Assembly (NCBI GenBank): GCA_009780135.1
Contig: WRAP01000006.1
Span: 1 to 64,000, forward strand
From: Bacillota bacterium
GTDB lineage: Bacteria > Bacillota > Clostridia > Christensenellales > Pumilibacteraceae
DNA length: 64,000 bases
Direction of reading: 5' to 3'
The notes beneath the pieces are model-generated. The model saw nothing but the letters and a program-made list of their open reading frames with translations. It was not told where the DNA came from and did no database searches. Positions 1 through 64,000 of the stretch are shown here, one piece after another (the stretch's first letter is position 1; every line of letters starts with the position of its first letter). Both the position numbers and the translations under genes were made by a program.

Positions 1-206
1 CTTCCAATTTATGGAATTTTTATTTTGCTTCATTTGTTTTGTCTCTTATAATATATAATACATAGCTTGCAAAGATGTGTTTTACTTATATTATATACAG
101 TTAAATTTGTCAAGTGAACTTCTATAAGGATTTTTCTGGTAGTTTTTTTAAAAATATGATATGATATTTTTGCGAGGGGATAAAATATAATGGAGGATAT
201 TATAAA

Positions 207-1043
207 ATGAGTATGGATTTATTTATTTGGACGGCTAAAAAGCTACCGCAAAATCATCCGCTGTTGTTAGAAAACGGTTATCTATATAATGGCGATTGCT
301 ATAAAAAGTATGGCGAAAGCCGGAATATTACTATTTGTTGTAGACCACTAACGGAAACGGATTATATAGTAGAAGTAGCAAATCAAGCTAAAAAATATCT
401 ACCAAATATAGCTTACCGCCTAGAAATTAGTTTTGTGGGGATAGATAATATCCTAGATAAAAGCTACGATAGTGAGTTTGATTTTTGTAAAAGGTTAGCT
501 AAAGAGTTTAGTGGTATTTTAGACAACCCTAATGAAGGCATTTTTATTTTGCCATCTAATAAAAAAATCTCTTATATAAAAAATAAGGATTTTAGAAAAA
601 AAGTAGAGGATGATTTTAATGATGACCCTATGCTAGCTCAAATAAATAAAACTATGAACTTTGCACCTAAAGCACTACGCTATTTAAAAATGATGCTACT
701 TTGTTGGGTACTAATTATAGCATCGTCTATTGCTTTTATAGTATCCCTAATAGTTTTAATTGCTAGTGCAGCAGGGGGCGATTCGGTTAATATTGCCGCG
801 GCAATAACAGTTGGCATATCGCTTTTTTTAATAATGATTTCTTATATGTTTACTAGAATTTTAAAAAGATTGATAAATAATTATGCTAAAAAGCTAGAGG
901 AGGGTTTTAATAATCCCGACATAATGGATGTTTTTAGTAAAGCTATGGGCGACGGTACGGATGATATAAACAATTTTAATATGAATACTGTAGAAATAGA
1001 CCCTTTTGCTATAAAAGTAGAGGAAAATACAAATGAAAAATAA
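207..1043 (+). CDS. Hypothetical protein with two transmembrane segments
   Basis: I do not recognise this 278-residue protein. The first 160 residues look soluble and mixed alpha/beta. Two hydrophobic stretches follow at about residues 162-188 and 196-216, with a charged, acidic C-terminal tail, so it is probably a membrane-anchored protein with a cytoplasmic N-terminal domain. The start is supported by a GGAGGA ribosome binding site at 192-197, about 9 nt before the ATG. The stop overlaps the start of the next gene, so the two are probably co-transcribed. No motif gives a function. Confidence 0.75.
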   Translation: MSMDLFIWTAKKLPQNHPLLLENGYLYNGDCYKKYGESRNITICCRPLTETDYIVEVANQAKKYLPNIAYRLEISFVGIDNILDKSYDSEFDFCKRLAKEFSGILDNPNEGIFILPSNKKISYIKNKDFRKKVEDDFNDDPMLAQINKTMNFAPKALRYLKMMLLCWVLIIASSIAFIVSLIVLIASAAGGDSVNIAAAITVGISLFLIMISYMFTRILKRLINNYAKKLEEGFNNPDIMDVFSKAMGDGTDDINNFNMNTVEIDPFAIKVEENTNEK

Positions 1044-2088
1044 AATTTATATAGTAACAGGTGCAACGGGTTTTGTTGGCAATGTTGTGGTTAAAAAGCT
1101 GCTGGAACGGGGCGAAACGGTTTATGCACTTGCTAGAAATAAAGGCAAGGCATATCAGGTTTTTGCTGATGTTTTGTCTAACAAAAACGGCGATGATAAC
1201 GATACTAACACCGATATCAAAAACCTAAAATTTTTTTATGGCGATGTTAGAAAAATAGGCGAATTTGAAGCAGTTTTTGCAAATAGTAATCACGAAAACA
1301 CTGACTATATTCTTATACATACTGCTGCCGTTGTGCTTATACACGGTACAAAAGAGCAATATCAAGAAATGGAAGAAGTCAATATAAACGGCACTTTTAA
1401 TGCTATAACATTAGCTTTAAAATATAATGCTAAACTTCTTTATGTATCTAGTGTGCATGCAATTCCCGAACCAAAATATAATACTAAAATATATGAAACC
1501 ACCGATTTTTGCGGAAAAATTGTAGGTAGATACGCAAAAACTAAAGCCATCGCCACCGAAATGGTACTAAACGCTGTAAAAATTGATAGTTTAAATGCTG
1601 TGGTACTTCATCCTAGCGGCATAACCGGTCCTGGCGACTTTGGCGATAGTCACCTAACGCAAATGGTAACTGATTATTTGGCTAATAAAATTCCTGTAGC
1701 GGTTAAAGGTGGTTATAATTTTGTGGATGTTAGAGATGTAGTTGACGGCATTTTGGCTAGCGAAAAAGCTAAAGCAGGCGAATGTTATATTTTAAGTAAT
1801 CGTTATTATACAGTAAAAAATGTTTTAGACTATCTATTTGAGATTACAAAACACAAGGAAATTAAAACGGTTCTTCCGATGTTTGTAGCAAGAATAGGTG
1901 CTCCGTTTGTAGATGTTGGAGCAAAAATAAAAAAATCAAGACCTCTTTATACGGAATACTCACTTTATACTCTTCGCTCTAACGGTAATTTCAGCCACGA
2001 AAAAGCAACTAAAGAGTTAGGCTACAGTCCTAGAGAACTAAAGGATAGTTTAAGGGATACGGTGGAGTTTTTAAGAGAGAAAAAATAA
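1033..2088 (+). CDS. Extended SDR, NAD(P)-dependent epimerase/dehydratase/reductase
   Basis: A 351-residue extended short-chain dehydrogenase/reductase. The N-terminal Rossmann motif TGATGFVG is at residues 9-16, a Ser pair lies at about 139-140, and the catalytic YxxxK is Tyr167-Lys171 (YAKTK). This set is typical of dihydroflavonol-reductase-like or nucleoside-diphosphate-sugar epimerase-like enzymes. The substrate cannot be read from the sequence. The ATG overlaps the end of the upstream gene by 11 nt and has an AGAGG ribosome binding site inside that gene, which points to translational coupling. The family is clear; the exact reaction is unknown. Confidence 0.85.
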   Translation: MKNKIYIVTGATGFVGNVVVKKLLERGETVYALARNKGKAYQVFADVLSNKNGDDNDTNTDIKNLKFFYGDVRKIGEFEAVFANSNHENTDYILIHTAAVVLIHGTKEQYQEMEEVNINGTFNAITLALKYNAKLLYVSSVHAIPEPKYNTKIYETTDFCGKIVGRYAKTKAIATEMVLNAVKIDSLNAVVLHPSGITGPGDFGDSHLTQMVTDYLANKIPVAVKGGYNFVDVRDVVDGILASEKAKAGECYILSNRYYTVKNVLDYLFEITKHKEIKTVLPMFVARIGAPFVDVGAKIKKSRPLYTEYSLYTLRSNGNFSHEKATKELGYSPRELKDSLRDTVEFLREKK

Positions 2089-2159
2089 ACACAAAGTAAC
2101 GATAAGGTTAAATTGTTAAAATAAACTATTATCGAACACAATTATTATAAACAATTATT

Positions 2160-2897
2160 ATGACACTACAAAAATTATTATCATTTGTAAGAAAAGCGTG
2201 TGATGAGCGCAAAATGATACAAGATGGCGATAAAATTGCCGTTGGAGTTTCGGGCGGGAAAGACAGCCTTGCATTACTAACTTCGCTTAAAGCTTTTCAG
2301 CGATATAGCAAAAATAGATTTGAGCTTGCTGCCGTAACAGTGGATTTAGGCTTTAAGGGCGGAGATTTTACTCCGTTAATTGACTACTGCAGACAAATTG
2401 AAGTTGATTTTCATTTAATTCCCAGCAATATTGCCGAGGTTGTTTTTGATATTAGAAAAGAAAAAAATCCTTGCAGTTTGTGTTCTAAAATGCGTAGGGG
2501 ACTTCTTAATGCCTACATAAAAGAGAAAGGCTTTAATAAATTGGCACTTGGACACCATGCTGATGATTTAGTAGAAACGCTTTTATTATCACTTTTTTAT
2601 GAGGGGCGTTTATCGACTTTTCAACCGGTTAGTTGGATGTCTAAAGCAGATATAACACTTATTCGTCCGTTAATTTATGTTTTTGAGAAGGATTTGGCTC
2701 AGTTCAGTAGTAACTTACCCGTTATGAAAAATCCGTGCCTTGCCAACGGTGGTACAGAAAGAGAACATATGAAAAATATCATTAAGAATATTTGTAAAGA
2801 AATTCCAATAGCAAAAGACCAAATGTTAACAGCCCTTATTCATCCTGAGAGGAATAACCTGTGGGAAGTTATTGATAATGATAAGAATAAGAAGTAA
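2160..2897 (+). CDS. ttcA: tRNA 2-thiocytidine biosynthesis protein TtcA-like
   Basis: A PP-loop ATPase of the TtcA group, which adds sulfur to cytidine 32 of tRNA using ATP and a [4Fe-4S] cluster. The PP-loop SGGKDSL is at residues 31-37. The cluster cysteines fit Cys105 and Cys108 (NPCSLCSKMRRG) plus Cys193 (KNPCLANGG), the pattern that separates TtcA from TilS. The GHHADD motif sits near residue 131. Length (245 residues) is at the short end for TtcA. No strong ribosome binding site precedes the ATG. A cysteine desulfurase gene lies convergently next door and could supply the sulfur. Confidence 0.85.
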   Translation: MTLQKLLSFVRKACDERKMIQDGDKIAVGVSGGKDSLALLTSLKAFQRYSKNRFELAAVTVDLGFKGGDFTPLIDYCRQIEVDFHLIPSNIAEVVFDIRKEKNPCSLCSKMRRGLLNAYIKEKGFNKLALGHHADDLVETLLLSLFYEGRLSTFQPVSWMSKADITLIRPLIYVFEKDLAQFSSNLPVMKNPCLANGGTEREHMKNIIKNICKEIPIAKDQMLTALIHPERNNLWEVIDNDKNKK

Positions 2898-2914
2898 AAG
2901 TGTGAAAGTAATTA

Positions 2915-2968
2915 CCTAATAAACAAATCGTCCCGCAAAATATTTTGCGGGACGATTTGTTTATTAGG
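2915..2968. terminator. 54-bp perfect palindrome, probable bidirectional terminator
   Basis: Two 27-bp arms (2915-2941 and 2942-2968) are exact reverse complements with no loop. The inner stem is GC-rich (TCCCGC/GCGGGA) and the outer part is rich in A and T, so transcripts from either strand can form a hairpin followed by U-rich sequence. It lies between the convergent ttcA and cysteine desulfurase genes. Confidence 0.75.
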
Positions 2969-3056
2969 CTTGGATTTTAATAAATGACCTTATCTAAAAA
3001 CTATCTGTAATTATAATAAGATTCAGTTATTTACAAATTATATTTGATATATAGTA

Positions 3057-3081
3057 AATTTGAAATTTGTAGTTTGTAGCT
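3057..3081. repeat. Solitary AT-rich repeat arm after a gene 3' end
   Basis: The stretch AAATTTGAAATTTGTAGTTT and the following bases resemble the AATTTGTAG..TTTGTAA arm at 49733-49773 and the inverted-repeat element at 51519-51629. It lies 13 nt from the stop codon of the minus-strand cysteine desulfurase gene. I see no convincing partner arm. Confidence 0.35.
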
Positions 3082-3094
3082 ATTTTTTTTATAT

Positions 3095-4351
3095 TTATGA
3101 ATTATACATTGCCCACAACGGACTCATTTTGCGTAATCTTTGTACCGCCACAACTAATTCGGCAACAACTAAATCAACTTCTGCTTTTGTGTTGTATTTC
3201 CCAAATGTAAATCTTATTGAACCGTGAGCTTTTTCTTCTTCTATTCCCATTGCCATTAGCACATGGCTTGGTTCCAAACTACCACTACTGCAAGCCGAGC
3301 CACTACTACACGCTATTCCGCTTAAATCCAGCGACAGCAATAAACTTTCGCCTTCTATAAATTCAAAAGTAAAATTTGCATTTTGCGGCAGACGATTATT
3401 TTTTCCACCGTTTAAAATAACATGCGGAACTTTATCAAAAACTTCTTTTACAAAATAATCCCTTAACCTACCAATTTTTTTAGCGTTCCTTTCTAGATTT
3501 TCAACCGCAGGCTGTAATGCTGCTGCCAATCCCACAATAAGAGGAACATTAGTTGTACCACCCCTTTGATTTCGTTCCTGATGGCCACCCGTGATTAGCT
3601 TATTATGTTTAACTCCACCCCTTATATACATAACACCACAACCCTTAGGACCATAGAACTTATGTGCCGATAGGCAAAGCATATCAACACCTAATTCAGT
3701 TGGATAAACCGGTATACTTCCCACTGCTTGTACGGCATCTGTAAAAAATAATGCTCCGTGTTTTTTAGCAACTGCTGCTAATTCCTTAACAGGCTGAATA
3801 GTACCGATTTCGTTATTAGCAAGCATAACGGCAACTAACGCAACCCTATCATCAATAACCGCCTCTAAACTGCTAACTTCTATAAAGCCGTCCTTATTAA
3901 CAGGCAAATAAATAACTTCAACTCCTTGTTCTTTTAAACGTTTTGCACTCGACAACACTGCCGCATGCTCTATACTAGAAACGATTACTTTATTGCGTTT
4001 TTCTGTTATAACTACTCCCATCATCGCCCAATTACAACACTCTGTGCCACCGCTGGTAAAATAAATCTCGGTTGGCTTTACCTTAAGAATTTCCGCTACT
4101 TTTCTGCGAGCTAAATCTACCGCTGAGTTTGCCTTTTGCCCCATGCTGTGTACACTGGAAGCGTTAGCAAAAGTATCACAAAAATAAGGCGTCATTGCCT
4201 TTAGTACAGCTTTATCAACAGGAGTTGTTGCCGAATGATCTAAATATATATTATTACTATGACAACCTATTGTAAAATTATCTTTTTCGTTTATCTTACT
4301 ATTTGATTGATAGAGTTGTTCTTTTGAGGTTGTTTGTTTATTGCTTGCCAC
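3095..4351 (-). CDS. Cysteine desulfurase, NifS/IscS family
   Basis: A PLP-dependent cysteine desulfurase that releases sulfur from cysteine for Fe-S clusters and thio-modified tRNA. The N-terminal core motif LDHSATTP starts near residue 37, the PLP lysine is in SAHKFYG (Lys231), and the catalytic cysteine loop is SSGSACSSGS (Cys354). The core is full length. The first 33 residues are a polar extension that normal family members lack. The only canonical start in frame is GTG at 4351 with no good ribosome binding site, so the true N-terminus is uncertain. It faces ttcA across a perfect palindrome. Confidence 0.93.
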   Translation of the reverse strand: MASNKQTTSKEQLYQSNSKINEKDNFTIGCHSNNIYLDHSATTPVDKAVLKAMTPYFCDTFANASSVHSMGQKANSAVDLARRKVAEILKVKPTEIYFTSGGTECCNWAMMGVVITEKRNKVIVSSIEHAAVLSSAKRLKEQGVEVIYLPVNKDGFIEVSSLEAVIDDRVALVAVMLANNEIGTIQPVKELAAVAKKHGALFFTDAVQAVGSIPVYPTELGVDMLCLSAHKFYGPKGCGVMYIRGGVKHNKLITGGHQERNQRGGTTNVPLIVGLAAALQPAVENLERNAKKIGRLRDYFVKEVFDKVPHVILNGGKNNRLPQNANFTFEFIEGESLLLSLDLSGIACSSGSACSSGSLEPSHVLMAMGIEEEKAHGSIRFTFGKYNTKAEVDLVVAELVVAVQRLRKMSPLWAMYNS

Positions 4352-4411
4352 AAAATTAGTATACCACTATACTTTTCAAAAAAGCAACCAACCAAAAAAT
4401 ATTTTCCAAAT

Positions 4412-7285
4412 TTATATCGCCCATTCGGGTCGTAAACGCTGTCCTAAGCCGTACAAAAGAGTAAACCAACATTCATCGGCGGGTTGAACTCCTACACGGT
4501 GAATTGGAAGTGTGGTTGGCGTACCGCCCTCTGCATTTAGATTTACACTCCAACTATTTGCTACACCCGGCGGTAATACTGCCTGACCTACCCCTACATA
4601 ATTAAATGAAATTAACCTTCTAGCATTTGCGATTTGGCGGTTTGTTACACCCTGACCCGTACCGTTTACTATACTCATAGTGCCGTTTACTGTACGAATA
4701 CGGGCATTTGCTCCGCTACCGGCGGGTCCCGGTGCGTCAGATAATTCTGTTATCATAGCATGCATAATTATTACACCCGGATTATGCGGAACTTCTATAG
4801 CATTATCCATAAATACCTGCTCGGTTTGCAATCTTCCCTCGCCCGTGCGGTTAAATACACCGTACATTCCTAAATTTCTAGCAATATGATTTTGCACATG
4901 ATTTGCTACCTTGTAGCTTGCCCAGCCCCTAGTTTCGCCTTGTCTAATTATATTGCCATCAATATCATATTTATTTGGCATTCCTTTCCTACTCATCCAA
5001 ACCTGTTGATTAGTAGGGTCATAGGGAGATTCGTTTTGATAAAAGAATACATTGCCATATTCCCCTAGCCAAAGCGTTTCGTATTTTTGATAATGCTCTA
5101 CAAATAAAGCGTACATAGTAACTCTATCACCCGATACAATAAGTCCCCAATCGCCAGTGTTAGCATACTGTCCTCTAGCGTTTGCTATAATAGGACACCA
5201 GCCTATGGCATTACCGTGATCGCCCCTCCATACCCAAAGATGGTCGCCGATAACATCGTTAGAATTTATCTGTACCGATACAGTTGCATTTACATTACGG
5301 GTTACATAACCGCCGATTCTTATAATAACATCATGAAGAATTGTAGGATTAGCTGAGTGATTAGCATCTGCATTTTCACACCCTAATCTGATTAAATAAA
5401 GACTGTCATATAAAGCGTCCAGCATAACACCCGCTACAATAACACCTGGCACATCATCTACAAAAATTGCACCTTCTCTGTTATTTTCGCCAGGAAAAAG
5501 CGTTGCTTTGCCTGTGCCTAATAAAATAGCATTAGGATTGCCTACAAAAAGCGGAACCTCTAAGTCAAACCAGCCCGGAGTAAAGAATACATTATATCCG
5601 TTTGCTAATTGATCATTGATATAAGCAGCACTATGATGAGGGAAAGCTATAAAAAAATTATCTTCTAAATCCAAAATCTCACCGTCGCCCATGCTATAAT
5701 CGCTCCACGAAATACCTTCGCTATCATGTCTCCAGCCTGGTACAAAAACCTTATATCTATCACCATCTAAAAATAAAAACGGACGCTCACGCACAATCGG
5801 CACATACTCTATATTTGTTCTTGCTCCGCCCGTATGCCAATTAGATACATACGGATGACCTGTTACTCCATGAGTTATGCGATTCCAATTATCGCCGGAG
5901 AACGCAGAATGCCCAAAGTGGCTGTTGCGGGTATACCATTGCTGCTGATTAGGAGAGCCTAAGGGAGCAGTAAAACGACTATCCGCTAAAAACCCACCGC
6001 TTGCCCAAGGTCCGACAAAAACTGCCGTGCCGGGAGTATATGGATTGTTATGCCCGGCAAAGCAAAATTGAGCTCTAGCATTTACACTCATACGGCGGGC
6101 GGGAGCCGCTTGACTTACTGCCCAATGAAAGTAAACAGTATCGGGATTACTATTCTCGCTAGCTGGGTTTACTTCAAAATTTTCTATGCTTCGCCAAAAT
6201 GTACAGGTAGCGTTGCCGTTTGCTAACTGGCTTGGAGTTTTTATTTGACCAAAAAGACGGGTTTCTGTAGGAAGCCCTCCTAATCCCGAAACTGTAGTAT
6301 TATATCCGATATTAAAAGTGCCGAAATCAGTGTAGTCGCCGGGCTTAAAATTCATACTAAATCGGCGATACGAAAAGTGGCCATCTCTTTCTCGGCTATT
6401 AGGGAAACTAAACATATAATCCCAGTGAATACGGTTAATTTCGTTTGATATATCTTGCATATCATCAAACTCAGCATCGTAAAACAACATATAATCACCG
6501 AATAATTGTCTTTCAAAACTAATTTCTTGGCTAAATATTTGTCTTATATAGTTGTAACGGTTTTGCTGAGAAGAATGTACAACATTACCGCTTTCGCCTA
6601 TTGGGCGGTTAGCATCTATTCGGCATAACTCGCCGTCGTAAATATAGATTGGTTGCTGTTGAATATTAAAACGATTACCACTGGCATTTAACGGAATAAC
6701 TCTAAACTCGTCGCCCTCTACTCCGATAGCAGGATATATAGAAAAATGCTTAGGATTTATTACAACATCACCCACTATATCGGTGGCAGTATGAAAGGTT
6801 GTAAATTCAGTAGTCGAGCTACTACGGCTTTGTACTAAATAACTAGCCGCATTTGTGTGCGGTCGCCAAATTAGTCCGACTATTATACGACGATTCTCAC
6901 TATCAAAAGCCGTAATAGAATAATAATTCTGTAATCGATTTGGGTTAGGGCTAGTATCTGTAAAAGATAATTGCCCGCCTATCGCAGTTGAAGCATTTAT
7001 AGTCCTTATGTAATAACGATTAGATAAACGGCTGCCGCCTCTATATATAGTATATCTAACAGCACCTTCTACTTCTGGCCAAGTAATGGTAATTGAGCGG
7101 TTAGTATTTTGTGAAATGGTTAATTGAGGAATTGGTGGTGGCTGTGGCACATAAGTCGGAGAGGTTTGCGGTCTATCACTAGGACAACCCATCATGATAC
7201 TAATAGCTCCAAAAGCAAAAAGCACAACGGTAAAAATAAGAATAAACTTCTTAAACAAATTAGATAAAGGATTTATTTTTTTCAT
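4412..7285 (-). CDS. Large surface lipoprotein with fibronectin-III-like and right-handed beta-helix regions
   Basis: A 957-residue exported protein. A charged N-terminus and hydrophobic segment end in a lipobox (ISIMMGC, Cys near residue 34), so it should be lipid-anchored on the cell surface. A Pro/Gln-rich linker follows, then a fibronectin type III-like region (about residues 52-150, ITITWPEVEGAVRYTIYR). The C-terminal half (from about residue 560) has repeated short strands with DDVPGVIVAGV and VTMYALFVEHYQ, typical of parallel beta-helix (pectin-lyase-fold) surface proteins. That points to carbohydrate binding or cleavage, but I see no assignable catalytic residues. It is transcribed alone, divergently from the next gene. 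Confidence 0.7.
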   Translation of the reverse strand: MKKINPLSNLFKKFILIFTVVLFAFGAISIMMGCPSDRPQTSPTYVPQPPPIPQLTISQNTNRSITITWPEVEGAVRYTIYRGGSRLSNRYYIRTINASTAIGGQLSFTDTSPNPNRLQNYYSITAFDSENRRIIVGLIWRPHTNAASYLVQSRSSSTTEFTTFHTATDIVGDVVINPKHFSIYPAIGVEGDEFRVIPLNASGNRFNIQQQPIYIYDGELCRIDANRPIGESGNVVHSSQQNRYNYIRQIFSQEISFERQLFGDYMLFYDAEFDDMQDISNEINRIHWDYMFSFPNSRERDGHFSYRRFSMNFKPGDYTDFGTFNIGYNTTVSGLGGLPTETRLFGQIKTPSQLANGNATCTFWRSIENFEVNPASENSNPDTVYFHWAVSQAAPARRMSVNARAQFCFAGHNNPYTPGTAVFVGPWASGGFLADSRFTAPLGSPNQQQWYTRNSHFGHSAFSGDNWNRITHGVTGHPYVSNWHTGGARTNIEYVPIVRERPFLFLDGDRYKVFVPGWRHDSEGISWSDYSMGDGEILDLEDNFFIAFPHHSAAYINDQLANGYNVFFTPGWFDLEVPLFVGNPNAILLGTGKATLFPGENNREGAIFVDDVPGVIVAGVMLDALYDSLYLIRLGCENADANHSANPTILHDVIIRIGGYVTRNVNATVSVQINSNDVIGDHLWVWRGDHGNAIGWCPIIANARGQYANTGDWGLIVSGDRVTMYALFVEHYQKYETLWLGEYGNVFFYQNESPYDPTNQQVWMSRKGMPNKYDIDGNIIRQGETRGWASYKVANHVQNHIARNLGMYGVFNRTGEGRLQTEQVFMDNAIEVPHNPGVIIMHAMITELSDAPGPAGSGANARIRTVNGTMSIVNGTGQGVTNRQIANARRLISFNYVGVGQAVLPPGVANSWSVNLNAEGGTPTTLPIHRVGVQPADECWFTLLYGLGQRLRPEWAI

Positions 7286-7384
7286 AATAGTATGTTTATA
7301 TCATATTAACTTTATTTTGACAAGTATTTTTTACTTGGTTGTCATTTTTTATTTTATATGTTATGCTTTATGAGGTTAGGGATT

Positions 7385-8635
7385 ATGGAAAATTTTCCAA
7401 AAAATGGAAATTTTGAAAATTCGTTAAGGGATTTAGTAATACTGATGAAAAAGCCAAAAGCCAATAAACGCAATCGTGTTTGGGAGGTGGACTTTTTGCG
7501 TAGTATTTGTATTTTACTTATGCTATGGGATCATCTGATGTTTAACTTTGCGTTTTTGGACGAAAATACAGTGTTTGGAAATTTTATATATGGTCATGAC
7601 TTATATGTAGGAAATGTTTTTTTTGAGTCTATGCATGCCTTTGCCAGTTTCTATTGGGGTTGGACTGTAAGGGTAATTGTTCGTAATATTGTTGTTTTTT
7701 TATTTTTATTTTTATCAGGGATTTCGTGTGCTTTAACCAAGAATAATAAAGAACGCTTAATTAAACTAGCGGCAGCAGCGGGAATTGTAACGATAGTTAC
7801 CTATTTTGTAGATTTAATAATGCGTGGTGGAGGTTCGTTAGTTAGTGTAGGTGGAGTTGAAACTGGTGGTACTGCTTTATTTATTCTTACCGGTATTTTA
7901 TATATGGCGACAATTTCGCTAGCGTTTTTTATGATGTTGCAGTTTGCTTTTAAGAATCTTAACAAAAGCAAAATTCCTATATTACGATATATATTCCCTT
8001 TTATATGTGTGATTTTATTCGCTCTTCTTTTATGGGGTGGGATATCTATAAGATTTTGGGATTATAATCGAAACACTCGGATTCTTCGACCCCTTACTGA
8101 ATTAAATAATTTAGATTTTTTTGCTTGGGCTATTGTTTTATCTTTTTTATTAGTTGCTTTTTTTCTTTTTAGAGTTTACAGAAAAAGATTATCACGAAAA
8201 ATGAGAGGTTTACTAAATAAAGGCTTTCCAAATAAACTATCAAAGCAAAATGACGGCATTTATGAGCTTATAGAGAATTTAGTTTATGCTGTGATAACTT
8301 TTGTAGGAGTTATATTGCTTTTAGCATTATTAAGATACCAACCTATGGGAGAAGTTGAAAGGCGTGCTTTATGGGAATTGTTTGTAGGACATGGTTATTT
8401 TGGTGCTGATTTTTATGGAGTATTTCCGTATGTTGGATATTTTTTCTTAGGTGGAGCTGTTGGAATGTTATTTTATACTAATAAACAGTCAAAATTAAAG
8501 CCTTTAGATGGTTGGTGGAATAAAACATTTTGTTTTATTGGCAGAAATGCTTTGATGGTATATCTAGTACATCAAATTATATTGTTTGTAGCCGTAGCAC
8601 TTGGAGCAATGGCTGTAGGATATAGATTTTGGTAG
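7385..8635 (+). CDS. Polytopic membrane protein of the HGSNAT/DUF1624 acetyltransferase type
   Basis: About ten hydrophobic segments, starting with RVWEVDFLRSICILLMLWDH, the signature opening of the DUF1624 family related to heparan-alpha-glucosaminide N-acetyltransferase. Members are thought to move acetyl groups across the membrane onto sugars; that is family knowledge and not proven here. The C-terminus (GRNALMVYLVHQ) matches the last helices of such transporters. Possible ATG starts are 7358, 7385 and 7445. I chose 7385 because AGGG lies just upstream, but 7445, just before the conserved region, is also plausible. Confidence 0.65.
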   Translation: MENFPKNGNFENSLRDLVILMKKPKANKRNRVWEVDFLRSICILLMLWDHLMFNFAFLDENTVFGNFIYGHDLYVGNVFFESMHAFASFYWGWTVRVIVRNIVVFLFLFLSGISCALTKNNKERLIKLAAAAGIVTIVTYFVDLIMRGGGSLVSVGGVETGGTALFILTGILYMATISLAFFMMLQFAFKNLNKSKIPILRYIFPFICVILFALLLWGGISIRFWDYNRNTRILRPLTELNNLDFFAWAIVLSFLLVAFFLFRVYRKRLSRKMRGLLNKGFPNKLSKQNDGIYELIENLVYAVITFVGVILLLALLRYQPMGEVERRALWELFVGHGYFGADFYGVFPYVGYFFLGGAVGMLFYTNKQSKLKPLDGWWNKTFCFIGRNALMVYLVHQIILFVAVALGAMAVGYRFW

Positions 8636-8643
8636 TCCTTTTA

Positions 8644-8685
8644 AGAGAAATGAGGAATGTGAAATTGTAGTCTTATTTAGAGTTA
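8644..8685. repeat. Solitary end of the AT-rich 3'-end repeat family
   Basis: GAGAAATGAGGAATGTGAAATT followed closely by GTCTTATTTAG resembles the outer arm plus internal GACTTATT motif of the elements at 34028-34202, 36434-36558 and 54187-54688. It begins 8 nt after the stop of the acyltransferase-like gene. No matching right arm was found, so it is a remnant or a solo end. Confidence 0.4.
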
Positions 8686-8724
8686 GTAATATATGATAGA
8701 ATTATAAGTAGGGAATTCCCTACC

Positions 8725-8750
8725 TTAAATGTTTCATATGAAACATTTAA
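8725..8750. promoter_or_regulatory. parS: parS-like site 1 (26-bp perfect palindrome)
   Basis: The core TGTTTCATATGAAACA (8730-8745) differs from the bacterial parS consensus TGTTTCACGTGAAACA at the two central positions but keeps perfect symmetry. The palindrome extends to 13-bp arms. It lies 157 nt beyond the 3' end of parB, the expected partner. Confidence 0.7.
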
Positions 8751-8814
8751 TCCCTAAATACAGGGGCTTTAGCCTCAAAAACGCCTAAAATTCTCTAAAT
8801 ATAGGATATGAATA

Positions 8815-8866
8815 CAAAAAACCGCCTCTAAATGTTTCATGTGAAACATTTAGAGGCGGTTTTTTA
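8815..8866. terminator. Bidirectional terminator whose stem contains parS-like site 2
   Basis: Arms 8821-8840 and 8841-8860 form a 20-bp stem with only the central pair imperfect. ACCGCC/GGCGGT forms its base, with an A-run on the left and a T-run on the right, so it can stop transcripts on both strands. The upper stem at 8833-8848 reads TGTTTCATGTGAAACA, one base from the parS consensus. It serves the 3' end of parB on the minus strand and the region after the plus-strand acyltransferase gene. Confidence 0.8.
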
Positions 8867-8906
8867 AATTATATAATTAGTATATCTATTTATAATTTTT
8901 CTTATT

Positions 8907-9833
8907 TTATGCCTTCTTAGCAATCCCTTCAAGGATTTCCACAAATTCTGCAACTCTGTCTAAATCATCTCTTGTAAAATAATCAATTACTAATCGTCCT
9001 TTATTATCTCCACCTATAACTGATACCTTTGTTCCGAAAACTCGACGCATCCTATCTACTAAATCCCTAAGTTCTATGCTTTGTGGCGGTAGAGCTGGTT
9101 TTGGTGGCTGAGTTGGCGGTGGTGGAGCAAAATATGCCTTAACTCTTGCTTCAAACTCTCTAACAGTCATTTTGCCGTCTAATGCCTCGCTAGCTAACGA
9201 ACATTGCACAGCTTCGGTTAATCTGTGATTACATAAGCATCTTGCGTGCCCCTCACTTAATCTGCCTTCCGCTACAAGTTCCATAATAGGATTAGATAAA
9301 GTAAGTAGTCGTAAAGTATTTGCAACTGCACTACGGCTTTTGCCAACTCTATCTGCAACCACTTCTTGAGTTAAATTAAACTCATCCATTAGTTGTCTAA
9401 GGGCATTTGCTGTTTCAATCGGATTTAAATCTTCTCTTTGGAGGTTTTCTATAAGCGATAACTCCTTAACCTGTTGTGGAGTATACTCTCTAACCACAGC
9501 AGGAATATTTTTAAGACCTGCCTTTTTACTGGCACGAAAGCGTCGCTCGCCGGCAATAATCATAAAATGCTCGCCTTGCTTTACAACAACAATCGGAGTA
9601 ATAACACCGTGCACACGCACACTGCTAACAAGATCGCTCATAGCAACATCATTAAAAACTTTTCGTGGTTGATCCGGATTAGCAATAATTTTATCTAACG
9701 GTAATTCAGTCGTAGTAGCACCGCTAACTTCTAAATCTGCTACGCTAAGTCCGCCTCTTGCCTTTTCGTATTCTTCCTCGGAGTATGTAAACAGTGCCTC
9801 CAATCCACGCCCTAAACCTCTTTTTTGTCCCAT
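8907..9833 (-). CDS. parB: Chromosome partitioning protein ParB
   Basis: A CTP-dependent DNA clamp that loads at parS and spreads to organise the origin region. The N-terminus RGLGRGLEALF is the ParA-interacting segment. The CTP-binding GERR motif is at residues 95-98, the conserved ENLQREDLNPIE at 129-140, and the DNA-binding helix-turn-helix at about 154-177 (TQEVVADRVGKSRSAV). Length (308) is normal. Two parS-like palindromes lie just downstream. No parA is adjacent; upstream is spo0A. Noc is a close paralogue, but the N-terminal motif favours ParB. Confidence 0.92.
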   Translation of the reverse strand: MGQKRGLGRGLEALFTYSEEEYEKARGGLSVADLEVSGATTTELPLDKIIANPDQPRKVFNDVAMSDLVSSVRVHGVITPIVVVKQGEHFMIIAGERRFRASKKAGLKNIPAVVREYTPQQVKELSLIENLQREDLNPIETANALRQLMDEFNLTQEVVADRVGKSRSAVANTLRLLTLSNPIMELVAEGRLSEGHARCLCNHRLTEAVQCSLASEALDGKMTVREFEARVKAYFAPPPPTQPPKPALPPQSIELRDLVDRMRRVFGTKVSVIGGDNKGRLVIDYFTRDDLDRVAEFVEILEGIAKKA

Positions 9834-9928
9834 AAATTAAAAACCTCTTTTTATTAGAAAATTTTCTTAACGAATATATGTAAAGTATATATAAAAAAAA
9901 ACTTCTCGTCAAAGAATTCACGCATAAA

Positions 9929-9965
9929 TTAAAAGAGAATAATTATTTAAATTACTCTCTTTTAA
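9929..9965. terminator. Hairpin after spo0A
   Basis: Arms 9929-9944 and 9950-9965 pair with one mismatch (TTAAAAGAGA / TCTCTTTTAA). It lies between spo0A and parB, both on the minus strand, and could end the spo0A transcript. The stem is AT-rich, so this is moderate evidence only. Confidence 0.45.
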
Positions 9966-10037
9966 GAATTTTCATTTTAATTATCTTTATTTTTGTTTAC
10001 ATATAATAATTAACGACTAAGCACTATATTATTAAAA

Positions 10038-10841
10038 TTAAACGCTTTCTAATAACATCTTGTCTGCAACTAACGCTATAAACTCTCCATTTGTTGGTTT
10101 TTCGTTTTGAGTGTAAACACGCACACCAAAAATACTGTTTATATTTTCTATTTTACCTCTATTCCATGCTACCTCTATCGCATGACGGATTGCTCGCTCT
10201 ACTTTAGATGGACTAGTTGAAAACCTAGAAGCAACCTCAGGATAGAGTTTTTTAGTTATAGCATTTATAATTTCGGGCATATCAACTGCCATTTTTATAG
10301 CTTCCCGTAAAAATTGGTAACCTTTTATATGAGCAGGAATCCCCACCGTTATAAAAATATTAGTGATTTTTTCATCTAGTCCCGTTATTCTAATAAATCT
10401 TTGCGGAAGACTTTGAGCAACAGTACTGCTAGCAGAAACTACTTCATTCATTCCTACTTTTTGAGTATCTGGTTTAAGTAACTCGCTAATTCGCTTTGCT
10501 AAATTTTCTAAGCTAATCGGCTTATTCATATAGTAATCGGCACCTAAACTCATTGCTTTATGTATGAAAGCGTCTTGGCTAAGAGCAGACACAACAATGA
10601 TTTTAGCATTTTCTTTTTTTATGCGTTCTAGCACAGAAAAGCCGTCCATTTGTGGCATAACAAGGTCTAGTAGCATACAATCTGGTTTAAGGTTTTCAAA
10701 CTGCTCTAAAGCTTCGATACCATTTTCGGCGATACCAACAACTTCAAAGCCATCAGTTGAATTAAAAAAGTTTTTTAATTCAAGCGAAAATTCCTCGTTA
10801 TCTTCTACGATTAAAATTCGTTTTTGTATGTTCGTTTTCAT
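10038..10841 (-). CDS. spo0A: Sporulation master regulator Spo0A
   Basis: A response regulator that is phosphorylated through the sporulation phosphorelay and then binds 0A boxes. The receiver domain (residues 4-123) has the acidic pocket Glu13/Asp14, phospho-acceptor Asp59 (MLLDLVMP) and Lys107. The C-terminal Spo0A domain carries the near-invariant recognition-helix region SPSKVERAIRHAIEVAWNRG. Length (267) is exactly that of the family. This gene is the strongest evidence that the organism belongs to the spore-forming Firmicutes. A TGTCGAA box lies 184 nt upstream, which suggests autoregulation. Confidence 0.97.
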   Translation of the reverse strand: MKTNIQKRILIVEDNEEFSLELKNFFNSTDGFEVVGIAENGIEALEQFENLKPDCMLLDLVMPQMDGFSVLERIKKENAKIIVVSALSQDAFIHKAMSLGADYYMNKPISLENLAKRISELLKPDTQKVGMNEVVSASSTVAQSLPQRFIRITGLDEKITNIFITVGIPAHIKGYQFLREAIKMAVDMPEIINAITKKLYPEVASRFSTSPSKVERAIRHAIEVAWNRGKIENINSIFGVRVYTQNEKPTNGEFIALVADKMLLESV

Positions 10842-11024
10842 AAGTTATAACTCCTTTCGTCCGCAACCTTCAACAAAAAATTTTATTTTGTGAGGAGAAA
10901 GCGGATATGTATACAGTCTAACACAATATTCGTCATAACTTTTGTTTTTAAAGCTGTCTAACTTTGTAGTTTAGGTACTTAATAGCTCATAATCTAATAC
11001 AATAGTAATCAATTAGGAGTTTTT

Positions 11025-11031
11025 TGTCGAA
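11025..11031. promoter_or_regulatory. Candidate Spo0A box upstream of spo0A
   Basis: TTTTGTCGAAAAC contains TGTCGAA, the 0A-box consensus, in the gene-free region upstream of spo0A. Autoregulation of spo0A is known in Bacillus and Clostridium. Confidence 0.5.
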
Positions 11032-11082
11032 AACATTTTGTTATTTTTTGACAATATATCGTTAAATAAATTATTTACTTAA

Positions 11083-11255
11083 TAGAGTTGTTCAATAATC
11101 TACTGCGGCATATCTAAAGTTCATCTTTTTTGCTAAAATCACTGTTTTTTTAATTCATCCAGGTAGCTTTGCTACCCCCGTTCTTAAAAATAACAGCAAT
11201 TTTATCTAAAAAATCTAAATTTTATCTAACCACATTAGGTTATTGAACAACTCTA
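11083..11255. mobile_element. 173-bp MITE-like inverted-repeat element
   Basis: Terminal inverted repeats TAGAGTTGTTCAATAATCT (11083-11101) and its reverse complement at 11237-11255 match at 18 of 19 positions. The repeats can be read as GAGTTGTTCAATAA flanked by TA on both sides, as for transposases that duplicate TA. A small hairpin (GGTAGC/GCTACC) lies inside. No coding capacity. It fills most of the gap between spo0A and the next plus-strand ORF, and its right end abuts that ORF's presumed start region. The rest of the gap, 10842-11082, shows only the 0A box. Confidence 0.6.
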
Positions 11256-11275
11256 ATGATTTCTTACGACCATAA

Positions 11276-11857
11276 AAATTAAATAATTCCTATGGTACAA
11301 AAATTACTCATACAACATATTGTGTTAGTGAAGTGCAAGCTAAACTTAATAATACTAAAGTTAAAATAAAAGATATCAAACTGCAGGGCAGAAACTCTGC
11401 GCCCCATGCCTTTGGTGTATGTTCCAACGCAAAAGTTGAAAAGTTTGAAACTTTTGAGGTTGTTGCAAAAATGCCTTTTCAAACAAGCGTTTTTGCTCCT
11501 ACTATAAACGAAAAAATCGAGTTGCTATCGCCACAAATTGAACTAACTGGTGTTAGTGTTTGTATTATTTCGATAAATGATTTTGAGTTTAGTTTTTTTG
11601 GTTCGGGTTGCTTAAAAGAAACACAATTTTTTCGTGCCGACAGAAATTATTGGTTACTAAAATCAAATCAATTTGAACCGCTTACTAAATATAGCGACAT
11701 GGTGGTAGGTAGGCTATTTATAACATCTAACGATACTATTAGCACAACACCATTATATTTTAATAAAGATGGTATTTGGTTTAGTTCTAGTAAAGATATA
11801 TCCATTTCAAACGGAGCTAGCTTTAGCTTTACGATGTTGTTGATATTGTCGGCATAA
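11276..11857 (+). pseudogene. Hypothetical ORF without a clear start, probably 5'-damaged
   Basis: I do not recognise this protein. The frame is open from 11276 to 11857, but the first canonical start is GTG at 11333, with no ribosome binding site, and the residues before it (GTKITHTTYCVSEVQ) look like real protein. An ATG at 11256 in another frame reads eight codons (MISYDHKN) and stops exactly where the long frame opens. A one-base frameshift would join them. The gene follows directly on the MITE-like element, so its 5' end may have been damaged. If it is intact, translation would start at 11333, giving 174 residues. Confidence 0.5.
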
Positions 11858-11987
11858 ATATTTTAAGGTGCAGCAGTTAGTAATTACTCATACAAATTAG
11901 TGGTATATTAAAAATCTTTTTATTGTAAGACTGATCAATAAATGTTTGTGCCTAAATAATAAAGCTATTGAGGAGAAAATAATAAAA

Positions 11988-13142
11988 ATGACAAATCATT
12001 GTGATTGTGGCAGATGTAATATCTGCTGTATGCGAGGACCGAGAGGGCCGATGGGTCCAAGGGGCTGTACAGGCGAAAGAGGACCTATTGGACCGATGGG
12101 ACCAAAGGGTTGTACTGGAGAAAGAGGGCCGATGGGTCCTAGAGGTTGTACGGGTGAGCGAGGCCCTATTGGTTTAACAGGAGCAATGGGTGCAACAGGT
12201 CCAATGGGTCCTATAGGTTGCACAGGTGAAAGGGGGCCTATTGGACCGATGGGACCAAAAGGTTGTACTGGAGAAAGAGGTCCGATAGGTCCTATGGGTT
12301 GTACAGGTGAGAGAGGCCCTATTGGCTTAACAGGAGCAACGGGTGCAACCGGACATATAGGTCCTATCGGTCCAACAGGTCCGATGGGGGCAAAGGGTGA
12401 GGATGGTTTGCCGGGTCCTGCCGGCCCACAAGGTGCTACAGGTGCGACGGGGCCTAGAGGTTGTACAGGCGAAACAGGTGCTATAGGTGCTATGGGACCT
12501 GCTGGTCCGCAAGGTGAAAGAGGCGAAGCGGGAGAGCATGGTCCGATTGGTCCTTCTGGTGAAAGAGGTGAAACAGGTCCAATTGGTCCAAGAGGTTTAA
12601 TGGGTTTACCTGGTCCGATTGGTCCTAGAGGTTTTACGGGTGCAACCGGTGCTAGCGGTATAACTCCGCACATTGGCGAAAACGGCAACTGGTGGATAGG
12701 TACAGAAGACACTCATCATTGGGCGGGTAGTGTGTGGAAAGACTTTGTAGAGGAGCTTAAAATTGACGAGACTTCGGGCATTAGAGCTCAATTTAGAGAT
12801 GATTTAAGCTACTTTTATAGCGACGGCAAGTTTGTAAAATTCAATCTGTTTATTTATGTAGAGGGCGATCAGGATTATGACGGAGTTAGTGATGTAGTTA
12901 GAGTTATTATCCCTGATAAACTTCTGCCGAAGTATAAAACGCATCTTTATCCGGGTACTGTAATTTTCCACGGTGTAAATCATCCTGTAACTATAGATAA
13001 TTATAGAGCCGCCGCCTTATCGGTTTATCCGTCTGAGTTAGGTGCCACTATCGCATTCAAATGTACTAGAATGGAGAATGCCGAAGGTTTTAACTTTATA
13101 GCAAGCGGTGAATATTCTTTAGAAGACATACCGAAACAATAA
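11988..13142 (+). CDS. Collagen-like surface protein with Gly-X-Y repeats
   Basis: 384 residues from ATG 11988, chosen because GAGGAG lies 12 nt upstream; the longer TTG start at 11946 has none. A Cys-rich N-terminus (MTNHCDCGRCNICCMRGPRG) leads into about 200 residues of uninterrupted Gly-X-Y with many GPIGPMGPKGCTGERGP blocks. A segment with GENGNWWIG follows, then a unique C-terminal domain of about 130 residues. In Bacillus and Clostridium, proteins like this form exosporium or spore-surface filaments. The repeat makes long but meaningless minus-strand frames. A paralogue lies at 19567. Confidence 0.88.
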   Translation: MTNHCDCGRCNICCMRGPRGPMGPRGCTGERGPIGPMGPKGCTGERGPMGPRGCTGERGPIGLTGAMGATGPMGPIGCTGERGPIGPMGPKGCTGERGPIGPMGCTGERGPIGLTGATGATGHIGPIGPTGPMGAKGEDGLPGPAGPQGATGATGPRGCTGETGAIGAMGPAGPQGERGEAGEHGPIGPSGERGETGPIGPRGLMGLPGPIGPRGFTGATGASGITPHIGENGNWWIGTEDTHHWAGSVWKDFVEELKIDETSGIRAQFRDDLSYFYSDGKFVKFNLFIYVEGDQDYDGVSDVVRVIIPDKLLPKYKTHLYPGTVIFHGVNHPVTIDNYRAAALSVYPSELGATIAFKCTRMENAEGFNFIASGEYSLEDIPKQ

Positions 13143-13159
13143 CCTAAGTACTAAATAAT

Positions 13160-13200
13160 AAAAGTGGGTTAAAGAATTTTTTCTTTGACTTACTTTTTTT
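13160..13200 (+). terminator. Rho-independent terminator after the collagen-like gene
   Basis: Imperfect 17-bp arms (13160-13176 and 13181-13197) followed by a run of T. Confidence 0.7.
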
Positions 13201-13348
13201 ATTTTTTTCGATTTTTTAGTTGACAGATATAGTTAGCATATGCTAACTTGTATAAAGGGTTGCCGACAAACATATAATTTATAGCAATTAGAATAAAATT
13301 AGTGTGATAAGTAACTCAAATCTAAAAGAAAAAAGGAAAGAGAAAATA

Positions 13349-14197
13349 ATGGAATGGTTAAATTCAATATGGGGTGTTGTTACAATTGCCTTTATAGCGG
13401 GAGCTGTAGGAACTCTTATCGGGGGGCTGCTAGGTGTTATTGTAAAAAAACCAACTAAAAACTACATAGGTTATATGTTAGGGTTTGCGGCAGGTGCAAT
13501 GCTGGCAGTAGCACTTTTCGAGCTATTGCCCGAAGCGGTAGAGCACGGAGACGAGCTTTTTAGAGGTGGCGGTATAGTAGTTACGATTATAGGTTTGGCA
13601 CTTGGTGCTTTATTTGTATTTTTATTCGAACCTAAAAAGTCTAAAAAGAACGATAATAGTCATAATGACAAACTCACAGGAGAGATTAATTCCGGAAAGC
13701 CGTTAGAAAATTTTATTGATAAAAAAGAGCAAGAAGTTGCTAAAGAGCAAAAAAAGTTTAAGCGGTTAGGAATCGCTGTTTTTGTAGCGATAATACTTCA
13801 TGACTTCCCCGAGGGTCTTGCTATCGGAGCAGGGGCTCATATTGGGAGTGCGCTTATTTTTGGTGCGGTGTTATTATTACACAATATTCCTGAAGGACTT
13901 GCTATTGCCGTACCGCTAAAAGCTAGCGGAATGAATATTAAAAAGATTTTAGTTATCTGTTTTGCTGCAGGTTTACCTACTTTGTTAGGTGCTATAATTG
14001 GCTACTATATGGGTGGTGCTACAGATTGGTTACTTGCCTTTACATTTGCGTTTGCTGCCGGTGTAATGTTGTATGTTGTTCTATCTGAGATGCTTCCCAC
14101 CGCTTATGAATATGCAAAAAATAAAAAACTGCTTTCGGTTTTTATTCTAACAGGAGCTGTTATACTTATCGTTTTTGCTACGATTTTGCATCATTAA
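13349..14197 (+). CDS. ZIP family divalent metal transporter
   Basis: About eight membrane helices with the two diagnostic ZIP motifs, HDFPEGLAIG (TM4) and HNIPEGLAIAVPL (TM5). Their His and Glu residues form the binuclear metal site for zinc, iron or manganese uptake. A charged, Lys-rich cytoplasmic loop separates TM3 and TM4 as usual. I chose ATG 13349 because GGAAAG lies about 10 nt upstream; the earlier GTG at 13304 would add an unlikely charged leader. The gene stands alone between two terminators. Confidence 0.92.
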   Translation: MEWLNSIWGVVTIAFIAGAVGTLIGGLLGVIVKKPTKNYIGYMLGFAAGAMLAVALFELLPEAVEHGDELFRGGGIVVTIIGLALGALFVFLFEPKKSKKNDNSHNDKLTGEINSGKPLENFIDKKEQEVAKEQKKFKRLGIAVFVAIILHDFPEGLAIGAGAHIGSALIFGAVLLLHNIPEGLAIAVPLKASGMNIKKILVICFAAGLPTLLGAIIGYYMGGATDWLLAFTFAFAAGVMLYVVLSEMLPTAYEYAKNKKLLSVFILTGAVILIVFATILHH

Positions 14198-14218
14198 AAT
14201 AACGGAAAAGAATTAACT

Positions 14219-14252
14219 AAAAAACGCACTCTATTTATGAGTGCGTTTTTTA
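14219..14252. terminator. Bidirectional terminator
   Basis: AAAACGCACTC/GAGTGCGTTTT stem with A and T runs, between the convergent ZIP and metallophosphoesterase genes. Confidence 0.85.
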
Positions 14253-14270
14253 TTATAATAGATACTATTT

Positions 14271-15167
14271 TTAATAAATTTTTATAATCGGCACATGTGG
14301 GCGGTTATTTACTCTTAAAGGTATGGTACTGTTGCCAATGCCACGGGAAAGAATCATATAGCTGTTTTCAATTTCGGTAGAAATATATAATCCGCTAATA
14401 TATCTAGGGAAGAACAGTGTATCAGGGCAAAAAATTCCTCTATTAAAAATTCGCACTTGACCGCCATGATTATGACCGGCCAAAACTAAATTAGGTATTA
14501 TGCGGGTTTTTTTGATGCTGTAAATCTCGTTATATAGCGTAGGGATATGAGTAAGTGTCAGTACAAAATTATCGTTATCATTACAATGTAGGTTAAGCGG
14601 TTTGAAAACATTTAAGTCTCTATTGCTTCTATATCTTAATCCAATAATCGTAATATATTTTCCTCTTATATTTTTGGTATATGCTCTGTCCTGTAATAAA
14701 ACCGCACCTCTATCGGTCATACCTGTAAAAAGATTGATGGTATTACGATTACTAAGTTCATGATTACCCTCTACTATAAAAGTAGGAGCAATTTTTACAA
14801 TATCTTCGATAAAATCAAACACACCCGAGGTTTTTATATTGCAATTTGTGCCGACAATATCACCTGTTATGGCAATAATATCGGGATTTTGTTTTTCGAT
14901 TTTATAAAGTAAATCATCTACATCCACTCTTAAAGTACCAAAATGCATATCGGATAAATGGATAATAGTTATAGGTTTTTGGCTTTGAGAGGAATTTGTA
15001 TTTTGAGAATAAATAGTAAAAAATTCAAAATCCAAAGTGCGATTATCGCCGTAAATTATAAGTAAAATAATTAGGACAAGTATAAATGTTAAAATACTTG
15101 TCCCGATAATAGTTAAAATTCGTCTTTTGCGTGATTTGTTTTTTGATTTTTTTGTAGTTTGTTGCAT
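14271..15167 (-). CDS. Membrane-anchored metallophosphoesterase (YkuE-like)
   Basis: A calcineurin-type phosphoesterase of 298 residues. An N-terminal basic stretch and one membrane helix (about residues 16-40) anchor it facing outward. The dinuclear metal motifs are in order: HLSDMHFG, GDIVG, GNHE and GHNHGGQ. YkuE-like enzymes act on lipids or nucleotides at the cell surface; the substrate is not evident here. Its start is 11 nt from the end of the V-ATPase D gene on the same strand, so it is probably co-transcribed with it. Confidence 0.88.
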   Translation of the reverse strand: MQQTTKKSKNKSRKRRILTIIGTSILTFILVLIILLIIYGDNRTLDFEFFTIYSQNTNSSQSQKPITIIHLSDMHFGTLRVDVDDLLYKIEKQNPDIIAITGDIVGTNCNIKTSGVFDFIEDIVKIAPTFIVEGNHELSNRNTINLFTGMTDRGAVLLQDRAYTKNIRGKYITIIGLRYRSNRDLNVFKPLNLHCNDNDNFVLTLTHIPTLYNEIYSIKKTRIIPNLVLAGHNHGGQVRIFNRGIFCPDTLFFPRYISGLYISTEIENSYMILSRGIGNSTIPLRVNNRPHVPIIKIY

Positions 15168-15178
15168 TGGATATTGTT

Positions 15179-15799
15179 TTACTCTATAGTTTCTTTAACT
15201 TTCATAAGTCTTGCTAGTGTAGCTCTATCGTTCTCGTCTAGCTTCATTTGAATATAACTTATTGTTTGCTTTAGATTAGGGATTTGCACATACTCTAAGG
15301 CATTTACTCGTCTTCTTGTTTTCTGCATTTCTTCAGCTAGCAATGCTATAGTTTTTTCGGCTTCGGCTAATTGAAGTAGCTTTTCTAATAAGTCATAAAA
15401 TTTTATTATAGCATCGTCTAATTCTACAGGAGTAGAAGAAAGTGAATAAGGAAGTTCTGTTGTATTATTAGAAGTGCTTTGACTAATAACAGGCACCTCT
15501 ACTCCCATTATACTTTGAGTTGCAACTTCTATACTAATAGATTTACTTGGCATACAAAGTGCCGAATCTATATTAGGACCACCGCCAATAGCACGGGCAA
15601 GAGCAAAGTTTTTTTGAGAGTTAGATAAATCAAGCTCTACCTCTCGACGAAACTGTAGCGTTTTATTGCTTATAGCCAAAAATTTCCTGACCATTTCGTC
15701 AAGCTTATCCTTTAGCAGTTTATGCCCTGCCACCATACTTTTTAGACGAGTTTTGCTGTTTCTTAACTCAATCCGTGTTGGATTTACTTTTATTTGCAT
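15179..15799 (-). CDS. ntpD: V-type ATPase subunit D
   Basis: The central-stalk coiled-coil subunit of the V/A-type rotary ATPase. The N-terminus (NPTRIELRNSKTRLKSMVAGHKLLKDK) is the classic subunit D signature, and the C-terminal helix (RRRVNALEYVQIPNL) is also conserved. Length (206) is normal. In most operons D follows B directly. Here about 330 nt containing a broken XRE gene lie between them. Confidence 0.93.
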   Translation of the reverse strand: MQIKVNPTRIELRNSKTRLKSMVAGHKLLKDKLDEMVRKFLAISNKTLQFRREVELDLSNSQKNFALARAIGGGPNIDSALCMPSKSISIEVATQSIMGVEVPVISQSTSNNTTELPYSLSSTPVELDDAIIKFYDLLEKLLQLAEAEKTIALLAEEMQKTRRRVNALEYVQIPNLKQTISYIQMKLDENDRATLARLMKVKETIE

Positions 15800-15867
15800 A
15801 AGTTTGCTACCTTCTAAATTATAGCGGAAAATAAAAAATTATGCAAATATAAAAAAAGAAGTTATAG

Positions 15868-16070
15868 CTAATACATCTTTCTGCCTGTTAAATAATCTAA
15901 ATCCTCGTTAAAATAGTCAGCGATTTTAACTAGATTTTCTAAACCGATTTCTCTTTGGCATAATAAGTAACGACTTATTGTTTGTTGTGGAATACCTATT
16001 TCTTTAGCAACACTCATAACACTTCTATCTCCTATCAATTCTTTTAAGTTTTCGGTAAATTTTCATTCAT
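15868..16070 (-). pseudogene. Frameshifted XRE-family HTH regulator
   Basis: On the minus strand, ATG 16070 starts MNENLPKT and stops. Adding one T to the run after the fourth codon gives a continuous 67-residue XRE helix-turn-helix protein (MSVAKEIGIPQQTISRYLL, ending DYLTGRKMY). It resembles the first domain of the regulator at 23035, including the DYL.GR end. One missing base in a homopolymer could be a real mutation or an assembly error. It sits inside the V-ATPase operon, between B and D. Confidence 0.7.
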
Positions 16071-16128
16071 TATTTTATTTTTAGCTTACTTGCAGGGAAT
16101 ACAAATTAGGGTGTCTTGCATTTTATAT

Positions 16129-17490
16129 TTAATAATACTTATCCAATAATGCTTGCTTAACTCTTTTTAATTCACTTTTTGGTAAAATTCGCAATAGTTC
16201 CCAGCCTAAATTAAGAGTTTCTTCTATACTTCGGTTTGTAGTAAAGCCTTGTGAGATATATTGCTTTTCAAACTCATCTGCAAATATAGCAAATTTTCTA
16301 TCGGTTTCGGTAAGTGCTGCATCGCCTAAAATTGCGGCAAGCTCTTTACTTTCTTTACCGATAGCGTAGCAAGAAAATAGCTGATTCATAGTATCTGCGT
16401 GGTCTTCTCTTGTTTTACCAACTCCGATACCCTTATCCTTTAGTCTTGATAAACTAGGCAAAACATCAATTGGTGGTACGCAGTTTTTTTGATGAAGCGT
16501 TCGACTAAGAATAATTTGACCCTCTGTAATGTAGCCCGTTAAATCGGGGATAGGGTGGGCTTTATCGTCCTCTGGCATAGTTAATATCGGAATTTGAGTA
16601 ATAGAACCTGGCTGTCCTTTAATTTTGCCTGCTCTTTCATAAAGCGAAGCTAAGTCGGTGTACATATAGCCGGGATAGCCACGACGACCGGGGATTTCTT
16701 TTCTAGCAGCGGATACTTCTCTAAGGCTTTCGGCATAGTTTGTAATGTCTGTAATAATTACAAGCACCTGCATTCCTAAGTCGTAAGCTAGATACTCAGC
16801 GGCGGTTAGTGCCATACGAGGAGTTGCAATACGCTCGATAGCAGGGTCAGAAGCTAGATTTATAAACAGTGTCGCTCTCTCTAGTGTGCCGGTGCGGTTA
16901 AAGTCTTGAATGAAATAGTCGGCTTCCTCGTGGGTAATACCAACAGCTGCGAACACAACGGCAAAGTTGTCGCTGTTTAGCACAGTAGCTTGCCTAGCAA
17001 TTTGAGCCGCTAATTGAGCATGCGGGAGTCCGCTTGCTGAAAAGATAGGGAGCTTTTGCCCCCTAACAAGAGTGTTTAAGCCGTCGATTGCCGAAACGCC
17101 TGTTTGAATAAACTCATTAGGAAAATCCCTAGCACACGGATTTAATGGGCTGCCGTTTATATCGATATTTTTGCTTGCTAAAATTTTACCTCCGCCGTCG
17201 ATAGGGTTACCCATGCCATTAAAGGAGCGTCCCAAAAGGTCTTTAGACACCCCAAGCTCTAAGCCTTTACCCAAAAATCTAGCTTTAGAGGATGAGATAT
17301 TGAGTCCTCTAGTGTTTTCAAATAACTGGACAACCGCACGGTCGCCATCTACTTCCAGCACTTTAGCTTTGTATCTCTCGCCGCTAACTTGCTCAATCTC
17401 GACAAGCTCGTTATATTTTGCTCCCTCGACGCCAGTGATAACCATCAGTGGTCCCACAACATCGGTTATAGTTTTATACTCTTTGTACAT
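16129..17490 (-). CDS. ntpB: V-type ATPase subunit B
   Basis: The non-catalytic nucleotide-binding subunit of the V1 head. Family motifs run through it: [41 protein letters not shown] and [20 protein letters not shown]. It lacks a Walker A P-loop, as subunit B should. I chose ATG 17490 (453 residues) because AAGGA lies 8 nt upstream and the protein then begins MYKEYKTI, as in homologues. Subunit A, normally just upstream, is absent; a terminator and a YgjV-like gene are there instead. The other V-ATPase subunits must lie elsewhere. Confidence 0.95.
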
Positions 17491-17514
17491 AGTTTCCTTG
17501 AATAAATGTGATAA

Positions 17515-17550
17515 CAAAAAAGCTCACTCTTACATTATATAAGAGTAAGC
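17515..17550 (-). terminator. Terminator between the YgjV-like gene and ntpB
   Basis: GCTCACTCTTA/TAAGAGTAAGC arms flanked by A-runs, reading on the minus strand into TTTTTT. It separates the upstream gene from ntpB, so ntpB probably has its own promoter in the short gap that follows. Confidence 0.75.
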
Positions 17551-17593
17551 AAAAAAAAACAAGCAAGTAGTTTGATATAATTTATTATAAAAG

Positions 17594-18433
17594 CTATTCG
17601 ATAATATCAGTTTCTACTACTTTTTCTTCCAAAACACATTCTGCAATATTTTCCTCTATAAAATTATCTTCAAATACATCGGTGTTTTTTAATATTGCTG
17701 TACCATTGCCGTTTAGAGTATCAATAGTCTTAAATGTTACAACACCGGTTTCTTTAGATGTGCCTTGAATTATATTTACTAATCTTTGCATCCAAGGGGG
17801 AAGCGGTTTTCTGGGTGGAGCATTCTCTCCTAAAGCTCGACGTTTACTATTAGCAAACCAAGCTGCATAGAATATAACAACGGAAGCAACCTTAAATGCC
17901 TCAATAGCTATACTCATAGGCGCCCATTCGCCAGGACCAAGTATAAGTGGGGTAGAGCCTATGGCTACCATAACAGCATACATTATAAGAAAAATTCTTA
18001 AGTAGTGCTTGCTTGGTAAATACTGACCTACAACAAACAAAATTCCGGTAACAAGACCAAGAGCTTGAATAATTTGTTGATGGGTATAGGTTAGATTTAT
18101 AATAGCAAAAATACCTGCACCAAATACAATAGCCAACGAAATATATAAAGCAATTCTACCTAAAATTTTGCGTCTTCTTGTTTTTTTAGCGAAGATAAAC
18201 CAAAATATCATACTTCTAATAACGCCAAAAACAGCCGCATAAATCATAATAAGGGTATATCCTATATTATCTATATGAAGACCCATAAAAATAAACATCA
18301 ATGCCCAAAATACATTAGCAATAGAAGTACATAAAAGATATCGTCTTTGATTCTTTATTTGATACGATATAAACTCAAAAATAATGGTGAAACCACCCAT
18401 TACTTGAGCTAGAATAAACCAACCAATAGCCAT
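17594..18433 (-). CDS. YgjV-family inner membrane protein
   Basis: Seven or so hydrophobic helices in the first 200 residues with the YgjV pattern: an early FEFISYQIKNQRRYLL, then helices spaced by short loops. The last 80 residues are hydrophilic and unlike the family, ending in an acidic stretch (EENIAECVLEEKVVETDIIE). The family has no established function. It reads away from the acyltransferase-like gene at 18640, with a shared promoter region of about 200 nt. Confidence 0.7.
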   Translation of the reverse strand: MAIGWFILAQVMGGFTIIFEFISYQIKNQRRYLLCTSIANVFWALMFIFMGLHIDNIGYTLIMIYAAVFGVIRSMIFWFIFAKKTRRRKILGRIALYISLAIVFGAGIFAIINLTYTHQQIIQALGLVTGILFVVGQYLPSKHYLRIFLIMYAVMVAIGSTPLILGPGEWAPMSIAIEAFKVASVVIFYAAWFANSKRRALGENAPPRKPLPPWMQRLVNIIQGTSKETGVVTFKTIDTLNGNGTAILKNTDVFEDNFIEENIAECVLEEKVVETDIIE

Positions 18434-18529
18434 TTCAAGTATTAGTATGCCACTTTTTTACTCTTTTTGCAAATAAAAAAACTAAATTTCTTTATTTTTC
18501 TACAAATTTTGCAAAAAAGAGGAAAAGAT

Positions 18530-18559
18530 TTGCATTTATTAAATATAATAATGTATAAT
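18530..18559 (+). promoter_or_regulatory. Candidate sigma-A promoter
   Basis: TTGCAT (18530-18535), 18-nt spacer, TATAAT (18554-18559), upstream of the acyltransferase-like gene. Confidence 0.5.
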
Positions 18560-18639
18560 ATATAAGTAAAAGTTGGCAGATTTGCCAAAATATATAATAA
18601 AATATAATGCGTGTTAAGCATTGTTTATTGATAAAAAAT

Positions 18640-19377
18640 ATGAAAAAATTCAAGGTAAAAACAAGAGAAAGACTTTACGATAGACTTATTCGAGGATTAA
18701 GCAGGATAATTAAACGAAAACCAAAATTTATAAATCTTAACGAAGGCATGGAGCTAGACGGACGGGATTTGCCTAAGCAGTGTATGCTTATTGGCAATCA
18801 TAACGGAGCAGGTGGACCATACTCATTTAGAACCTTTATGAAGCGAAAGCGATTTATGATTTGGGGGGCACACCCAATGTGCGAAAATTATAAATCTCGC
18901 CGACACTATTTATATCATACATTTTACCGCCAAAAGCTTGGCTGGAGCAAGCCAAGAGCTAAAATTATGTCTTGGTTTTTTGGCTCTTTTTCGCATATTA
19001 TTTATGCTCATGCTGGAATTATTCCTACCTATACCGACGGCAGACTAAGTAGAACCTTTAAATATTCGTTTGAATGTCTAGAAAAAGATGTTTCTGTTTT
19101 TGTTTTTCCGGAAGACTCTAGCGAGGGCTATAAAGAACAAATTGAGAAATTCTGGCCAGGATTTTTACATTTTGCTATACTTTATTATAAAAGAAAAGGC
19201 GAAGATTTACCAATCTACACCTGCTATTATCATAAAAAGCCCAAAACAATAGTAATAGGCAAGCCTTTATATGTTCAAGAGCTTCTAAAAGAAAATTCAA
19301 AAGAAGAAGTTTTGGAAATTTTTAGAACCTATATGAATTCTCTAAGAGAGTACGCTGTAGAGGATAATAAAAAATAA
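18640..19377 (+). CDS. Lysophospholipid acyltransferase-like protein
   Basis: A glycerolipid acyltransferase-fold protein of about 245 residues. Motif I appears as IGNHNGAGG, which keeps the His but lacks the usual Asp of HX4D. Motif III appears as FPEDSSEGY, and a later KTIVIGKPL fits the conserved basic motif. The changed motif I means catalysis is uncertain. I prefer ATG 18640 (MKKFKVKTRERLYDRL); ATG 18607 would add 11 residues, and neither has a strong ribosome binding site. Confidence 0.65.
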   Translation: MKKFKVKTRERLYDRLIRGLSRIIKRKPKFINLNEGMELDGRDLPKQCMLIGNHNGAGGPYSFRTFMKRKRFMIWGAHPMCENYKSRRHYLYHTFYRQKLGWSKPRAKIMSWFFGSFSHIIYAHAGIIPTYTDGRLSRTFKYSFECLEKDVSVFVFPEDSSEGYKEQIEKFWPGFLHFAILYYKRKGEDLPIYTCYYHKKPKTIVIGKPLYVQELLKENSKEEVLEIFRTYMNSLREYAVEDNKK

Positions 19378-19566
19378 CCTAACACAATATAAGTACTAGA
19401 TAATTATGTTTAAGAAAAATAGTGTTAAAGCTTTATAAAACTAACTAAAATTGTTTTTATACCCTAAAAAATTCACGAACTCTTTTCTCGTAGCATAGTA
19501 TGAAAATGAGTGTTACATAAGATTTTTAATTATCTTATGTTAATATTCTATACTAAGGAGAAAAAA

Positions 19567-20499
19567 ATGAGTAATTGTAATTGTTGTTGTCTTCGAGGAC
19601 CAAGGGGTTTCACGGGTGCTCCAGGACAACAAGGACCAAGAGGTTTGCAAGGTCCGCAAGGTGAGCGTGGACCTTGTGGTTGCGAAGGTCCTGAGGGTCC
19701 ACAAGGACCGATAGGCTTAACTGGTTTACAAGGTCCTGAAGGACCTCAAGGGCAAATTGGTCCGATAGGAGAATCAGGATTGCAAGGTCCTCCGGGCGAA
19801 AATGGTCAAACTCCGTTTATCGGTGAAAATGGTAATTGGTGGATTGGGAATATAGATACAGGTATATCTGCAAGTGGTCAAGAAGGTCCAACGGGACCGC
19901 AAGGACCTCCCGGAACGAATGGTTCTGATGGTCAAGTTGGCCCACAAGGACCTGCTGGAGATAACGGTTTAACACCATATATTGGCAGTAATGGTAATTG
20001 GTGGATAGGCGATACTGATACAGGCATTGTCGCTCAAGGAGAACAAGGTCCGATGGGTCCTATAGGCCCGCAAGGTCCTGCAGGTGTGCTTTTTAATAAC
20101 TATGGTTTTGCTTCTGTTAATGCAAACACACCTGTTGCTGTTGGAAGTAAGATAGCATATTCGGCAAATCAAATTTTTTCGCCGTTTATAAGTGTTGATT
20201 CTACTAATTCGGTTTTTACTGTTTCACAAGCGGGAGTTTATATGATAACTTATAGTGTGAATTTACAAGCGGAAACATTTAATCTGCTGCAACTTACTGT
20301 AAACGACACAGCGTATCCACCGGCAAATCAAGGTCCGTATACACCGTTATTGCGTGATTTTTACACGAATACTGTAATATTAAACTTAAATGCCGGCGAC
20401 CAACTCTCTATTGAATTATGGGGGAATTATTCTCCAGCGGCGGTACTACAATATAAAGGAAGTAATTTTACGATACTTCAAATTGGAACAGCTGCTTAA
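19567..20499 (+). CDS. Collagen-like BclA-type surface protein
   Basis: 310 residues from ATG 19567, supported by AAGGAG 10 nt upstream. The Cys-rich start MSNCNCCCLRGPRGFTG parallels the paralogue at 11988. Gly-X-Y repeats are interrupted twice by a segment with G.NGNWWIG..DTGI, and the last 135 residues form a beta-rich domain (VFTVSQAGVYMITYSVNLQ) like the C1q/TNF-like C-terminus of BclA, which trimerises collagen-like spore filaments. A spore-surface or exosporium location is therefore likely, though direct evidence is lacking. Confidence 0.88.
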   Translation: MSNCNCCCLRGPRGFTGAPGQQGPRGLQGPQGERGPCGCEGPEGPQGPIGLTGLQGPEGPQGQIGPIGESGLQGPPGENGQTPFIGENGNWWIGNIDTGISASGQEGPTGPQGPPGTNGSDGQVGPQGPAGDNGLTPYIGSNGNWWIGDTDTGIVAQGEQGPMGPIGPQGPAGVLFNNYGFASVNANTPVAVGSKIAYSANQIFSPFISVDSTNSVFTVSQAGVYMITYSVNLQAETFNLLQLTVNDTAYPPANQGPYTPLLRDFYTNTVILNLNAGDQLSIELWGNYSPAAVLQYKGSNFTILQIGTAA

Positions 20500-20538
20500 A
20501 AAATTTTGTTTATTTAAAACAAAATAAATATCCTAAAA

Positions 20539-20572
20539 CAAAAACTCTTATCAAATATGGTAGGGGTTTTTG
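20539..20572 (+). terminator. Terminator after the second collagen-like gene
   Basis: CAAAAACTCTTATC pairs with GGTAGGGGTTTTTG, with G-T pairs, ending in T-rich sequence. Confidence 0.6.
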
Positions 20573-20699
20573 TAATAGTATTACAAAAGAGATTTTGCTG
20601 AGTGTATGTTTCCTAAATTTAATACTTATATCCCTTTAGATGTTGCTAGCAAAATATTATTATGATAAAATAATATTTATTCGTTGGGAGAATAAATAT

Positions 20700-22028
20700 A
20701 TGACAATAGAAGAGAGAGAACAAAAGAAAGAAAAGGTTAAAAAACCTAAAAGAAAAAAGACAAAAAAGCATAAAAGAGCTAATAATTTTGTCTTTTGGAT
20801 TTTGCGAATTGCTTTAACTCCGTTTATGTGGTTTAAGTGGAGAATAAAATTCGATTATAAAACAGCTAAAGGACTTAGACGACCATGCTTAATAGTGTGC
20901 AATCATCAAACAAGCATGGACCAATTTGCTGTTGGCATGGGCTTCAGTTTTGGCATAAATTTTGTAGCTAGCGATACGATTTTTAGGCATGGGTTTTTAA
21001 GCTGGCTTATGCGAGTAATAGCAAAACCGATTCCATTTAACAAAGGTACTTCTGACCCGCTTGCGATTAAAAGTATGATGCAAGTTATAGAAGCTAAGGG
21101 TTGTGTTGGTCTTTTCCCAGAGGGTAACCGTAGCTACGCAGGTGAGACTATGGAGGTTCAACCGGGTACAGGTAGATTGGCCAAAAAGCTGAATGTGCCC
21201 GTTTACATATGCAATATTCAAGGAGGATATTTAATAAAGCCAAGATGGAAAAAAACTTTTAATAAAGGTAAATGTATTACTAAGGTTGTTAGAGTTTTAT
21301 CGGTAGAGGAGATTGCGAATTTGTCAGGTGACGATATACAAGATATTATTCAAAAGGAATTATATGTAAACGAATTTGATTTTGCTATGCAACATAAAAA
21401 ACCATATAAAGGTAAAGCTCGTGCCGAATTTTTAGAGGGATTATTGTTTTATTGTCCTAAGTGCAAAGAAGTTGGCGGATTGATGAGTAAAAAACACGAT
21501 TTAATGTGTACAAAGTGTGGTTTAGTAGCAACAGTAAATCAGCATATTCATTTTGAGTATAGGGGGCAAGAAATCAACAAGAATGAGCAACAAATATTCG
21601 GGATGCCCAGGAATCCGTCCCCTACGATGGGTTTGTCTGTAGGGGACGCAGTCCTCGGCGTCCCACAACAATTGCCATCTACAATCCTCGATTGGAGTAA
21701 GCTTCAAGAAAAATTTGTTGAGGAGTTTGATGTTAGCTCATACATAGATACACCGATTTTTAGCGACGAAAACGCAACCTTTAGCAAGGTAGAATACGCA
21801 AAAAAACAAACGGAAGGTACAGTTGGCACTCTAAAAATATATAATAACCGCCTAAATATTTGTGATACTGATTTTTACTTTGATACCCTAAAAGCCGTAA
21901 CGGTTACCGAAAGCCGAAAGCTTAGCTTTTTTACCCTAGACGGCACCGCTTATGCGGTAGATGTACCAAGACGCACAAATGTAATAAAATACAAACAATT
22001 TTTTGAGAAAATTAGAGGAGAGAAGTAG
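20700..22028 (+). CDS. 1-acyl-glycerol-3-phosphate acyltransferase (PlsC-like) with a C-terminal zinc ribbon
   Basis: The acyltransferase half (about residues 40-250) has motif I NHQTSMD (HX4D) and motif III FPEGNRSYAG, so it should acylate lysophosphatidate at the membrane. A Lys-rich N-terminus precedes one hydrophobic segment. The C-terminal 180 residues are unusual: a four-Cys zinc ribbon (CPKCKEVGG...CTKCG) and an unassigned beta-rich domain. Between them a palindromic repeat (21616-21665) is translated in frame as VGDAVLGVPQ. I chose ATG 20700 because GGGAG lies about 10 nt upstream. Confidence 0.85.
   Translation: MTIEEREQKKEKVKKPKRKKTKKHKRANNFVFWILRIALTPFMWFKWRIKFDYKTAKGLRRPCLIVCNHQTSMDQFAVGMGFSFGINFVASDTIFRHGFLSWLMRVIAKPIPFNKGTSDPLAIKSMMQVIEAKGCVGLFPEGNRSYAGETMEVQPGTGRLAKKLNVPVYICNIQGGYLIKPRWKKTFNKGKCITKVVRVLSVEEIANLSGDDIQDIIQKELYVNEFDFAMQHKKPYKGKARAEFLEGLLFYCPKCKEVGGLMSKKHDLMCTKCGLVATVNQHIHFEYRGQEINKNEQQIFGMPRNPSPTMGLSVGDAVLGVPQQLPSTILDWSKLQEKFVEEFDVSSYIDTPIFSDENATFSKVEYAKKQTEGTVGTLKIYNNRLNICDTDFYFDTLKAVTVTESRKLSFFTLDGTAYAVDVPRRTNVIKYKQFFEKIRGEK
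21616..21665. repeat. Palindromic GTAGGGGACG repeat inside a coding region
   Basis: CGTCCCCTAC (21616-21625) is inverted at 21639-21648. GTAGGGGACGCAGTCCTCGG begins the copy that matches 33540-33564 on the other strand. It is read in frame within the acyltransferase gene. Confidence 0.75.
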
Positions 22029-22032
22029 TAAA

Positions 22033-22500
22033 GTGTTTGATAGATTTTTTTGGATAGGAATTATAATAGTTGGCGGAATAATGTTACTTGTGCTGGGTTT
22101 TGTAACCTTAGGGCTAATTATTTTACATAAAAAACAATCCGCAAAACAAAAAAATAAACGGCAGTTTAAGACAAAAAAGACTGTTTCTAAAAAGAGTATG
22201 ATTTACTTTTTTTTGCTGTTTGTTTTTATTGGCTTAGTCGCACTAGGAGCATATATCGGTTTTTTTGCCCTTATAGATGTAATAATAGAGCCGTCTAACA
22301 GAATAAATTCGATAGCTTTTTCTTGCATTTTAGCCATAGTTTTTGCGTTTTTTGGTACAGCAATTTTTTTAGCAATCTTAACCTCAATAAAGCAACGCAA
22401 CAAAGGCGAAAAGATTGACCTAAAAAGTTTTTTAGAATTAGATAGTGAGCCTGATGACAAAACCGATTTTTGGAAGGATAGTTGGGATAATGAACTTTGA
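22033..22500 (+). CDS. Hypothetical protein with three transmembrane segments
   Basis: Not recognised. From GTG 22033 it has 155 residues with hydrophobic stretches near residues 4-31, 56-88 and 97-119, and an acidic, soluble C-terminus (SEPDDKTDFWKDSW). The ribosome binding site GAGGAGAG lies in the last codons of the acyltransferase gene, so the two are coupled. The TTG at 22003 would extend it inside the upstream gene and is less likely. It ends before a strong terminator. Confidence 0.65.
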   Translation: MFDRFFWIGIIIVGGIMLLVLGFVTLGLIILHKKQSAKQKNKRQFKTKKTVSKKSMIYFFLLFVFIGLVALGAYIGFFALIDVIIEPSNRINSIAFSCILAIVFAFFGTAIFLAILTSIKQRNKGEKIDLKSFLELDSEPDDKTDFWKDSWDNEL

Positions 22501-22547
22501 AATATTTGTTGTAATAATAAAATGTGCTAAAAAAGCATAACTTATAG

Positions 22548-22582
22548 AAAAAACGCACTGAGATAATCTCAGTGCGTTTTTT
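22548..22582. terminator. Rho-independent terminator
   Basis: AAAACGCACTGAGAT/ATCTCAGTGCGTTTT stem with flanking A and T runs. Confidence 0.88.
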
Positions 22583-22588
22583 AATAGG

Positions 22589-22673
22589 TGCAGGCGACCG
22601 AGGCGTTCGCCCCTACAATTTAGCGGATATGGAAAATCGTGCTTAACTGTAGGGACGCATTTCTGGGTGTCCC
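22589..22673. repeat. Two tandem palindromic GTAGGGG-type repeats
   Basis: 22589-22617 reads, on the minus strand, TGTAGGGGCGAACGCCTCGG then TCGCCTGCA. 22648-22673 reads TGTAGGGACGCATTTCTGGG then TGTCCC, and matches the copy after folC (44800-44823) in reverse. Both lie in a gene-free gap. Confidence 0.65.
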
Positions 22674-22674
22674 G

Positions 22675-22718
22675 ACTACTATAAAAGTCATTCGCTAGCG
22701 AATGACTTTTATAGTAGT
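22675..22718. repeat. 44-bp perfect palindrome sharing its core with 28228-28271
   Basis: 22-bp arms without a loop. The core AAAAGTCATTC/GAATGACTTTT is the same as in the palindrome at 28228-28271, and both follow a GTAGGGG-type repeat. It directly follows the stop of the small minus-strand gene at 22720-22887 and may also act as its terminator. Confidence 0.65.
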
Positions 22719-22719
22719 G

Positions 22720-22887
22720 TTAAGCAACTTCGCTTACTGCTAATAAGTACTGTTTTTTGTTTTGCATATAGATTTTTATAGCTATAAGTTCATCGTTTTC
22801 TTTTGTGTAACCTATATCTTTAATTTCTTCTATCTCCGTAAAAACTACTTCACCTATACAGGTTATAAGTTTTTCTATATCTTTCAT
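22720..22887 (-). CDS. Small 55-residue hypothetical protein
   Basis: The minus strand has AAGGAGGA (22897-22904), a perfect ribosome binding site, 9 nt before ATG 22887. The frame reads MKDIEKLITCIGEVVFTEIE and ends LLAVSEVA before TAA. It looks like a small acidic alpha/beta protein. It reads away from the tandem-HTH regulator at 23035 across a region with an inverted repeat, so it is probably that regulator's target. Not recognised. The plus-strand open frame over the same bases has no ribosome binding site. Confidence 0.7.
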   Translation of the reverse strand: MKDIEKLITCIGEVVFTEIEEIKDIGYTKENDELIAIKIYMQNKKQYLLAVSEVA

Positions 22888-22932
22888 TTGCAAAAATCCT
22901 CCTTAATAAATTTTGCACACGAGGGCAATGAT

Positions 22933-23031
22933 TATAGTATATGTACAACTAACCTGTTTGTCTAGTGTTTTTGTATATATGTCGAAAAACCTGTAATTTT
23001 ATCATTTAACAGGTGAATTGTACATACTATA
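22933..23031. promoter_or_regulatory. Inverted-repeat operator between the small gene and its divergent HTH regulator
   Basis: TATAGTATATGTACAACTAA (from 22933) and, inverted, AACAGGTGAATTGTACATAC (from 23008) share TATAGTAT..GTACAA.T.ACCTGTT. The two half-sites flank the divergent promoters. A TGTCGAA box, the Spo0A consensus, lies between them at 22980-22986. Confidence 0.5.
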
Positions 23032-23034
23032 CAT

Positions 23035-23463
23035 ATGGCTACTTTTTCTGAACGACTTTTCGAGTTGATGCTTGAGAAAGAAATCAAATCTCACGAACTT
23101 GCAAGTATTATTGGTGTTTCTACAAATACAGTCAATGATTGGAAGCGTGGTAAATTTCATATGAATTTACGAAACGCAATAAAACTTGCTGATTTTTTTG
23201 AATGTTCAATAGATTATCTTGTGGGTCGTTCGGAAGATTACTCTTATTTTGCACCGACATTTTATCCGCTTTTTTATTCTCATTTATTAGCTGTACTGAA
23301 GGAATACGGATACACTACATATAGAATACGACTTGATGGCATATTAGGTGGAGGACATTTTGGTAGTTGGAAAAAAGGTTGCGACCCTCTTATAGCAACT
23401 TTAATTCCTCTCGCCGACTATTTAGGCGTTACTCTTGATTATCTTGTTGGGCGAGATAGATAA
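23035..23463 (+). CDS. XRE-family regulator with two tandem HTH domains
   Basis: 142 residues. The first HTH (about residues 8-66) is ordinary: SHELASIIGVSTNTVNDWKR, ending CSIDYLVGRSED. The second (about 80-142) repeats the fold with TTYRIRLDGILGGGHFGSWKK and ends VTLDYLVGRDR. The same end motif shows an internal duplication, and the second recognition helix is diverged, so it may serve dimerisation or ligand sensing. The ATG overlaps the right half of the inverted repeat, which suggests autoregulation. The broken XRE gene at 15868 is a single-domain relative. Confidence 0.82.
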   Translation: MATFSERLFELMLEKEIKSHELASIIGVSTNTVNDWKRGKFHMNLRNAIKLADFFECSIDYLVGRSEDYSYFAPTFYPLFYSHLLAVLKEYGYTTYRIRLDGILGGGHFGSWKKGCDPLIATLIPLADYLGVTLDYLVGRDR

Positions 23464-23635
23464 TATTTTATTAAGTGCGGACCATAGCAATATAATGTAT
23501 AGATAAAGGATTTTAGGCGAAGCAATCCAGTTAAGCTAGGTTAATTATAAAGTATTTCTGTAATTATTGGATAATTATTAGGTACAAAAAAATACTAGTG
23601 TACTTGTAGAAACTAATTGATAACTCTTGAAATAT

Positions 23636-23672
23636 AAAAAAATGTAACGAATATAATTTCGTTACATTTTTT
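23636..23672. terminator. Bidirectional terminator
   Basis: AAAAAATGTAACGAA/TTCGTTACATTTTTT stem between the convergent regulator gene and dnaN. Confidence 0.85.
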
Positions 23673-23700
23673 AATTAAATTATTAACTACATACTGAAAA

Positions 23701-24816
23701 CTAATTCATAATTCTAACAGGCAGTATTAAATATAAAAACTCGTCCTCAACTGCACCGCTGGGTACAACTATGCCGGGTTGGGTTTGCTCGTTCATTTTG
23801 ATTTGGATGTGGTCTACATTAGTAGGCTTTAATAAATCTAAAAAGAATCTAGCGTTAAAGGCAATCGACATATCTTTACCCGATAACTTTACGGGTACTT
23901 GTTCGCTGATTGTTCCCATCTCAGAATTTGATGTAATGTACATCATATCGTCTTTAATGTCAAATTTTACTAAGTATGTTTTTTCAGCTTTAGCTAACAG
24001 CAACGCTCTTTCGATACTGCTTTCAAAAATATCTTTTGGTACAATAACAGTGCTAGTAAACTCTGTAGGGATAATTTGTCTGTAGTTTATAAACTCGCCG
24101 TCTAGTAGTCTTGCTGTTAGTTTAGTATGCTCTAAGCTAACCAAAATATAATTTTTTTGAACACCAACCTCTACTAAATCCTCTGTATCGTCTAAAAGAT
24201 TTGCTATCTCTACCAATGCACGAGAAGGTACAATCGCACTCATCATAGCTGTAGTTTTTTCTATAGCTTTAGTACATTTAGCTAAGCGGTATCCGTCTAA
24301 AGCAACGCCTGTTAAAGTAATGTCGCTAACCTCTAAAAGTGCACCTTTTAATATAGGGCGACTATCGTCTAAGCAAACCGAAAATTTGATTTTATTTATT
24401 AAATCCTTTAACTCCTTGCGTACAATAGAAAATGTTTGAGCCTCTGTTAATTCGGCTACAGGCGGGAAATCATTTGCATTAAACACTTGTAAAAAACTCT
24501 CGTTATCGCCGTATTTTATTTTTAACTTGCCCTCTAATAGAGTTAATTCTACTTGCTCACTATCTATTTTACGCATAAAATCAGTAAAGAGTCTACCCGC
24601 TACAACGGTTTCGCCCTCTACTTTTACATCTGCTTGCAGGGTACGCTCGATGGCAATTTCTAAATCTGTTGCCACCATAGTAAGAGTGCCTGCACTTGCT
24701 TTAAGTAAAATCCCTTCTAAAATAGGATTAGTTGTTTTTGTACTCGTTGCCTTAATAACCTGATTTAAGGCAATAGATAAATCATTTGCGTTTGCTATAA
24801 GTTTCATTTTTTTCAC
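23701..24816 (-). CDS. dnaN: DNA polymerase III beta subunit (sliding clamp)
   Basis: The ring-shaped processivity clamp of the replicative polymerase. Length (371) and the three-domain pattern fit, including the N-terminal SIALNQVIKATSTKTTNPIL, GTLTMVATDLEIAIE, DSRPILKGALLEV and the C-terminal end VEDEFLYLILPVRIMN. It is normally next to dnaA; here dnaA is absent and the gene stands alone. The start may be ATG 24816 or ATG 24807 (MKLIANANDL); neither has a strong ribosome binding site. Confidence 0.95.
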   Translation of the reverse strand: MKKMKLIANANDLSIALNQVIKATSTKTTNPILEGILLKASAGTLTMVATDLEIAIERTLQADVKVEGETVVAGRLFTDFMRKIDSEQVELTLLEGKLKIKYGDNESFLQVFNANDFPPVAELTEAQTFSIVRKELKDLINKIKFSVCLDDSRPILKGALLEVSDITLTGVALDGYRLAKCTKAIEKTTAMMSAIVPSRALVEIANLLDDTEDLVEVGVQKNYILVSLEHTKLTARLLDGEFINYRQIIPTEFTSTVIVPKDIFESSIERALLLAKAEKTYLVKFDIKDDMMYITSNSEMGTISEQVPVKLSGKDMSIAFNARFFLDLLKPTNVDHIQIKMNEQTQPGIVVPSGAVEDEFLYLILPVRIMN

Positions 24817-24825
24817 TATGAAAAC

Positions 24826-24839
24826 TTGTCATATGACAA
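24826..24839. promoter_or_regulatory. Palindrome upstream of dnaN
   Basis: TTGTCATATGACAA is a perfect 14-bp palindrome 10 nt upstream of the dnaN start, a possible operator. The rest of the gap to 25021 shows nothing clear except TGTACA at 24978. Confidence 0.3.
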
Positions 24840-25021
24840 TTGTTTTCGTTCATTTAGATTTTCCATATTGAGTATTTCATTTCTCGCTTAGGAAAGATTA
24901 CAAGTATATTATAACAGTGGGGGAGAGGAGTGTCAAATGAATTTATTTAAAGATATATAAAACCACTAAAAATACGATGTACAAATTGCACCATGTTTTT
25001 TTGTAATTTTAATAAAAAATG

Positions 25022-25050
25022 TTGACAAATTGTACAAGATAGCGTACAAT
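25022..25050 (+). promoter_or_regulatory. Toxin-antitoxin promoter with overlapping operator
   Basis: TTGACA (25022-25027), 17-nt spacer, TACAAT (25045-25050). ATTGTAC (25029-25035) and GTACAAT (25044-25050) form an inverted repeat in the spacer and -10, and TGTACA also occurs at 24978. YefM-family antitoxins bind TGTACA-centred palindromes in E. coli, so autoregulation is likely. Confidence 0.7.
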
Positions 25051-25070
25051 AATAGTTGGAGGTGGCAACA

Positions 25071-25322
25071 ATGCACAATGTAAATGTTTCAAACTTTAGA
25101 AAAGACTTATTCGCTTATATAAATCAAACAATAGAATATGGCGAGCCCATCAATGTAAGTGCTAAAAATGGTAATGCTGTACTTCTTAGCGAAGAAGAAT
25201 ATAACGGTATGATAGAAACTTTGTACCTTTGTAGTATTCCTGGTATGCGTGATTCAATCATAGAGGGAATGAATACTAAACCCGAGGATTTAGTAGAAGT
25301 TGATTGGGAAAAGGAGTTGTAG
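25071..25322 (+). CDS. yefM: Type II antitoxin, YefM/Phd family
   Basis: 83 residues from ATG 25071, with GGAGG about 8 nt upstream. The N-terminal DNA-binding part (NVNVSNFRKDLFAYINQTIE) and NGNAVLLSEEEYNGMIETLY are typical YefM/Phd sequence, and the acidic C-terminus (PEDLVEVDWEKEL) should wrap the toxin. Its stop is 3 nt before the toxin gene. The TTG at 25056 precedes the ribosome binding site and is not the start. Confidence 0.9.
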   Translation: MHNVNVSNFRKDLFAYINQTIEYGEPINVSAKNGNAVLLSEEEYNGMIETLYLCSIPGMRDSIIEGMNTKPEDLVEVDWEKEL

Positions 25323-25325
25323 AAT

Positions 25326-25607
25326 ATGGAAGAAGTAAAAATCTATAAAATAGAGTTTACTAAGCAAGCCGAGAAGGATTGGAATAGAATAACGGATGTT
25401 AAGGTGCTAAAAAAGAAAGCAATAACTCTATTAAAAATCCTAAAAGAAAATCCATATAAAATACCGCCAAAATATGAAAAGTTGGTTGGCGATTTATTAG
25501 GCTCTTATTCTAGGCGAATTAACCAACAGCATAGGTTAGTATATTCCGTTGACGAAGCTCAAAGAAGTGTTCGCATAATAAGAATGTGGACGCATTACGA
25601 AAAATAA
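25326..25607 (+). CDS. yoeB: YoeB/Txe-family mRNA interferase toxin
   Basis: 93 residues with the RelE-fold YoeB hallmarks: KQAEKDWNRI at the start, NPYKIPPKYEKLVGDLLGSY in the middle, SRRINQQHRLVYSV and the C-terminal MWTHYEK. The active-site Glu, Arg and His positions known from YoeB appear to be present (KYEKL, QQHRLVY, WTHYE). It cleaves ribosome-bound mRNA when free of antitoxin. A terminator follows. Confidence 0.93.
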   Translation: MEEVKIYKIEFTKQAEKDWNRITDVKVLKKKAITLLKILKENPYKIPPKYEKLVGDLLGSYSRRINQQHRLVYSVDEAQRSVRIIRMWTHYEK

Positions 25608-25633
25608 AAACTAAATAGCATATAAACATAAAG

Positions 25634-25661
25634 CACGATGTAGCGTTATACATCGTGTTTT
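25634..25661. terminator. Terminator after the toxin-antitoxin pair
   Basis: CACGATGTA/TACATCGTG stem followed by TTTTA; also serves the convergent HTH gene. Confidence 0.75.
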
Positions 25662-25673
25662 ATATTTGATTAT

Positions 25674-26012
25674 TTAATTTTTTTTATTTTGTGTAATCAA
25701 TTTTATTATAGAAGCCACTTTGGTTACTTCTTCACTTGTAAGTATAGACAAATCTTGGCAAATATCGTTAAACATTGCTGGATAAGCATTATTTTCATTA
25801 AAAAAATCGGATAGCGTAATTCCGAAATAAATGCAAAATTCATATAAAAATTCAAGCGAGGGATTAAGTCGATTGTTCTCTAGCTGATTTATATATTCCG
25901 TACTTTTCCCTAATTCCAAACTTAACTTACGAGAAGAAATTCCATTAGACATACGGATACTACTTATTTTTTCACGAATAAACAATTTAAGTTGCTCAAA
26001 TTCATAATCCAT
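25674..26012 (-). CDS. XRE-family HTH regulator
   Basis: 112 residues. The N-terminal HTH (SSRKLSLELGKSTEYINQLE, NPSLEFLYEFCIYFGITLSDFF) is a standard XRE domain, followed by a helical C-terminus without a known motif. It reads away from the zinc-ribbon gene at 26143. The shared upstream region holds repeated CACTATGT half-sites, so it probably regulates itself and that gene. Confidence 0.85.
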   Translation of the reverse strand: MDYEFEQLKLFIREKISSIRMSNGISSRKLSLELGKSTEYINQLENNRLNPSLEFLYEFCIYFGITLSDFFNENNAYPAMFNDICQDLSILTSEEVTKVASIIKLITQNKKN

Positions 26013-26023
26013 ACCACAATTTT

Positions 26024-26093
26024 ACACTATGTAACTATGCATTTTTGCATATTTACACTATTTATTTAGTTTACATACATAGTGGCACTATGT
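26024..26093. promoter_or_regulatory. Operator-like CACTATGT repeats
   Basis: ACATAGTGGCACTATGT (26077-26093) is a perfect inverted repeat with a single central base. ACACTATGT recurs at 26024-26032, with a partial copy near 26055. They lie between a divergent HTH gene and its neighbour. Confidence 0.5.
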
Positions 26094-26142
26094 TATTATT
26101 GAATTGTACATATAAATTGTGCGAATAAAGGAGATAAAAACT

Positions 26143-26763
26143 ATGTTTTGTAATAAATGTGGGCAACATATGCCCGATAACGCAGTCTTTTGCAGTGGCT
26201 GTGGCACAAATCAACAAGGTGACATTACTATATCACAACATAAACCTATATATGAAATGAAAACTATAACTTGTTATCCAACAGAAAGAGCAGAGCAACA
26301 AACAAATGAATTTTATCAGGATTTAGGCTGGGAAGTTCTTAGTATGGATAGAAAGCAATTAAACGCTGGACAAACTCCTAACTTTTTCTTTGATGGTTCA
26401 AATGTTGCTTATGGTGGGTCAACTCAACATTTCACAACACAAACCCATATATCAATCCGTCGTGATAAAAAAATGCCAAATTATGATAAAATTAAAGAAT
26501 TATCTGATAAAGCAGAATATTACAGGTCAGAGCAAAAAAATCCTAGACCTGAATATTTTGGAAAAGAAAGTGAAATAGCCAAAGCTAAATTAGCGGGATG
26601 TATATGGCTTATTGAACTTTTCCCAGTTGGTTTATATTTTTTAATTGCAGGTAATCGTGCAGAAAAAAAACTAAAACAAGATACAATTGTCTACAAACAA
26701 AATATAGTGAAAAATTATGCAATTGCAGATGAATACAGACAACAATGTAAAAAATTATTATAA
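26143..26763 (+). CDS. Zinc-ribbon membrane protein
   Basis: 206 residues from ATG 26143, with AAGGAG about 10 nt upstream. An N-terminal double-CxxC zinc ribbon (CNKCGQHMPDNAVFCSGCG) of the kind found on many Firmicute membrane proteins is followed by a soluble domain and one or two hydrophobic stretches near residues 152-172. The function is unknown. The start at 26119 would precede the ribosome binding site. Confidence 0.75.
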   Translation: MFCNKCGQHMPDNAVFCSGCGTNQQGDITISQHKPIYEMKTITCYPTERAEQQTNEFYQDLGWEVLSMDRKQLNAGQTPNFFFDGSNVAYGGSTQHFTTQTHISIRRDKKMPNYDKIKELSDKAEYYRSEQKNPRPEYFGKESEIAKAKLAGCIWLIELFPVGLYFLIAGNRAEKKLKQDTIVYKQNIVKNYAIADEYRQQCKKLL

Positions 26764-26852
26764 AATAAAGTGCGGGTAGTTAATGCGCTCCTACTATTCG
26801 GTGGTATTTGAATTGCTTAATGGATAATAAGTTCTTAATTATACATCATGAA

Positions 26853-28121
26853 CTATAAATTCTGCTTTGCTTCCCATACGGCAAAATACATTCGTTGAAC
26901 ATTGTTGTATCTAGGTATAAAAACGGGTCTATCAGGGGGAGAGTCGGGGTCTCTATCGTAACCGTCGGGAAAATTTTGATAATTGCCTGTACCGTCGGAA
27001 ACTCCGCTTAAAATAAGATATAAATTATTAAAAAAATTGCCGACCTCACGCATAACTCGATTTATCCAATTTGCTTCTCTGTAATCAGTCCACCACTGAC
27101 TAATATTGTTTCTGTCCTGCCTTGCTCCAATAGGCCATCTTTCTCGAAATTCTGTTTGAATATCTCTATCCAAATTATTGCCCAAAAATATCGCACTCAC
27201 TAAATGGCTCATACTGTAAATATAGCCGACATATCTAAATAAGGGATTTTTGCTTGTAATAAGCACATAATAGGCTACTAAATTAGCGTCATTTTCTCGC
27301 ATAACACCGGCGGTGTGAGCAAATTCGTGTGCCATAGTAAAAATATTGCCGATAGTAGGTGGCATAAAATTAGTAGTGCCTTCGCCAAATGGAGTAAACG
27401 CCATACCCGCAACACCGACGGTCGAGAACCACCAACTATTTAGAAAGATTTTAGGGCGGGGAGTGAAATCAAAAAAGTAAGAACGATTTTCTAATCGCCT
27501 AAACTCGTCCCTCATCATTTCGCCCAGTCTAAAAAACGAATAATTTACAATAGCAAAACCATTTTCGCATCGCTTTAGGCTTTCGCCTACATAAATAAAA
27601 TCATCCATAAAAAAGTTTGCGATAGTAGTAATCTCATCATCTCGAGGCACGCTGTCGCTTAACATTATGCCGTTAGAAATATCGGCACGATTATAGCTAA
27701 AGCCCGTTGTAAGCATAAAATAGCTAAAAGCATTTACAGTAACAAGAATGGCAAGCATAACTCGGCGAAGCACAAGAGTACGCTTTTTGTCTTTTAGATT
27801 ATAAATAGATAGCGAAATTCCAAATACAACTAGCAAAATTCCTCCAAAAAGAAAAATTTCTCCTATCGAGATAATCGGAATAACTGATGTAAAAAAGCCA
27901 ACAAAGCTAACTAAAAAGTTAGAAATTGTTACAGTTATAAATTCGCTGGCAGAAACAGAGGTTGCTCGCAAAATAATTAAAAATATCAAAAAAGCCACAC
28001 TAGCACCGATAGCAATAGTTAGCTTTATAAATAATCGTTTATTTTCTTTTATAGGTTTAGCGAGTTGGTTTGCTTTATTTTTTGCAATAAACTTTTTGTG
28101 AAACTCGTACAAAGAGTGCAT
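26853..28121 (-). CDS. DUF3810-family membrane protein with a HExxH motif
   Basis: 422 residues. Two or three N-terminal membrane helices (about residues 29-50, 60-80 and 87-108) are followed by a large outer domain with MAHEFAHTAGV, a HExxH zinc-metalloprotease signature, and ENDANLVAYY, which could provide the third ligand. This is the DUF3810 layout; no peptidase activity is established for the family as far as I know. The gene has its own unit. Confidence 0.78.
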   Translation of the reverse strand: MHSLYEFHKKFIAKNKANQLAKPIKENKRLFIKLTIAIGASVAFLIFLIILRATSVSASEFITVTISNFLVSFVGFFTSVIPIISIGEIFLFGGILLVVFGISLSIYNLKDKKRTLVLRRVMLAILVTVNAFSYFMLTTGFSYNRADISNGIMLSDSVPRDDEITTIANFFMDDFIYVGESLKRCENGFAIVNYSFFRLGEMMRDEFRRLENRSYFFDFTPRPKIFLNSWWFSTVGVAGMAFTPFGEGTTNFMPPTIGNIFTMAHEFAHTAGVMRENDANLVAYYVLITSKNPLFRYVGYIYSMSHLVSAIFLGNNLDRDIQTEFRERWPIGARQDRNNISQWWTDYREANWINRVMREVGNFFNNLYLILSGVSDGTGNYQNFPDGYDRDPDSPPDRPVFIPRYNNVQRMYFAVWEAKQNL

Positions 28122-28186
28122 AGCAATTATTATAAAGCAAAAGTAGCAAAGTGAAAACTAAAAAGTTTATACATTGATGTTCAATA

Positions 28187-28271
28187 GTGCATCCCCTACA
28201 ATGACGCTGTTTAAAGCTAATGATAGCCCTACTTTAAAAGTCATTCATATATGAATGACTTTTAAAGTAGG
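28187..28271. repeat. GTAGGGG half-repeat and 44-bp palindrome
   Basis: 28187-28200 reads GTGCATCCCCTACA, half of a GTAGGGG-type repeat. 28228-28271 is a perfect palindrome with 22-bp arms whose AAAAGTCATTC/GAATGACTTTT core equals that at 22675-22718. These fill most of the gene-free region 28122-28394 together with the promoter hairpin below. Confidence 0.6.
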
Positions 28272-28328
28272 CTCGAACGGTAGAATGTCTCACTACAATA
28301 GAACAGTTTTTAGTAATTAAAATATAAT

Positions 28329-28385
28329 TTGACAAAATGCCCCAACAACACTATCCTTATATTTGTGATTGGCACAAATATAAGG
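28329..28385 (+). promoter_or_regulatory. Promoter with a hairpin covering the ribosome binding site
   Basis: TTGACA (28329-28334), 17 nt, TATCCT (28352-28357). A perfect 13-bp inverted repeat, CCTTATATTTGTG (28355-28367) and CACAAATATAAGG (28373-28385), has its right arm ending in AAGG, the ribosome binding site of the lipoprotein ATG at 28395. It could be an operator, or an RNA hairpin that hides the site. Confidence 0.5.
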
Positions 28386-28394
28386 TATTAACTT

Positions 28395-28850
28395 ATGAAA
28401 AATATTAAAAAAATATCTATTCTGCTAGTTGTTTTACTGGCTATTATAATATCAATTCCACTAATTGCTTGTAGTGATTGCAATAACTATGAAAGTTCTA
28501 GCAGCGATACTTCAACTGATACTACAACTTCGTGTGATATATCATCTCCTATAACACCAAGAGTAACAGATGTTAGAGTTTATCGTAATGATGTTATTGT
28601 TGAAGTAGGCTTTTCCATTTCACTAGCTGATGGTCCGATAACTCTTGCAGTTGTTGTAGAGGGAGAGGGGGATTTTGATGATTCAATTGAAATTATTTCT
28701 GCTGTTGAAGGTATTGCTAGTTTTTCTAGTCGAACGGCGTTAGGTGAAGTAACGCTTACGCCTTTGAATACAGGGGCATCGCTTATTATAATCTCAAGCG
28801 TTATGAATGCAGCAGAATCTCAAGGTTTTGTGCTAACAATAACAACTTAA
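28395..28850 (+). CDS. Small secreted lipoprotein, function unknown
   Basis: 151 residues. The signal peptide ends in a lipobox (LIACSDC, Cys26). A Ser/Thr/Asp linker follows, then a beta-rich domain (VTDVRVYRNDVIVEVGFSIS ... GFVLTITT) that looks immunoglobulin-like. I do not recognise a family. Translation may be controlled by the hairpin just upstream. Confidence 0.7.
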   Translation: MKNIKKISILLVVLLAIIISIPLIACSDCNNYESSSSDTSTDTTTSCDISSPITPRVTDVRVYRNDVIVEVGFSISLADGPITLAVVVEGEGDFDDSIEIISAVEGIASFSSRTALGEVTLTPLNTGASLIIISSVMNAAESQGFVLTITT

Positions 28851-28921
28851 AGATGGGCAAAGAAATACGATTTTATTTGTTATTTAATTAGTTTTTTAGT
28901 AGACAGCGCTTTAATTATGCT

Positions 28922-29878
28922 TTAATCGTTTCTTTTCTTTCGCAAATTTCTAAAGAATATAAAGGTTAGTATTAAAATTGTAAAAACGGTATAGACAATT
29001 ACCGAGGTAACTACATCGGATAGGTAATGGGCTCCTGTTACAATTCGACCGTACATCATAGAGATAGCATAAAATGATGATAGTCCGTACATTAAGCCAA
29101 TTACTATTTTATTTTTTATATTAAAAATGGGTGGAATCATCCAAACATAGGTAAAGCTAAGAGCAGCTAAAACATGACCCGAAAAAAACGCTTCGTTGCC
29201 GTTGGGACCGTTTATAATAAACCAATGAGTAAAGCCAATGTCTGGGTCTAGTATACCTCCAATATCTCTAAATCTTACCCGTCCCCATAACCATTTTACA
29301 AAAAGCATTAAAAAATAAGCAAGATTTGCAATAATAAAACACAGCATTAAAAAGTAGAGAATTTTCACTAGATGCTGTTTTGGTAATAAGAATGCTATGG
29401 TAGTAAAAGCTCCGATGCCGATAGTAGCGATAATTAGGGCAATCCACCAAGTATCCACTAGCACACCGTATGTGAAAAAATAACCAAAGATGAATGCTCC
29501 GGCTAGTGGAAGTAAAAATAATAGAAATAAATAGTTACCTTTTTTACGGGTGCGGATTAGCCACACAAACATCACAACAAAAAATCCGCAATTTACAATA
29601 AATGGTGCAGGCCATTCGCCAAAGTCTTGCAAAAACCAGCTATACCATTCATACGGATTATTGAGTGCATGTGCTATTTGATAATCCCAAATGCTAGCCA
29701 CAACCATAAGACAAACGCACACCGAAAAAAGCACAATTAAAAATATTGTCAGTGATTTTTTGTGTAGCTGAATACCCTCGTAAAGATTTTTTGTTAAACC
29801 TTTAAATTCAGTAATTGTTTGATTATAACTAACCAGCATTTCTTGATCTACTATATAAGTTGTTTCGTCAACGGACAT
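28922..29878 (-). CDS. PAP2-family membrane phosphatase
   Basis: 318 residues with six or more helices. The PAP2 motifs are present: FFSGHVLAALSF (motif 2, His) and GRIVTGAHYLSDV (motif 3, Arg and His), with RVRFRDI as a weak motif 1. Such enzymes dephosphorylate undecaprenyl pyrophosphate or phosphatidic acid on the outer face. The N-terminal 60 residues are soluble. It lies 53 nt downstream of the membrane-protein gene at 29932 on the same strand. Confidence 0.8.
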   Translation of the reverse strand: MSVDETTYIVDQEMLVSYNQTITEFKGLTKNLYEGIQLHKKSLTIFLIVLFSVCVCLMVVASIWDYQIAHALNNPYEWYSWFLQDFGEWPAPFIVNCGFFVVMFVWLIRTRKKGNYLFLLFLLPLAGAFIFGYFFTYGVLVDTWWIALIIATIGIGAFTTIAFLLPKQHLVKILYFLMLCFIIANLAYFLMLFVKWLWGRVRFRDIGGILDPDIGFTHWFIINGPNGNEAFFSGHVLAALSFTYVWMIPPIFNIKNKIVIGLMYGLSSFYAISMMYGRIVTGAHYLSDVVTSVIVYTVFTILILTFIFFRNLRKKRND

Positions 29879-29931
29879 ATTAACTAATATATCCTAATAT
29901 TAGTTAATTAGTCAAATCAATACTTGACATA

Positions 29932-30450
29932 TCACTGTATTTTAGATTTTTTCTTTTTTCTATTATCCACAATGGAAGTAACCGTTATATTATCGTTGCC
30001 TAATTGGCTTGCCTCGGCTATGATTATATCAACAACTTCTTGCAGATTTTTTATAATGCCTTGAGCATATTTCTTCCCGTATATATCCTCAATTAAAATA
30101 GAGCCGTCGAGTGAGGAAGGTCTTGGATGAGGCATAAGCTGTATAGATTTCATTTCGGTTAAAGAAATTTCTTGCTCGGGTTGTTTTTTGAATCCAGCGA
30201 AAATCAGTTTATTATCTATATAATCTATAAAAACAAGTTCTTTTGGAAATCTAAGACCTCTTAGAATAACATAAATACTTGCTATAGTTGATAAACCTGA
30301 AAGAACACCCCAAAAGATAGGTCCCATATCAAAAAAATTCGTAAAAATTTCAACCAATACAGTTGTAACTCCTGTAGCAACAGAAAAAATAAGCATCATT
30401 ATGCCCATTCTTGAAAAATACAAGCTTCTTGTTCCAATAGCTTTTCGCAT
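29932..30450 (-). CDS. Hypothetical protein with two transmembrane segments
   Basis: Not recognised. From ATG 30450 it has 172 residues with two helices (about residues 16-40 and 46-66), then a PH-like soluble region (FIDYIDNKLIFAGF, EISLTEMKSIQLMP) resembling bacterial pleckstrin-homology-like membrane proteins. The longer start at 30501 would overlap the mnmG promoter, so 30450 is preferred. No clear ribosome binding site at either. Confidence 0.6.
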   Translation of the reverse strand: MRKAIGTRSLYFSRMGIMMLIFSVATGVTTVLVEIFTNFFDMGPIFWGVLSGLSTIASIYVILRGLRFPKELVFIDYIDNKLIFAGFKKQPEQEISLTEMKSIQLMPHPRPSSLDGSILIEDIYGKKYAQGIIKNLQEVVDIIIAEASQLGNDNITVTSIVDNRKKKKSKIQ

Positions 30451-30494
30451 AAAGTTAGTGTAGAATAGAGAAGATAAAAAGTCAATTTTATTTT

Positions 30495-30550
30495 TTGACA
30501 AACAAATTAAAATTACGGTATAATAAAAATAGTTGGAACTGTAACGAAAG
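30495..30550 (+). promoter_or_regulatory. mnmG promoter
   Basis: Perfect TTGACA (30495-30500), 18-nt spacer, perfect TATAAT (30519-30524). The early transcript reads TTGGAACTGTAACGAAAG (from 30533), nearly the same as, and at the same distance from the -10 as, that upstream of recD2 (60351). Confidence 0.85.
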
Positions 30551-30569
30551 GGTTTCAGCTAACATTACG

Positions 30570-32438
30570 ATGATAAAAAAGTTTGATGCTATTGTTATAG
30601 GTATTGGGCATGCTGGTATCGAATCGGCTGTTGCTCTTGCTAAAAAGGGGTTTAAGACGCTTGCATTATCTATTAGTTTAGATAATGTGGGTTTTTTGGC
30701 ATGCAACCCAAGCATTGGCGGTACAGCAAAGGGTCATTTGGTGTGTGAGGTTGATGCTCTTGGCGGTGTTATGGGAATTGTTGCCGATAAAACGCTTACA
30801 CATTTAAGAATGTTAAATAGCTCTAAAGGGGTTGCGGTGCAGAGCCTTAGGGGGCAAGTTGATAAGTATAAATATCATGATTATATGAAGTCGCTACTTG
30901 AGAGTACTCCAAATTTGAGTTTACGACAAGGCGAGGTTAGCGAGATTATAGTTAACGGAAGTGGAGATAAGAGAAAAATCAAAGGTGTTAAATTAGTAAA
31001 CGGCTTGCAATTTTTAGCTAAGGTTATAGTTGTTGCAACGGGAGTATACTTAGAAAGCTGTACAATAACAGGAGATGTTATAGAAGAAAAGGGACCTAGC
31101 GGATTTTCTCGTTCTAACTACTTAGCAAATAGCCTGCGACAGCTAGGCTTTAATTTGCGTCGCTTTAAGACAGGTACTCCCGCCAGAGTTAAAAAAAGTA
31201 GTGTAGATTTAGATAAATTAACAATTCAAGAAGGCGAAAACACTCCTTATAGCTTTTGTTTAGATAGCGTTCAAGAAGAATTGGCTAAAACGCTTCATCA
31301 TTGTCATTTAGGGTATACTAATCAAGATACTCACTCAATCATATCAAAAAATCTTAAAAAATCGCCTAAGTATGCCGGGCTTATTAAGGGAGCGGGAGCA
31401 AGATACTGCCCGAGTGTAGAGGATAAGATTGTACGATTTAGCGGAAAGGAAAGGCATCCGTTTTTTTTAGAGCCCGAGGGCGAAAAGACGGAGGAGTGTT
31501 ATGTTCAGGGATTGTCGACGGGACTACCTGCGAGCATTCAAGATGAGTTATATCGTAGCATAGAAGGATTTGAGAATGTCGAAATTATGCGTGATGCGTA
31601 CGCTATCGAATACGAGTGCATAGACCCGAGTGAGTTATTTGCGAGTTTAGAGAGTAAAGCAATTAAAGGACTTTATTTTGCCGGACAAATAAACGGCACA
31701 AGCGGATACGAGGAAGCGGCGGCACAAGGATTAGTAGCAGGTATAAATGCAGGGTTAGCGTTAGAAAAAAAACCGCCTGTAATTTTAGCAAGAGAAAACA
31801 GCTATATTGGTGTTTTGATTGATGATTTAGTGGTTAAAGGTACAGATGAACCGTATAGAATGATGACGAGTAGAAGTGAGTATAGGTTGCTATTAAGGCA
31901 AGATAATGCAGATTTGCGGCTTAGTGAGATTGGGTATAAAGCAGGGGTGTTAAGTGAGGAACGATATAAAAAGCTATTACAAAAGAAATCGGATATTGAA
32001 AAATGTAAAGAGATAATAAAAAATCAAGCGGATAGTAAAAAAGTTGCTTTATTTTTAGAGAAAATCAGCGAAGCAAAAGCATATAGGGGATTAACTTATG
32101 AGGAAATTATAAAACGAGGCGGTGTTACATTTGATAATTTTACTGCCGAGTTTGATATTTTTAACAATGTTTCTAAAGCGTCTGCTTATGATGTGTTTAT
32201 CGAAATTAAATACGCCGGTTATATTGTTAGAGAACAGCAATCGGCACAAGAAGCGTTAAGATTATCTGAAATGGTAATACCGTCTAACACAGATTTCTAT
32301 TCTGTACACGGTTTAAGGTTAGAAGCTCAGGAAAAATTGTCAAAAATTCGTCCTTTGACAATCGGTCAAGCCAGCAGAATCAGTGGACTAAATCCCGCCG
32401 ATATAAATGTGCTTATAATAAAACTAACTCGAAAATAA
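30570..32438 (+). CDS. mnmG: tRNA uridine-5-carboxymethylaminomethyl enzyme MnmG
   Basis: The FAD enzyme that, with MnmE, modifies uridine 34 of tRNA. The FAD-binding N-terminus (FDAIVIGIGHAGIESA) begins right after ATG 30570, and CNPSIGGTAKGHLVCEVDALGG, TGTPAR and GYEEAAAQGLVAG are family signatures. Length (622) is normal. The frame upstream of 30570 is the promoter and is not translated. It is often next to rsmG and parAB near the origin; here those partners are absent, with parB 20 kb away. Confidence 0.96.
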   Translation: MIKKFDAIVIGIGHAGIESAVALAKKGFKTLALSISLDNVGFLACNPSIGGTAKGHLVCEVDALGGVMGIVADKTLTHLRMLNSSKGVAVQSLRGQVDKYKYHDYMKSLLESTPNLSLRQGEVSEIIVNGSGDKRKIKGVKLVNGLQFLAKVIVVATGVYLESCTITGDVIEEKGPSGFSRSNYLANSLRQLGFNLRRFKTGTPARVKKSSVDLDKLTIQEGENTPYSFCLDSVQEELAKTLHHCHLGYTNQDTHSIISKNLKKSPKYAGLIKGAGARYCPSVEDKIVRFSGKERHPFFLEPEGEKTEECYVQGLSTGLPASIQDELYRSIEGFENVEIMRDAYAIEYECIDPSELFASLESKAIKGLYFAGQINGTSGYEEAAAQGLVAGINAGLALEKKPPVILARENSYIGVLIDDLVVKGTDEPYRMMTSRSEYRLLLRQDNADLRLSEIGYKAGVLSEERYKKLLQKKSDIEKCKEIIKNQADSKKVALFLEKISEAKAYRGLTYEEIIKRGGVTFDNFTAEFDIFNNVSKASAYDVFIEIKYAGYIVREQQSAQEALRLSEMVIPSNTDFYSVHGLRLEAQEKLSKIRPLTIGQASRISGLNPADINVLIIKLTRK

Positions 32439-32507
32439 TAAGAAAATTTAAAACTTTCGAAAAATTATCGCGAAAATAAAGCTATTCTCTATAAATTCTA
32501 TATATAC

Positions 32508-32549
32508 AAAATAAAAACCGAGATAATTATTTACCTCGGTTTTTATTTT
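32508..32549. terminator. Bidirectional terminator
   Basis: 15-bp arms AAAATAAAAACCGAG/CTCGGTTTTTATTTT between the convergent mnmG and the acidic membrane protein gene. Confidence 0.88.
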
Positions 32550-32579
32550 AATTAAAGTTATATAAATTTAGTTGTTTCT

Positions 32580-33941
32580 TTACCATTCTTCGCCGTAACC
32601 CCAATCATCTTCCGGTGGAATATCTACTACATATTCGCCGTTATCTCTGTTACCTCTTTGTATTTGTCTAATATCTAGTAAGCGGTGGTAAAGTCTACTT
32701 GTATTCATTCGGATTAGCACCGGTGTTACACGATGTTCTCTTGCTATAGGATTAGCTACTTCTGTATAATTAGAATTAAAAATATACATTTCGTATTCTT
32801 CAATCACATTAAAGCTATCATTTATAACCATTCTAATGCGATCGAAGTCTATTCTTTTATAGCGGTTGCCAGTTGCCCTGGCTTCAGTTGAGTTATCTCT
32901 AACATATATATAAGGGAGTCCTGTATAATATTTGCGGTCGCTAGGGCGGTCTTCGTAATGAATATAATCGGCTTGAGTAGCAAACACAAATTCTAGTACA
33001 AATCTTCCTGCTCCAAAGGGAGTAACATTTCTAATTTCGCTACCTAATACCTCAACTCTATCTACTGTAGTAACTTCATCATATACTCTGTTATTTAAGT
33101 GATCGGTATAAAAGGTTAAATCATCATTAAGGCGATATACTCTGTCTACTCTTTCATTGGTTCTAAGTCTTAAAGTATTTACATAGTTAAATTCTAATAA
33201 GCTTCTTAGCATTGAGTGAGATGTGCTTGCGATACCTTCTTGAAAAATATCTCTAAGGTGGTCGTTATCTTCATTGAAGTCTTCTCTTCTTATAGAGGCT
33301 AAATAACCGTTAGAGTCGTATATATTTACATAAATCCAGTTTGCAAAGACCTCGTCTGATAATGCTTTATGCGGAATAAATCCTAAAATTAAACCTGTTA
33401 CTAATAAACCAACAAGTAAAACAGCAGGAATTGCCATCCATTTGCGGAATCTAAATTTTTGTCTAGGTGATTTTTCGTGTTTTATGCCGGACATTCTTAC
33501 GGGAGTTGGTTTTTTAGCCGGAGTTTCTTCGACTTCTTGCGGGACGGCGAAAACTGCGTCCCCTATAGGAGTTTCATCTACAACAGGAATTTCGTCATTA
33601 GCTTGTGGTTGCTCGTCAAAAGCTTCCTCCGCTTCAATTACAGGGATTTCATCTTCGTTAGCTACGGTAGTAGTTATTTCTTCTTGGGCAACAGGAGGTT
33701 CTTCGGCTATTGGTGCTTCTTCTATAGCAGTAGTAGGGGATTCCTCAGCTACAGGAGCTTCTGGAGTTTCCTCAACTGCAACGGGAGCGTCCTCCACAAC
33801 AGGAACTTTCTCTTCTGAAGTAGGTTCAACTTCTGCTACAGGAACTTCTGTTACAGCAGACGGATTATCATTTGCTTTTGTAGGAGCAACTTCTTCCATA
33901 GTTTCGCCGTCTGTATTTATTTTTAGTTCTTCGTTTTCCAT
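32580..33941 (-). CDS. Single-pass membrane protein with a long acidic Pro/Glu-rich N-terminal region
   Basis: 453 residues from ATG 33941; AAAGGA lies about 12 nt upstream. Residues 1-150 are low-complexity Glu/Pro/Val/Ala. A basic stretch and one helix (about 175-198) follow, then an extracellular alpha/beta domain of 250 residues that I cannot name. A palindromic repeat is translated in the N-terminal region as IGDAVFAVPQ, nearly the same peptide as in the acyltransferase at 20700. It follows ftsH on the same strand with a 175-bp repeat element between. Confidence 0.7.
   Translation of the reverse strand: MENEELKINTDGETMEEVAPTKANDNPSAVTEVPVAEVEPTSEEKVPVVEDAPVAVEETPEAPVAEESPTTAIEEAPIAEEPPVAQEEITTTVANEDEIPVIEAEEAFDEQPQANDEIPVVDETPIGDAVFAVPQEVEETPAKKPTPVRMSGIKHEKSPRQKFRFRKWMAIPAVLLVGLLVTGLILGFIPHKALSDEVFANWIYVNIYDSNGYLASIRREDFNEDNDHLRDIFQEGIASTSHSMLRSLLEFNYVNTLRLRTNERVDRVYRLNDDLTFYTDHLNNRVYDEVTTVDRVEVLGSEIRNVTPFGAGRFVLEFVFATQADYIHYEDRPSDRKYYTGLPYIYVRDNSTEARATGNRYKRIDFDRIRMVINDSFNVIEEYEMYIFNSNYTEVANPIAREHRVTPVLIRMNTSRLYHRLLDIRQIQRGNRDNGEYVVDIPPEDDWGYGEEW
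33540..33564. repeat. In-frame palindromic GTAGGGGACG repeat
   Basis: On the minus strand TAGGGGACGCAGTTTTCGCC then GTCCCGC; it matches 21640-21665 and is read in the same frame. Confidence 0.75.
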
Positions 33942-33958
33942 TTGTCTTAAAGTCCTTT

Positions 33959-33978
33959 TGTAGGGGGCAATCCCCACA
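33959..33978. repeat. GTAGGGG-type palindrome upstream of a start
   Basis: GTAGGGGGCAATCCCCACAA, with GGGG/CCCC arms, 18 nt upstream of the ATG at 33941. The apparent upstream extension of that reading frame is this repeat. Confidence 0.55.
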
Positions 33979-34027
33979 AACTATAGTATTATAGTATAAA
34001 TAAAAAATAATGTAAAGCAGTTTTTTT

Positions 34028-34202
34028 CAATGAGAAATGAGAAATTAGGAATGAGAAATTTCAGACTTATTTATAGATTTCATAATTAAATTCTTGAATT
34101 TAAGCTAAAATAAATATAATCATTGAAAAAATATTCCTTACAAGTTAAATATTTTTATAAATTATCAATAATTTCTCATTCCTAATTTCTCATTTCTCAT
34201 TG
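34028..34202. mobile_element. 175-bp inverted-repeat element (no gene), after ftsH
   Basis: 33-bp terminal inverted repeats, 34028-34060 and 34170-34202, are exact reverse complements and made of TGAGAAAT/GAAATTAGGAA units. Just inside the left arm is TCAGACTTATTTATAG. No open frame. The right end is 3 nt from the ftsH stop codon. The arms closely resemble those of the four-helix-bundle element at 54187-54688, so this may be a non-autonomous relative. Confidence 0.75.
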
Positions 34203-34205
34203 TTA

Positions 34206-36347
34206 TTAAACCGGCATTCCAAACACATCACTTTCACTTGCTTCTTCTACTGCTTTTTCTGCTTCCGCTTCTTTTTTCTTAAAGCGTTCTTCTAAAGCGG
34301 TTTTTACTTCTTCACAACTTTTTCCCGCCATTATCATATCTACTTCTTCGGCAAAAATTGTTTCGGCCTCTAGCAATACTCTAGCCATAACATCCATTTG
34401 AGAACGGTAAGTAGTTAAAACGCTTATTGCTTTTTGATACCCTTCTTCTACCAACTTTGTAACCTCTTTATCAATCTCAGCCGACATTTCTTCACTATGT
34501 CCTTGACTGCTAGCATAGCTTTTGCCCAAAAACACTTCTTGCTCTGCGTTATAATTAACTTGACCAATTTTCGGATTGCCACTCATACCCCACTCGGTAA
34601 CCATCTTTTTAGCAATATTAGTAGCAACTTGAATATCGCTAACAGCACCGGTTGTAACATCCTCTATAACAAGAACCTCGGCCGCTCTTCCGCCCATAGT
34701 CATAGCAATATCTGCTTTAAAAGCACTAAGAGTTGTCATACGGTTATCATTTTCTGGCCTATTCATTGTATAGCCGCCTGCACGACCTCTAGGGATAATA
34801 CTAACTTCGTGTACTGTAAAACCGGTTTTACAAGTTTTAGCTACAATAGCATGACCTGCCTCGTGATAAGCGGTAACTCTTTTATCAAATTCTGTAACAA
34901 CTCTACTTTTCTTTTGAGGTCCCATCATTGCTTTTGTAATACCCTCAAATATATCATTTTGAGTAATTAAAGTACGGTTATCTCTAGCACATAAAATGGC
35001 TGCTTCGTTAAGAATATTTGCTATATCCGCTCCGCTAGAGCCACTTGTAATTCTAGCAATTGCCTTAAAGTCTATATCAGGACTAAGCGGTTTATTGCGT
35101 GCGTGTACTTTGAATATCGCTTCTCTACCCCTAACATCAGGCACATTAACAAATATTTGTCTGTCGAATCTACCTGGGCGAAGAAGTGCCGGGTCTAATA
35201 TATCGGCACGGTTTGTAGCCGCAATTACAATAACGCCGTGATTAGTTTCAAAGCCGTCCATTTGTACCAGTAGCTGATTTAGAGTTTGTTCTCTTTCGTC
35301 GTGTCCTCCACCTAAACCTGCACCTCTTTGACGGCCAACAGCATCAATCTCGTCTATAAATATAATACAAGGTTGAGCACGCTTAGCTTGCTCGAATAAA
35401 TCTCTAACACGGCTAGCACCAACACCGACAAACATCTCCACAAAATCACTACCGCTTATACTAAAGAAAGGTACTTCCGCCTCGCCCGCTACAGCTTTTG
35501 CAAATAGTGTTTTACCCGTACCAGGAGGACCCACAAGTAGCACACCTCTTGGTATTTTAGCGCCGACCGCCGTAAATTTAGCAGGGGATTTTAAGAACTC
35601 TACCAATTCCGCTAATTCTACCTTTTCTTCCTCTGCTCCTGCTACATCTGTAAAGCGTATTTTAGATTTAATTTGGTTAGTGGTTTTAGACTTAGAAAAG
35701 CCCATAGCTTCTTTCTTTTGCCTAGACATCATTATCATTAGAACAATTGACATACCGCCGATAAGGATTATAAATATTAATATCGTAGGAAAAGCATCTC
35801 TCCAAAAATTACCTGCAAAACGGTCATTTAGTCTATATTCTATTAAAAAACCGTTTTTAAGTGCTGTTGTTGCTTTATCTATTGCTTCATCTGTAAGATA
35901 ATGGTCTATATCGTTAGGAGATTCTTCAATAGTAGGCAGTAATTGCTCTCTAAGTCTTGCTTCAATAAATACTCTTATTGCTACACTATTATTCTCAAAA
36001 TACTCAAAAACTCTATTGTTATGATTATGAATATCCTGTAACATAACAAAATCCCTAGAGAAAGAATAATAATCGTAATAATCGTTGTTATCTAAATCTG
36101 AGTTTCTAACTCTAATAACAATTCTATCGTTGGTTATGCTTGCTCTTGCGATATTATTAGAAAGCCCTATAAAGCGTATACCGTCTTCATCTGGATTATT
36201 GCCTACATTAAACTCTCGTTGAATGCGGTCTGAGGTAACCTGTTCTGGAGAATGACGGTTAGAAATTATTATCCAACCAATAACAAATCCAAGTATTAAA
36301 ATCATTCCAAATATTGGTAATAAAAAACGAATAAAATTATGTCTCAA
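34206..36347 (-). CDS. ftsH: ATP-dependent zinc metalloprotease FtsH
   Basis: A membrane-bound AAA protease that degrades damaged membrane and regulatory proteins. Two helices (about residues 8-28 and 186-207) flank the external domain. The AAA module has Walker A GPPGTGKT (273-280), Walker B IIFIDEID (about 328-335), and the arginine-finger region [20 protein letters not shown]. The zinc site HEAGH is at 495-499. The first ATG is used; it lies about 10 nt after AGGAG on the minus strand. Length (713) is slightly above average because of an acidic tail. Confidence 0.97.
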
Positions 36348-36433
36348 AAAAATATCTCCTAAAATAGTCCGCTAGGGACACAATCTATAGTATAGCATAG
36401 GGGGATTTGTGGGGCAAGCGGAATTTTTTGTCA

Positions 36434-36558
36434 ATGATAAATTAGGAATTAGGAATGAGAAATTTCGGACTTATTTCAAGGTATGATAATATTTTTTTCA
36501 TTATTACTTAACAAGTTTAAACTCAACAATTTTTCATTCCTAATTCCTAATTTATTAT
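36434..36558. mobile_element. 125-bp inverted-repeat element (no gene), after the SDR gene
   Basis: 31-bp arms, 36434-36464 and 36528-36558, pair with two mismatches (ATAAATTAGGAATTAGGAAT core). GGACTTATTTC lies just inside the left arm. The right end overlaps the last base of the minus-strand SDR gene's stop codon. It is the same family as 34028-34202. Confidence 0.7.
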
Positions 36559-37376
36559 TAGCGGTACATCGTCCCATTTATCCAATCCGCAACTCCTATG
36601 GGCAGAATTTTATTTACTGCCCTAAAAGCTCGATTACTAATACCTACTGTAGTGGTAATAGGCGGATTTTTACTTTCAATCACATCTACAATCCTAGTGG
36701 CCACATCCATAGGGTCAAGCCCGCCTTGCTCTATATTGGCTAATCTCGTACAAGCCTTATCCTGAGCATCAAAATACTCCCCGATAGCTTCTTCGCCGTA
36801 AATTTTTCGCTTAAAGGTAAAAGCAGTCGAAACACCACCGGGACAAACTGCCGTTAGCTTTATATTGAATGGTTTTAATTCTAGTGCTAAACTACGAACG
36901 GTTATATCAAGTGCCGACTTACTGGCAGAATACGGAGCGTCAAAAGGCACAGGAAAACTTCCCGCTAAACTAGACACAACCACAATCCTGCCTGATTTTT
37001 GGCGTCGCATAATAGGCAGAGCCTCCCAAAGCGTCTTAATAAATCCAAAATAATTTACCTCAAAAATTCGCCTAAAGTCACTTTCCGTTATATGCTCTAA
37101 CGGACACGCTAAACTAGCTCCCGCCGAATAAACTAAAACATCAATTCGGCTATGGGCTTTATAAATCTGGGCAATTGCTTCCGCTACGCTACCCTCAACT
37201 GCTACATCGCAGCAAATATTGCTAAATCCGCCGTCGCAAAACTTACATAAATCCGCTCCAGTTCTAGATAAGTTATAAACGGTGTAGCCCTTATTTATCA
37301 ATCTTTGCAGGGTAAAAAACCCAATCCCGCTACTACCGCCAACTACCACCGCTACCGGCTTAATTTTTTCTACCAT
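36558..37376 (-). CDS. Short-chain dehydrogenase/reductase
   Basis: 272 residues from ATG 37376, with AAGGAGA about 10 nt upstream; the longer start adds a hydrophobic leader without support. Classical SDR motifs: GGSSGIGF for the cofactor, YSAG (the NNAG position), SSLAGSFPVPFDAPYSASKSA with catalytic Ser, Tyr and Lys, and CPGGVSTAF. The substrate is unknown. Its 3' end borders an inverted-repeat element. Confidence 0.88.
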   Translation of the reverse strand: MVEKIKPVAVVVGGSSGIGFFTLQRLINKGYTVYNLSRTGADLCKFCDGGFSNICCDVAVEGSVAEAIAQIYKAHSRIDVLVYSAGASLACPLEHITESDFRRIFEVNYFGFIKTLWEALPIMRRQKSGRIVVVSSLAGSFPVPFDAPYSASKSALDITVRSLALELKPFNIKLTAVCPGGVSTAFTFKRKIYGEEAIGEYFDAQDKACTRLANIEQGGLDPMDVATRIVDVIESKNPPITTTVGISNRAFRAVNKILPIGVADWINGTMYR

Positions 37377-37544
37377 AATAAAAAATTCTCCTTGTGAACT
37401 TAGTGTTTGTAAAACAAAAAAAAATATCCTAAAAAACAGTTTACAAATACTTAAAAGGCGAATATAATAAGGCAAAATCCTAAGTAAATTCTAAAATAAA
37501 AACTTAAGTATTGGATTTTAAGTCTTAGGTGAATAAACAACCTT

Positions 37545-38108
37545 ATGCCAAAAAAAGAAGATAAAATACTAGAAAAAGAAGCTAAAAAACTAGCCAAAGA
37601 AGCCAAAAAAAGTGGCATTAAAGCAACCGACGAAAAACCCGTGTATGTGATGTGTCCTAAATGCGAGCTTAACTTTATATTAAAATCCGATAAATATTGT
37701 ACCGTGTGTAAAGCAACACTTGGTCTTATAGATAAATCTTTACTTATTCCCGATGATGATGAAGCCGTTGGAGAAAAGCTTTGTCCTATGTGCAGTATCA
37801 CTTATATAGCAGATGACGAGCAAATTTGCTTTTTATGTACTAAAGAAAAGGAACGCCTAGCTGAAACTGCTGAGTGGGAGCCTGATATTGTAGCCGAGCC
37901 GGAACCCGAGTTAGAGCCGGAGACAGAAGAAGAAATAACTATTGTTATGACAGATGACGAAGAAGATGACGAAGAAGATGACGATGATTATTCTGAGCAA
38001 TATAAAGAACCGGAAGACCTTGATTATGCTGTAAACGAGGATGATTTTTTAGAACGGGATGAGGATGATGAAGACGATTATGATGACGAAGACGACGATG
38101 ATTATTAA
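37545..38108 (+). CDS. Double zinc-ribbon protein with a long acidic tail
   Basis: 187 residues. A Lys/Glu-rich helix (residues 1-25) is followed by two four-Cys zinc ribbons (MCPKCELNF...CTVC and LCPMCSITY...CFLC), then a tail of about 75 residues that is almost entirely Asp, Glu and Tyr. The tail recalls the RNA polymerase delta subunit and other nucleic-acid mimics, but the ribbons do not. I do not recognise a family. It is flanked by its own terminator. Confidence 0.7.
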   Translation: MPKKEDKILEKEAKKLAKEAKKSGIKATDEKPVYVMCPKCELNFILKSDKYCTVCKATLGLIDKSLLIPDDDEAVGEKLCPMCSITYIADDEQICFLCTKEKERLAETAEWEPDIVAEPEPELEPETEEEITIVMTDDEEDDEEDDDDYSEQYKEPEDLDYAVNEDDFLERDEDDEDDYDDEDDDDY

Positions 38109-38156
38109 AATAGTTATCATTCATATCATTTAGTTATTTAATAATTCATAAAAAAC

Positions 38157-38198
38157 TTACTAAAAAAGGGTAACTATCGTGTTATCCTTTTTTAGTAA
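38157..38198 (+). terminator. Terminator after the zinc-ribbon gene
   Basis: TTACTAAAAAAGG/CCTTTTTTAGTAA stem, 18 bp with one G-T pair. Confidence 0.8.
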
Positions 38199-38248
38199 TA
38201 AGAAATTAAGACTTAATAATATTAGTAATACTCAATAAATTAGTTTGA

Positions 38249-39610
<1,362 letters not shown>

Positions 39611-39683
39611 AGTCAAATCACTATTTATAAATTATAAATAGTGATTTACAAAGAATAAACGGTCAATAAAAGTTAATCAATAC

Positions 39684-39717
39684 AAAACGCTTGTTCAATT
39701 TATTGAACAAGCGTTTT
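39684..39717 (+). terminator. Terminator after gdhA
   Basis: 16-bp arms AAAACGCTTGTTCAAT/ATTGAACAAGCGTTTT with a 2-nt loop. Confidence 0.85.
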
Positions 39718-40029
39718 AAAATTCATAAAATATATTCCCAAAAAAATTCCCGTGCTTGCCGTGATATTGTGCTTATTTTAACCCGCCTAAAGGCAGGTGG
39801 CGGTGTAGAAGGCAAGTTTGCTATCGTCCGACGGAGGCATAAAAGCAGTCAGTGTAATATTTCAACACTTTTCGGCCTGATATCCACTAACACACAATCT
39901 ATATAGTGCCAAGATTATTATGTGGTTAAAAATCTTACACAACTCACTTGCGAGCACAGGAAAGGGATTTTACTAACACAGAATAACACAAAAGAATAAT
40001 TTTGTCAAGAAAAAGTTTTCAATAAGATA
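39718..40029. other. 312-nt gene-free stretch of unknown nature
   Basis: Part of this gap (about 39780-39890) is visibly richer in G and C than its surroundings, with CGCCTAAAGGCAGGTGGCGG and CGTCCGACGGAGG. No open frame has a ribosome binding site, and I could not match it to tmRNA, SRP RNA, RNase P RNA or 6S RNA landmarks. It could be a decayed gene or an unrecognised structured RNA. Confidence 0.3.
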
Positions 40030-40701
40030 CTAAGAATTAGGATTTTTTTCTTCCCAGCAAATCGGCTCAAAGCCTGCCGCTGTTAAATAAGCATTTGTTT
40101 TGCTAAAATGCTTACAGCCTAAAAATAAATTTACCGATAACGGACTTGGGTGCCCGCTAGATAAAATTTTATGTATCGGATTGGTTATTAGCTCCGTTTT
40201 TTTCTTAGCATAACTACCCCACAGTATAAAAATAACCTGTTCTTGTTTTTCATTTATCTCTTTAATAACATTGTCGGTAAAGGTCTGCCAGCCTAATTGC
40301 GAGTGTGAATTTGGCATTCCTTCTTGAACCGTAAGCGATGCATTTAAGAAAAACACTCCCTGCTTGGCTATATCTATTAGGCATCCGCTATGCCTTTTAA
40401 TACCTAAATCGCCCTCTAATTCCTTATAAATATTTTTTAGCGACGGCGGCAAAGCCGTACCATTTGGTACAGAAAATGAAAGCCCCATAGCCTGACCCCT
40501 TCCATGATACGGGTCTTGTCCTAAAATAACAACTCTAACATCATCTAGCGGAGTAAATTTAAACGCATTAAACGCACTACCCCTCGGCGGATAAATAGTG
40601 AAGTTATCATACTCCGATTTAACGGTATTAACTAATCTAATAAAGTATTCTTTTTTGCTTTCCGTTTCAAAAAAAGCATCCCAACTATTGCCGATTTTCA
40701 T
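40030..40701 (-). CDS. ung: Uracil-DNA glycosylase
   Basis: Removes uracil from DNA. 223 residues from ATG 40701, with AAAGGAAA about 9 nt upstream. Family motifs: GQDPYHGRGQAMGLSFSVP with the catalytic Asp, a conserved Asn in FLNASLTV, and the C-terminal HPSPLS loop. Length is normal. It stands alone and reads away from the riboswitch-controlled genes. Confidence 0.95.
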   Translation of the reverse strand: MKIGNSWDAFFETESKKEYFIRLVNTVKSEYDNFTIYPPRGSAFNAFKFTPLDDVRVVILGQDPYHGRGQAMGLSFSVPNGTALPPSLKNIYKELEGDLGIKRHSGCLIDIAKQGVFFLNASLTVQEGMPNSHSQLGWQTFTDNVIKEINEKQEQVIFILWGSYAKKKTELITNPIHKILSSGHPSPLSVNLFLGCKHFSKTNAYLTAAGFEPICWEEKNPNS

Positions 40702-40765
40702 AAGTATTATTTCCTTTCCCTTATTTAAGCATATCAAAATTCTGCAAATTACACAATGTTTTTTG

Positions 40766-40795
40766 TTGACCTACTAACAAAAAATGTGCTATAAT
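40766..40795 (+). promoter_or_regulatory. Promoter of the cobalamin-riboswitch unit
   Basis: TTGACC (40766-40771), 18-nt spacer, TATAAT (40790-40795), just before the riboswitch. Confidence 0.7.
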
Positions 40796-40799
40796 TATA

Positions 40800-41040
40800 T
40801 CAACCTAAGGGTTATTGGGTGTAGGGAATGTGGTTAGAATCCACAACAGCCCCCGCTACTGTAATGGAACACAATAAATACGCTAAACCACTGCGAAAGC
40901 GGGAAGGGAGTATTTAGAGGTTTTAAGTCCGTAAGTCAGGAGACCTTACCAATAGTCCATAAAGCATCTAACTTCGGAGGGAGGTTGTTGGTGTATGCTA
41001 ATCGGCTTAGATGTCGCACAATTTTTGCTGTGCTTTTTTG
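40800..41040 (+). promoter_or_regulatory. Cobalamin (B12) riboswitch with terminator platform
   Basis: The aptamer (about 40800-40965) shows the conserved landmarks in order: GGGAATGTGGTTAGAATCC, the B12-box-related GCCCCCGCTACTGTAA, GCGGGAAGGGAG and AAGTCAGGAGACCT. An expression platform follows with a GCACA/TGTGC hairpin and TTTTTT (41016-41039), which should form when B12 is bound and stop transcription. It precedes the DUF4430 lipoprotein gene. Confidence 0.92.
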
Positions 41041-41115
41041 CGGTTAGCAGGTTAAAATATTTCCCTCCAAACAAGTATTTTTATTTACAAATGTTAAAAC
41101 TTTAAGGAGGGTTTT

Positions 41116-41532
41116 ATGTTTAAGAGAAAAATAATCGCATTACTAGCTACAGCTTTAATGGCGATAACAGTGGTGGTAGCTTTTACTGCTTGCGAGACGG
41201 TAACACCGTTAGCAGAGGGAGAGTATATCAGTGTTAGTGTTGCAGTCATCGGTAGCGACGGAGAGGTAATCCTGGAAATCGAAAGAGATTACGACACAAA
41301 CAGAGTATTGGATATTCTTATTGCTAATAATGATAAGTTAGAAATTCCAGAGACTCAATTAGATAGCGGATTTATTACCACAATAGCGGGAATAACCGCC
41401 GTATGGGGCGAGGCAGGCAATCAATGGTGGTGGCAGTTTGATATAAACGGCACAATGGCGCCTGTCGGAGTTAGAGATGCCAGAGTATCAAACGGCGACA
41501 AAATTACATTTACACTAACAGCAGGAGGTTAA
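41116..41532 (+). CDS. DUF4430 (transcobalamin-like) lipoprotein
   Basis: 138 residues with a signal peptide and lipobox (AFTAC, Cys26). The mature part matches DUF4430: RVLDILIANNDKLEIPE, FITTIAGITAVWGE and NQWWWQFDINGTMAPVGV. DUF4430 is related to the C-terminal domain of animal transcobalamin and intrinsic factor, and here it sits under a B12 riboswitch, so capture of cobalamin at the cell surface is the best guess. AAGGAGGG lies about 8 nt before the ATG. The membrane gene downstream may be its transport partner. Confidence 0.85.
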   Translation: MFKRKIIALLATALMAITVVVAFTACETVTPLAEGEYISVSVAVIGSDGEVILEIERDYDTNRVLDILIANNDKLEIPETQLDSGFITTIAGITAVWGEAGNQWWWQFDINGTMAPVGVRDARVSNGDKITFTLTAGG

Positions 41533-41618
41533 TCCAGAAAAACTTTAGTAATAATTTAAGAAAATGGATTGTTTTTGGGTATTATTAAATAAAGTAACTT
41601 TGGATAGAAAAAATAATT

Positions 41619-42059
41619 ATGATATTATCAGGACTTTTAATGTACGGTTCGGCACAAAAAAATAAATATATCGGCTACACTTTTTTTGCCGTATTATTTA
41701 TATATCTTTTAGCGACTTCGCAATCGCTAATATTTTTTGCGGTAAATATTACCGTTGTTTTAATTTTATCGCTTGCTTTAAGGCGGATAAATTGTCACGC
41801 ACTATCGGGTACAGCAATTTTAATTTATTCGGTAATAATCGACATTGTATCGTTCTACTTTTTCCCGATGTTTCCTATACATGTTTCGCTAGGAACTTAT
41901 ATTTGGTCGGGTTTGTTATTTAATTTCCGCTCGGCAGTTCCGGCAATAGTGTTAGGAGTAGCAGTACAAGCGGTAGTGGTTGTGAATTTGGTTATTACAA
42001 AAATACAAGACAAATCACAAACAAGAGTAATGCAACTGCAACCAGTAAAATCATTCTAA
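41619..42059 (+). CDS. Small membrane protein, possible B12 uptake component
   Basis: 146 residues, mostly four to five hydrophobic helices with short loops, ending in a polar tail. The pattern (FFPMFPIHVSLGTYIWSGLLF) recalls ECF-transporter S components and related small membrane proteins, but the protein is shorter than usual and I see no family-defining motif. It lies 86 nt after the DUF4430 gene with no terminator between, so it is probably under the same riboswitch. A 52-bp palindrome follows. Confidence 0.6.
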   Translation: MILSGLLMYGSAQKNKYIGYTFFAVLFIYLLATSQSLIFFAVNITVVLILSLALRRINCHALSGTAILIYSVIIDIVSFYFFPMFPIHVSLGTYIWSGLLFNFRSAVPAIVLGVAVQAVVVVNLVITKIQDKSQTRVMQLQPVKSF

Positions 42060-42072
42060 GGATTTATAAAGC

Positions 42073-42124
42073 ACTTACTTAAAAGCCTCGAAAGCAATAT
42101 TGCTTTCGAGGCTTTTAAGTAAGT
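42073..42124. terminator. 52-bp perfect palindrome, terminator
   Basis: 26-bp arms with no loop (AAAAGCCTCGAAAGCAAT in the left arm). It ends the B12 unit and can also act on the minus strand after the tRNA. Confidence 0.8.
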
Positions 42125-42156
42125 AACAAATTTATTAGAGTCCTCTATTCCTAATA

Positions 42157-42233
42157 TGGCGCACCCGGAGGGATTCGAACCCCAAACCTTCTGATCCGTA
42201 GTCAGATGCTCTATCCAGTTGAGCTACGGGTGC
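42157..42233 (-). tRNA. tRNA-Arg (anticodon ACG)
   Basis: Complete cloverleaf on the minus strand. The acceptor stem is GCACCCG/CGGGTGC, the D-arm AGCTCAACTGGATAGAGC and the anticodon arm TCTGA-CTACGGA-TCAGA with ACG in the middle of the loop. The T-arm has GGTTCGAATCC. The 3' CCA is encoded. Confidence 0.95.
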
Positions 42234-42234
42234 A

Positions 42235-42275
42235 TAATGAGTGTAAAATTAAAAATATAGGACTTATTTATTGGG
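42235..42275. repeat. Solitary repeat end beside the tRNA gene
   Basis: AATGAGTGTAAAATTAAAAA followed by GGACTTATTTATTG resembles the outer arm and internal motif of the 34028-34202 element. It starts 2 nt from the tRNA 5' end. Confidence 0.35.
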
Positions 42276-42359
42276 ACAACTTGATTATTATATTCAATAT
42301 AATTTTAGATGTCAAGTAAGAAGTTGCATTATTTTGTTTTTTTTGCTACACTTTTTTTG

Positions 42360-42920
42360 GTGAGCAAATTAGATAAAAAAGTTTTAATTTTAGACGGCAG
42401 ATTGCGACAAGGCGGTAATACAGATTTTTTATTGCAGAGATTGTTGAATAATTTTGATAATGCTGTAGGGGCGAGCATTGCTCGTACGCAAATATTTGCT
42501 TGTACAAATTGTGAGGCCTGCTTATCTAACAGTAAATGTATTATCAACGACGATATGCAAACTATTTATCATCAAGCCAAAACCGCTGATTTTGTTGTAT
42601 TAGCTTCTCCTATTATATTTGGAAATTTATCGGGGCGAATTATTGATATTTTAAGCCGTTTGCAATGTTACTTTAAGGGCGAGTTTAACAAATTGCCTAA
42701 AGTGGGAAAGGTTAAGCAAGGAGCAATTATTTTGATAGCAGGAGGCAGTAGTAATAATGATGTTGAGTTTGCATTAAAGACTGCTAAGTTATTATTGAAA
42801 ATTTTGAATGTAGAAAATCCAACAATTATAGCTAGCCTTAATACTGATAAAGTTCCGACAAGTCAGGATAAGGAAGCAATAGAAACCATAGACAAGTTAT
42901 TAAACTCCGTCGAATTGTAG
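42360..42920 (+). CDS. Flavodoxin-fold NADPH-dependent FMN reductase / iron-sulfur flavoprotein
   Basis: About 186 residues from GTG 42360 (VSKLDKKVLILDGRLRQGGN); ATG 42309 would add a hydrophobic stretch that does not fit. The fold opens with a beta strand and a phosphate loop (GRLRQGGNT). FACTNCEACLSNSKCIINDDM is the Cys-rich loop of iron-sulfur flavoproteins, and VLASPIIFGNLSG is the flavodoxin FMN loop. The sequence before the Cys loop includes a translated palindromic repeat (VGASIARTQ), and a second copy supplies the stop codon. Confidence 0.78.
   Translation: MSKLDKKVLILDGRLRQGGNTDFLLQRLLNNFDNAVGASIARTQIFACTNCEACLSNSKCIINDDMQTIYHQAKTADFVVLASPIIFGNLSGRIIDILSRLQCYFKGEFNKLPKVGKVKQGAIILIAGGSSNNDVEFALKTAKLLLKILNVENPTIIASLNTDKVPTSQDKEAIETIDKLLNSVEL
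42464..42490. repeat. In-frame GTAGGGGCGA repeat
   Basis: TGTAGGGGCGAGCATTGCTC then GTACGCA, read as VGASIARTQ within the flavoprotein gene. The copy at 56184-56206 is read in the same frame as VGATVARQ. Confidence 0.75.
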
Positions 42921-42944
42921 TGGCGACAGAGTGTCGCCACTACA
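42916..42944. repeat. Palindromic repeat that provides a stop codon
   Basis: TGTAGTGGCGACAGAGTGTC then GCCACTACA, a near-perfect palindrome. Its third to fifth bases, TAG at 42918-42920, are the stop of the flavoprotein gene. Confidence 0.75.
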
Positions 42945-42984
42945 GTAAAGCAACATTTTAATAACCAATAAAATATTACTAATT

Positions 42985-44793
42985 ATGTGTTTTGACATCG
43001 AAAACGAATTGAATAAACTCAACAAATACGGCTCTAAGTTAGGGCTAGATAGGATAAGAGAGCTTCTTAACCGCTTAGGCAATCCGCAAAAGCAATTGCG
43101 AATTGTCCATATTGGCGGTACAAACGGCAAAGGTAGTGTTGTTTGTTATTTAGAAAGCATTGCAATAGCATCTAAAATAAAATGCGGTGCTTACACCTCG
43201 CCTGCTTTAAGTAAATTTAATGAAAATACTAGAATAAATGACAGGTGGATTGAAAAAACACAGGCACAAAAAATTTATAATAAAATCATTATTGAATGTG
43301 AAAAAATGGTAGCCGATGGCTTTGAACACCCCACACGCTTCGAGGTAGAAACAGTAATAGCCTTTTGCCATTTTGCTATAGAGAAGTGTGAAATTGTGTT
43401 TTTAGAGGTTGGCTTAGGCGGAGAATTAGATGCTACCAATATCATAGAAAATCCGATTTTAACCTTATTTACAAGTATATCTATAGACCACATAGCAGAG
43501 TTTGGCGATAGCCTGCAAAGTGTTACAAAAGCAGAGTGCGGTATAATTAAAGAGAGTGTGCCAGTTATAATATCTCCAAATCAAGAGGAAGAAGTTTTAG
43601 AAGTAATAAAACAAATTACTACACAAAAAAATTCTCCGCTAACGATAGCAAATCTTTATGAAAAACCACTAAAGAATAAAGCTATCTATGCTCCTATAAA
43701 CGCAGGGTTAGCACAAGCTACAGCAGAAATTTTAGGATTTAACAATAAAGCAATAAAAAAAGGAATAAACAAAGCGAATTGGCTTGGTAGATTTAGTATT
43801 ATTACATTATGTACAGGTTCTAAATTTAGAAGATTTTTAAGAGCATTTTGGTTTGGTATAGAGAGTAATTTTCCAATAAAACCTATTTTTATTTTAGACG
43901 GCGCTCATAACGAAACCGCAATAGAAGCACTTACCAAAACTCTAAAAAAGGAATATGACAACAAAAAAATCACGGCTATAGTATCTATCAACAGCGATAA
44001 AAACGCAGATAAAATGTTGGAAATGTTATCTAAAACGGCACACAAAATTATATGCTTGGGTGATGAGAATAATAAACGGCTATTGTCTGTGGAAACGCTG
44101 GAAACAACTGCTAAAACACACTTTAGTATTGTAGAAAAAGCCATAACCCCATTAGACGCTGTAATTAAAGCAAAGCAGGCAAGTTCTAAAAAGGATATAA
44201 TAGTTGCTACGGGCAGTTTATCACATTTAAGCAATGTTTCAAATGCGTATGTACTTCATGTATTATGGAATGGTTACAAATGGGGTAAATTTATAGCTGA
44301 TTTTGATATTCTAACGGATAATTGGAAATATAAGCGAGTAAAAAAAATATTGCTTGATGTAGTGTTTAATGTCTTAATTAAAAACATCGAAAATGTGGAA
44401 GAAAATAGAAAATTTTGCAAGCACGGATTAGAGCACTTGATAACCGTAGCAAAATTGGCACTTAAAGAAAACGAGAAACTAACTGAAAAAATCGATCCTG
44501 AAGTTGTTATAATCTCGGCATTATTGCACGACATTGGCAGGTTTTGGCAATATAGTAAAGAATATAAAAAAACGCCTCATGCTAAAATAGGTAAAATAAA
44601 GACAGAAGAAAGATTACAGTTACTTAGTTTTATCGATAGCGAAACAAAACAAATTTGTAGTGCTATAGAAACTCACAATGATGATAGTGTATCAAACGAT
44701 ACAGGATTAAACGGCATTATATACCGTGCTGATAAAGCCAGTCGAGATTGTAATAATTGCAAAGCAAAATACAAATGTAAAAATTATTTATAG
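42985..44793 (+). CDS. folC: Folylpolyglutamate synthase fused to an HD-domain phosphohydrolase
   Basis: 602 residues. Residues 1 to about 415 are FolC, which adds glutamate to folates: P-loop GTNGKGS (45-51), GLGGELDATN, and LDGAHN with the C-terminal Mur-ligase-like domain. The segment before LDGAHN is longer than usual (WLGRFSII...FGIESNFPIKP) and the region after residue 220 shorter. Residues from about 430 are an HD domain: His480/His484, His515-Asp516 (LLHDIGRF) and Asp583, ending ADKASRDCNNCKAKYKC. That last motif is typical of the stand-alone HD protein of clostridial folate operons, so this is a fusion of neighbours. It starts a fol operon. Confidence 0.85.
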   Translation: MCFDIENELNKLNKYGSKLGLDRIRELLNRLGNPQKQLRIVHIGGTNGKGSVVCYLESIAIASKIKCGAYTSPALSKFNENTRINDRWIEKTQAQKIYNKIIIECEKMVADGFEHPTRFEVETVIAFCHFAIEKCEIVFLEVGLGGELDATNIIENPILTLFTSISIDHIAEFGDSLQSVTKAECGIIKESVPVIISPNQEEEVLEVIKQITTQKNSPLTIANLYEKPLKNKAIYAPINAGLAQATAEILGFNNKAIKKGINKANWLGRFSIITLCTGSKFRRFLRAFWFGIESNFPIKPIFILDGAHNETAIEALTKTLKKEYDNKKITAIVSINSDKNADKMLEMLSKTAHKIICLGDENNKRLLSVETLETTAKTHFSIVEKAITPLDAVIKAKQASSKKDIIVATGSLSHLSNVSNAYVLHVLWNGYKWGKFIADFDILTDNWKYKRVKKILLDVVFNVLIKNIENVEENRKFCKHGLEHLITVAKLALKENEKLTEKIDPEVVIISALLHDIGRFWQYSKEYKKTPHAKIGKIKTEERLQLLSFIDSETKQICSAIETHNDDSVSNDTGLNGIIYRADKASRDCNNCKAKYKCKNYL

Positions 44794-44799
44794 CAAAAT

Positions 44800-44823
44800 C
44801 GGGACACCCAAGAGTGCGTCCCG
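44800..44823. repeat. GGGAC-type palindromic repeat after folC
   Basis: CGGGACACCCAAGAGTGCGT then CCCG, immediately after the folC-HD stop. In reverse it matches 22648-22673. Confidence 0.65.
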
Positions 44824-44836
44824 AATCTAATAAAAA

Positions 44837-45673
44837 ATGATAATAAAAAACAAATCATTTTCTCCAAAAAATGCTCCGTATATTATGGGCATATTAAATA
44901 TAACTCCCGATAGCTTTAGCGACGGTGGTAAGTATTTTAATTTAGACAATGCGTTATTTCAAGCAGAAAAAATGATTATAAACGGAGCAGATATTATCGA
45001 CATCGGCGGCGAAAGCACAAGGCCAAACCATATCCCGATTTCAGAAAATGAAGAAATTGAGCGAATAGAAAAAATTGTTATAGCTATTGCACAGCGTTTC
45101 CCACATATTCCGCTATCAATCGACACCTATAAGCCTAAGGTGGCGGAGGTTGCTATTAAAGCAGGCTGTAGTATTGTAAATGATATTTGGGGGTTAAAAT
45201 GGAGTGGCGATATTGAAAACAATATGGCAAAAATAATTGCTAAAAGTGACGCCAATTGTGTTATAATGCACAATAGGGAGGTAGCTATACCACTAAGTAA
45301 TAATGATATGCTAAACGATATTGTTAGTAGCTTTAAGCAATCAATTGGTATTGCTAAGGTGGCAGGGATATCTGATGATAAAATCATTTTAGACCCAGGT
45401 ATTGGTTTTGGTAGTAAAACTGTAGAAAATAATCTATCGTGTATATCTAATATAAAGATGTTTACGGATTTAGGTTATCCCATATTAGTAGGACTAAGTA
45501 ATAAATCTTTTATAGGAAAAATTTTAGATGTTGATGTGGACGAACGCTTAGTTGGTACACTCACTGCTAACATTATCGCAATTCAAAACGGTGCTTCATT
45601 TATACGGGTACACGAAATTAAAGCACACAAACAGGTAATCGAAATGATGAAATCTATATGCAAAAAATCATAG
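44837..45673 (+). CDS. folP: Dihydropteroate synthase
   Basis: Joins the pterin and p-aminobenzoate, the step blocked by sulfonamides. 278 residues. IMGILNITPDSFSDGGKY with the pterin and phosphate loop, DIGGESTRPN, LSIDTYKP, NDIWGL, LDPGIGFG and GLSNKSFIG are all conserved, and RVHE closes the site. The gene overlaps folB-folK by 16 nt, so the operon is translated in a coupled way. Confidence 0.96.
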   Translation: MIIKNKSFSPKNAPYIMGILNITPDSFSDGGKYFNLDNALFQAEKMIINGADIIDIGGESTRPNHIPISENEEIERIEKIVIAIAQRFPHIPLSIDTYKPKVAEVAIKAGCSIVNDIWGLKWSGDIENNMAKIIAKSDANCVIMHNREVAIPLSNNDMLNDIVSSFKQSIGIAKVAGISDDKIILDPGIGFGSKTVENNLSCISNIKMFTDLGYPILVGLSNKSFIGKILDVDVDERLVGTLTANIIAIQNGASFIRVHEIKAHKQVIEMMKSICKKS

Positions 45674-46437
45674 TTAAAAATTTAAAAGTAATGGCAAATC
45701 ACGGAGTGTTAGAAAGCGAAAAGATTTCTCTACAGCCTTTTATTATATCTGCTACTGTTACTCTAAATGAAATTGCAAAAAATGATAATTTAGTAAACAC
45801 AATAAACTATGTAGAAGTTTGCGATAATATTATCGAAATTGCTACACAAAACCGCTATAACTTAATCGAAACATTATCGGACGAAATTGCTAAAAATATT
45901 TTATATAGCTTTAATTTAGCTAAAAGCGTTTCTGTAGAGGTGCAAAAACCAAATGCTCCGATAAAGCATAATTTAGATTTCGTAGCCACTACAAGCGAAC
46001 GCACCTGGCATATAGCATACCTAGGCTTAGGCAGTAACTTAGGCGATAGAAAATTTATAATAGAACACGCTATAGAACACTTAAATTGTTATATTGGAAT
46101 TTGTGTAGAAAAAACATCAACTATTATCAAGAGCGAGCCATACGGCAAAACCGACCAACCTGCTTTTTTGAATGCAGTTATTAAAATTAAAACCTTTTTT
46201 ACTCCGTATGAATTATTAGCAATTTGCAAAGATGAAGAAGTCAAGCTTGGTCGTCAAAAACGAGAAAAGTGGGCAGAAAGAGAATTAGACATAGATATTT
46301 TAATTTACGACGATTTGCATATCATTACTGACACTCTAACTCTCCCTCATCCTGATATGCTTAACCGAGATTTTGTATTAAATCCCCTAAAAGAAATTGA
46401 ACCAAATTTATTTACAAAAGGAAAAATATTATCATAA
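45658..46437 (+). CDS. folK: FolB-FolK bifunctional protein
   Basis: 259 residues with two domains. Residues 1 to about 116 are dihydroneopterin aldolase (KNLKVMANHGVLESEK with catalytic Glu and a conserved Tyr/Lys, INYVEVCDNIIEIA, YNLIETLSDEIA). Residues about 119-255 are HPPK (YLGLGSNLGDR, the pyrophosphokinase loop, QKREKWAERELDIDILIYDD with two metal Asp residues, and PHPDMLNRDFVLNPL). Fused FolB-FolK is known in several bacteria. The next gene overlaps the stop codon. Confidence 0.94.
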   Translation: MQKIIVKNLKVMANHGVLESEKISLQPFIISATVTLNEIAKNDNLVNTINYVEVCDNIIEIATQNRYNLIETLSDEIAKNILYSFNLAKSVSVEVQKPNAPIKHNLDFVATTSERTWHIAYLGLGSNLGDRKFIIEHAIEHLNCYIGICVEKTSTIIKSEPYGKTDQPAFLNAVIKIKTFFTPYELLAICKDEEVKLGRQKREKWAERELDIDILIYDDLHIITDTLTLPHPDMLNRDFVLNPLKEIEPNLFTKGKILS

Positions 46438-47381
46438 AAACAATTTCTGTAAAAACGATTATTCAAAAAGAAAAACTTCCTGCTAATCAAACCTGGTGGG
46501 GCACAAGCTACAATATGAACCTCTATAAAGGCTGTAACCACGGTTGTATTTATTGCGATAGCCGTAGTCTTTGCTATCAAAACACAGAATTTGATATTGT
46601 TAAGCCCAAAGCCGATGCTCTAAAAATTATCGAAAAAGAACTAAGACACAAATTTATTAGTCGTGGTGTAATCGGTACGGGAGCTATGAGCGACCCGTAT
46701 AATGCCCTAGAAGCACAATTAAAACTAACCCGTAGTGCATTAGAAATTATAAACAAATATAAATTTGGAATATCAATTTGCACAAAGTCTAGTTTAGTAA
46801 CAAGAGATATTGATATGCTAAAAGAAATTAAAGCAAATGCTCCCGTTATTATAAAATTTAGTCTATCAACGAGTGATGATGCTTTAAGTAAAGCACTAGA
46901 GCCTAATGTATGTAGTAGCAGTCAACGCTTAAAAGCGGTTGAACAGTTAGCTAAAGCGGGAATTTATAGCGGGGTTTTGCTTTGGCCTACTCTTCCGTTT
47001 TTAACAGATAAGCCCCAACAAGTAATAGACTTACTAAAAAAAGCTAAGGATAGCGGTGCTAAATTTGTAATGGCTTACTTTGGACTAACGCTTAGAATCG
47101 GTAGCAGAGATTATTTTTTTGATAGTTTAGACAAGCTACAAAAAGATGATTTGATACCAAAGGATACTAAAGAAAAATATATAAAACGATACGGTACAAG
47201 ATATATTTGCAATATTCCAAGCCAAAAAACCGTTATAAAAATATTTAAAGAGCATTGCGAAAAATTAGGCTTACTGTATCAATTTGGCGATATAGTAAAA
47301 GATTACCAAAAAGGCTATAGTTTTAATCCTCTAAAATCTCAAATGTCAATATTTGATATGGCAGAAATGTTAAATCATTAA
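46428..47381 (+). CDS. Radical SAM protein with an apparent ATT start
   Basis: The first canonical start is ATG 46515 (MNLYKGCNHGCIYCD), but the frame is open upstream from 46401 and codes for conserved-looking residues (LPANQTWWGTSYNMNLYKG) typical of this spore-photoproduct-lyase-like radical SAM family. No ATG, GTG or TTG occurs there. AAAGGAAA at 46417-46424 sits 3-5 nt before ATT 46428, which overlaps the folB-folK stop. An ATT (or ATC/ATA) start therefore seems likely, giving 317 residues. The [4Fe-4S] motif is CNHGCIYC. Its reaction is unknown. Confidence 0.75.
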   Translation: MIIKTISVKTIIQKEKLPANQTWWGTSYNMNLYKGCNHGCIYCDSRSLCYQNTEFDIVKPKADALKIIEKELRHKFISRGVIGTGAMSDPYNALEAQLKLTRSALEIINKYKFGISICTKSSLVTRDIDMLKEIKANAPVIIKFSLSTSDDALSKALEPNVCSSSQRLKAVEQLAKAGIYSGVLLWPTLPFLTDKPQQVIDLLKKAKDSGAKFVMAYFGLTLRIGSRDYFFDSLDKLQKDDLIPKDTKEKYIKRYGTRYICNIPSQKTVIKIFKEHCEKLGLLYQFGDIVKDYQKGYSFNPLKSQMSIFDMAEMLNH

Positions 47382-47399
47382 AATAGTGCAAAAAAACAA

Positions 47400-47432
47400 A
47401 AAAGGCATTTAGTATTAAACTAAATGTCTTTT
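47400..47432 (+). terminator. Terminator of the folate operon
   Basis: AAAAGGCATTTAGT/ACTAAATGTCTTTT arms followed by T-rich sequence. Confidence 0.75.
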
Positions 47433-47522
47433 GTTAATATACTCCGAAGTGCGTTTTTTATGGATATTTTGTAACTTTAGTTTTATTATATGTAGCTTGT
47501 CATAATCTTAATTTCTTTTTAG

Positions 47523-49064
47523 CTATATCTTTTGCTTTGCCGTAGGGGCGACTATTGGTCGTCTGTTTTTAGTTTTCTTTTTCTTCTTAAATTTTTTAAT
47601 AATAACACTAATATCTAATACTCCAAAAACCAAACTTAGACTACTAAAGAATATAAAGCCTATTCCGCCTGCTATCATTAAACTAAGTATAATCGGCAAG
47701 CTGTTTATTAAATTAAACAACCACTGCGTAACAAATATAGTCGGCACAATTAGCATAACGCACTTAAATAGCGGTATTACAAATGTACTTACTTTTATTT
47801 GAGTGCGTTTTTTTATTGCGATAATATCTAAAACCGTTGATATTGTCCACCCTAGCCCTAACCCGATTGCCAGCAATTCTATTCTAAAATTAGAGCCAAA
47901 AACAAACATAAATCCAAACATTACACCCGCTCCTACTAGATAATTTATAAAACTCTGCTTTTCTAAATTAAGCGAATTCATCATACTTGATACAATACTC
48001 TCGGCAGCAAGAGGCACAAGCAACCAAGCCGAAAATCTTAAAAAGCTACCTGCTGTTGCGTTGTGGTAAACAAACAAACCAAGCGGTTCGCCTAAGGCAA
48101 AAAATATCGGCACAAAAATACTGGCTACAACAAGGCTAAACGCAATCGCAGTTTCTATTTGCTTTTGAACAGATTTTTTATCTCCGGCAGCGTAACTAGC
48201 ACTAAGCTGTGGCACAAGCACATACGCAAGACTGCCAATAACTGTAAGAGGCAGATACAATAGTGGAATCGCCATACCAACTGACGCACCGAATACTGCA
48301 AGACTCTCGGCAGTTGATAGCCCTGTGCGGGTTAGCATAAACGGCACGGCAATACTAATAAGCCCCATAACAACCGTGTTAGACGCACGAATAAAGGTAA
48401 CAGGTGCCGCTTGCTTTATAAACGGCATCATCATAGGACTCGGGTTTTTTAACCTACCCTTACACTTAAAATAAGTAGCCACGCAACAAACAGCCGTAAC
48501 AAACAGAGCCACAGACATACTGATTGCCGTAACTCTAAGAAGATTGAAGCCCATAAGTGCTAAAATAATAACTAATCCAATCCTAGTAATCTGCTCAATA
48601 AGCTCGATAACCGATACTGTAACAAACCGCTTTTGCCCCCAAAGATTTCCTCTAAAAGACCCATAAACCCCCGCAAAAATTATAGCCGGCATCATAAGCA
48701 ATAACAATACCATACTCTCGGGGTCGGCAAACGCTCTGCCTATTTGACGGCTAAAAATAAGCACAATACTACAAATCACAAGCGATACTACAATTCCGCT
48801 AATAAGTGCCGCACTAACTAAACTAAATTCCGTTTTTTTATCGTTGCCTTTTCGAGCAATCGCCGTAAGTTTAGAACAAATAAGAGGAATTCCGCTAGTA
48901 GTAAAGGTAAGCATCACAAAAAAAGTGCTAAGTGCCACCTGATAAATTCCAAAATTTACCTCGCCCAGATTTCTCGCTAAATACACTTTAAAACCAAATC
49001 CCAAAATTCTATCTAGGAGTGTAAACCCCGTTATAATAAAAACCGCCTTAAACAATTTAAGCAT
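47523..49064 (-). CDS. spoVB: SpoVB/MurJ-like polysaccharide flippase
   Basis: A multi-pass (about 14 helices) MOP-superfamily protein. FLIGHT motifs fit SpoVB, needed for spore cortex: LLDRILGFGFKVYLARNLGEVNFGIYQVA near the N-terminus, and SGIPLICSKL. I chose ATG 49064 (MLKLFKAVF), giving 514 residues; the GTG at 49151 would overlap the QueH gene. The last residues, RRPIVAPTAKQKI, come from an in-frame GTAGGGGCGA repeat. Confidence 0.82.
   Translation of the reverse strand: MLKLFKAVFIITGFTLLDRILGFGFKVYLARNLGEVNFGIYQVALSTFFVMLTFTTSGIPLICSKLTAIARKGNDKKTEFSLVSAALISGIVVSLVICSIVLIFSRQIGRAFADPESMVLLLLMMPAIIFAGVYGSFRGNLWGQKRFVTVSVIELIEQITRIGLVIILALMGFNLLRVTAISMSVALFVTAVCCVATYFKCKGRLKNPSPMMMPFIKQAAPVTFIRASNTVVMGLISIAVPFMLTRTGLSTAESLAVFGASVGMAIPLLYLPLTVIGSLAYVLVPQLSASYAAGDKKSVQKQIETAIAFSLVVASIFVPIFFALGEPLGLFVYHNATAGSFLRFSAWLLVPLAAESIVSSMMNSLNLEKQSFINYLVGAGVMFGFMFVFGSNFRIELLAIGLGLGWTISTVLDIIAIKKRTQIKVSTFVIPLFKCVMLIVPTIFVTQWLFNLINSLPIILSLMIAGGIGFIFFSSLSLVFGVLDISVIIKKFKKKKKTKNRRPIVAPTAKQKI
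47540..47566. repeat. GTAGGGGCGA repeat forming a protein C-terminus
   Basis: CCGTAGGGGCGACTATTGGT then CGTCTGT, translated on the minus strand at the end of the flippase gene. Confidence 0.65.
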
Positions 49065-49131
49065 AGGTTTATGTATATGATTTTTAGGAAAGTAATATGT
49101 TGATAAAGAGTAGGGAAGTGCTTTAAGTATT

Positions 49132-49680
49132 TTAACGGGGTGTGCATCCACAGAAGCTTTGACGATAGAGGTTTAATTTTTTGGCTATTTGTGTAGCAAT
49201 TAAAAAGCCGTTTTGTTTTTTAAAGTCGGCGGTTAGGTAAGTGATTTTTTGTGAACTTGTGCTATTTATATAATGCTGTATAGTAATTTCTTCGCCTGTT
49301 TTATTGATGAATTTAGCGTCCTTGTGTGGACTTGTTGTTAGGGTTGTTGTAAAGATATTATAATTATTATTTATAGCAAATTCGGCGGTTTTTTGTAGAC
49401 GATGCGAAATACAAATTCGGCATTTTTCACCTTTTTCAACAAAACTATCTTCTTGGTTACTCTTTGGCATCCCGAGTTTGTAAGGCTCTATAATTATTTT
49501 ATCTATGTCAAACTCAACACACAATTTTTTTAATTCGTTAGCACGCTTAAGATATTCTTCTTTGGTGTTGATATTGGGATTATAAAAATAAAACGATACA
49601 GAGTAATTTTGTATATCGCTTTTAGATAATGCACCAATCGCACAAATGGCACAGCAAGTGTGTAGTAAAAGTTTTTGCAT
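49132..49680 (-). CDS. queH: Epoxyqueuosine reductase QueH
   Basis: Reduces epoxyqueuosine in tRNA to queuosine; QueH is the iron-sulfur, non-B12 type. From ATG 49680 it begins MQKLLLHTCCAICA with the adjacent-cysteine motif, then EKCRICISHRL with the CxxC pair, and ends FCGCTPR, also Cys-rich. Length (182) fits the family. The longer ATG at 49734 adds an unconserved leader. It reads into the flippase gene with a short overlap if the longer form of that gene is used. Confidence 0.88.
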   Translation of the reverse strand: MQKLLLHTCCAICAIGALSKSDIQNYSVSFYFYNPNINTKEEYLKRANELKKLCVEFDIDKIIIEPYKLGMPKSNQEDSFVEKGEKCRICISHRLQKTAEFAINNNYNIFTTTLTTSPHKDAKFINKTGEEITIQHYINSTSSQKITYLTADFKKQNGFLIATQIAKKLNLYRQSFCGCTPR

Positions 49681-49732
49681 TTTGTTCGATAGGGTTTCCT
49701 TACAGTTGTTATAATGTTGCTTTTTTAAAAAC

Positions 49733-49773
49733 ATAAATCAATAATTTGTAGCTCGTAGTTTGTAAATTGTAAC
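49733..49773. repeat. Solitary AT-rich repeat arm after the FabG-like gene
   Basis: ATAAATCAATAATTTGTAGC then TCGTAGTTTGTAAATTGTAAC. Reversed, the arm ends in GATTTAT, like the elements with GACTTATT. It stops 7 nt from the stop codon of the SDR gene. No second arm seen. Confidence 0.4.
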
Positions 49774-49779
49774 TTAAAT

Positions 49780-50532
49780 CTACATTCCGCCGTTTATGTT
49801 TATTACTTGACCTGTTATATAACTTGCATTTTCAGATGACAAAAAAAGAATTGCGTCAGCAATTTCTTCGGGTGTTCCTGCCCGTTTGAGCATGGTTCTA
49901 TTTATAAAATCCTGTTTTTCGTCACCACTTAAATCACTATTCATATCTGTATCAATAAAGCCCGGAGCAACGGAGTTCGCTGTTATATTATGAGGAGCAA
50001 ATTCTAATGCTAGACTTTTTGTAAAACTCTCAACAGCACCTTTTGATGCCGAGTATATGCTTTCGCAACTGCATCCTTTGTTAGCTAACACGCTAGAAAG
50101 TGTAATTATACGACCAAAATCATTACTAATCATATCAGGACCAAAAGCTTTAATGCAATTAACAATGGTAGTAAAATTTTGATTGAGTAGGTTAGTTATT
50201 GTGGTGGGAGTTTCGTTTAAAAAAGGTATGTTTTGTGAGACTCCTGCGTTGCAAATAAGAGTGCTGATATTGCCGAATATATTTTTTATTTGTGTGTATA
50301 GTTGACTAACTTGTTTTTTATCACTTACATCGCACTTAAAGCCGCATACAAAATAACCCTTGCTTTGCAGTTCAAAAACAATTTCATTAGCTTTTTTTTC
50401 AGAATTTTTATAACAGAAAGCAACTCTGTAGCCGGCATTAGCAAAGGCATATACAGTTGCTTTTCCTATGCCTCTAGTACCCCCTATTACTAAGGCGGTG
50501 CGAGGATAAACTAAAGATTTATAATTATACAT
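49780..50532 (-). CDS. 3-oxoacyl-ACP reductase-like SDR (FabG family)
   Basis: 250 residues. The glycine motif GGTRGIG, the NAG motif in CNAGVS, catalytic Ser/Tyr/Lys in SSVLANKGCSCESIYSASKGAV, APGFIDTDM and the C-terminal YITGQVININGGM closely fit FabG. A lone SDR away from a fatty-acid cluster can have another substrate, so the reaction is not certain. Confidence 0.85.
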   Translation of the reverse strand: MYNYKSLVYPRTALVIGGTRGIGKATVYAFANAGYRVAFCYKNSEKKANEIVFELQSKGYFVCGFKCDVSDKKQVSQLYTQIKNIFGNISTLICNAGVSQNIPFLNETPTTITNLLNQNFTTIVNCIKAFGPDMISNDFGRIITLSSVLANKGCSCESIYSASKGAVESFTKSLALEFAPHNITANSVAPGFIDTDMNSDLSGDEKQDFINRTMLKRAGTPEEIADAILFLSSENASYITGQVININGGM

Positions 50533-50609
50533 TTTTATAAAGTTTGGCGGTATAACATCCGTCCATACAATGGTTATTGCGAAATCCTTTTGGTAATAAA
50601 ATTTTGCTT

Positions 50610-51221
50610 TTATTCATTATTATTTATTCTTCCTAATGCTTCTTTTATAGTGTTGCTATCAAAGCCTTTCTGCATTAAGTGGGCAAAGGTTTTTTGTTTT
50701 TGAGTGTAATCTAATGTTTTATTGCCGATGTGTTTTATTGCTAGCTTATAAGCTACTTCTATTTGGCATGGAAATTCTTCTAAAATATTATTCAAATCAT
50801 CTCTATCTAGCACTAAATTTTTTAGCATAAATTCGATTTTTTTGCGTCCCCAGCGGCTTAGATAAGAATTTATATATTGCCTACAAAACTCAGCATCATC
50901 TATATAATTATAGCGTTTTAATCTATCCACGCAAGCCTCAATAACATCTTCGCTATATAATTTGCCTAATAAATAATCTCTAATTTCTTTTTCGCTTTTT
51001 AACCTAGTTTCAATTTGCCTCATCGACTTTTCAAATGCACTCTCTACCTCGCTATCAAAAACCGCTTCTAACAATTTTTCTTTAGATATCTCTTTACCGA
51101 TAGTCAAAAAATGTTTTTGTGCCGCAAACGCATCAAGTCCACAAAAAAACTCACCGTCTAAAAAAACGCTAAGTCGCCCCTTATTTTCTTTTTGAATTTG
51201 TATATCGGTAATCTTTGGCAC
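50610..51221 (-). CDS. recX: Regulatory protein RecX
   Basis: Modulates RecA filaments. 203 residues with the RecX repeats of three-helix units: AFEKSMRQIETRLKSEKEIRDYL, VDRLKRYNYIDDAEFCRQYI and GRKKIEFMLKNL. Length is normal. recA is not adjacent. A separate unit. Confidence 0.9.
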   Translation of the reverse strand: MPKITDIQIQKENKGRLSVFLDGEFFCGLDAFAAQKHFLTIGKEISKEKLLEAVFDSEVESAFEKSMRQIETRLKSEKEIRDYLLGKLYSEDVIEACVDRLKRYNYIDDAEFCRQYINSYLSRWGRKKIEFMLKNLVLDRDDLNNILEEFPCQIEVAYKLAIKHIGNKTLDYTQKQKTFAHLMQKGFDSNTIKEALGRINNNE

Positions 51222-51312
51222 AAAAATATTTTATCGTAAGTATAAAAAAAAGTCAATTAGCAATAATCCACAGTATACTAACTTTATAAGGAGAAAATAA
51301 ATAACTAAAATT

Positions 51313-51513
51313 ATGGCACAAAACATAACTACTAAAGACTTAACCGAAATATCGGAGCTATTAGAGGGCGAAAATTTGGCTTATAAAAAATGCGTAAGCT
51401 ATGCCGCTATGACGATAGACCCCGTTTTAAGAGAAAAATTTGGCACATTTGCCTGCCATCATCGTGGACGGTATCAAAAATTGTTGACATTTTTAATATC
51501 GGCACAAGGGTAA
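51313..51513 (+). CDS. Small coat-associated helical protein
   Basis: 66 residues that look like one ferritin-like helical hairpin: DLTEISELLEGENLAYKKCVSYA, DPVLREKFGTFACHHRGRYQKLL. Short proteins like this accompany CotF-like genes in Clostridia and are presumed spore-coat components. The ribosome binding site AAGGAG is about 19 nt upstream, which is longer than usual. Followed by an inverted-repeat element, then the CotF-like gene. Confidence 0.65.
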   Translation: MAQNITTKDLTEISELLEGENLAYKKCVSYAAMTIDPVLREKFGTFACHHRGRYQKLLTFLISAQG

Positions 51514-51518
51514 AATTC

Positions 51519-51629
51519 AAACTACAAATTATAATGTATAAATCACAAATGATGATTTATTTAAGATTAAATAATAAAAACAACTATATAAGTCCTAATT
51601 TGTAATTTATACACTGTAATTTGTAATTT
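51519..51629. mobile_element. 111-bp inverted-repeat element between two coat genes
   Basis: 42-bp arms, 51519-51560 and 51588-51629, agree at 35 of 42 positions (TACAAATTA, TGTATAAAT blocks). The inner boundary reads GGACTTAT at one end and TGATTTAT at the other, like the other elements, although the outer repeat sequence differs. It begins 6 nt after the stop of the preceding gene and has no frame of its own. Confidence 0.6.
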
Positions 51630-51668
51630 AATAAAACAATTAACTTAAGGAGAAAAACATAAAAAAAT

Positions 51669-52238
51669 ATGCCAACATCAAATAATTCGGGTGGTAAAAA
51701 TCCGCCTAATAATCCAACTAATAAAAAAGTTGTAAAAGAAGTTCCGATTGTAACAAAAAGTAAATCGGGTATGGGCAGTTGTCCTGTAGATAGCACCACT
51801 TGCCGCACAAGCCCCTATGGTGACAACTGGCGAACCGGTTCTACTAAAGAAGCCAATTCCTCAAGTCAAAGCTGGGATAATAAAAATTGGGTTTCTGGCT
51901 CTGCTCCTCGTGGAGTAAAAGACCCGTATAGAGCGGAATTTGCTAGTGACCAAATTATCCTTGACGATCCATCGATGATTCAAGATGTACTAACCACGCA
52001 AAAAACTCTTATAAAAGGTTACGGAATTGCTATTTGTGAAGGTTCTAATCAAAAATTTAGAGATATGCTAAATAAGCATTTAGCTGAACTAGCCGAAGAC
52101 CAATTCGACAGCTTTAAGTATATGCAAGACCGCAATCTCTATCCCGTAGAGCCTGCTCCGGAAAAAAAACTAACCCAAGCCAAAGAACGCTTTAAAAGTA
52201 AAGAAGAGACTATGAACGCAACTCGTCCAAAAAGGTAG
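51669..52238 (+). CDS. CotF-like spore coat protein
   Basis: 189 residues. A disordered Ser/Asn/Lys-rich N-terminus (first 90 residues) is followed by a coat-F domain: IILDDPSMIQDVLTTQKTLIKGYGIAICEGSNQKFRDMLNKHLAELAEDQF, then YMQDRNLYPVEPAPEKKL, the typical ending. It should be in the spore coat. Ribosome binding site AAGGAG is about 16 nt upstream. Confidence 0.82.
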   Translation: MPTSNNSGGKNPPNNPTNKKVVKEVPIVTKSKSGMGSCPVDSTTCRTSPYGDNWRTGSTKEANSSSQSWDNKNWVSGSAPRGVKDPYRAEFASDQIILDDPSMIQDVLTTQKTLIKGYGIAICEGSNQKFRDMLNKHLAELAEDQFDSFKYMQDRNLYPVEPAPEKKLTQAKERFKSKEETMNATRPKR

Positions 52239-52255
52239 GATGAAAAATAAGTAAT

Positions 52256-52289
52256 AAAAACGCACGATAAATTCTATTCGTGCGTTTTT
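52256..52289 (+). terminator. Terminator after the CotF-like gene
   Basis: AAAAACGCACGA/TCGTGCGTTTTT stem with a run of T. Confidence 0.85.
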
Positions 52290-52409
52290 TTATGCTATAG
52301 GAGTTTATTGACCTTAGCACATTTTTTATATTTGGAAATGTTTTGACATTTCTGTTTCTTTAATGATAGGATATTTAGACGCCCTTGAGGCGATTTTTTT
52401 AATGTAGAA

Positions 52410-54173
52410 ATGCTAAAGATACTACGGTACTTAACTAAAAAAGATGTTTTGATTATTGCTATTATTGCTTTGCTTGTTGTGGGACAGGTTTGGTTAGAAA
52501 TTGAAATACCTAGATTATTGGGCGAGATGGCCCAAGCTATTACTAATCCGTTGGAGCCATTGGTTTTATCGGAAATTTTTGTTACGGGTGGGATTATGGT
52601 GGCATTAGCACTAGGTAGTTTAGTGGCGGCGATTATTTCGGTATTTCTATCTAGTAAAATGGCGGCGGGCTTTGCCAGAAGGTTAAGAGAAAAAGTGTTT
52701 AGTAAGGTAGAGAGTTTTTCTACAGCAGAGGTAAATAATTTTTCGCCTAACAGCTTAATAACCCGTACAACTCAAGATGTAGCTAGGGTGCAAATGATAG
52801 TGGGTGTTGGAGTTAGGCTTTTTGTTAGAGCCCCTGTTATGGCAATTTGGGCACTTAATAGAATCGCTAGTCAAAACTGGTATTATTTGGCTCTTATGGG
52901 CGGAGCATTTACCGTGATGGCTATTCTTGTGGTGTTTATTATTATGATAGCTCTTCCTCGCTTTAGAAAGGTACAAAAATTACTTGATAATATTAACCGT
53001 CTTACAAGAGAAAATTTATCTGGTATAAGAGTTGTTAGGGCATATAACGCAGAGAATTTTCAAACCGAAAAATTCGAGGAAGCCAACAGCGAAATGACAA
53101 AAGAGCAGTTGTTTGTTGAAAGAAGCTTTCAAATAATTCATCCTGGTATGGCACTTATTATAAGCGGGCTTACCGTGGGGATTACTCTTATAACTGCGTT
53201 TTTAATTAGCGGTACTTACGAGGCTACAGTTCAAGACCTTTTGTTTGCTGATATGCTAATGTTTAATCAGTATGCTATGATGGCGATTATGGCATTTGTA
53301 TTACTTATTTTTGTGTTTGCAAATTTGCCAAGGGCTGTGGTTAGTGCTAAAAGGATTTTGGAAGTATTGGATACACAGAGTAGTATTGTAGATGGTGATG
53401 GAGTTATGCCAATAGAAAGTGACATTGGTAAAGTTGAGTTTAGAGGAGTTAGCTTTAAGTATCCCGATGCCGAGCAAAATATTTTAGAAAATATTTCCTT
53501 TACGGCAAACCCCGGAGAAACGGTAGCTTTTATTGGTTCTACAGGTAGCGGAAAATCGACATTGATAAATCTTGCACCAAGGTTTTACGATGCTACAATA
53601 GGCGAGATTTTTATAAGTGGACAAAATATAAAGGATTATAAATTGGCGGATTTAAATCGCCAAATAGGATTTGTTAGTCAAAAAGGGATTATTTTTTCCG
53701 GGACTATAAAAGATAATATTGCTCTAGGTGAGATGGAGGATAGTTTAAGTGAAGCAGAAGTTTTAGAAGCAGTAGAAGTGGCTCAGGCTAGTGATTTCAT
53801 TTTGGCTAAAGAGAGCGGATTAGATAGTCATACGGCACAAGGCGGAACAAATTTATCGGGCGGTCAAAAGCAAAGAGTGTCGATAGCTAGGGCGCTTGCT
53901 AAAAAGCCGAATATTTTAATTTTTGACGACAGTTTTTCGGCACTGGATTATAAAACCGATAGGGCACTTAGGGATAGCCTAAAAACCGAGTTTAAGGGGG
54001 TAACACAGCTTATCGTAGCACAACGCATTGGTACAATAAGAGATGCCGATAAAATTATGGTGCTAGATAAAGGTAAAGCTGTCGGTTACGGCTCGCACAG
54101 CGAACTTATGGCGACTTGCGAAATATATAAAGAGATAGCTTTTTCGCAATTGAGTGAGGAAGAATTGATGTAA
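52410..54173 (+). CDS. ABC exporter half-transporter A (degenerate Walker B)
   Basis: 587 residues: a six-helix membrane domain, then a nucleotide-binding domain. Walker A GSTGSGKST, signature LSGGQKQR, and Walker B ILIFDDSFSALD, in which the catalytic Glu is Asp. This is a hallmark of the inactive partner in heterodimeric exporters such as TM287 or BmrC. Its partner is the next ABC gene, now separated by a 502-bp mobile element. The substrate is unknown, commonly drugs or lipids. Confidence 0.9.
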   Translation: MLKILRYLTKKDVLIIAIIALLVVGQVWLEIEIPRLLGEMAQAITNPLEPLVLSEIFVTGGIMVALALGSLVAAIISVFLSSKMAAGFARRLREKVFSKVESFSTAEVNNFSPNSLITRTTQDVARVQMIVGVGVRLFVRAPVMAIWALNRIASQNWYYLALMGGAFTVMAILVVFIIMIALPRFRKVQKLLDNINRLTRENLSGIRVVRAYNAENFQTEKFEEANSEMTKEQLFVERSFQIIHPGMALIISGLTVGITLITAFLISGTYEATVQDLLFADMLMFNQYAMMAIMAFVLLIFVFANLPRAVVSAKRILEVLDTQSSIVDGDGVMPIESDIGKVEFRGVSFKYPDAEQNILENISFTANPGETVAFIGSTGSGKSTLINLAPRFYDATIGEIFISGQNIKDYKLADLNRQIGFVSQKGIIFSGTIKDNIALGEMEDSLSEAEVLEAVEVAQASDFILAKESGLDSHTAQGGTNLSGGQKQRVSIARALAKKPNILIFDDSFSALDYKTDRALRDSLKTEFKGVTQLIVAQRIGTIRDADKIMVLDKGKAVGYGSHSELMATCEIYKEIAFSQLSEEELM

Positions 54174-54186
54174 TCAATTCGAGTTT

Positions 54187-54688
54187 AATGAGAAATTAGA
54201 AATGAGGCGAATGAGAAATTGTTGACTTATTAAATAAAAGAAAAACATTTGGAGTAAATTATGAAAGAAAATATCATGTTAGAAAAAGCTCTAAAATTTG
54301 GAGTACGAGTAATAAAATTGGCAAGGTTTTTAGACGAACAAAAACATAAAGTTGTTGCTAATCAAATTTTGCGTAGTGGTATGAGCGTAGGTGCAAATAT
54401 TTCAGAAAGCGAATACGCATCTAGTAGTGCAGATTTTATAAATAAATTGCAAATAGCACGAAAAGAAGCTAACGAAACAAAATATTGGTTACGCCTATTA
54501 AAAGAAGCTGAAATTATAGAAAATAAATTATTCGAAAGTTTATTTTCAGACTTAGATGAGATTACAAAATTATTAGGTGCAAGTGTTCTTACAGCAAAGA
54601 AATCTAAATAATTTATTATCTTTGCGATTAGAAAAAGTTGCTTAATAAATCTTTAATTTCTCATTCACCTCATTTCTAATTTCTCATT
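54187..54688 (+). mobile_element. 502-bp mobile element carrying a four-helix-bundle gene
   Basis: 34-bp inverted repeats, 54187-54220 and 54655-54688, match at 33 of 34 positions (AATGAGAAATTAGAAATGAG start). GTTGACTTATT follows inside the left arm. Between the arms is one gene for a four-helix-bundle protein. The element splits two ABC genes that elsewhere are adjacent. The arms resemble the gene-less elements at 34028-34202 and 36434-36558. A clear target duplication was not seen. Confidence 0.75.
54261..54611 (+). CDS. Four-helix-bundle protein of the 23S-rRNA intervening-sequence family
   Basis: 116 residues with the family signature: LILRSGMSVGANISESEY-like (ILRSGMSVGANISESEY), then DFINKLQIARKEANETKYWLRLLKEAEII. 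The family (S23/bAvd-like) is found in intervening sequences of 23S rRNA genes and, as Avd, in diversity-generating retroelements. It is thought to bind nucleic acid. GGAG sits 6 nt before the ATG. Here it lies between inverted repeats in an intergenic site, as in 23S intervening sequences, where the ends form a stem. No reverse transcriptase is nearby. Confidence 0.9.
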   Translation: MKENIMLEKALKFGVRVIKLARFLDEQKHKVVANQILRSGMSVGANISESEYASSSADFINKLQIARKEANETKYWLRLLKEAEIIENKLFESLFSDLDEITKLLGASVLTAKKSK

Positions 54689-54696
54689 GAGATAAA

Positions 54697-56637
54697 ATGC
54701 AAAATCAAGGACACAACATAAAGGTACAGCGCCCAGAGGAGCGACCTAAAAAAAGTAAGGATTTCAAAAAAGCGATAAAACAATTATTTTCCTTTCTAAA
54801 ACCGTTTAGAGTGCTAATGATTCTAGCACTTAGTTTTGCATTGCTTGGAGCAGTTTTACAAATATTTTTTCCTCTTTTTATCGGAAATATTACCGAACAC
54901 ATCGCAGGTGTTTTAAGGCAACCTATCGATACTTATCCATACTATATCCTAGGTACTCCTATTGATATATCTATGGTTCTTAGGTTAGCAATTATTGCCG
55001 GTACTTTAGCTCTCGGCGGAATAATTTTTTCGTTTTTGCAAGGCTTCATTATGACTACCGTAACGCAAAGAGCGGTCGAGAAAATGCGTAGCCGAATTAT
55101 TAAAAAACTTAATATCTTGCCACTTAAATATTTTGATACAACTAGCTTTGGCGACATTTTAGCAAGGCTCACAAGCGATGTGGATTTGGTTGGTCAGTGG
55201 CTTGGGCATCTTGTTATAACTCTTGTAACGAGTATATTTTTAATGACGGGAATTCTTACGATGATGTTTATAATAAATTGGATTATGGCACTTTCTGCTA
55301 TCGGTGCTACGCTGATAGGTGCCTTTGTGAGCGTTTTTATAATGAAGAACAGCCAAAAATATCATAAAAGACGACAAAAGAAAATGGGGCAGTTAAGTGG
55401 TCAAATAGAAGAAACATATGCAGGGCATAGTATTGTAAAGGCATATTCGGCAGGAGATAAAATAAAGACGGAGTTTAGAAAAACTAATCAAGAATTAGAA
55501 AAAGCACACGGCTTGGCTGATTTTTTCTCTATAGCAATTCATCCGATTATGCATTTTATAGGCAACTTAGGTTTTGTTGTGGTGTGTGTTGTGGGTGTTG
55601 CACTTATTACTAGTGGCAATTTATCCGGTGCAGAGGGCTTTGGGGTTATCGCTAGCTTTTTGATTTTTGTTAGATTGTTTTCTCAACCTCTAATGCAATT
55701 AGCAGAAGCTGGTCAAGGTATACAAATTACAGCCGCTGCAAGTGAGAGGATTTTTGAGTTTTTAGATGAGAGCGAATTAGATGGCGAAGAACATAAAACG
55801 GCAAGGATAGAGAATGTTAAAGGAGAAGTAGAATTTAGAAATGTGGTTTTTGGTTATGATAAAGATAAAACAATTATTAAGAATTTTTCGGCCAATATAA
55901 CTGCTGGTTCTACAGTTGCAATAGTTGGGCCTACAGGCGGTGGCAAAACAACGCTAGTAAATCTTCTTATGCGTTTTTACGAAATTGATAGCGGAGAAAT
56001 TTTAATAGACGGCATAAATATCAAAGATATGAAGAGGGAAGAATTAGCATCGCTTTTTGGAATGGTTCTTCAAGACACTTGGATTTTTGAAGGCACGATA
56101 GGTGAGAATATTGCTTATAACAATTTTTCAACGCACAACACACGATGCACAACGCACAATGAAAGGCGATTTAATGATAATATTGTAGGGGCGACTGTCG
56201 CCCGCCAATGCAAGTACCCCCTTGAATCTGTAATTGGAGCGTCTAAAATGGCAAACCTAGACCATTTTATCCGCACACTTCCTAATGGTTACGATACTGT
56301 ACTAGATGATAAAACTAACTTAAGTGGCGGGCAACGGCAACTTGTAACTATAGCTCGTGCGTTTATGGCAAATAAACCTATGCTTATTTTAGATGAAGCT
56401 ACAAGTAGCGTAGACACCCGTACAGAAATCCTAATTCAAGAAGCAACCGATCGTTTAACAAAAGGTCGCACAACTTTTGTAATAGCACATCGTCTATCTA
56501 CAATAAAAAATGCCGACCTCATTTTAGTGCTTAAGGACGGTGATATAATCGAAAAAGGTAATCATACGGAATTATTAGCACAAAACGGTTTTTATGCTTC
56601 GCTATACAATGCACAGTTTGCAAAGTATGAAGGATAA
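54697..56637 (+). CDS. ABC exporter half-transporter B
   Basis: 646 residues with a six-helix domain and an intact nucleotide-binding domain: Walker A GPTGGGKTT, signature LSGGQRQL, Walker B MLILDEATSSVD. It pairs with the gene at 52410, supplying the active catalytic site. About 35 extra residues (roughly 478-513, STHNTRCTTHNERR...VGATVARQ) sit between NIAYNN and VIGASKMAN, encoded by two different repeats. The mobile element ends 8 nt before the ATG and leaves no good ribosome binding site. Confidence 0.9.
   Translation: MQNQGHNIKVQRPEERPKKSKDFKKAIKQLFSFLKPFRVLMILALSFALLGAVLQIFFPLFIGNITEHIAGVLRQPIDTYPYYILGTPIDISMVLRLAIIAGTLALGGIIFSFLQGFIMTTVTQRAVEKMRSRIIKKLNILPLKYFDTTSFGDILARLTSDVDLVGQWLGHLVITLVTSIFLMTGILTMMFIINWIMALSAIGATLIGAFVSVFIMKNSQKYHKRRQKKMGQLSGQIEETYAGHSIVKAYSAGDKIKTEFRKTNQELEKAHGLADFFSIAIHPIMHFIGNLGFVVVCVVGVALITSGNLSGAEGFGVIASFLIFVRLFSQPLMQLAEAGQGIQITAAASERIFEFLDESELDGEEHKTARIENVKGEVEFRNVVFGYDKDKTIIKNFSANITAGSTVAIVGPTGGGKTTLVNLLMRFYEIDSGEILIDGINIKDMKREELASLFGMVLQDTWIFEGTIGENIAYNNFSTHNTRCTTHNERRFNDNIVGATVARQCKYPLESVIGASKMANLDHFIRTLPNGYDTVLDDKTNLSGGQRQLVTIARAFMANKPMLILDEATSSVDTRTEILIQEATDRLTKGRTTFVIAHRLSTIKNADLILVLKDGDIIEKGNHTELLAQNGFYASLYNAQFAKYEG
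56128..56163. repeat. In-frame repeat related to 61216-61250
   Basis: GCACAACACACGATGCACAA and CGCACAATG on the plus strand. Its reverse complement aligns with the recD2 segment as ATTGTGC.TTGT.CA......TTGTG.GTTG. Confidence 0.55.
56184..56206. repeat. In-frame GTAGGGGCGA repeat
   Basis: TGTAGGGGCGACTGTCGCCC then GCC, read as VGATVARQ in the ABC protein; compare 42464-42490. Confidence 0.75.
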
Positions 56638-56665
56638 AAAGGAATTATCATTTACTTTTCATAAA

Positions 56666-56790
56666 TTCGACAAAATCTCTAATCTAATTTTAATTTACAA
56701 TTTTTTAAAAGAATGGTATTATATTTTTATTGTCGGCAAGGGTGCCGATACTCAAAGCATGGATAATTTTTAAGTGTGTCCGTGCTTTTG
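56666..56790 (+). promoter_or_regulatory. Leader region of the ABC-FtsX gene with candidate 0A box and hairpins
   Basis: TTCGACA (56666-56672) is a reversed 0A box. TCGGCAAGGGTGCCGA (56732-56747) and AAAGCATGGA with TCCGTGCTTT (about 56754-56789) form hairpins, the second followed by a T-rich run, so it could attenuate transcription of the gene at 56827. Confidence 0.4.
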
Positions 56791-56826
56791 TTTTGAGAAA
56801 TGTAAATAAGGGAGAAAATATAAAAA

Positions 56827-59802
56827 ATGCTTCAATTAAACAATATAAAAAAAGATTATATATCGGCTAGCGGTGTGGTACATGCGTTAAAGGGGATAAA
56901 CCTTAGCTTTAGAAAAAGCGAGTTTGTGTCTATTTTAGGACCTAGCGGTTGCGGTAAAACTACCATGCTAAATCTTATCGGCGGGTTAGATAAGTATACT
57001 AGTGGTGATTTAGTGATAAGCGGTCGAAGTACAAGAGGTTTTGCCGACCGTGATTGGGATGTTTACCGTAATCATAAGGTTGGCTTTATTTTTCAGAGCT
57101 ATAATCTAATTCCGCATCAAACTGTGCTAAACAATGTAGCACTGGCTTTAACGATTGCCGGTGTTAGTAAAGAAGAAAGAGTTAGGCGTGCTAAAGAAGC
57201 ACTGGATAAAGTAGGATTAAGCGATAAGTATTATAAAAAACCTAATCAATTATCGGGCGGTCAGTGTCAAAGGGTAGCGATAGCAAGAGCTTTGATAAAC
57301 GACCCTGAAATTTTATTAGCAGACGAGCCAACAGGGGCACTAGATAGTGAAACCAGCGTTCAGATTATGGAGTTGATTAAAGAGATAGCTAAAGAGCGTC
57401 TTGTTATAATGGTTACCCATAATCCTGATTTAGCCGAACAATACTCTACTAGGATTATCAAATTACACGACGGATTACTGACTGAAGATTCAGACCCTTA
57501 TATTCCAGAAACGGTTACAAAAACATCTATGGGTGGGGCTACCTTTAGTCGTTCGCAAAAAACTAAAACGGCAAAACCGAAAACAACCTCTAAAGAAAGA
57601 GCTAAAATGTCTTTCTTTACGGCTTTCCGTTTATCTCTAAATAATCTATTTACCAAAAAAGCCCGTACGATAGTAATGAGTGTTGCTAGTGCTATTGGTA
57701 TTATCGGCGTATCTCTTGTACTTGCTGTTAGCTTTGGTGTTCAAAACTTTATCGGCGATATGCAAAACGAAATGCTAGCAGGTAATCCTATACAAATAAA
57801 CCAAACAGGCTTTGATATGGATGCTATTGCTAATCTTATGAATCCGCCTGAAACAGCCGACCTTGTTGTAGGTAATTGGGTAAATGTAGAGGCTATGATA
57901 GCAGAGCTTTACGGTATGATTGGCGACATGGATGATATTTTTGTTCAAAACCGTATCGACCGCAACTATATGCAGTTTTTAATGGATATGCCACAGGAGT
58001 ATTTTAGCACTATGCACTTTCTTTACGGGTTAAATACGGCTTATTCTATATTTACAGATTTTAGTGGAGAAGGGCAATACACCAGTATGGCGGGCATTTT
58101 AGCTACATACGGTGCATTATTAGAAAATATAGAAGGGTTTGCTGATTTTGCTCAGTTATTGAGTATGGTTGGTACTCCTATTAGGCAAGCGCCGATGTTT
58201 GATACAGATATAGCAACAGATTATCTATTAACTCAGTTTGATATAGTGGCAACTAGAGAAGGACATAGAGACGGTATAGCAAGAGAGAAAAACGAGGTTA
58301 TGATAGTGCTTGGTAGAGATAATGTTTTAACAGATATAATGCTTGGTCAAATTGGTTTTTACTCGCAAGAAGAGTTTCTAAATATTGTTTACGGTGTAGT
58401 AGAAGATGATAATTACAATCCATATCTAACAAATGCTGATAGGGTAGAGTTTAATGAATTATTAGATCATCGTATGATATGGCAACCAAATAATAATATT
58501 TTTACTGAAAATAAGAACTTTTTTAATTTGGCTAATATTATGCCACAGCTTTTAACAGGTAATATTCCCTTTGAATACAATCCCATTATAAATAGTGTAG
58601 CAGACGGTGTTGAACTTAATGTGGTTGGCATTTTAGCACCTAGAAACGATGCTAGTTCTGTAATGTTAAATAGTGGTGTTTATTATACAACTGCATTAGC
58701 TGAATACATGATATACCGAAACTGGGATTCGTATTTAATTAGATATATGCGTGAAAATTTTCTTGAAAACGGTCTATCCGGTGCTATTATGGAGCTAGGT
58801 GGTGAAGAAGGTATGGATTTTCTGCCTGGATTGATTCCGTCTCATCTTACTCCTATTGCACCGGCGTCTGGTAATGTAATACCTTTTTTGATGCCTTATA
58901 ATTACCGTGGCAGAGAGGGTACAACTACTAATCTTGTAGGCAGTGTAGACGGCAGTTTAATGGGAATGATTTTTGGAGGCATGGGCGGTGGCGGAGCAGG
59001 TGGCATGGACGGTTTAGTAATGTCTAGCGTGGGTCTAAGGCAATTTGGAGGTAATGTTTATTCTATAATAGAACGAGCTGAAGAAGCAGACGAAGCAAAC
59101 GGCATTTCGGTAAATGACATAATAAGTTGGGAAGTATTTTTTGATGCTAACGGCGATACTTTTCCATTGCCGTTTAGTATTTCGATTTTCTCCTCTACCT
59201 TTTCTCAAGTTGACCAAGTTACAAGATACTTGCGTATGTGGAATAACCGCAACGAATTTAATTTACGGCAGAATTTTTATATAGATTTAGAATTCTCTGA
59301 TGGGACGAGTATAACATTAGCACCCGACGATAGAGAAAGGGTACAGTATACCGATATGCTATCGCTTATAATGACACTAATTAGTCAGTTGATTTTAATT
59401 ATTACAATAGCTTTAGTAGCGTTTACGGCACTCTCGCTCGTGGTAAGTAGTGTTATGATAGGTATTTTGACTTATGTATCGGTAATGGAGAGAATAAAAG
59501 AGATAGGTGTTATTCGTAGCTTAGGTGGTCGTAAGCGAGATGTAAGTAATCTATTTACTGCCGAAACCTTTATACTCGGACTAACAGCGGGTGTTGTGGG
59601 GATAGCTATAACATATTTACTATCTATATTTATCAATATAATAGTGGGTGTTTTAGCAGGTGTAAGCGGTATAGCCGCACTTCCGTGGTGGGTAGCACTC
59701 ATTATGATTGGTATAAGCATAGGTTTAACAATGTTAGCAGGTATACTTCCAAGCGGAAGTGCCGCCAGAAAAGACCCTGTTGTAGCACTTAGAGCAGAGT
59801 AG
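56827..59802 (+). CDS. ABC transporter ATPase fused to an FtsX-like permease
   Basis: 991 residues. An N-terminal MacB/LolD-type ATPase (Walker A GPSGCGKTT, signature LSGGQCQR, Walker B ILLADEPTGALD) is joined to a permease. The first helix is at about residues 281-303, a large extracellular domain of 550 residues with a Gly/Met-rich stretch (GGMGGGGAGGMDG) follows, then three C-terminal helices in FtsX pattern (LIMTLISQLILIITIALVAF onward, ending PSGSAARKDPVVALRAE). Such pumps extract lipoproteins or antimicrobial peptides. GGGAG lies about 11 nt upstream. Confidence 0.9.
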   Translation: MLQLNNIKKDYISASGVVHALKGINLSFRKSEFVSILGPSGCGKTTMLNLIGGLDKYTSGDLVISGRSTRGFADRDWDVYRNHKVGFIFQSYNLIPHQTVLNNVALALTIAGVSKEERVRRAKEALDKVGLSDKYYKKPNQLSGGQCQRVAIARALINDPEILLADEPTGALDSETSVQIMELIKEIAKERLVIMVTHNPDLAEQYSTRIIKLHDGLLTEDSDPYIPETVTKTSMGGATFSRSQKTKTAKPKTTSKERAKMSFFTAFRLSLNNLFTKKARTIVMSVASAIGIIGVSLVLAVSFGVQNFIGDMQNEMLAGNPIQINQTGFDMDAIANLMNPPETADLVVGNWVNVEAMIAELYGMIGDMDDIFVQNRIDRNYMQFLMDMPQEYFSTMHFLYGLNTAYSIFTDFSGEGQYTSMAGILATYGALLENIEGFADFAQLLSMVGTPIRQAPMFDTDIATDYLLTQFDIVATREGHRDGIAREKNEVMIVLGRDNVLTDIMLGQIGFYSQEEFLNIVYGVVEDDNYNPYLTNADRVEFNELLDHRMIWQPNNNIFTENKNFFNLANIMPQLLTGNIPFEYNPIINSVADGVELNVVGILAPRNDASSVMLNSGVYYTTALAEYMIYRNWDSYLIRYMRENFLENGLSGAIMELGGEEGMDFLPGLIPSHLTPIAPASGNVIPFLMPYNYRGREGTTTNLVGSVDGSLMGMIFGGMGGGGAGGMDGLVMSSVGLRQFGGNVYSIIERAEEADEANGISVNDIISWEVFFDANGDTFPLPFSISIFSSTFSQVDQVTRYLRMWNNRNEFNLRQNFYIDLEFSDGTSITLAPDDRERVQYTDMLSLIMTLISQLILIITIALVAFTALSLVVSSVMIGILTYVSVMERIKEIGVIRSLGGRKRDVSNLFTAETFILGLTAGVVGIAITYLLSIFINIIVGVLAGVSGIAALPWWVALIMIGISIGLTMLAGILPSGSAARKDPVVALRAE

Positions 59803-59822
59803 ATATTTAATGAAAACTTAAT

Positions 59823-59867
59823 ATTTAAAAATGTCGGATTTATTAAATAAGTCCGACATTTTTAAAT
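59823..59867. terminator. Bidirectional terminator
   Basis: 16-bp arms ATTTAAAAATGTCGGA/TCCGACATTTTTAAAT between convergent genes. Confidence 0.88.
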
Positions 59868-59884
59868 TTTTATTTTTACATGAA

Positions 59885-60205
59885 TTAACTTCCCTGAAAA
59901 TTAACAACATTCTCACTCTCTTCTTCGTCCCATGGGTCTGGTATCATAGAGTGAAGAGTCGAATTAAAATCAAATTCGTCATCGGTTAGTGGATTGCCCA
60001 TCGGTACCGGCACATCAACAGCAAAATCGGATTGTTGTCTAAAATAATCCTCTGCCATCTCGGCATCCCGCATTGGATTATCATTTTCAAACGGTGTTTT
60101 AAGCTGCTGCTCTCTTTCAATTTCCTCTAGTGTCTTTTTGTAGTGATTATAAGCCTTTATAGGCTCAAACTCATCACTACCATCAATATTTGTAAATTCT
60201 TGCAT
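59885..60205 (-). CDS. Small acidic hypothetical protein
   Basis: 106 residues, strongly acidic, with no hydrophobic segment, probably soluble and largely disordered; a helix at about 18-36 (YNHYKKTLEEIEREQQLK). I do not recognise it. It reads away from recD2. The intergenic region holds two hairpins. Confidence 0.55.
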   Translation of the reverse strand: MQEFTNIDGSDEFEPIKAYNHYKKTLEEIEREQQLKTPFENDNPMRDAEMAEDYFRQQSDFAVDVPVPMGNPLTDDEFDFNSTLHSMIPDPWDEEESENVVNFQGS

Positions 60206-60246
60206 TTTTTATGTAGCAAACCGCAACTAAAATTGTCAGTTTGCCA

Positions 60247-60334
60247 AAACTCCTTATCGGTAGTATGTGTAGATGAGGAGTTTTTATGTAAAAAAATCCC
60301 ACCATACTAGTATTTGCTAGCGTGGGGATTTTTT
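60247..60334 (+). terminator. Two hairpins between the acidic gene and recD2
   Basis: AAAACTCCT/AGGAGTTTT (60247-60284) and AAAAAATCCC/GGGGATTTTTT (60291-60334), each ending in T-rich sequence. No plus-strand gene precedes them closely, so they may be transcript-leader hairpins or end an antisense RNA. Confidence 0.45.
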
Positions 60335-60336
60335 GT

Positions 60337-60367
60337 TATAATAAATTTGCTTGGAACTGTAAAGAAA
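60337..60367 (+). promoter_or_regulatory. recD2 promoter and start region
   Basis: TATAAT (60337-60342) without a clear -35. TTGGAACTGTAAAGAAA (60351-60367) begins 14 nt after the first base of the -10, exactly as at mnmG. Confidence 0.5.
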
Positions 60368-60396
60368 TTTGTACAGTTACTTACACGATAGTAAAA

Positions 60397-62688
60397 ATGG
60401 CAACTACACTTAAAGGTGAGATAGCGGATATCCGTTTTAGGAACGACGAAAACGGATATAGCATTTTAACGGTTGATGTGGCGGGCGAACCTGTGGTTTG
60501 CGTCGGCACTTTTGGTCCTGTGACAGAGGGTGAACCGATTGAAGTTAGCGGTGATTTTATAATGCATCCAAAATTTGGTAAGCAGTTAAAGGTTACTAGC
60601 GTTAAGATAGAGCCTGAAGGTGAGGATAGTATAGTTAGGTTTTTAGGTGCCAAGATTATTAAAGGAATTGGTCCTAAAAAAGCACTCACGATTGTTAGTA
60701 AATTTGGCAAAGATACGCTAAAGATTTTGGAATTTGAGCCTTTTAGGTTGTCGGAAGTCAAGGGGATTTCTAGTAGTATGGCGGAGGAGATAGGACTTGC
60801 GTATAAGGATGTTAAAGGTATGCGAGAGACGGTTATGTATTTGCAAGGATTGGGACTTACGCTTACTACAGCATTAAAAATTTATAAGGTATATAGTGCT
60901 GATACTATAGCGATTGTAAAAACTAATCCTTATTTGTTGATAGAAGATGTAGATAGGGTTGGTTTTTTAACAGCGGATAAAATTGGTTTAGCAAGTGGTA
61001 TAAAGCGGGATTCTCCGTTTAGAATTAGAGCAGGAATTTTATATAGCTTAAAGGAAAGTGCCGATAAAAACGGCAATACTTATCTGCCTAAAGAACAACT
61101 AATTGATATTGCGTGTAAATTGTTGGGGTTAGAGAATGAATTGGTAACAGATGAAATTGAAAGATGTGCGTTTGATAAGAAGGTTAAGGTTTTGGATTTG
61201 AAAAATAATGACAATAATTGTGCATTGTACACTGAACATTGTGAGTTGGAAAAAACAGGCATAGCCTTAACACAACACTACCGTCTCGAACAATCAGTAG
61301 CTCAAAAACTCACCGATATGGTGGCGCTATCTAATACTGCTTTAATGGATGTAAATTCTATTATTTCTCAATTTGAAAAAGTCGAAAAAATTGAATTTCA
61401 TTCCTCCCAAATTTCCGCCATTACAAATGCAACCTCTAGTGGTGTAAGTGTTATTACGGGCGGTCCCGGCACAGGTAAAACTACAATCATAAAATGCGTT
61501 TTAAAGGTGCTTGAAGCCCTAAATAAATCTGTTATGCTTATGGCTCCTACAGGCAGAGCTGCTAAGCGTCTCTCCGACCAAACTGGAGCTTCTGCCAGTA
61601 CAATTCATAGAGCACTTATGAGTGCTAACGGCATTTTAGGTGACGGTGGCAAAAGCAGTAGTAAAAATAGTACCACCGAAAAGTTTAGTGCTGATGTTGT
61701 TATCATAGATGAGGTGAGTATGGTGGACATATTTTTAATGAATATGTTGCTTAATCGTTTGCGTTCCAATACTCAACTAATCATGGTCGGTGATAAAGAT
61801 CAATTGCCAAGCGTGGGTGCAGGTAATGTGCTAGCCGATATTTTATCTAGCGGATTATTTAGCGTTAGTAAGTTAGAATATGTATACCGTCAAGAACACG
61901 ACAGCCTTATTGTTACTAACGCTCATAAAATCAATAAGGGTATTATGCCTAATCTAAATGCTAAAAGTGGAGATTTTTTCTTTAGTGAGGTAAGCAATCC
62001 AAAAGATGTTGCTGATAGAACGGTGCAGTTAGTTAGTGAAAGATTACCAGCTTTTCTTAATTGCGACCCAAATAAAATTCAAGTTCTAGCTCCTATGAAA
62101 AACGGCGAGGCAGGCACAATTAGATTAAATGAACGCTTAGCAAGTATTCTTAACACAAAAGCTGATGAACGAGAACTTACAACCGAAACTCAACGCTTTA
62201 AGGTTGGTGATAAGGTTATGCATATCGCTAATAATTACGAATTAGAATGGAAAAAATGGAACGGCAAATGGTTTGAAGACGGCGAGGGTGTTTTTAACGG
62301 CGATGCGGGAGTTGTTGAAAATATAAATACAAAATCAGGCGAAATTTTTGTAGTATTCGAAGATGGCAGAAAAGCAACATACACCCCCGACATTCGTAGC
62401 CAATTAGTGTTAAGCTATGCTATAACGATTCATAAATCTCAAGGTAGCGAATTTGACGCTTGTGTAATTCCTATGGTTGCGGGCAACTATATGATTATGA
62501 CTAGAAATTTATTATATACTGCTGTAACAAGAGCTAAAAAACTTGTCGTGCTTATAGGCGACAGACAAGTTATAAAGCGAGTGGTAGATAATAATTATAT
62601 TCAAAAACGCTACAGCTATTTGCAACCCCTTATGTTTAAATGTTTGGGCAAAATGACAAAATTATATGGAGAAGGAAATGAAAAATAA
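60397..62688 (+). CDS. recD2: RecD2-type DNA helicase
   Basis: A superfamily 1B 5'-3' helicase of 763 residues, not part of RecBCD. The N-terminal OB-like and helix-hairpin-helix region (IRFRNDENGYSILTVDV, GIGPKKALTIVSKFG) precedes Walker A GGPGTGKTT (about residue 355), DEVSMVD, GDKDQLPSVGAGNVL, LAPMKNGEAGT, and IHKSQGSEFD in the C-terminal motor. About 20 residues (NNDNNCALYTEHCELEKTG) are encoded by a repeat at 61216-61250. The start is ATG 60397, since MATTLKGEIADI matches the family start. Confidence 0.95.
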   Translation: MATTLKGEIADIRFRNDENGYSILTVDVAGEPVVCVGTFGPVTEGEPIEVSGDFIMHPKFGKQLKVTSVKIEPEGEDSIVRFLGAKIIKGIGPKKALTIVSKFGKDTLKILEFEPFRLSEVKGISSSMAEEIGLAYKDVKGMRETVMYLQGLGLTLTTALKIYKVYSADTIAIVKTNPYLLIEDVDRVGFLTADKIGLASGIKRDSPFRIRAGILYSLKESADKNGNTYLPKEQLIDIACKLLGLENELVTDEIERCAFDKKVKVLDLKNNDNNCALYTEHCELEKTGIALTQHYRLEQSVAQKLTDMVALSNTALMDVNSIISQFEKVEKIEFHSSQISAITNATSSGVSVITGGPGTGKTTIIKCVLKVLEALNKSVMLMAPTGRAAKRLSDQTGASASTIHRALMSANGILGDGGKSSSKNSTTEKFSADVVIIDEVSMVDIFLMNMLLNRLRSNTQLIMVGDKDQLPSVGAGNVLADILSSGLFSVSKLEYVYRQEHDSLIVTNAHKINKGIMPNLNAKSGDFFFSEVSNPKDVADRTVQLVSERLPAFLNCDPNKIQVLAPMKNGEAGTIRLNERLASILNTKADERELTTETQRFKVGDKVMHIANNYELEWKKWNGKWFEDGEGVFNGDAGVVENINTKSGEIFVVFEDGRKATYTPDIRSQLVLSYAITIHKSQGSEFDACVIPMVAGNYMIMTRNLLYTAVTRAKKLVVLIGDRQVIKRVVDNNYIQKRYSYLQPLMFKCLGKMTKLYGEGNEK
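61216..61250. repeat. In-frame repeat in recD2
   Basis: AATTGTGCATTGTACACTGA then ACATTGTGAGTTG; aligns with the reverse of 56128-56163. Confidence 0.5.
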
Positions 62689-63088
62689 ACTAAAAAATTT
62701 AATACTAATATTAGGTGTAGTGTTTTTTTCTTTTACTGTATTTATTGCTTGCCCATCAGTAAATACTTTTAGAATCATAACATCTCAAGAAGCTTATGAT
62801 ATGATGAATAATCTAGAAAATCTTACAATCCTAGATGTTAGAACAGCTAGTGAATTTAGACAAGAAAGAATAGAATATGCTATAAATGTTCCGTACAATA
62901 CTATTGCACAGTGGGTAGAAAACCAGTTAGTAAACGAAAATATAACAAGATATACAACAATTCTAGTATACTGCCAAAGTGGTCGCCGTAGCCGCATTGC
63001 TAGCCAGCGGTTAGTAGAGCTAGACTTTATAAATGTTTACGACTTTGGCGGAATAACGGATTGGCCGTTTGAAACAATAAGCGGATAA
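62678..63088 (+). CDS. Rhodanese-domain lipoprotein
   Basis: 136 residues from ATG 62678; GAAGG lies 6 nt upstream inside the end of recD2. The signal peptide has a lipobox (VFIAC). The rhodanese core follows: ILDVRTASEFRQERIEYAINVPYN, and the active-site loop CQSGRRSRIAS with catalytic Cys. Sulfurtransferase activity outside the membrane is plausible; the acceptor is unknown. It overlaps recD2 by 11 nt. Confidence 0.88.
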   Translation: MKNKLKNLILILGVVFFSFTVFIACPSVNTFRIITSQEAYDMMNNLENLTILDVRTASEFRQERIEYAINVPYNTIAQWVENQLVNENITRYTTILVYCQSGRRSRIASQRLVELDFINVYDFGGITDWPFETISG

Positions 63089-63101
63089 AGTATTAGTCTA
63101 T

Positions 63102-64000
63102 ATGCAATTAACAAAAAATAAAACGATCACTCTCGATATAATCGACCTTAGTTTTAAAGGATTGGGTGTTGCCAAGCATAACGGCAGCACAGTTTTTGTG
63201 CATAATGCTATTACTGGCGATAAGGTAAAAGCTAAAATCTTAGCCATAAAAAAACAGTATGCGTTTGCTAAAGTAGAGGAGATTTTGATAGCTAGTAAGT
63301 ATAGAGTAAATCCGTCGTGTAAATATTTTCTAAAATGCGGCGGCTGTTCACTTCAACATCTTTCTTACGAAAAGGAACTCGATTTCAAAAAGAATTTAAT
63401 TCTTCAAGCATTTCAAAAAGAAAATATAACCCTACCCGACATTCCATTTGAAATCATTTCTTCCGAAACGGAATATCAATATCGCAACAAATGCAGTTTA
63501 CCTATTCGTCAAGGAAAAAGCAATAAAATTGAAGTTGGTTTTTTTCGTAAAAAAAGCCACGACATTATAGATATAGACGAATGTATTTTACAATCCGTCA
63601 GCATAAAGGAGCTGATTTTAGAATTAAAAAATTGGATGATAGCTAATAAAATTCTGCCATACTGCGAACAAACTCACACGGGCAATCTTAGACATATTAC
63701 ACTTCGAATATTAAACGATAACATCACTGTATGTTTGGTTGGTAAAGAAAACATAAATAAAAATGTTTTTATTTTATTTTCGCATATTTTAAATAAAATT
63801 TTTAACGGTAATTTTTCGTTATTTTATAACTATAATCCTAATAAAACAAATGTGATTTACAGTAAAGATTTTGTTTTTTTAGCGGGCAAAGATGAGCCGA
63901 TTGAGATTGATGGATTAAAACTAAAGGTTCATCCTGCCGGATTTTTTCAAGTAAACGATTTTGTACGAGAGCAATTATTTAATAAGGTTGAAGAATTAGC
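63102..64000 (+). CDS. Class I SAM-dependent rRNA uracil methyltransferase (RlmD/RumA family), partial
   Basis: The 5' 299 codons of a longer gene cut by the window edge. From ATG 63102: a TRAM domain (residues about 3-62, GLGVAKHNGSTVFV), a cluster loop CKYFLKCGGCSLQH (Cys motif for [4Fe-4S]), and the start of the methyltransferase region with HPAGFFQVNDFV, typical of RlmD. The catalytic motifs lie beyond the window, so the exact target (m5U1939, m5U747 or m5U54) is open. It starts 14 nt after the rhodanese gene. Confidence 0.88.
   Translation, partial: MQLTKNKTITLDIIDLSFKGLGVAKHNGSTVFVHNAITGDKVKAKILAIKKQYAFAKVEEILIASKYRVNPSCKYFLKCGGCSLQHLSYEKELDFKKNLILQAFQKENITLPDIPFEIISSETEYQYRNKCSLPIRQGKSNKIEVGFFRKKSHDIIDIDECILQSVSIKELILELKNWMIANKILPYCEQTHTGNLRHITLRILNDNITVCLVGKENINKNVFILFSHILNKIFNGNFSLFYNYNPNKTNVIYSKDFVFLAGKDEPIEIDGLKLKVHPAGFFQVNDFVREQLFNKVEEL

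What the first reader, a model, noticed from the sequence alone, without database searches (positions are those of the whole stretch)
54187..54688. Four-helix-bundle gene carried by an inverted-repeat mobile element outside rRNA
Seen in the sequence: a gene of the S23/bAvd-like four-helix-bundle family lies alone between 34-bp inverted repeats (33/34 identical), and the unit separates two ABC half-transporter genes whose degenerate and intact Walker B motifs mark them as a heterodimer pair. Known: in 23S rRNA intervening sequences the same protein is encoded between complementary ends that form a stem. Inference: both are one type of mobile element, and the intergenic form, with short gene-less relatives in this window, is a little-described transposing system with an unknown mechanism. 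No transposase, integrase or reverse transcriptase is nearby.
Basis: partly seen in the sequence, partly recalled or inferred. Interest (0 to 1): 0.82.

Follow-up and report, generated by a model that had tools for sequence, protein, structure and literature searches.

The report
Heptad-armed four-helix-bundle mobile elements
A tiny gene of unknown function, known mainly from inserts in ribosomal RNA genes, turns out to be carried in bacteria from many phyla by short jumping elements whose ends are arrays of seven-letter repeats, which offers an explanation for mysterious seven-letter repeats reported in several bacteria over the years.

Summary
In detail: a PF05635 four-helix-bundle (FHB) gene (54261-54611) lies alone between inverted repeats (33/34, extending to 47 nt at 89%) inside an ABC-transporter pair. 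In 29 relatives the two ABC genes abut with nothing between them, so the insertion is derived. The arms are tandem 7-nt repeats. The own genome holds 113 motif hits but one FHB gene; gene-less hairpin copies share inner ends and some moved after acquiring a nested insert. This is general. Of FHB loci tested, 23 of ~51 in the order, 16 of 17 on plasmids (five phyla) and 49 of 80 in named genomes (many phyla) have such arms (control 1.4%). Period is 7 in 72 of 87 (8 in 10), but the unit differs (61 distinct of 72) and tracks the protein. Nine FHB genes in one relative carry nine different units. Xanthomonas FHB genes are flanked by GGGAATC, a known unexplained repeat whose copy number follows FHB presence (17/35 vs 2/44 genomes). 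None of 100 loci lies in rRNA. I read this as a new class of minimal mobile element, with FHB as the arm-binding mobility protein. Catalysis, target rules and the link to rRNA intervening sequences are inferred. No movement was observed.

The parts
54187..54688 (+). whole element: FHB gene between inverted heptad arms
   Evidence: repeats; empty site in 29 relatives; RNA fold -125.4 kcal/mol, z -6.4, arms fully paired
54187..54233 (+). left arm: tandem 7-nt units (AATGAGA/AATTAGA) plus inner GACTTATTAA
54642..54688 (-). right arm, inverted; 33/34 over the outer 34 nt
54261..54611 (+). four-helix-bundle gene (PF05635 / TIGR02436), 116 aa; invariant Q35, R38, S42, N46, E49, E72
   Evidence: AF2 model pLDDT 96.7, best PDB match 2RLD, TM 0.91
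52410..54173 (+). upstream host gene, ABC half-transporter A (degenerate Walker B)
54697..56637 (+). downstream host gene, ABC half-transporter B (intact Walker B)
34028..34202 (+). gene-less copy, arms 33/33 complementary
36433..36559 (+). gene-less copy, arms 94% complementary
51519..51629 (-). related gene-less hairpin with other heptads (AATTACA type) and the same inner GGACTTAT

Best explanation
It is a minimal mobile element whose only gene encodes a four-helix-bundle (S23/IVP) protein and whose ends are inverted arrays of about five 7-nt repeats. Shown by comparison: it inserted between two previously abutting genes; the arms occur in dozens of gene-less dispersed copies; the same architecture surrounds FHB genes in many phyla; the repeat period is conserved while the repeat sequence changes with the protein. 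Inferred: the gene is transcribed by read-through from the host operon. The protein is pentameric in both solved relatives; it recognises its own heptad array, probably about one heptad per subunit and as single strand or hairpin, and drives or licenses copying of the hairpin to new sites, also in trans for gene-less copies. Whether FHB itself cuts and joins (through the invariant Q-R-S-N-E-E residues) or recruits host enzymes is open; I put direct catalysis at about 0.3.
For: Empty site: ABC-A and ABC-B abut or overlap in 29/29 relatives. Nostoc plasmids: one intergenic site occurs empty (L170-L172), with a gene-less heptad hairpin (L169) and with the FHB element (L132, L133). Copies: 113 motif hits with one FHB gene in the own genome; three dispersed copies share one nested insert in the arm (L074, L088, L094). 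Generality: arms at 23/~51 order loci, 16/17 plasmid loci, 49/80 named genome loci, control 1.4%. Period 7 in 72/87 and 8 in 10; 61 distinct units of 72; unit similarity rises from 3.5/7 (protein identity <0.3) to 7/7 (>0.8); inward strand purine-rich 78:7. Nine FHB genes in G002 with nine different units, and 114 period-7 arrays in 400 kb of that genome against 0-1 for periods 5 and 6, including those units. Xanthomonadaceae: GGGAATC arrays abundant in 17/35 FHB+ against 2/44 FHB- genomes, p 7e-6. Both neighbours co-directional with FHB 85 against 11 opposed; no promoter-like site on the gene's strand. Within a copy the two arms match each other better than those of other copies, median rank 2 of 26. 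No reverse transcriptase in the own genome.
Against: No movement was seen. No target-site duplication was found and junctions are not resolved to the base. 31 of 65 arm clusters in the own genome had no acceptable partner at the threshold used, so many copies are decayed or the rule is looser. About half of the FHB loci in the order have no such arms; some of these show 7-mers separated by variable mini-hairpins instead. The 14-40-kb samples of G017, G026, G027, G044 and G066 held no arrays, and 18/35 FHB+ Xanthomonadaceae lack abundant GGGAATC arrays. FHB has no recognised catalytic motif. The Xanthomonadaceae association is not corrected for kinship.
Confidence: 0.68

Rival explanations
1. 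The hairpins are mobile, but an unrelated enzyme moves them (Y1/RAYT transposase acting on hairpins, or another host transposase); FHB is a passenger that binds or protects the hairpin RNA.
For: Y1 transposase homologues exist in the own genome (3 weak hits) and in 15 of 30 FHB+ relatives. No target duplication and hairpin ends recall HUH systems.
Against: The Y1 genes are not flanked by heptad arms; two of them lie at a different palindrome, GTAGGGGCGAC. No significant FHB-Y1 association (p 0.18). G090 has four FHB genes, three of them heptad-armed, and no Y1 hit. A passenger would not readily explain units that track the protein or copy number that follows FHB.
Confidence: 0.17
2. Retro-mobility: FHB works like the DGR protein Avd, binding the hairpin RNA and a reverse transcriptase encoded elsewhere; copies are made through cDNA.
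For: Fold match to Avd (4DWL TM 0.81) and to the DGR RT-Avd-RNA complex (8UB7 TM 0.83). FHB is oriented with the host transcript in 85 of 96 cases. The RNA hairpin is very stable.
Against: No RVT_1 hit in the own genome (84% complete) or in G001; 21 of 30 FHB+ relatives have none and the association is not significant (p 0.20). The FHB profile does not find Avd by sequence even at E 10.
Confidence: 0.1
3. The heptads are ordinary replication-slippage microsatellites and FHB is a host gene with a ribosomal or regulatory role that happens to lie near them.
For: Slippage was proposed for heptanucleotide repeats (as reviewed in PMC4679880); unit number varies between strains (L132/L133).
Against: Arms are inverted, complementary and on both sides of the gene far above control. 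Empty sites exist. Dispersed copies share inner ends and nested inserts. FHB is patchy (30/101 relatives).
Confidence: 0.05

Closest known systems
23S rRNA intervening sequence (IVS) with S23/IVP ORF, e.g. Coxiella burnetii (PMC4990558)
   Same: FHB-family ORF between complementary ends that form a stem; the Coxiella element has tandem heptameric repeats (GACAGAT) just upstream of the ORF; about 430-500 nt; proposed to be selfish or mobile.
   Different: Here intergenic, between protein genes; none of 100 FHB loci screened is in rRNA; gene-less dispersed copies exist; RNase III processing not tested.
GGGAATC / GGGGATT heptamer repeats of Xanthomonas and Nostoc (Rehm et al. 2015, PMC4692102)
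   Same: Same kind of 7-nt arrays, intergenic, 70-75 convergent inverted pairs per Xanthomonas genome. Xanthomonas FHB genes (close relatives of XCC0516) carry exactly these arms.
   Different: Interpreted there as G-quadruplex repeats not associated with mobile elements; no link to FHB made.
TAACTGA direct repeats of Beggiatoaceae, Cyanobacteria and Bacteroidetes (PMC4679880)
   Same: Abundant intergenic heptamers, patchy and apparently horizontal, no mechanism known.
   Different: Mostly direct, not inverted; a link to FHB was not tested here.
Insertion sequence with derived MITEs
   Same: One gene between inverted repeats, gene-less short copies with the same ends, empty sites.
   Different: No DDE, HUH, tyrosine or serine recombinase; no target duplication detected; arms are lineage-variable tandem heptads, not fixed terminal repeats.
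Diversity-generating retroelement accessory protein Avd
   Same: Fold (TM about 0.8).
   Different: No adjacent RT, sub-threshold Avd profile score, no detectable sequence match to solved Avd.

Membership tests
PF05635 / TIGR02436 four-helix-bundle (S23/IVP) protein | profile score above curated cut-off | tested here: met
   93.7 against 33.8 bits; 99.8 against 24 bits
PF05635 / TIGR02436 four-helix-bundle (S23/IVP) protein | motif RxxxSxxxNxxE (PMC3936711) | tested here: met
   Q35 R38 S42 N46 E49 E72 at 95-100% in 151 proteins
23S rRNA intervening sequence | located within a 23S rRNA gene | tested here: not met
   lies between ABC genes; no LSU rRNA match at any of 100 FHB loci
23S rRNA intervening sequence | complementary ends forming a long stem around an S23 ORF | tested here: met
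23S rRNA intervening sequence | excision from RNA by RNase III | not testable with these tools
   needs RNA data
DDE insertion sequence / MITE | transposase of a known class between the inverted repeats | tested here: not met
   only a four-helix bundle is encoded
DDE insertion sequence / MITE | target-site duplication | tested here: inconclusive
   shared flank strings 4.4 against 4.2 nt for mismatched pairs in 26 copies: none detected, but boundaries are ambiguous
DDE insertion sequence / MITE | gene-less copies with the same ends | tested here: met
REP / RAYT (IS200/IS605-like) | Y1 transposase gene flanked by the repeats | tested here: not met
   three Y1 loci of the own genome lack heptad arms
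DGR Avd | reverse transcriptase encoded nearby or in the genome | tested here: not met
   no PF00078 hit in the own genome, 84% complete
DGR Avd | Avd equivalog score above cut-off | tested here: not met
   23.7 against 80 bits
Heptad-armed FHB element (class proposed here) | FHB gene between inverted arms of 7 (8)-nt tandem repeats | tested here: met
   this locus among 87 armed loci

The most novel reading that the evidence does not exclude
FHB is a new kind of transposition protein: a roughly 115-aa pentamer that reads heptad arrays and itself processes the hairpin, making this one of the smallest autonomous mobile elements known. The rRNA intervening sequences and the unexplained heptamer repeats of Xanthomonas, Nostoc and others would then be copies or remnants of one ancient class spread across bacteria and possibly archaea.
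Probability: 0.3. Interest if true: 0.95.

Novelty: categorically new. Interest (0 to 1): 0.88.

Why it matters
S23/IVP proteins have had solved structures since 2006 but no function, IVS elements have been known for over 30 years without a mobility mechanism, and heptanucleotide repeats were reported at least three times as unexplained. The association found here ties the three together and makes them testable: it names a gene, a recognition unit that co-varies with the protein, and empty and filled sites. Within the papers held (subscription journals mostly missing) only three mention the protein family by its database names; the two of those that I opened, and the Coxiella IVS paper, make no such link in the passages found.

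Tried and rejected
Reverse transcriptase as partner: no association. Y1 transposase as mover: present but not flanked by heptads, no significant association. FHB in rRNA: none in 100 loci. Target-site duplication: no signal. Gut phage contigs with FHB: no near-identical phage without the insert for a junction. Planktothrix plasmids: all three carry the insert, so no empty site. A strict de novo array finder misses the diverged arms of the own genome (0 in the window), so its between-genome comparison is only indicative and is driven by G002 and G090. Using a locus as centre for a family search failed and was repeated with a genome handle. A failed call with wrong coordinates contributed nothing.

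Full report
OBSERVATION. The gene at 54261-54611 belongs to the four-helix-bundle family PF05635/TIGR02436, far above both cut-offs. It lies alone between inverted repeats, 33/34 over 54187-54220 / 54655-54688 and 89% over 47 nt. The arm motif occurs 8 times in the window against 0.02 expected by shuffling. The neighbours are ABC half-transporters with a degenerate (FDDS) and an intact (LDEATS) Walker B region. As RNA the element folds at -125.4 kcal/mol (z -6.4) with the two arms paired along their length. No promoter-like site on the gene's strand and no terminator-like site was found around it.

EMPTY SITE. A protein search over 40 relatives plus the own genome placed the best ABC-B match with upstream DNA in 29 other genomes (loci L138-L166). 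In all 29 an ABC-A gene precedes ABC-B directly. In the 24 where both ORFs were delimited automatically, most junctions run from -11 to +2 nt; the two odd values (L150, L166) come from the choice of start codon and contain no FHB gene or repeat. The remaining five, G002 of the same genus among them, were read by eye and also overlap or abut. Only the own genome has the 523-nt gap that holds the element. The insertion is therefore derived.

COPIES. Only one PF05635 gene is present in the own 1.58-Mb genome (84% complete), but the arm motif has 113 hits (57 forward, 56 reverse; reversed-pattern control 0). Reading them gives 34 entries with a paired arm (a few are duplicates or other inverted repeats) and 31 arm clusters without a good partner. 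The typical copy reads (C)AATGAGAAATTAGAAATGAGGCGAATGAGAAATT(A)AGGACTTATTTA ... TAAATAAATCCTTAATTTCTCATTYGCCTCATTTCTAATTTCTCATT(G). The arms are tandem 7-nt units, and inside them both ends continue as AATTAAGGAYTTATTTA, so the copies are homologous beyond the arms. Three copies at different contig positions (L074, L088, L094) carry the same ~60-nt insert at the same place in the arm, as expected if a gene-less copy moved after it was interrupted. In 26 clear copies the left arm matches its own right arm better than those of other copies (median rank 2 of 26), so pairing is maintained within copies. The flanks show no target-site duplication above mismatched pairs (4.4 against 4.2 nt).

THE RULE IN RELATIVES. 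PF05635 is found in 30 of 101 genomes of the order. Aligning upstream DNA against the reverse complement of downstream DNA gives strong inverted arms at 23 of about 51 FHB loci. The arms are again tandem heptads, but of different sequence. Nine FHB genes in G002, of the same genus, carry nine different units: GGGGTCA, CAGTGAT, GGGGTTC, TAGTGCAA (8 nt), AACGAAA, AATGATA, GATAACA, AGCGAAT and AAGTAGG. In 400 kb of G002 there are 114 period-7 arrays, against 0 to 1 for periods 5, 6, 9 and 10 and 15 for period 8; 51 have an inverted partner within 700 nt, and the units include those of the FHB arms. A looser setting raised the period-9 and period-10 counts to 14 and 12.

THE RULE BEYOND THE ORDER. 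On plasmids of Spirochaetota, Bacteroidota, Cyanobacteriota, Bacillota and Chloroflexota, 16 of 17 FHB loci have such arms. A scan of one genome per species with the XCC0516 sequence returned 80 named loci from many phyla, and 49 have strong inverted arms against 1.4% of mismatched pairs. Pooled over 87 armed loci: best period 7 in 72 and 8 in 10; median arm 32 nt, most often four or five units; 61 distinct units among 72; the inward strand is purine-rich in 78 against 7 and has G above C in 81 against 4. Unit similarity rises with protein identity, from 3.5 of 7 below 0.3 to 7 of 7 above 0.8 (only 4 pairs in the top bin), so arms and protein are inherited or adapted together. FHB genes have both neighbours in the same orientation in 85 cases and both opposite in 11, which fits reliance on host read-through transcription. 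None of 100 loci screened with Rfam lies in rRNA.

NOSTOC. A megablast with a Nostoc plasmid locus found relatives of the same site without the gene. L170-L172 have a short plain intergenic region; L169 has a gene-less heptad hairpin there; L132 and L133 have the FHB element with AGGGAAC arms. Empty, gene-less and full states of one site thus exist. The junctions differ by small extra changes, so they do not reveal a clean target rule.

XANTHOMONAS. The close relatives of XCC0516 in X. arboricola, X. dyei and X. vasicola have GGGAATC arms and sit between genes that look like accB and accC (gene names read from the sequence). GGGAATC is the repeat described by Rehm et al. (PMC4692102), who counted 70-75 convergent inverted pairs per genome and found no mobile-element association. 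Among 79 genomes of the family, 17 of 35 with PF05635 and 2 of 44 without have at least 20 hits to a three-unit GGGAATC array (Fisher p 7e-6); all 9 genomes with 100 or more have the gene. Kinship is not corrected for. In the genomes of seven other FHB loci of named species whose arms have other units the array count is zero.

PROTEIN. The AF2 model (pLDDT 96.7) has four helices and matches 2RLD (TM 0.91), 2GSC (0.85), Avd 4DWL (0.81) and the DGR RT complex 8UB7 (0.83). 2GSC is published as a homopentamer (as cited in PMC4990558); both 2RLD and 2GSC entries hold five chains. Six polar residues, Q35 R38 S42 N46 E49 E72, are 95-100% conserved in 151 proteins, which is unusual for a purely structural bundle. 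The profile does not find Avd by sequence even at E 10.

MECHANISM. Shown by comparison: insertion, dispersal, gene-less copies, a conserved period with variable sequence, and co-variation of unit and protein. Inferred: FHB binds its heptads, perhaps one per subunit of the pentamer, since arms hold four to five units; it acts in trans on gene-less copies; and the mobile form is a hairpin. A second architecture may support the idea of a 7-nt binding unit: several FHB loci without inverted tandem arms (L052, L053, L056, L059 and the phage contigs L167, L168) have 7-9-nt motifs repeated between variable mini-hairpins. Reverse transcriptase and Y1 transposase are not significantly associated with FHB across 101 genomes, the own genome has no RT hit, and its Y1 genes are not flanked by heptads. 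This argues against, but does not exclude, a mover encoded elsewhere.

KNOWN AND NEW. The rRNA IVS with an S23 ORF is the closest known thing. The Coxiella element has tandem heptamers (GACAGAT) immediately before the ORF, and RNase III cuts at the first repeat (PMC4990558). That the IVS is the rRNA-inserted form of this class is likely but was not tested on sequences here. PMC3936711 noted 18 IVP genes in cas loci without explanation; insertions between cas1 and cas2 and between cas6 and cas4 on Anabaena plasmids fit a mobile element landing in operons. I call the class new because no known mobile-element type has a four-helix bundle as its only gene and lineage-specific heptad arrays as ends. 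The literature held is incomplete, so an earlier description elsewhere cannot be excluded.

Noticed in passing
window 56125-56220: The ABC-B gene has an in-frame insert of about 29 codons in its nucleotide-binding domain, absent from relatives: a heptad array (CAACGCA, about 4.4 units) followed by a GTAGGGGCGAC palindrome.
   Followed up: partly
L064:8582-8615 (minus strand), own genome contig C10: One arm of the family is inserted in frame in an RNase R-like gene, giving the peptide ELEIRNEKLEIKD.
   Followed up: partly
L275, L276 and 32 hits in held DNA of the own genome: A second palindromic repeat, GTAGGGGCGAC...GTCGCC, lies at Y1-transposase genes or remnants; probably a separate REP/RAYT-like system.
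   Followed up: partly
L052, L053, L056, L059; phage contigs L167, L168: FHB genes without tandem arms have 7-9-nt motifs (TGAAATA, GAGAAATCC, TGAATTG and others) repeated between variable mini-hairpins; L039, L042 and L119 have similar hairpin-spaced motifs within inverted arms. Possibly a second arm architecture.
   Followed up: partly
L124, L126, L127, L134: On plasmids FHB elements sit inside defence operons: hsdS/hsdR, cas2/cas1, drmD/pglX (DISARM), cas6/cas4.
   Followed up: no
L094 (own genome contig C11:39952-40212): A second heptad hairpin with other units (ATTGAGA/ATGGAGA) and the same inner GGACTTAT is nested inside a copy of the family.
   Followed up: no
window 12034-12380: Collagen-like GXX-type tandem repeats (45-nt and 153-nt periods).
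   Followed up: no
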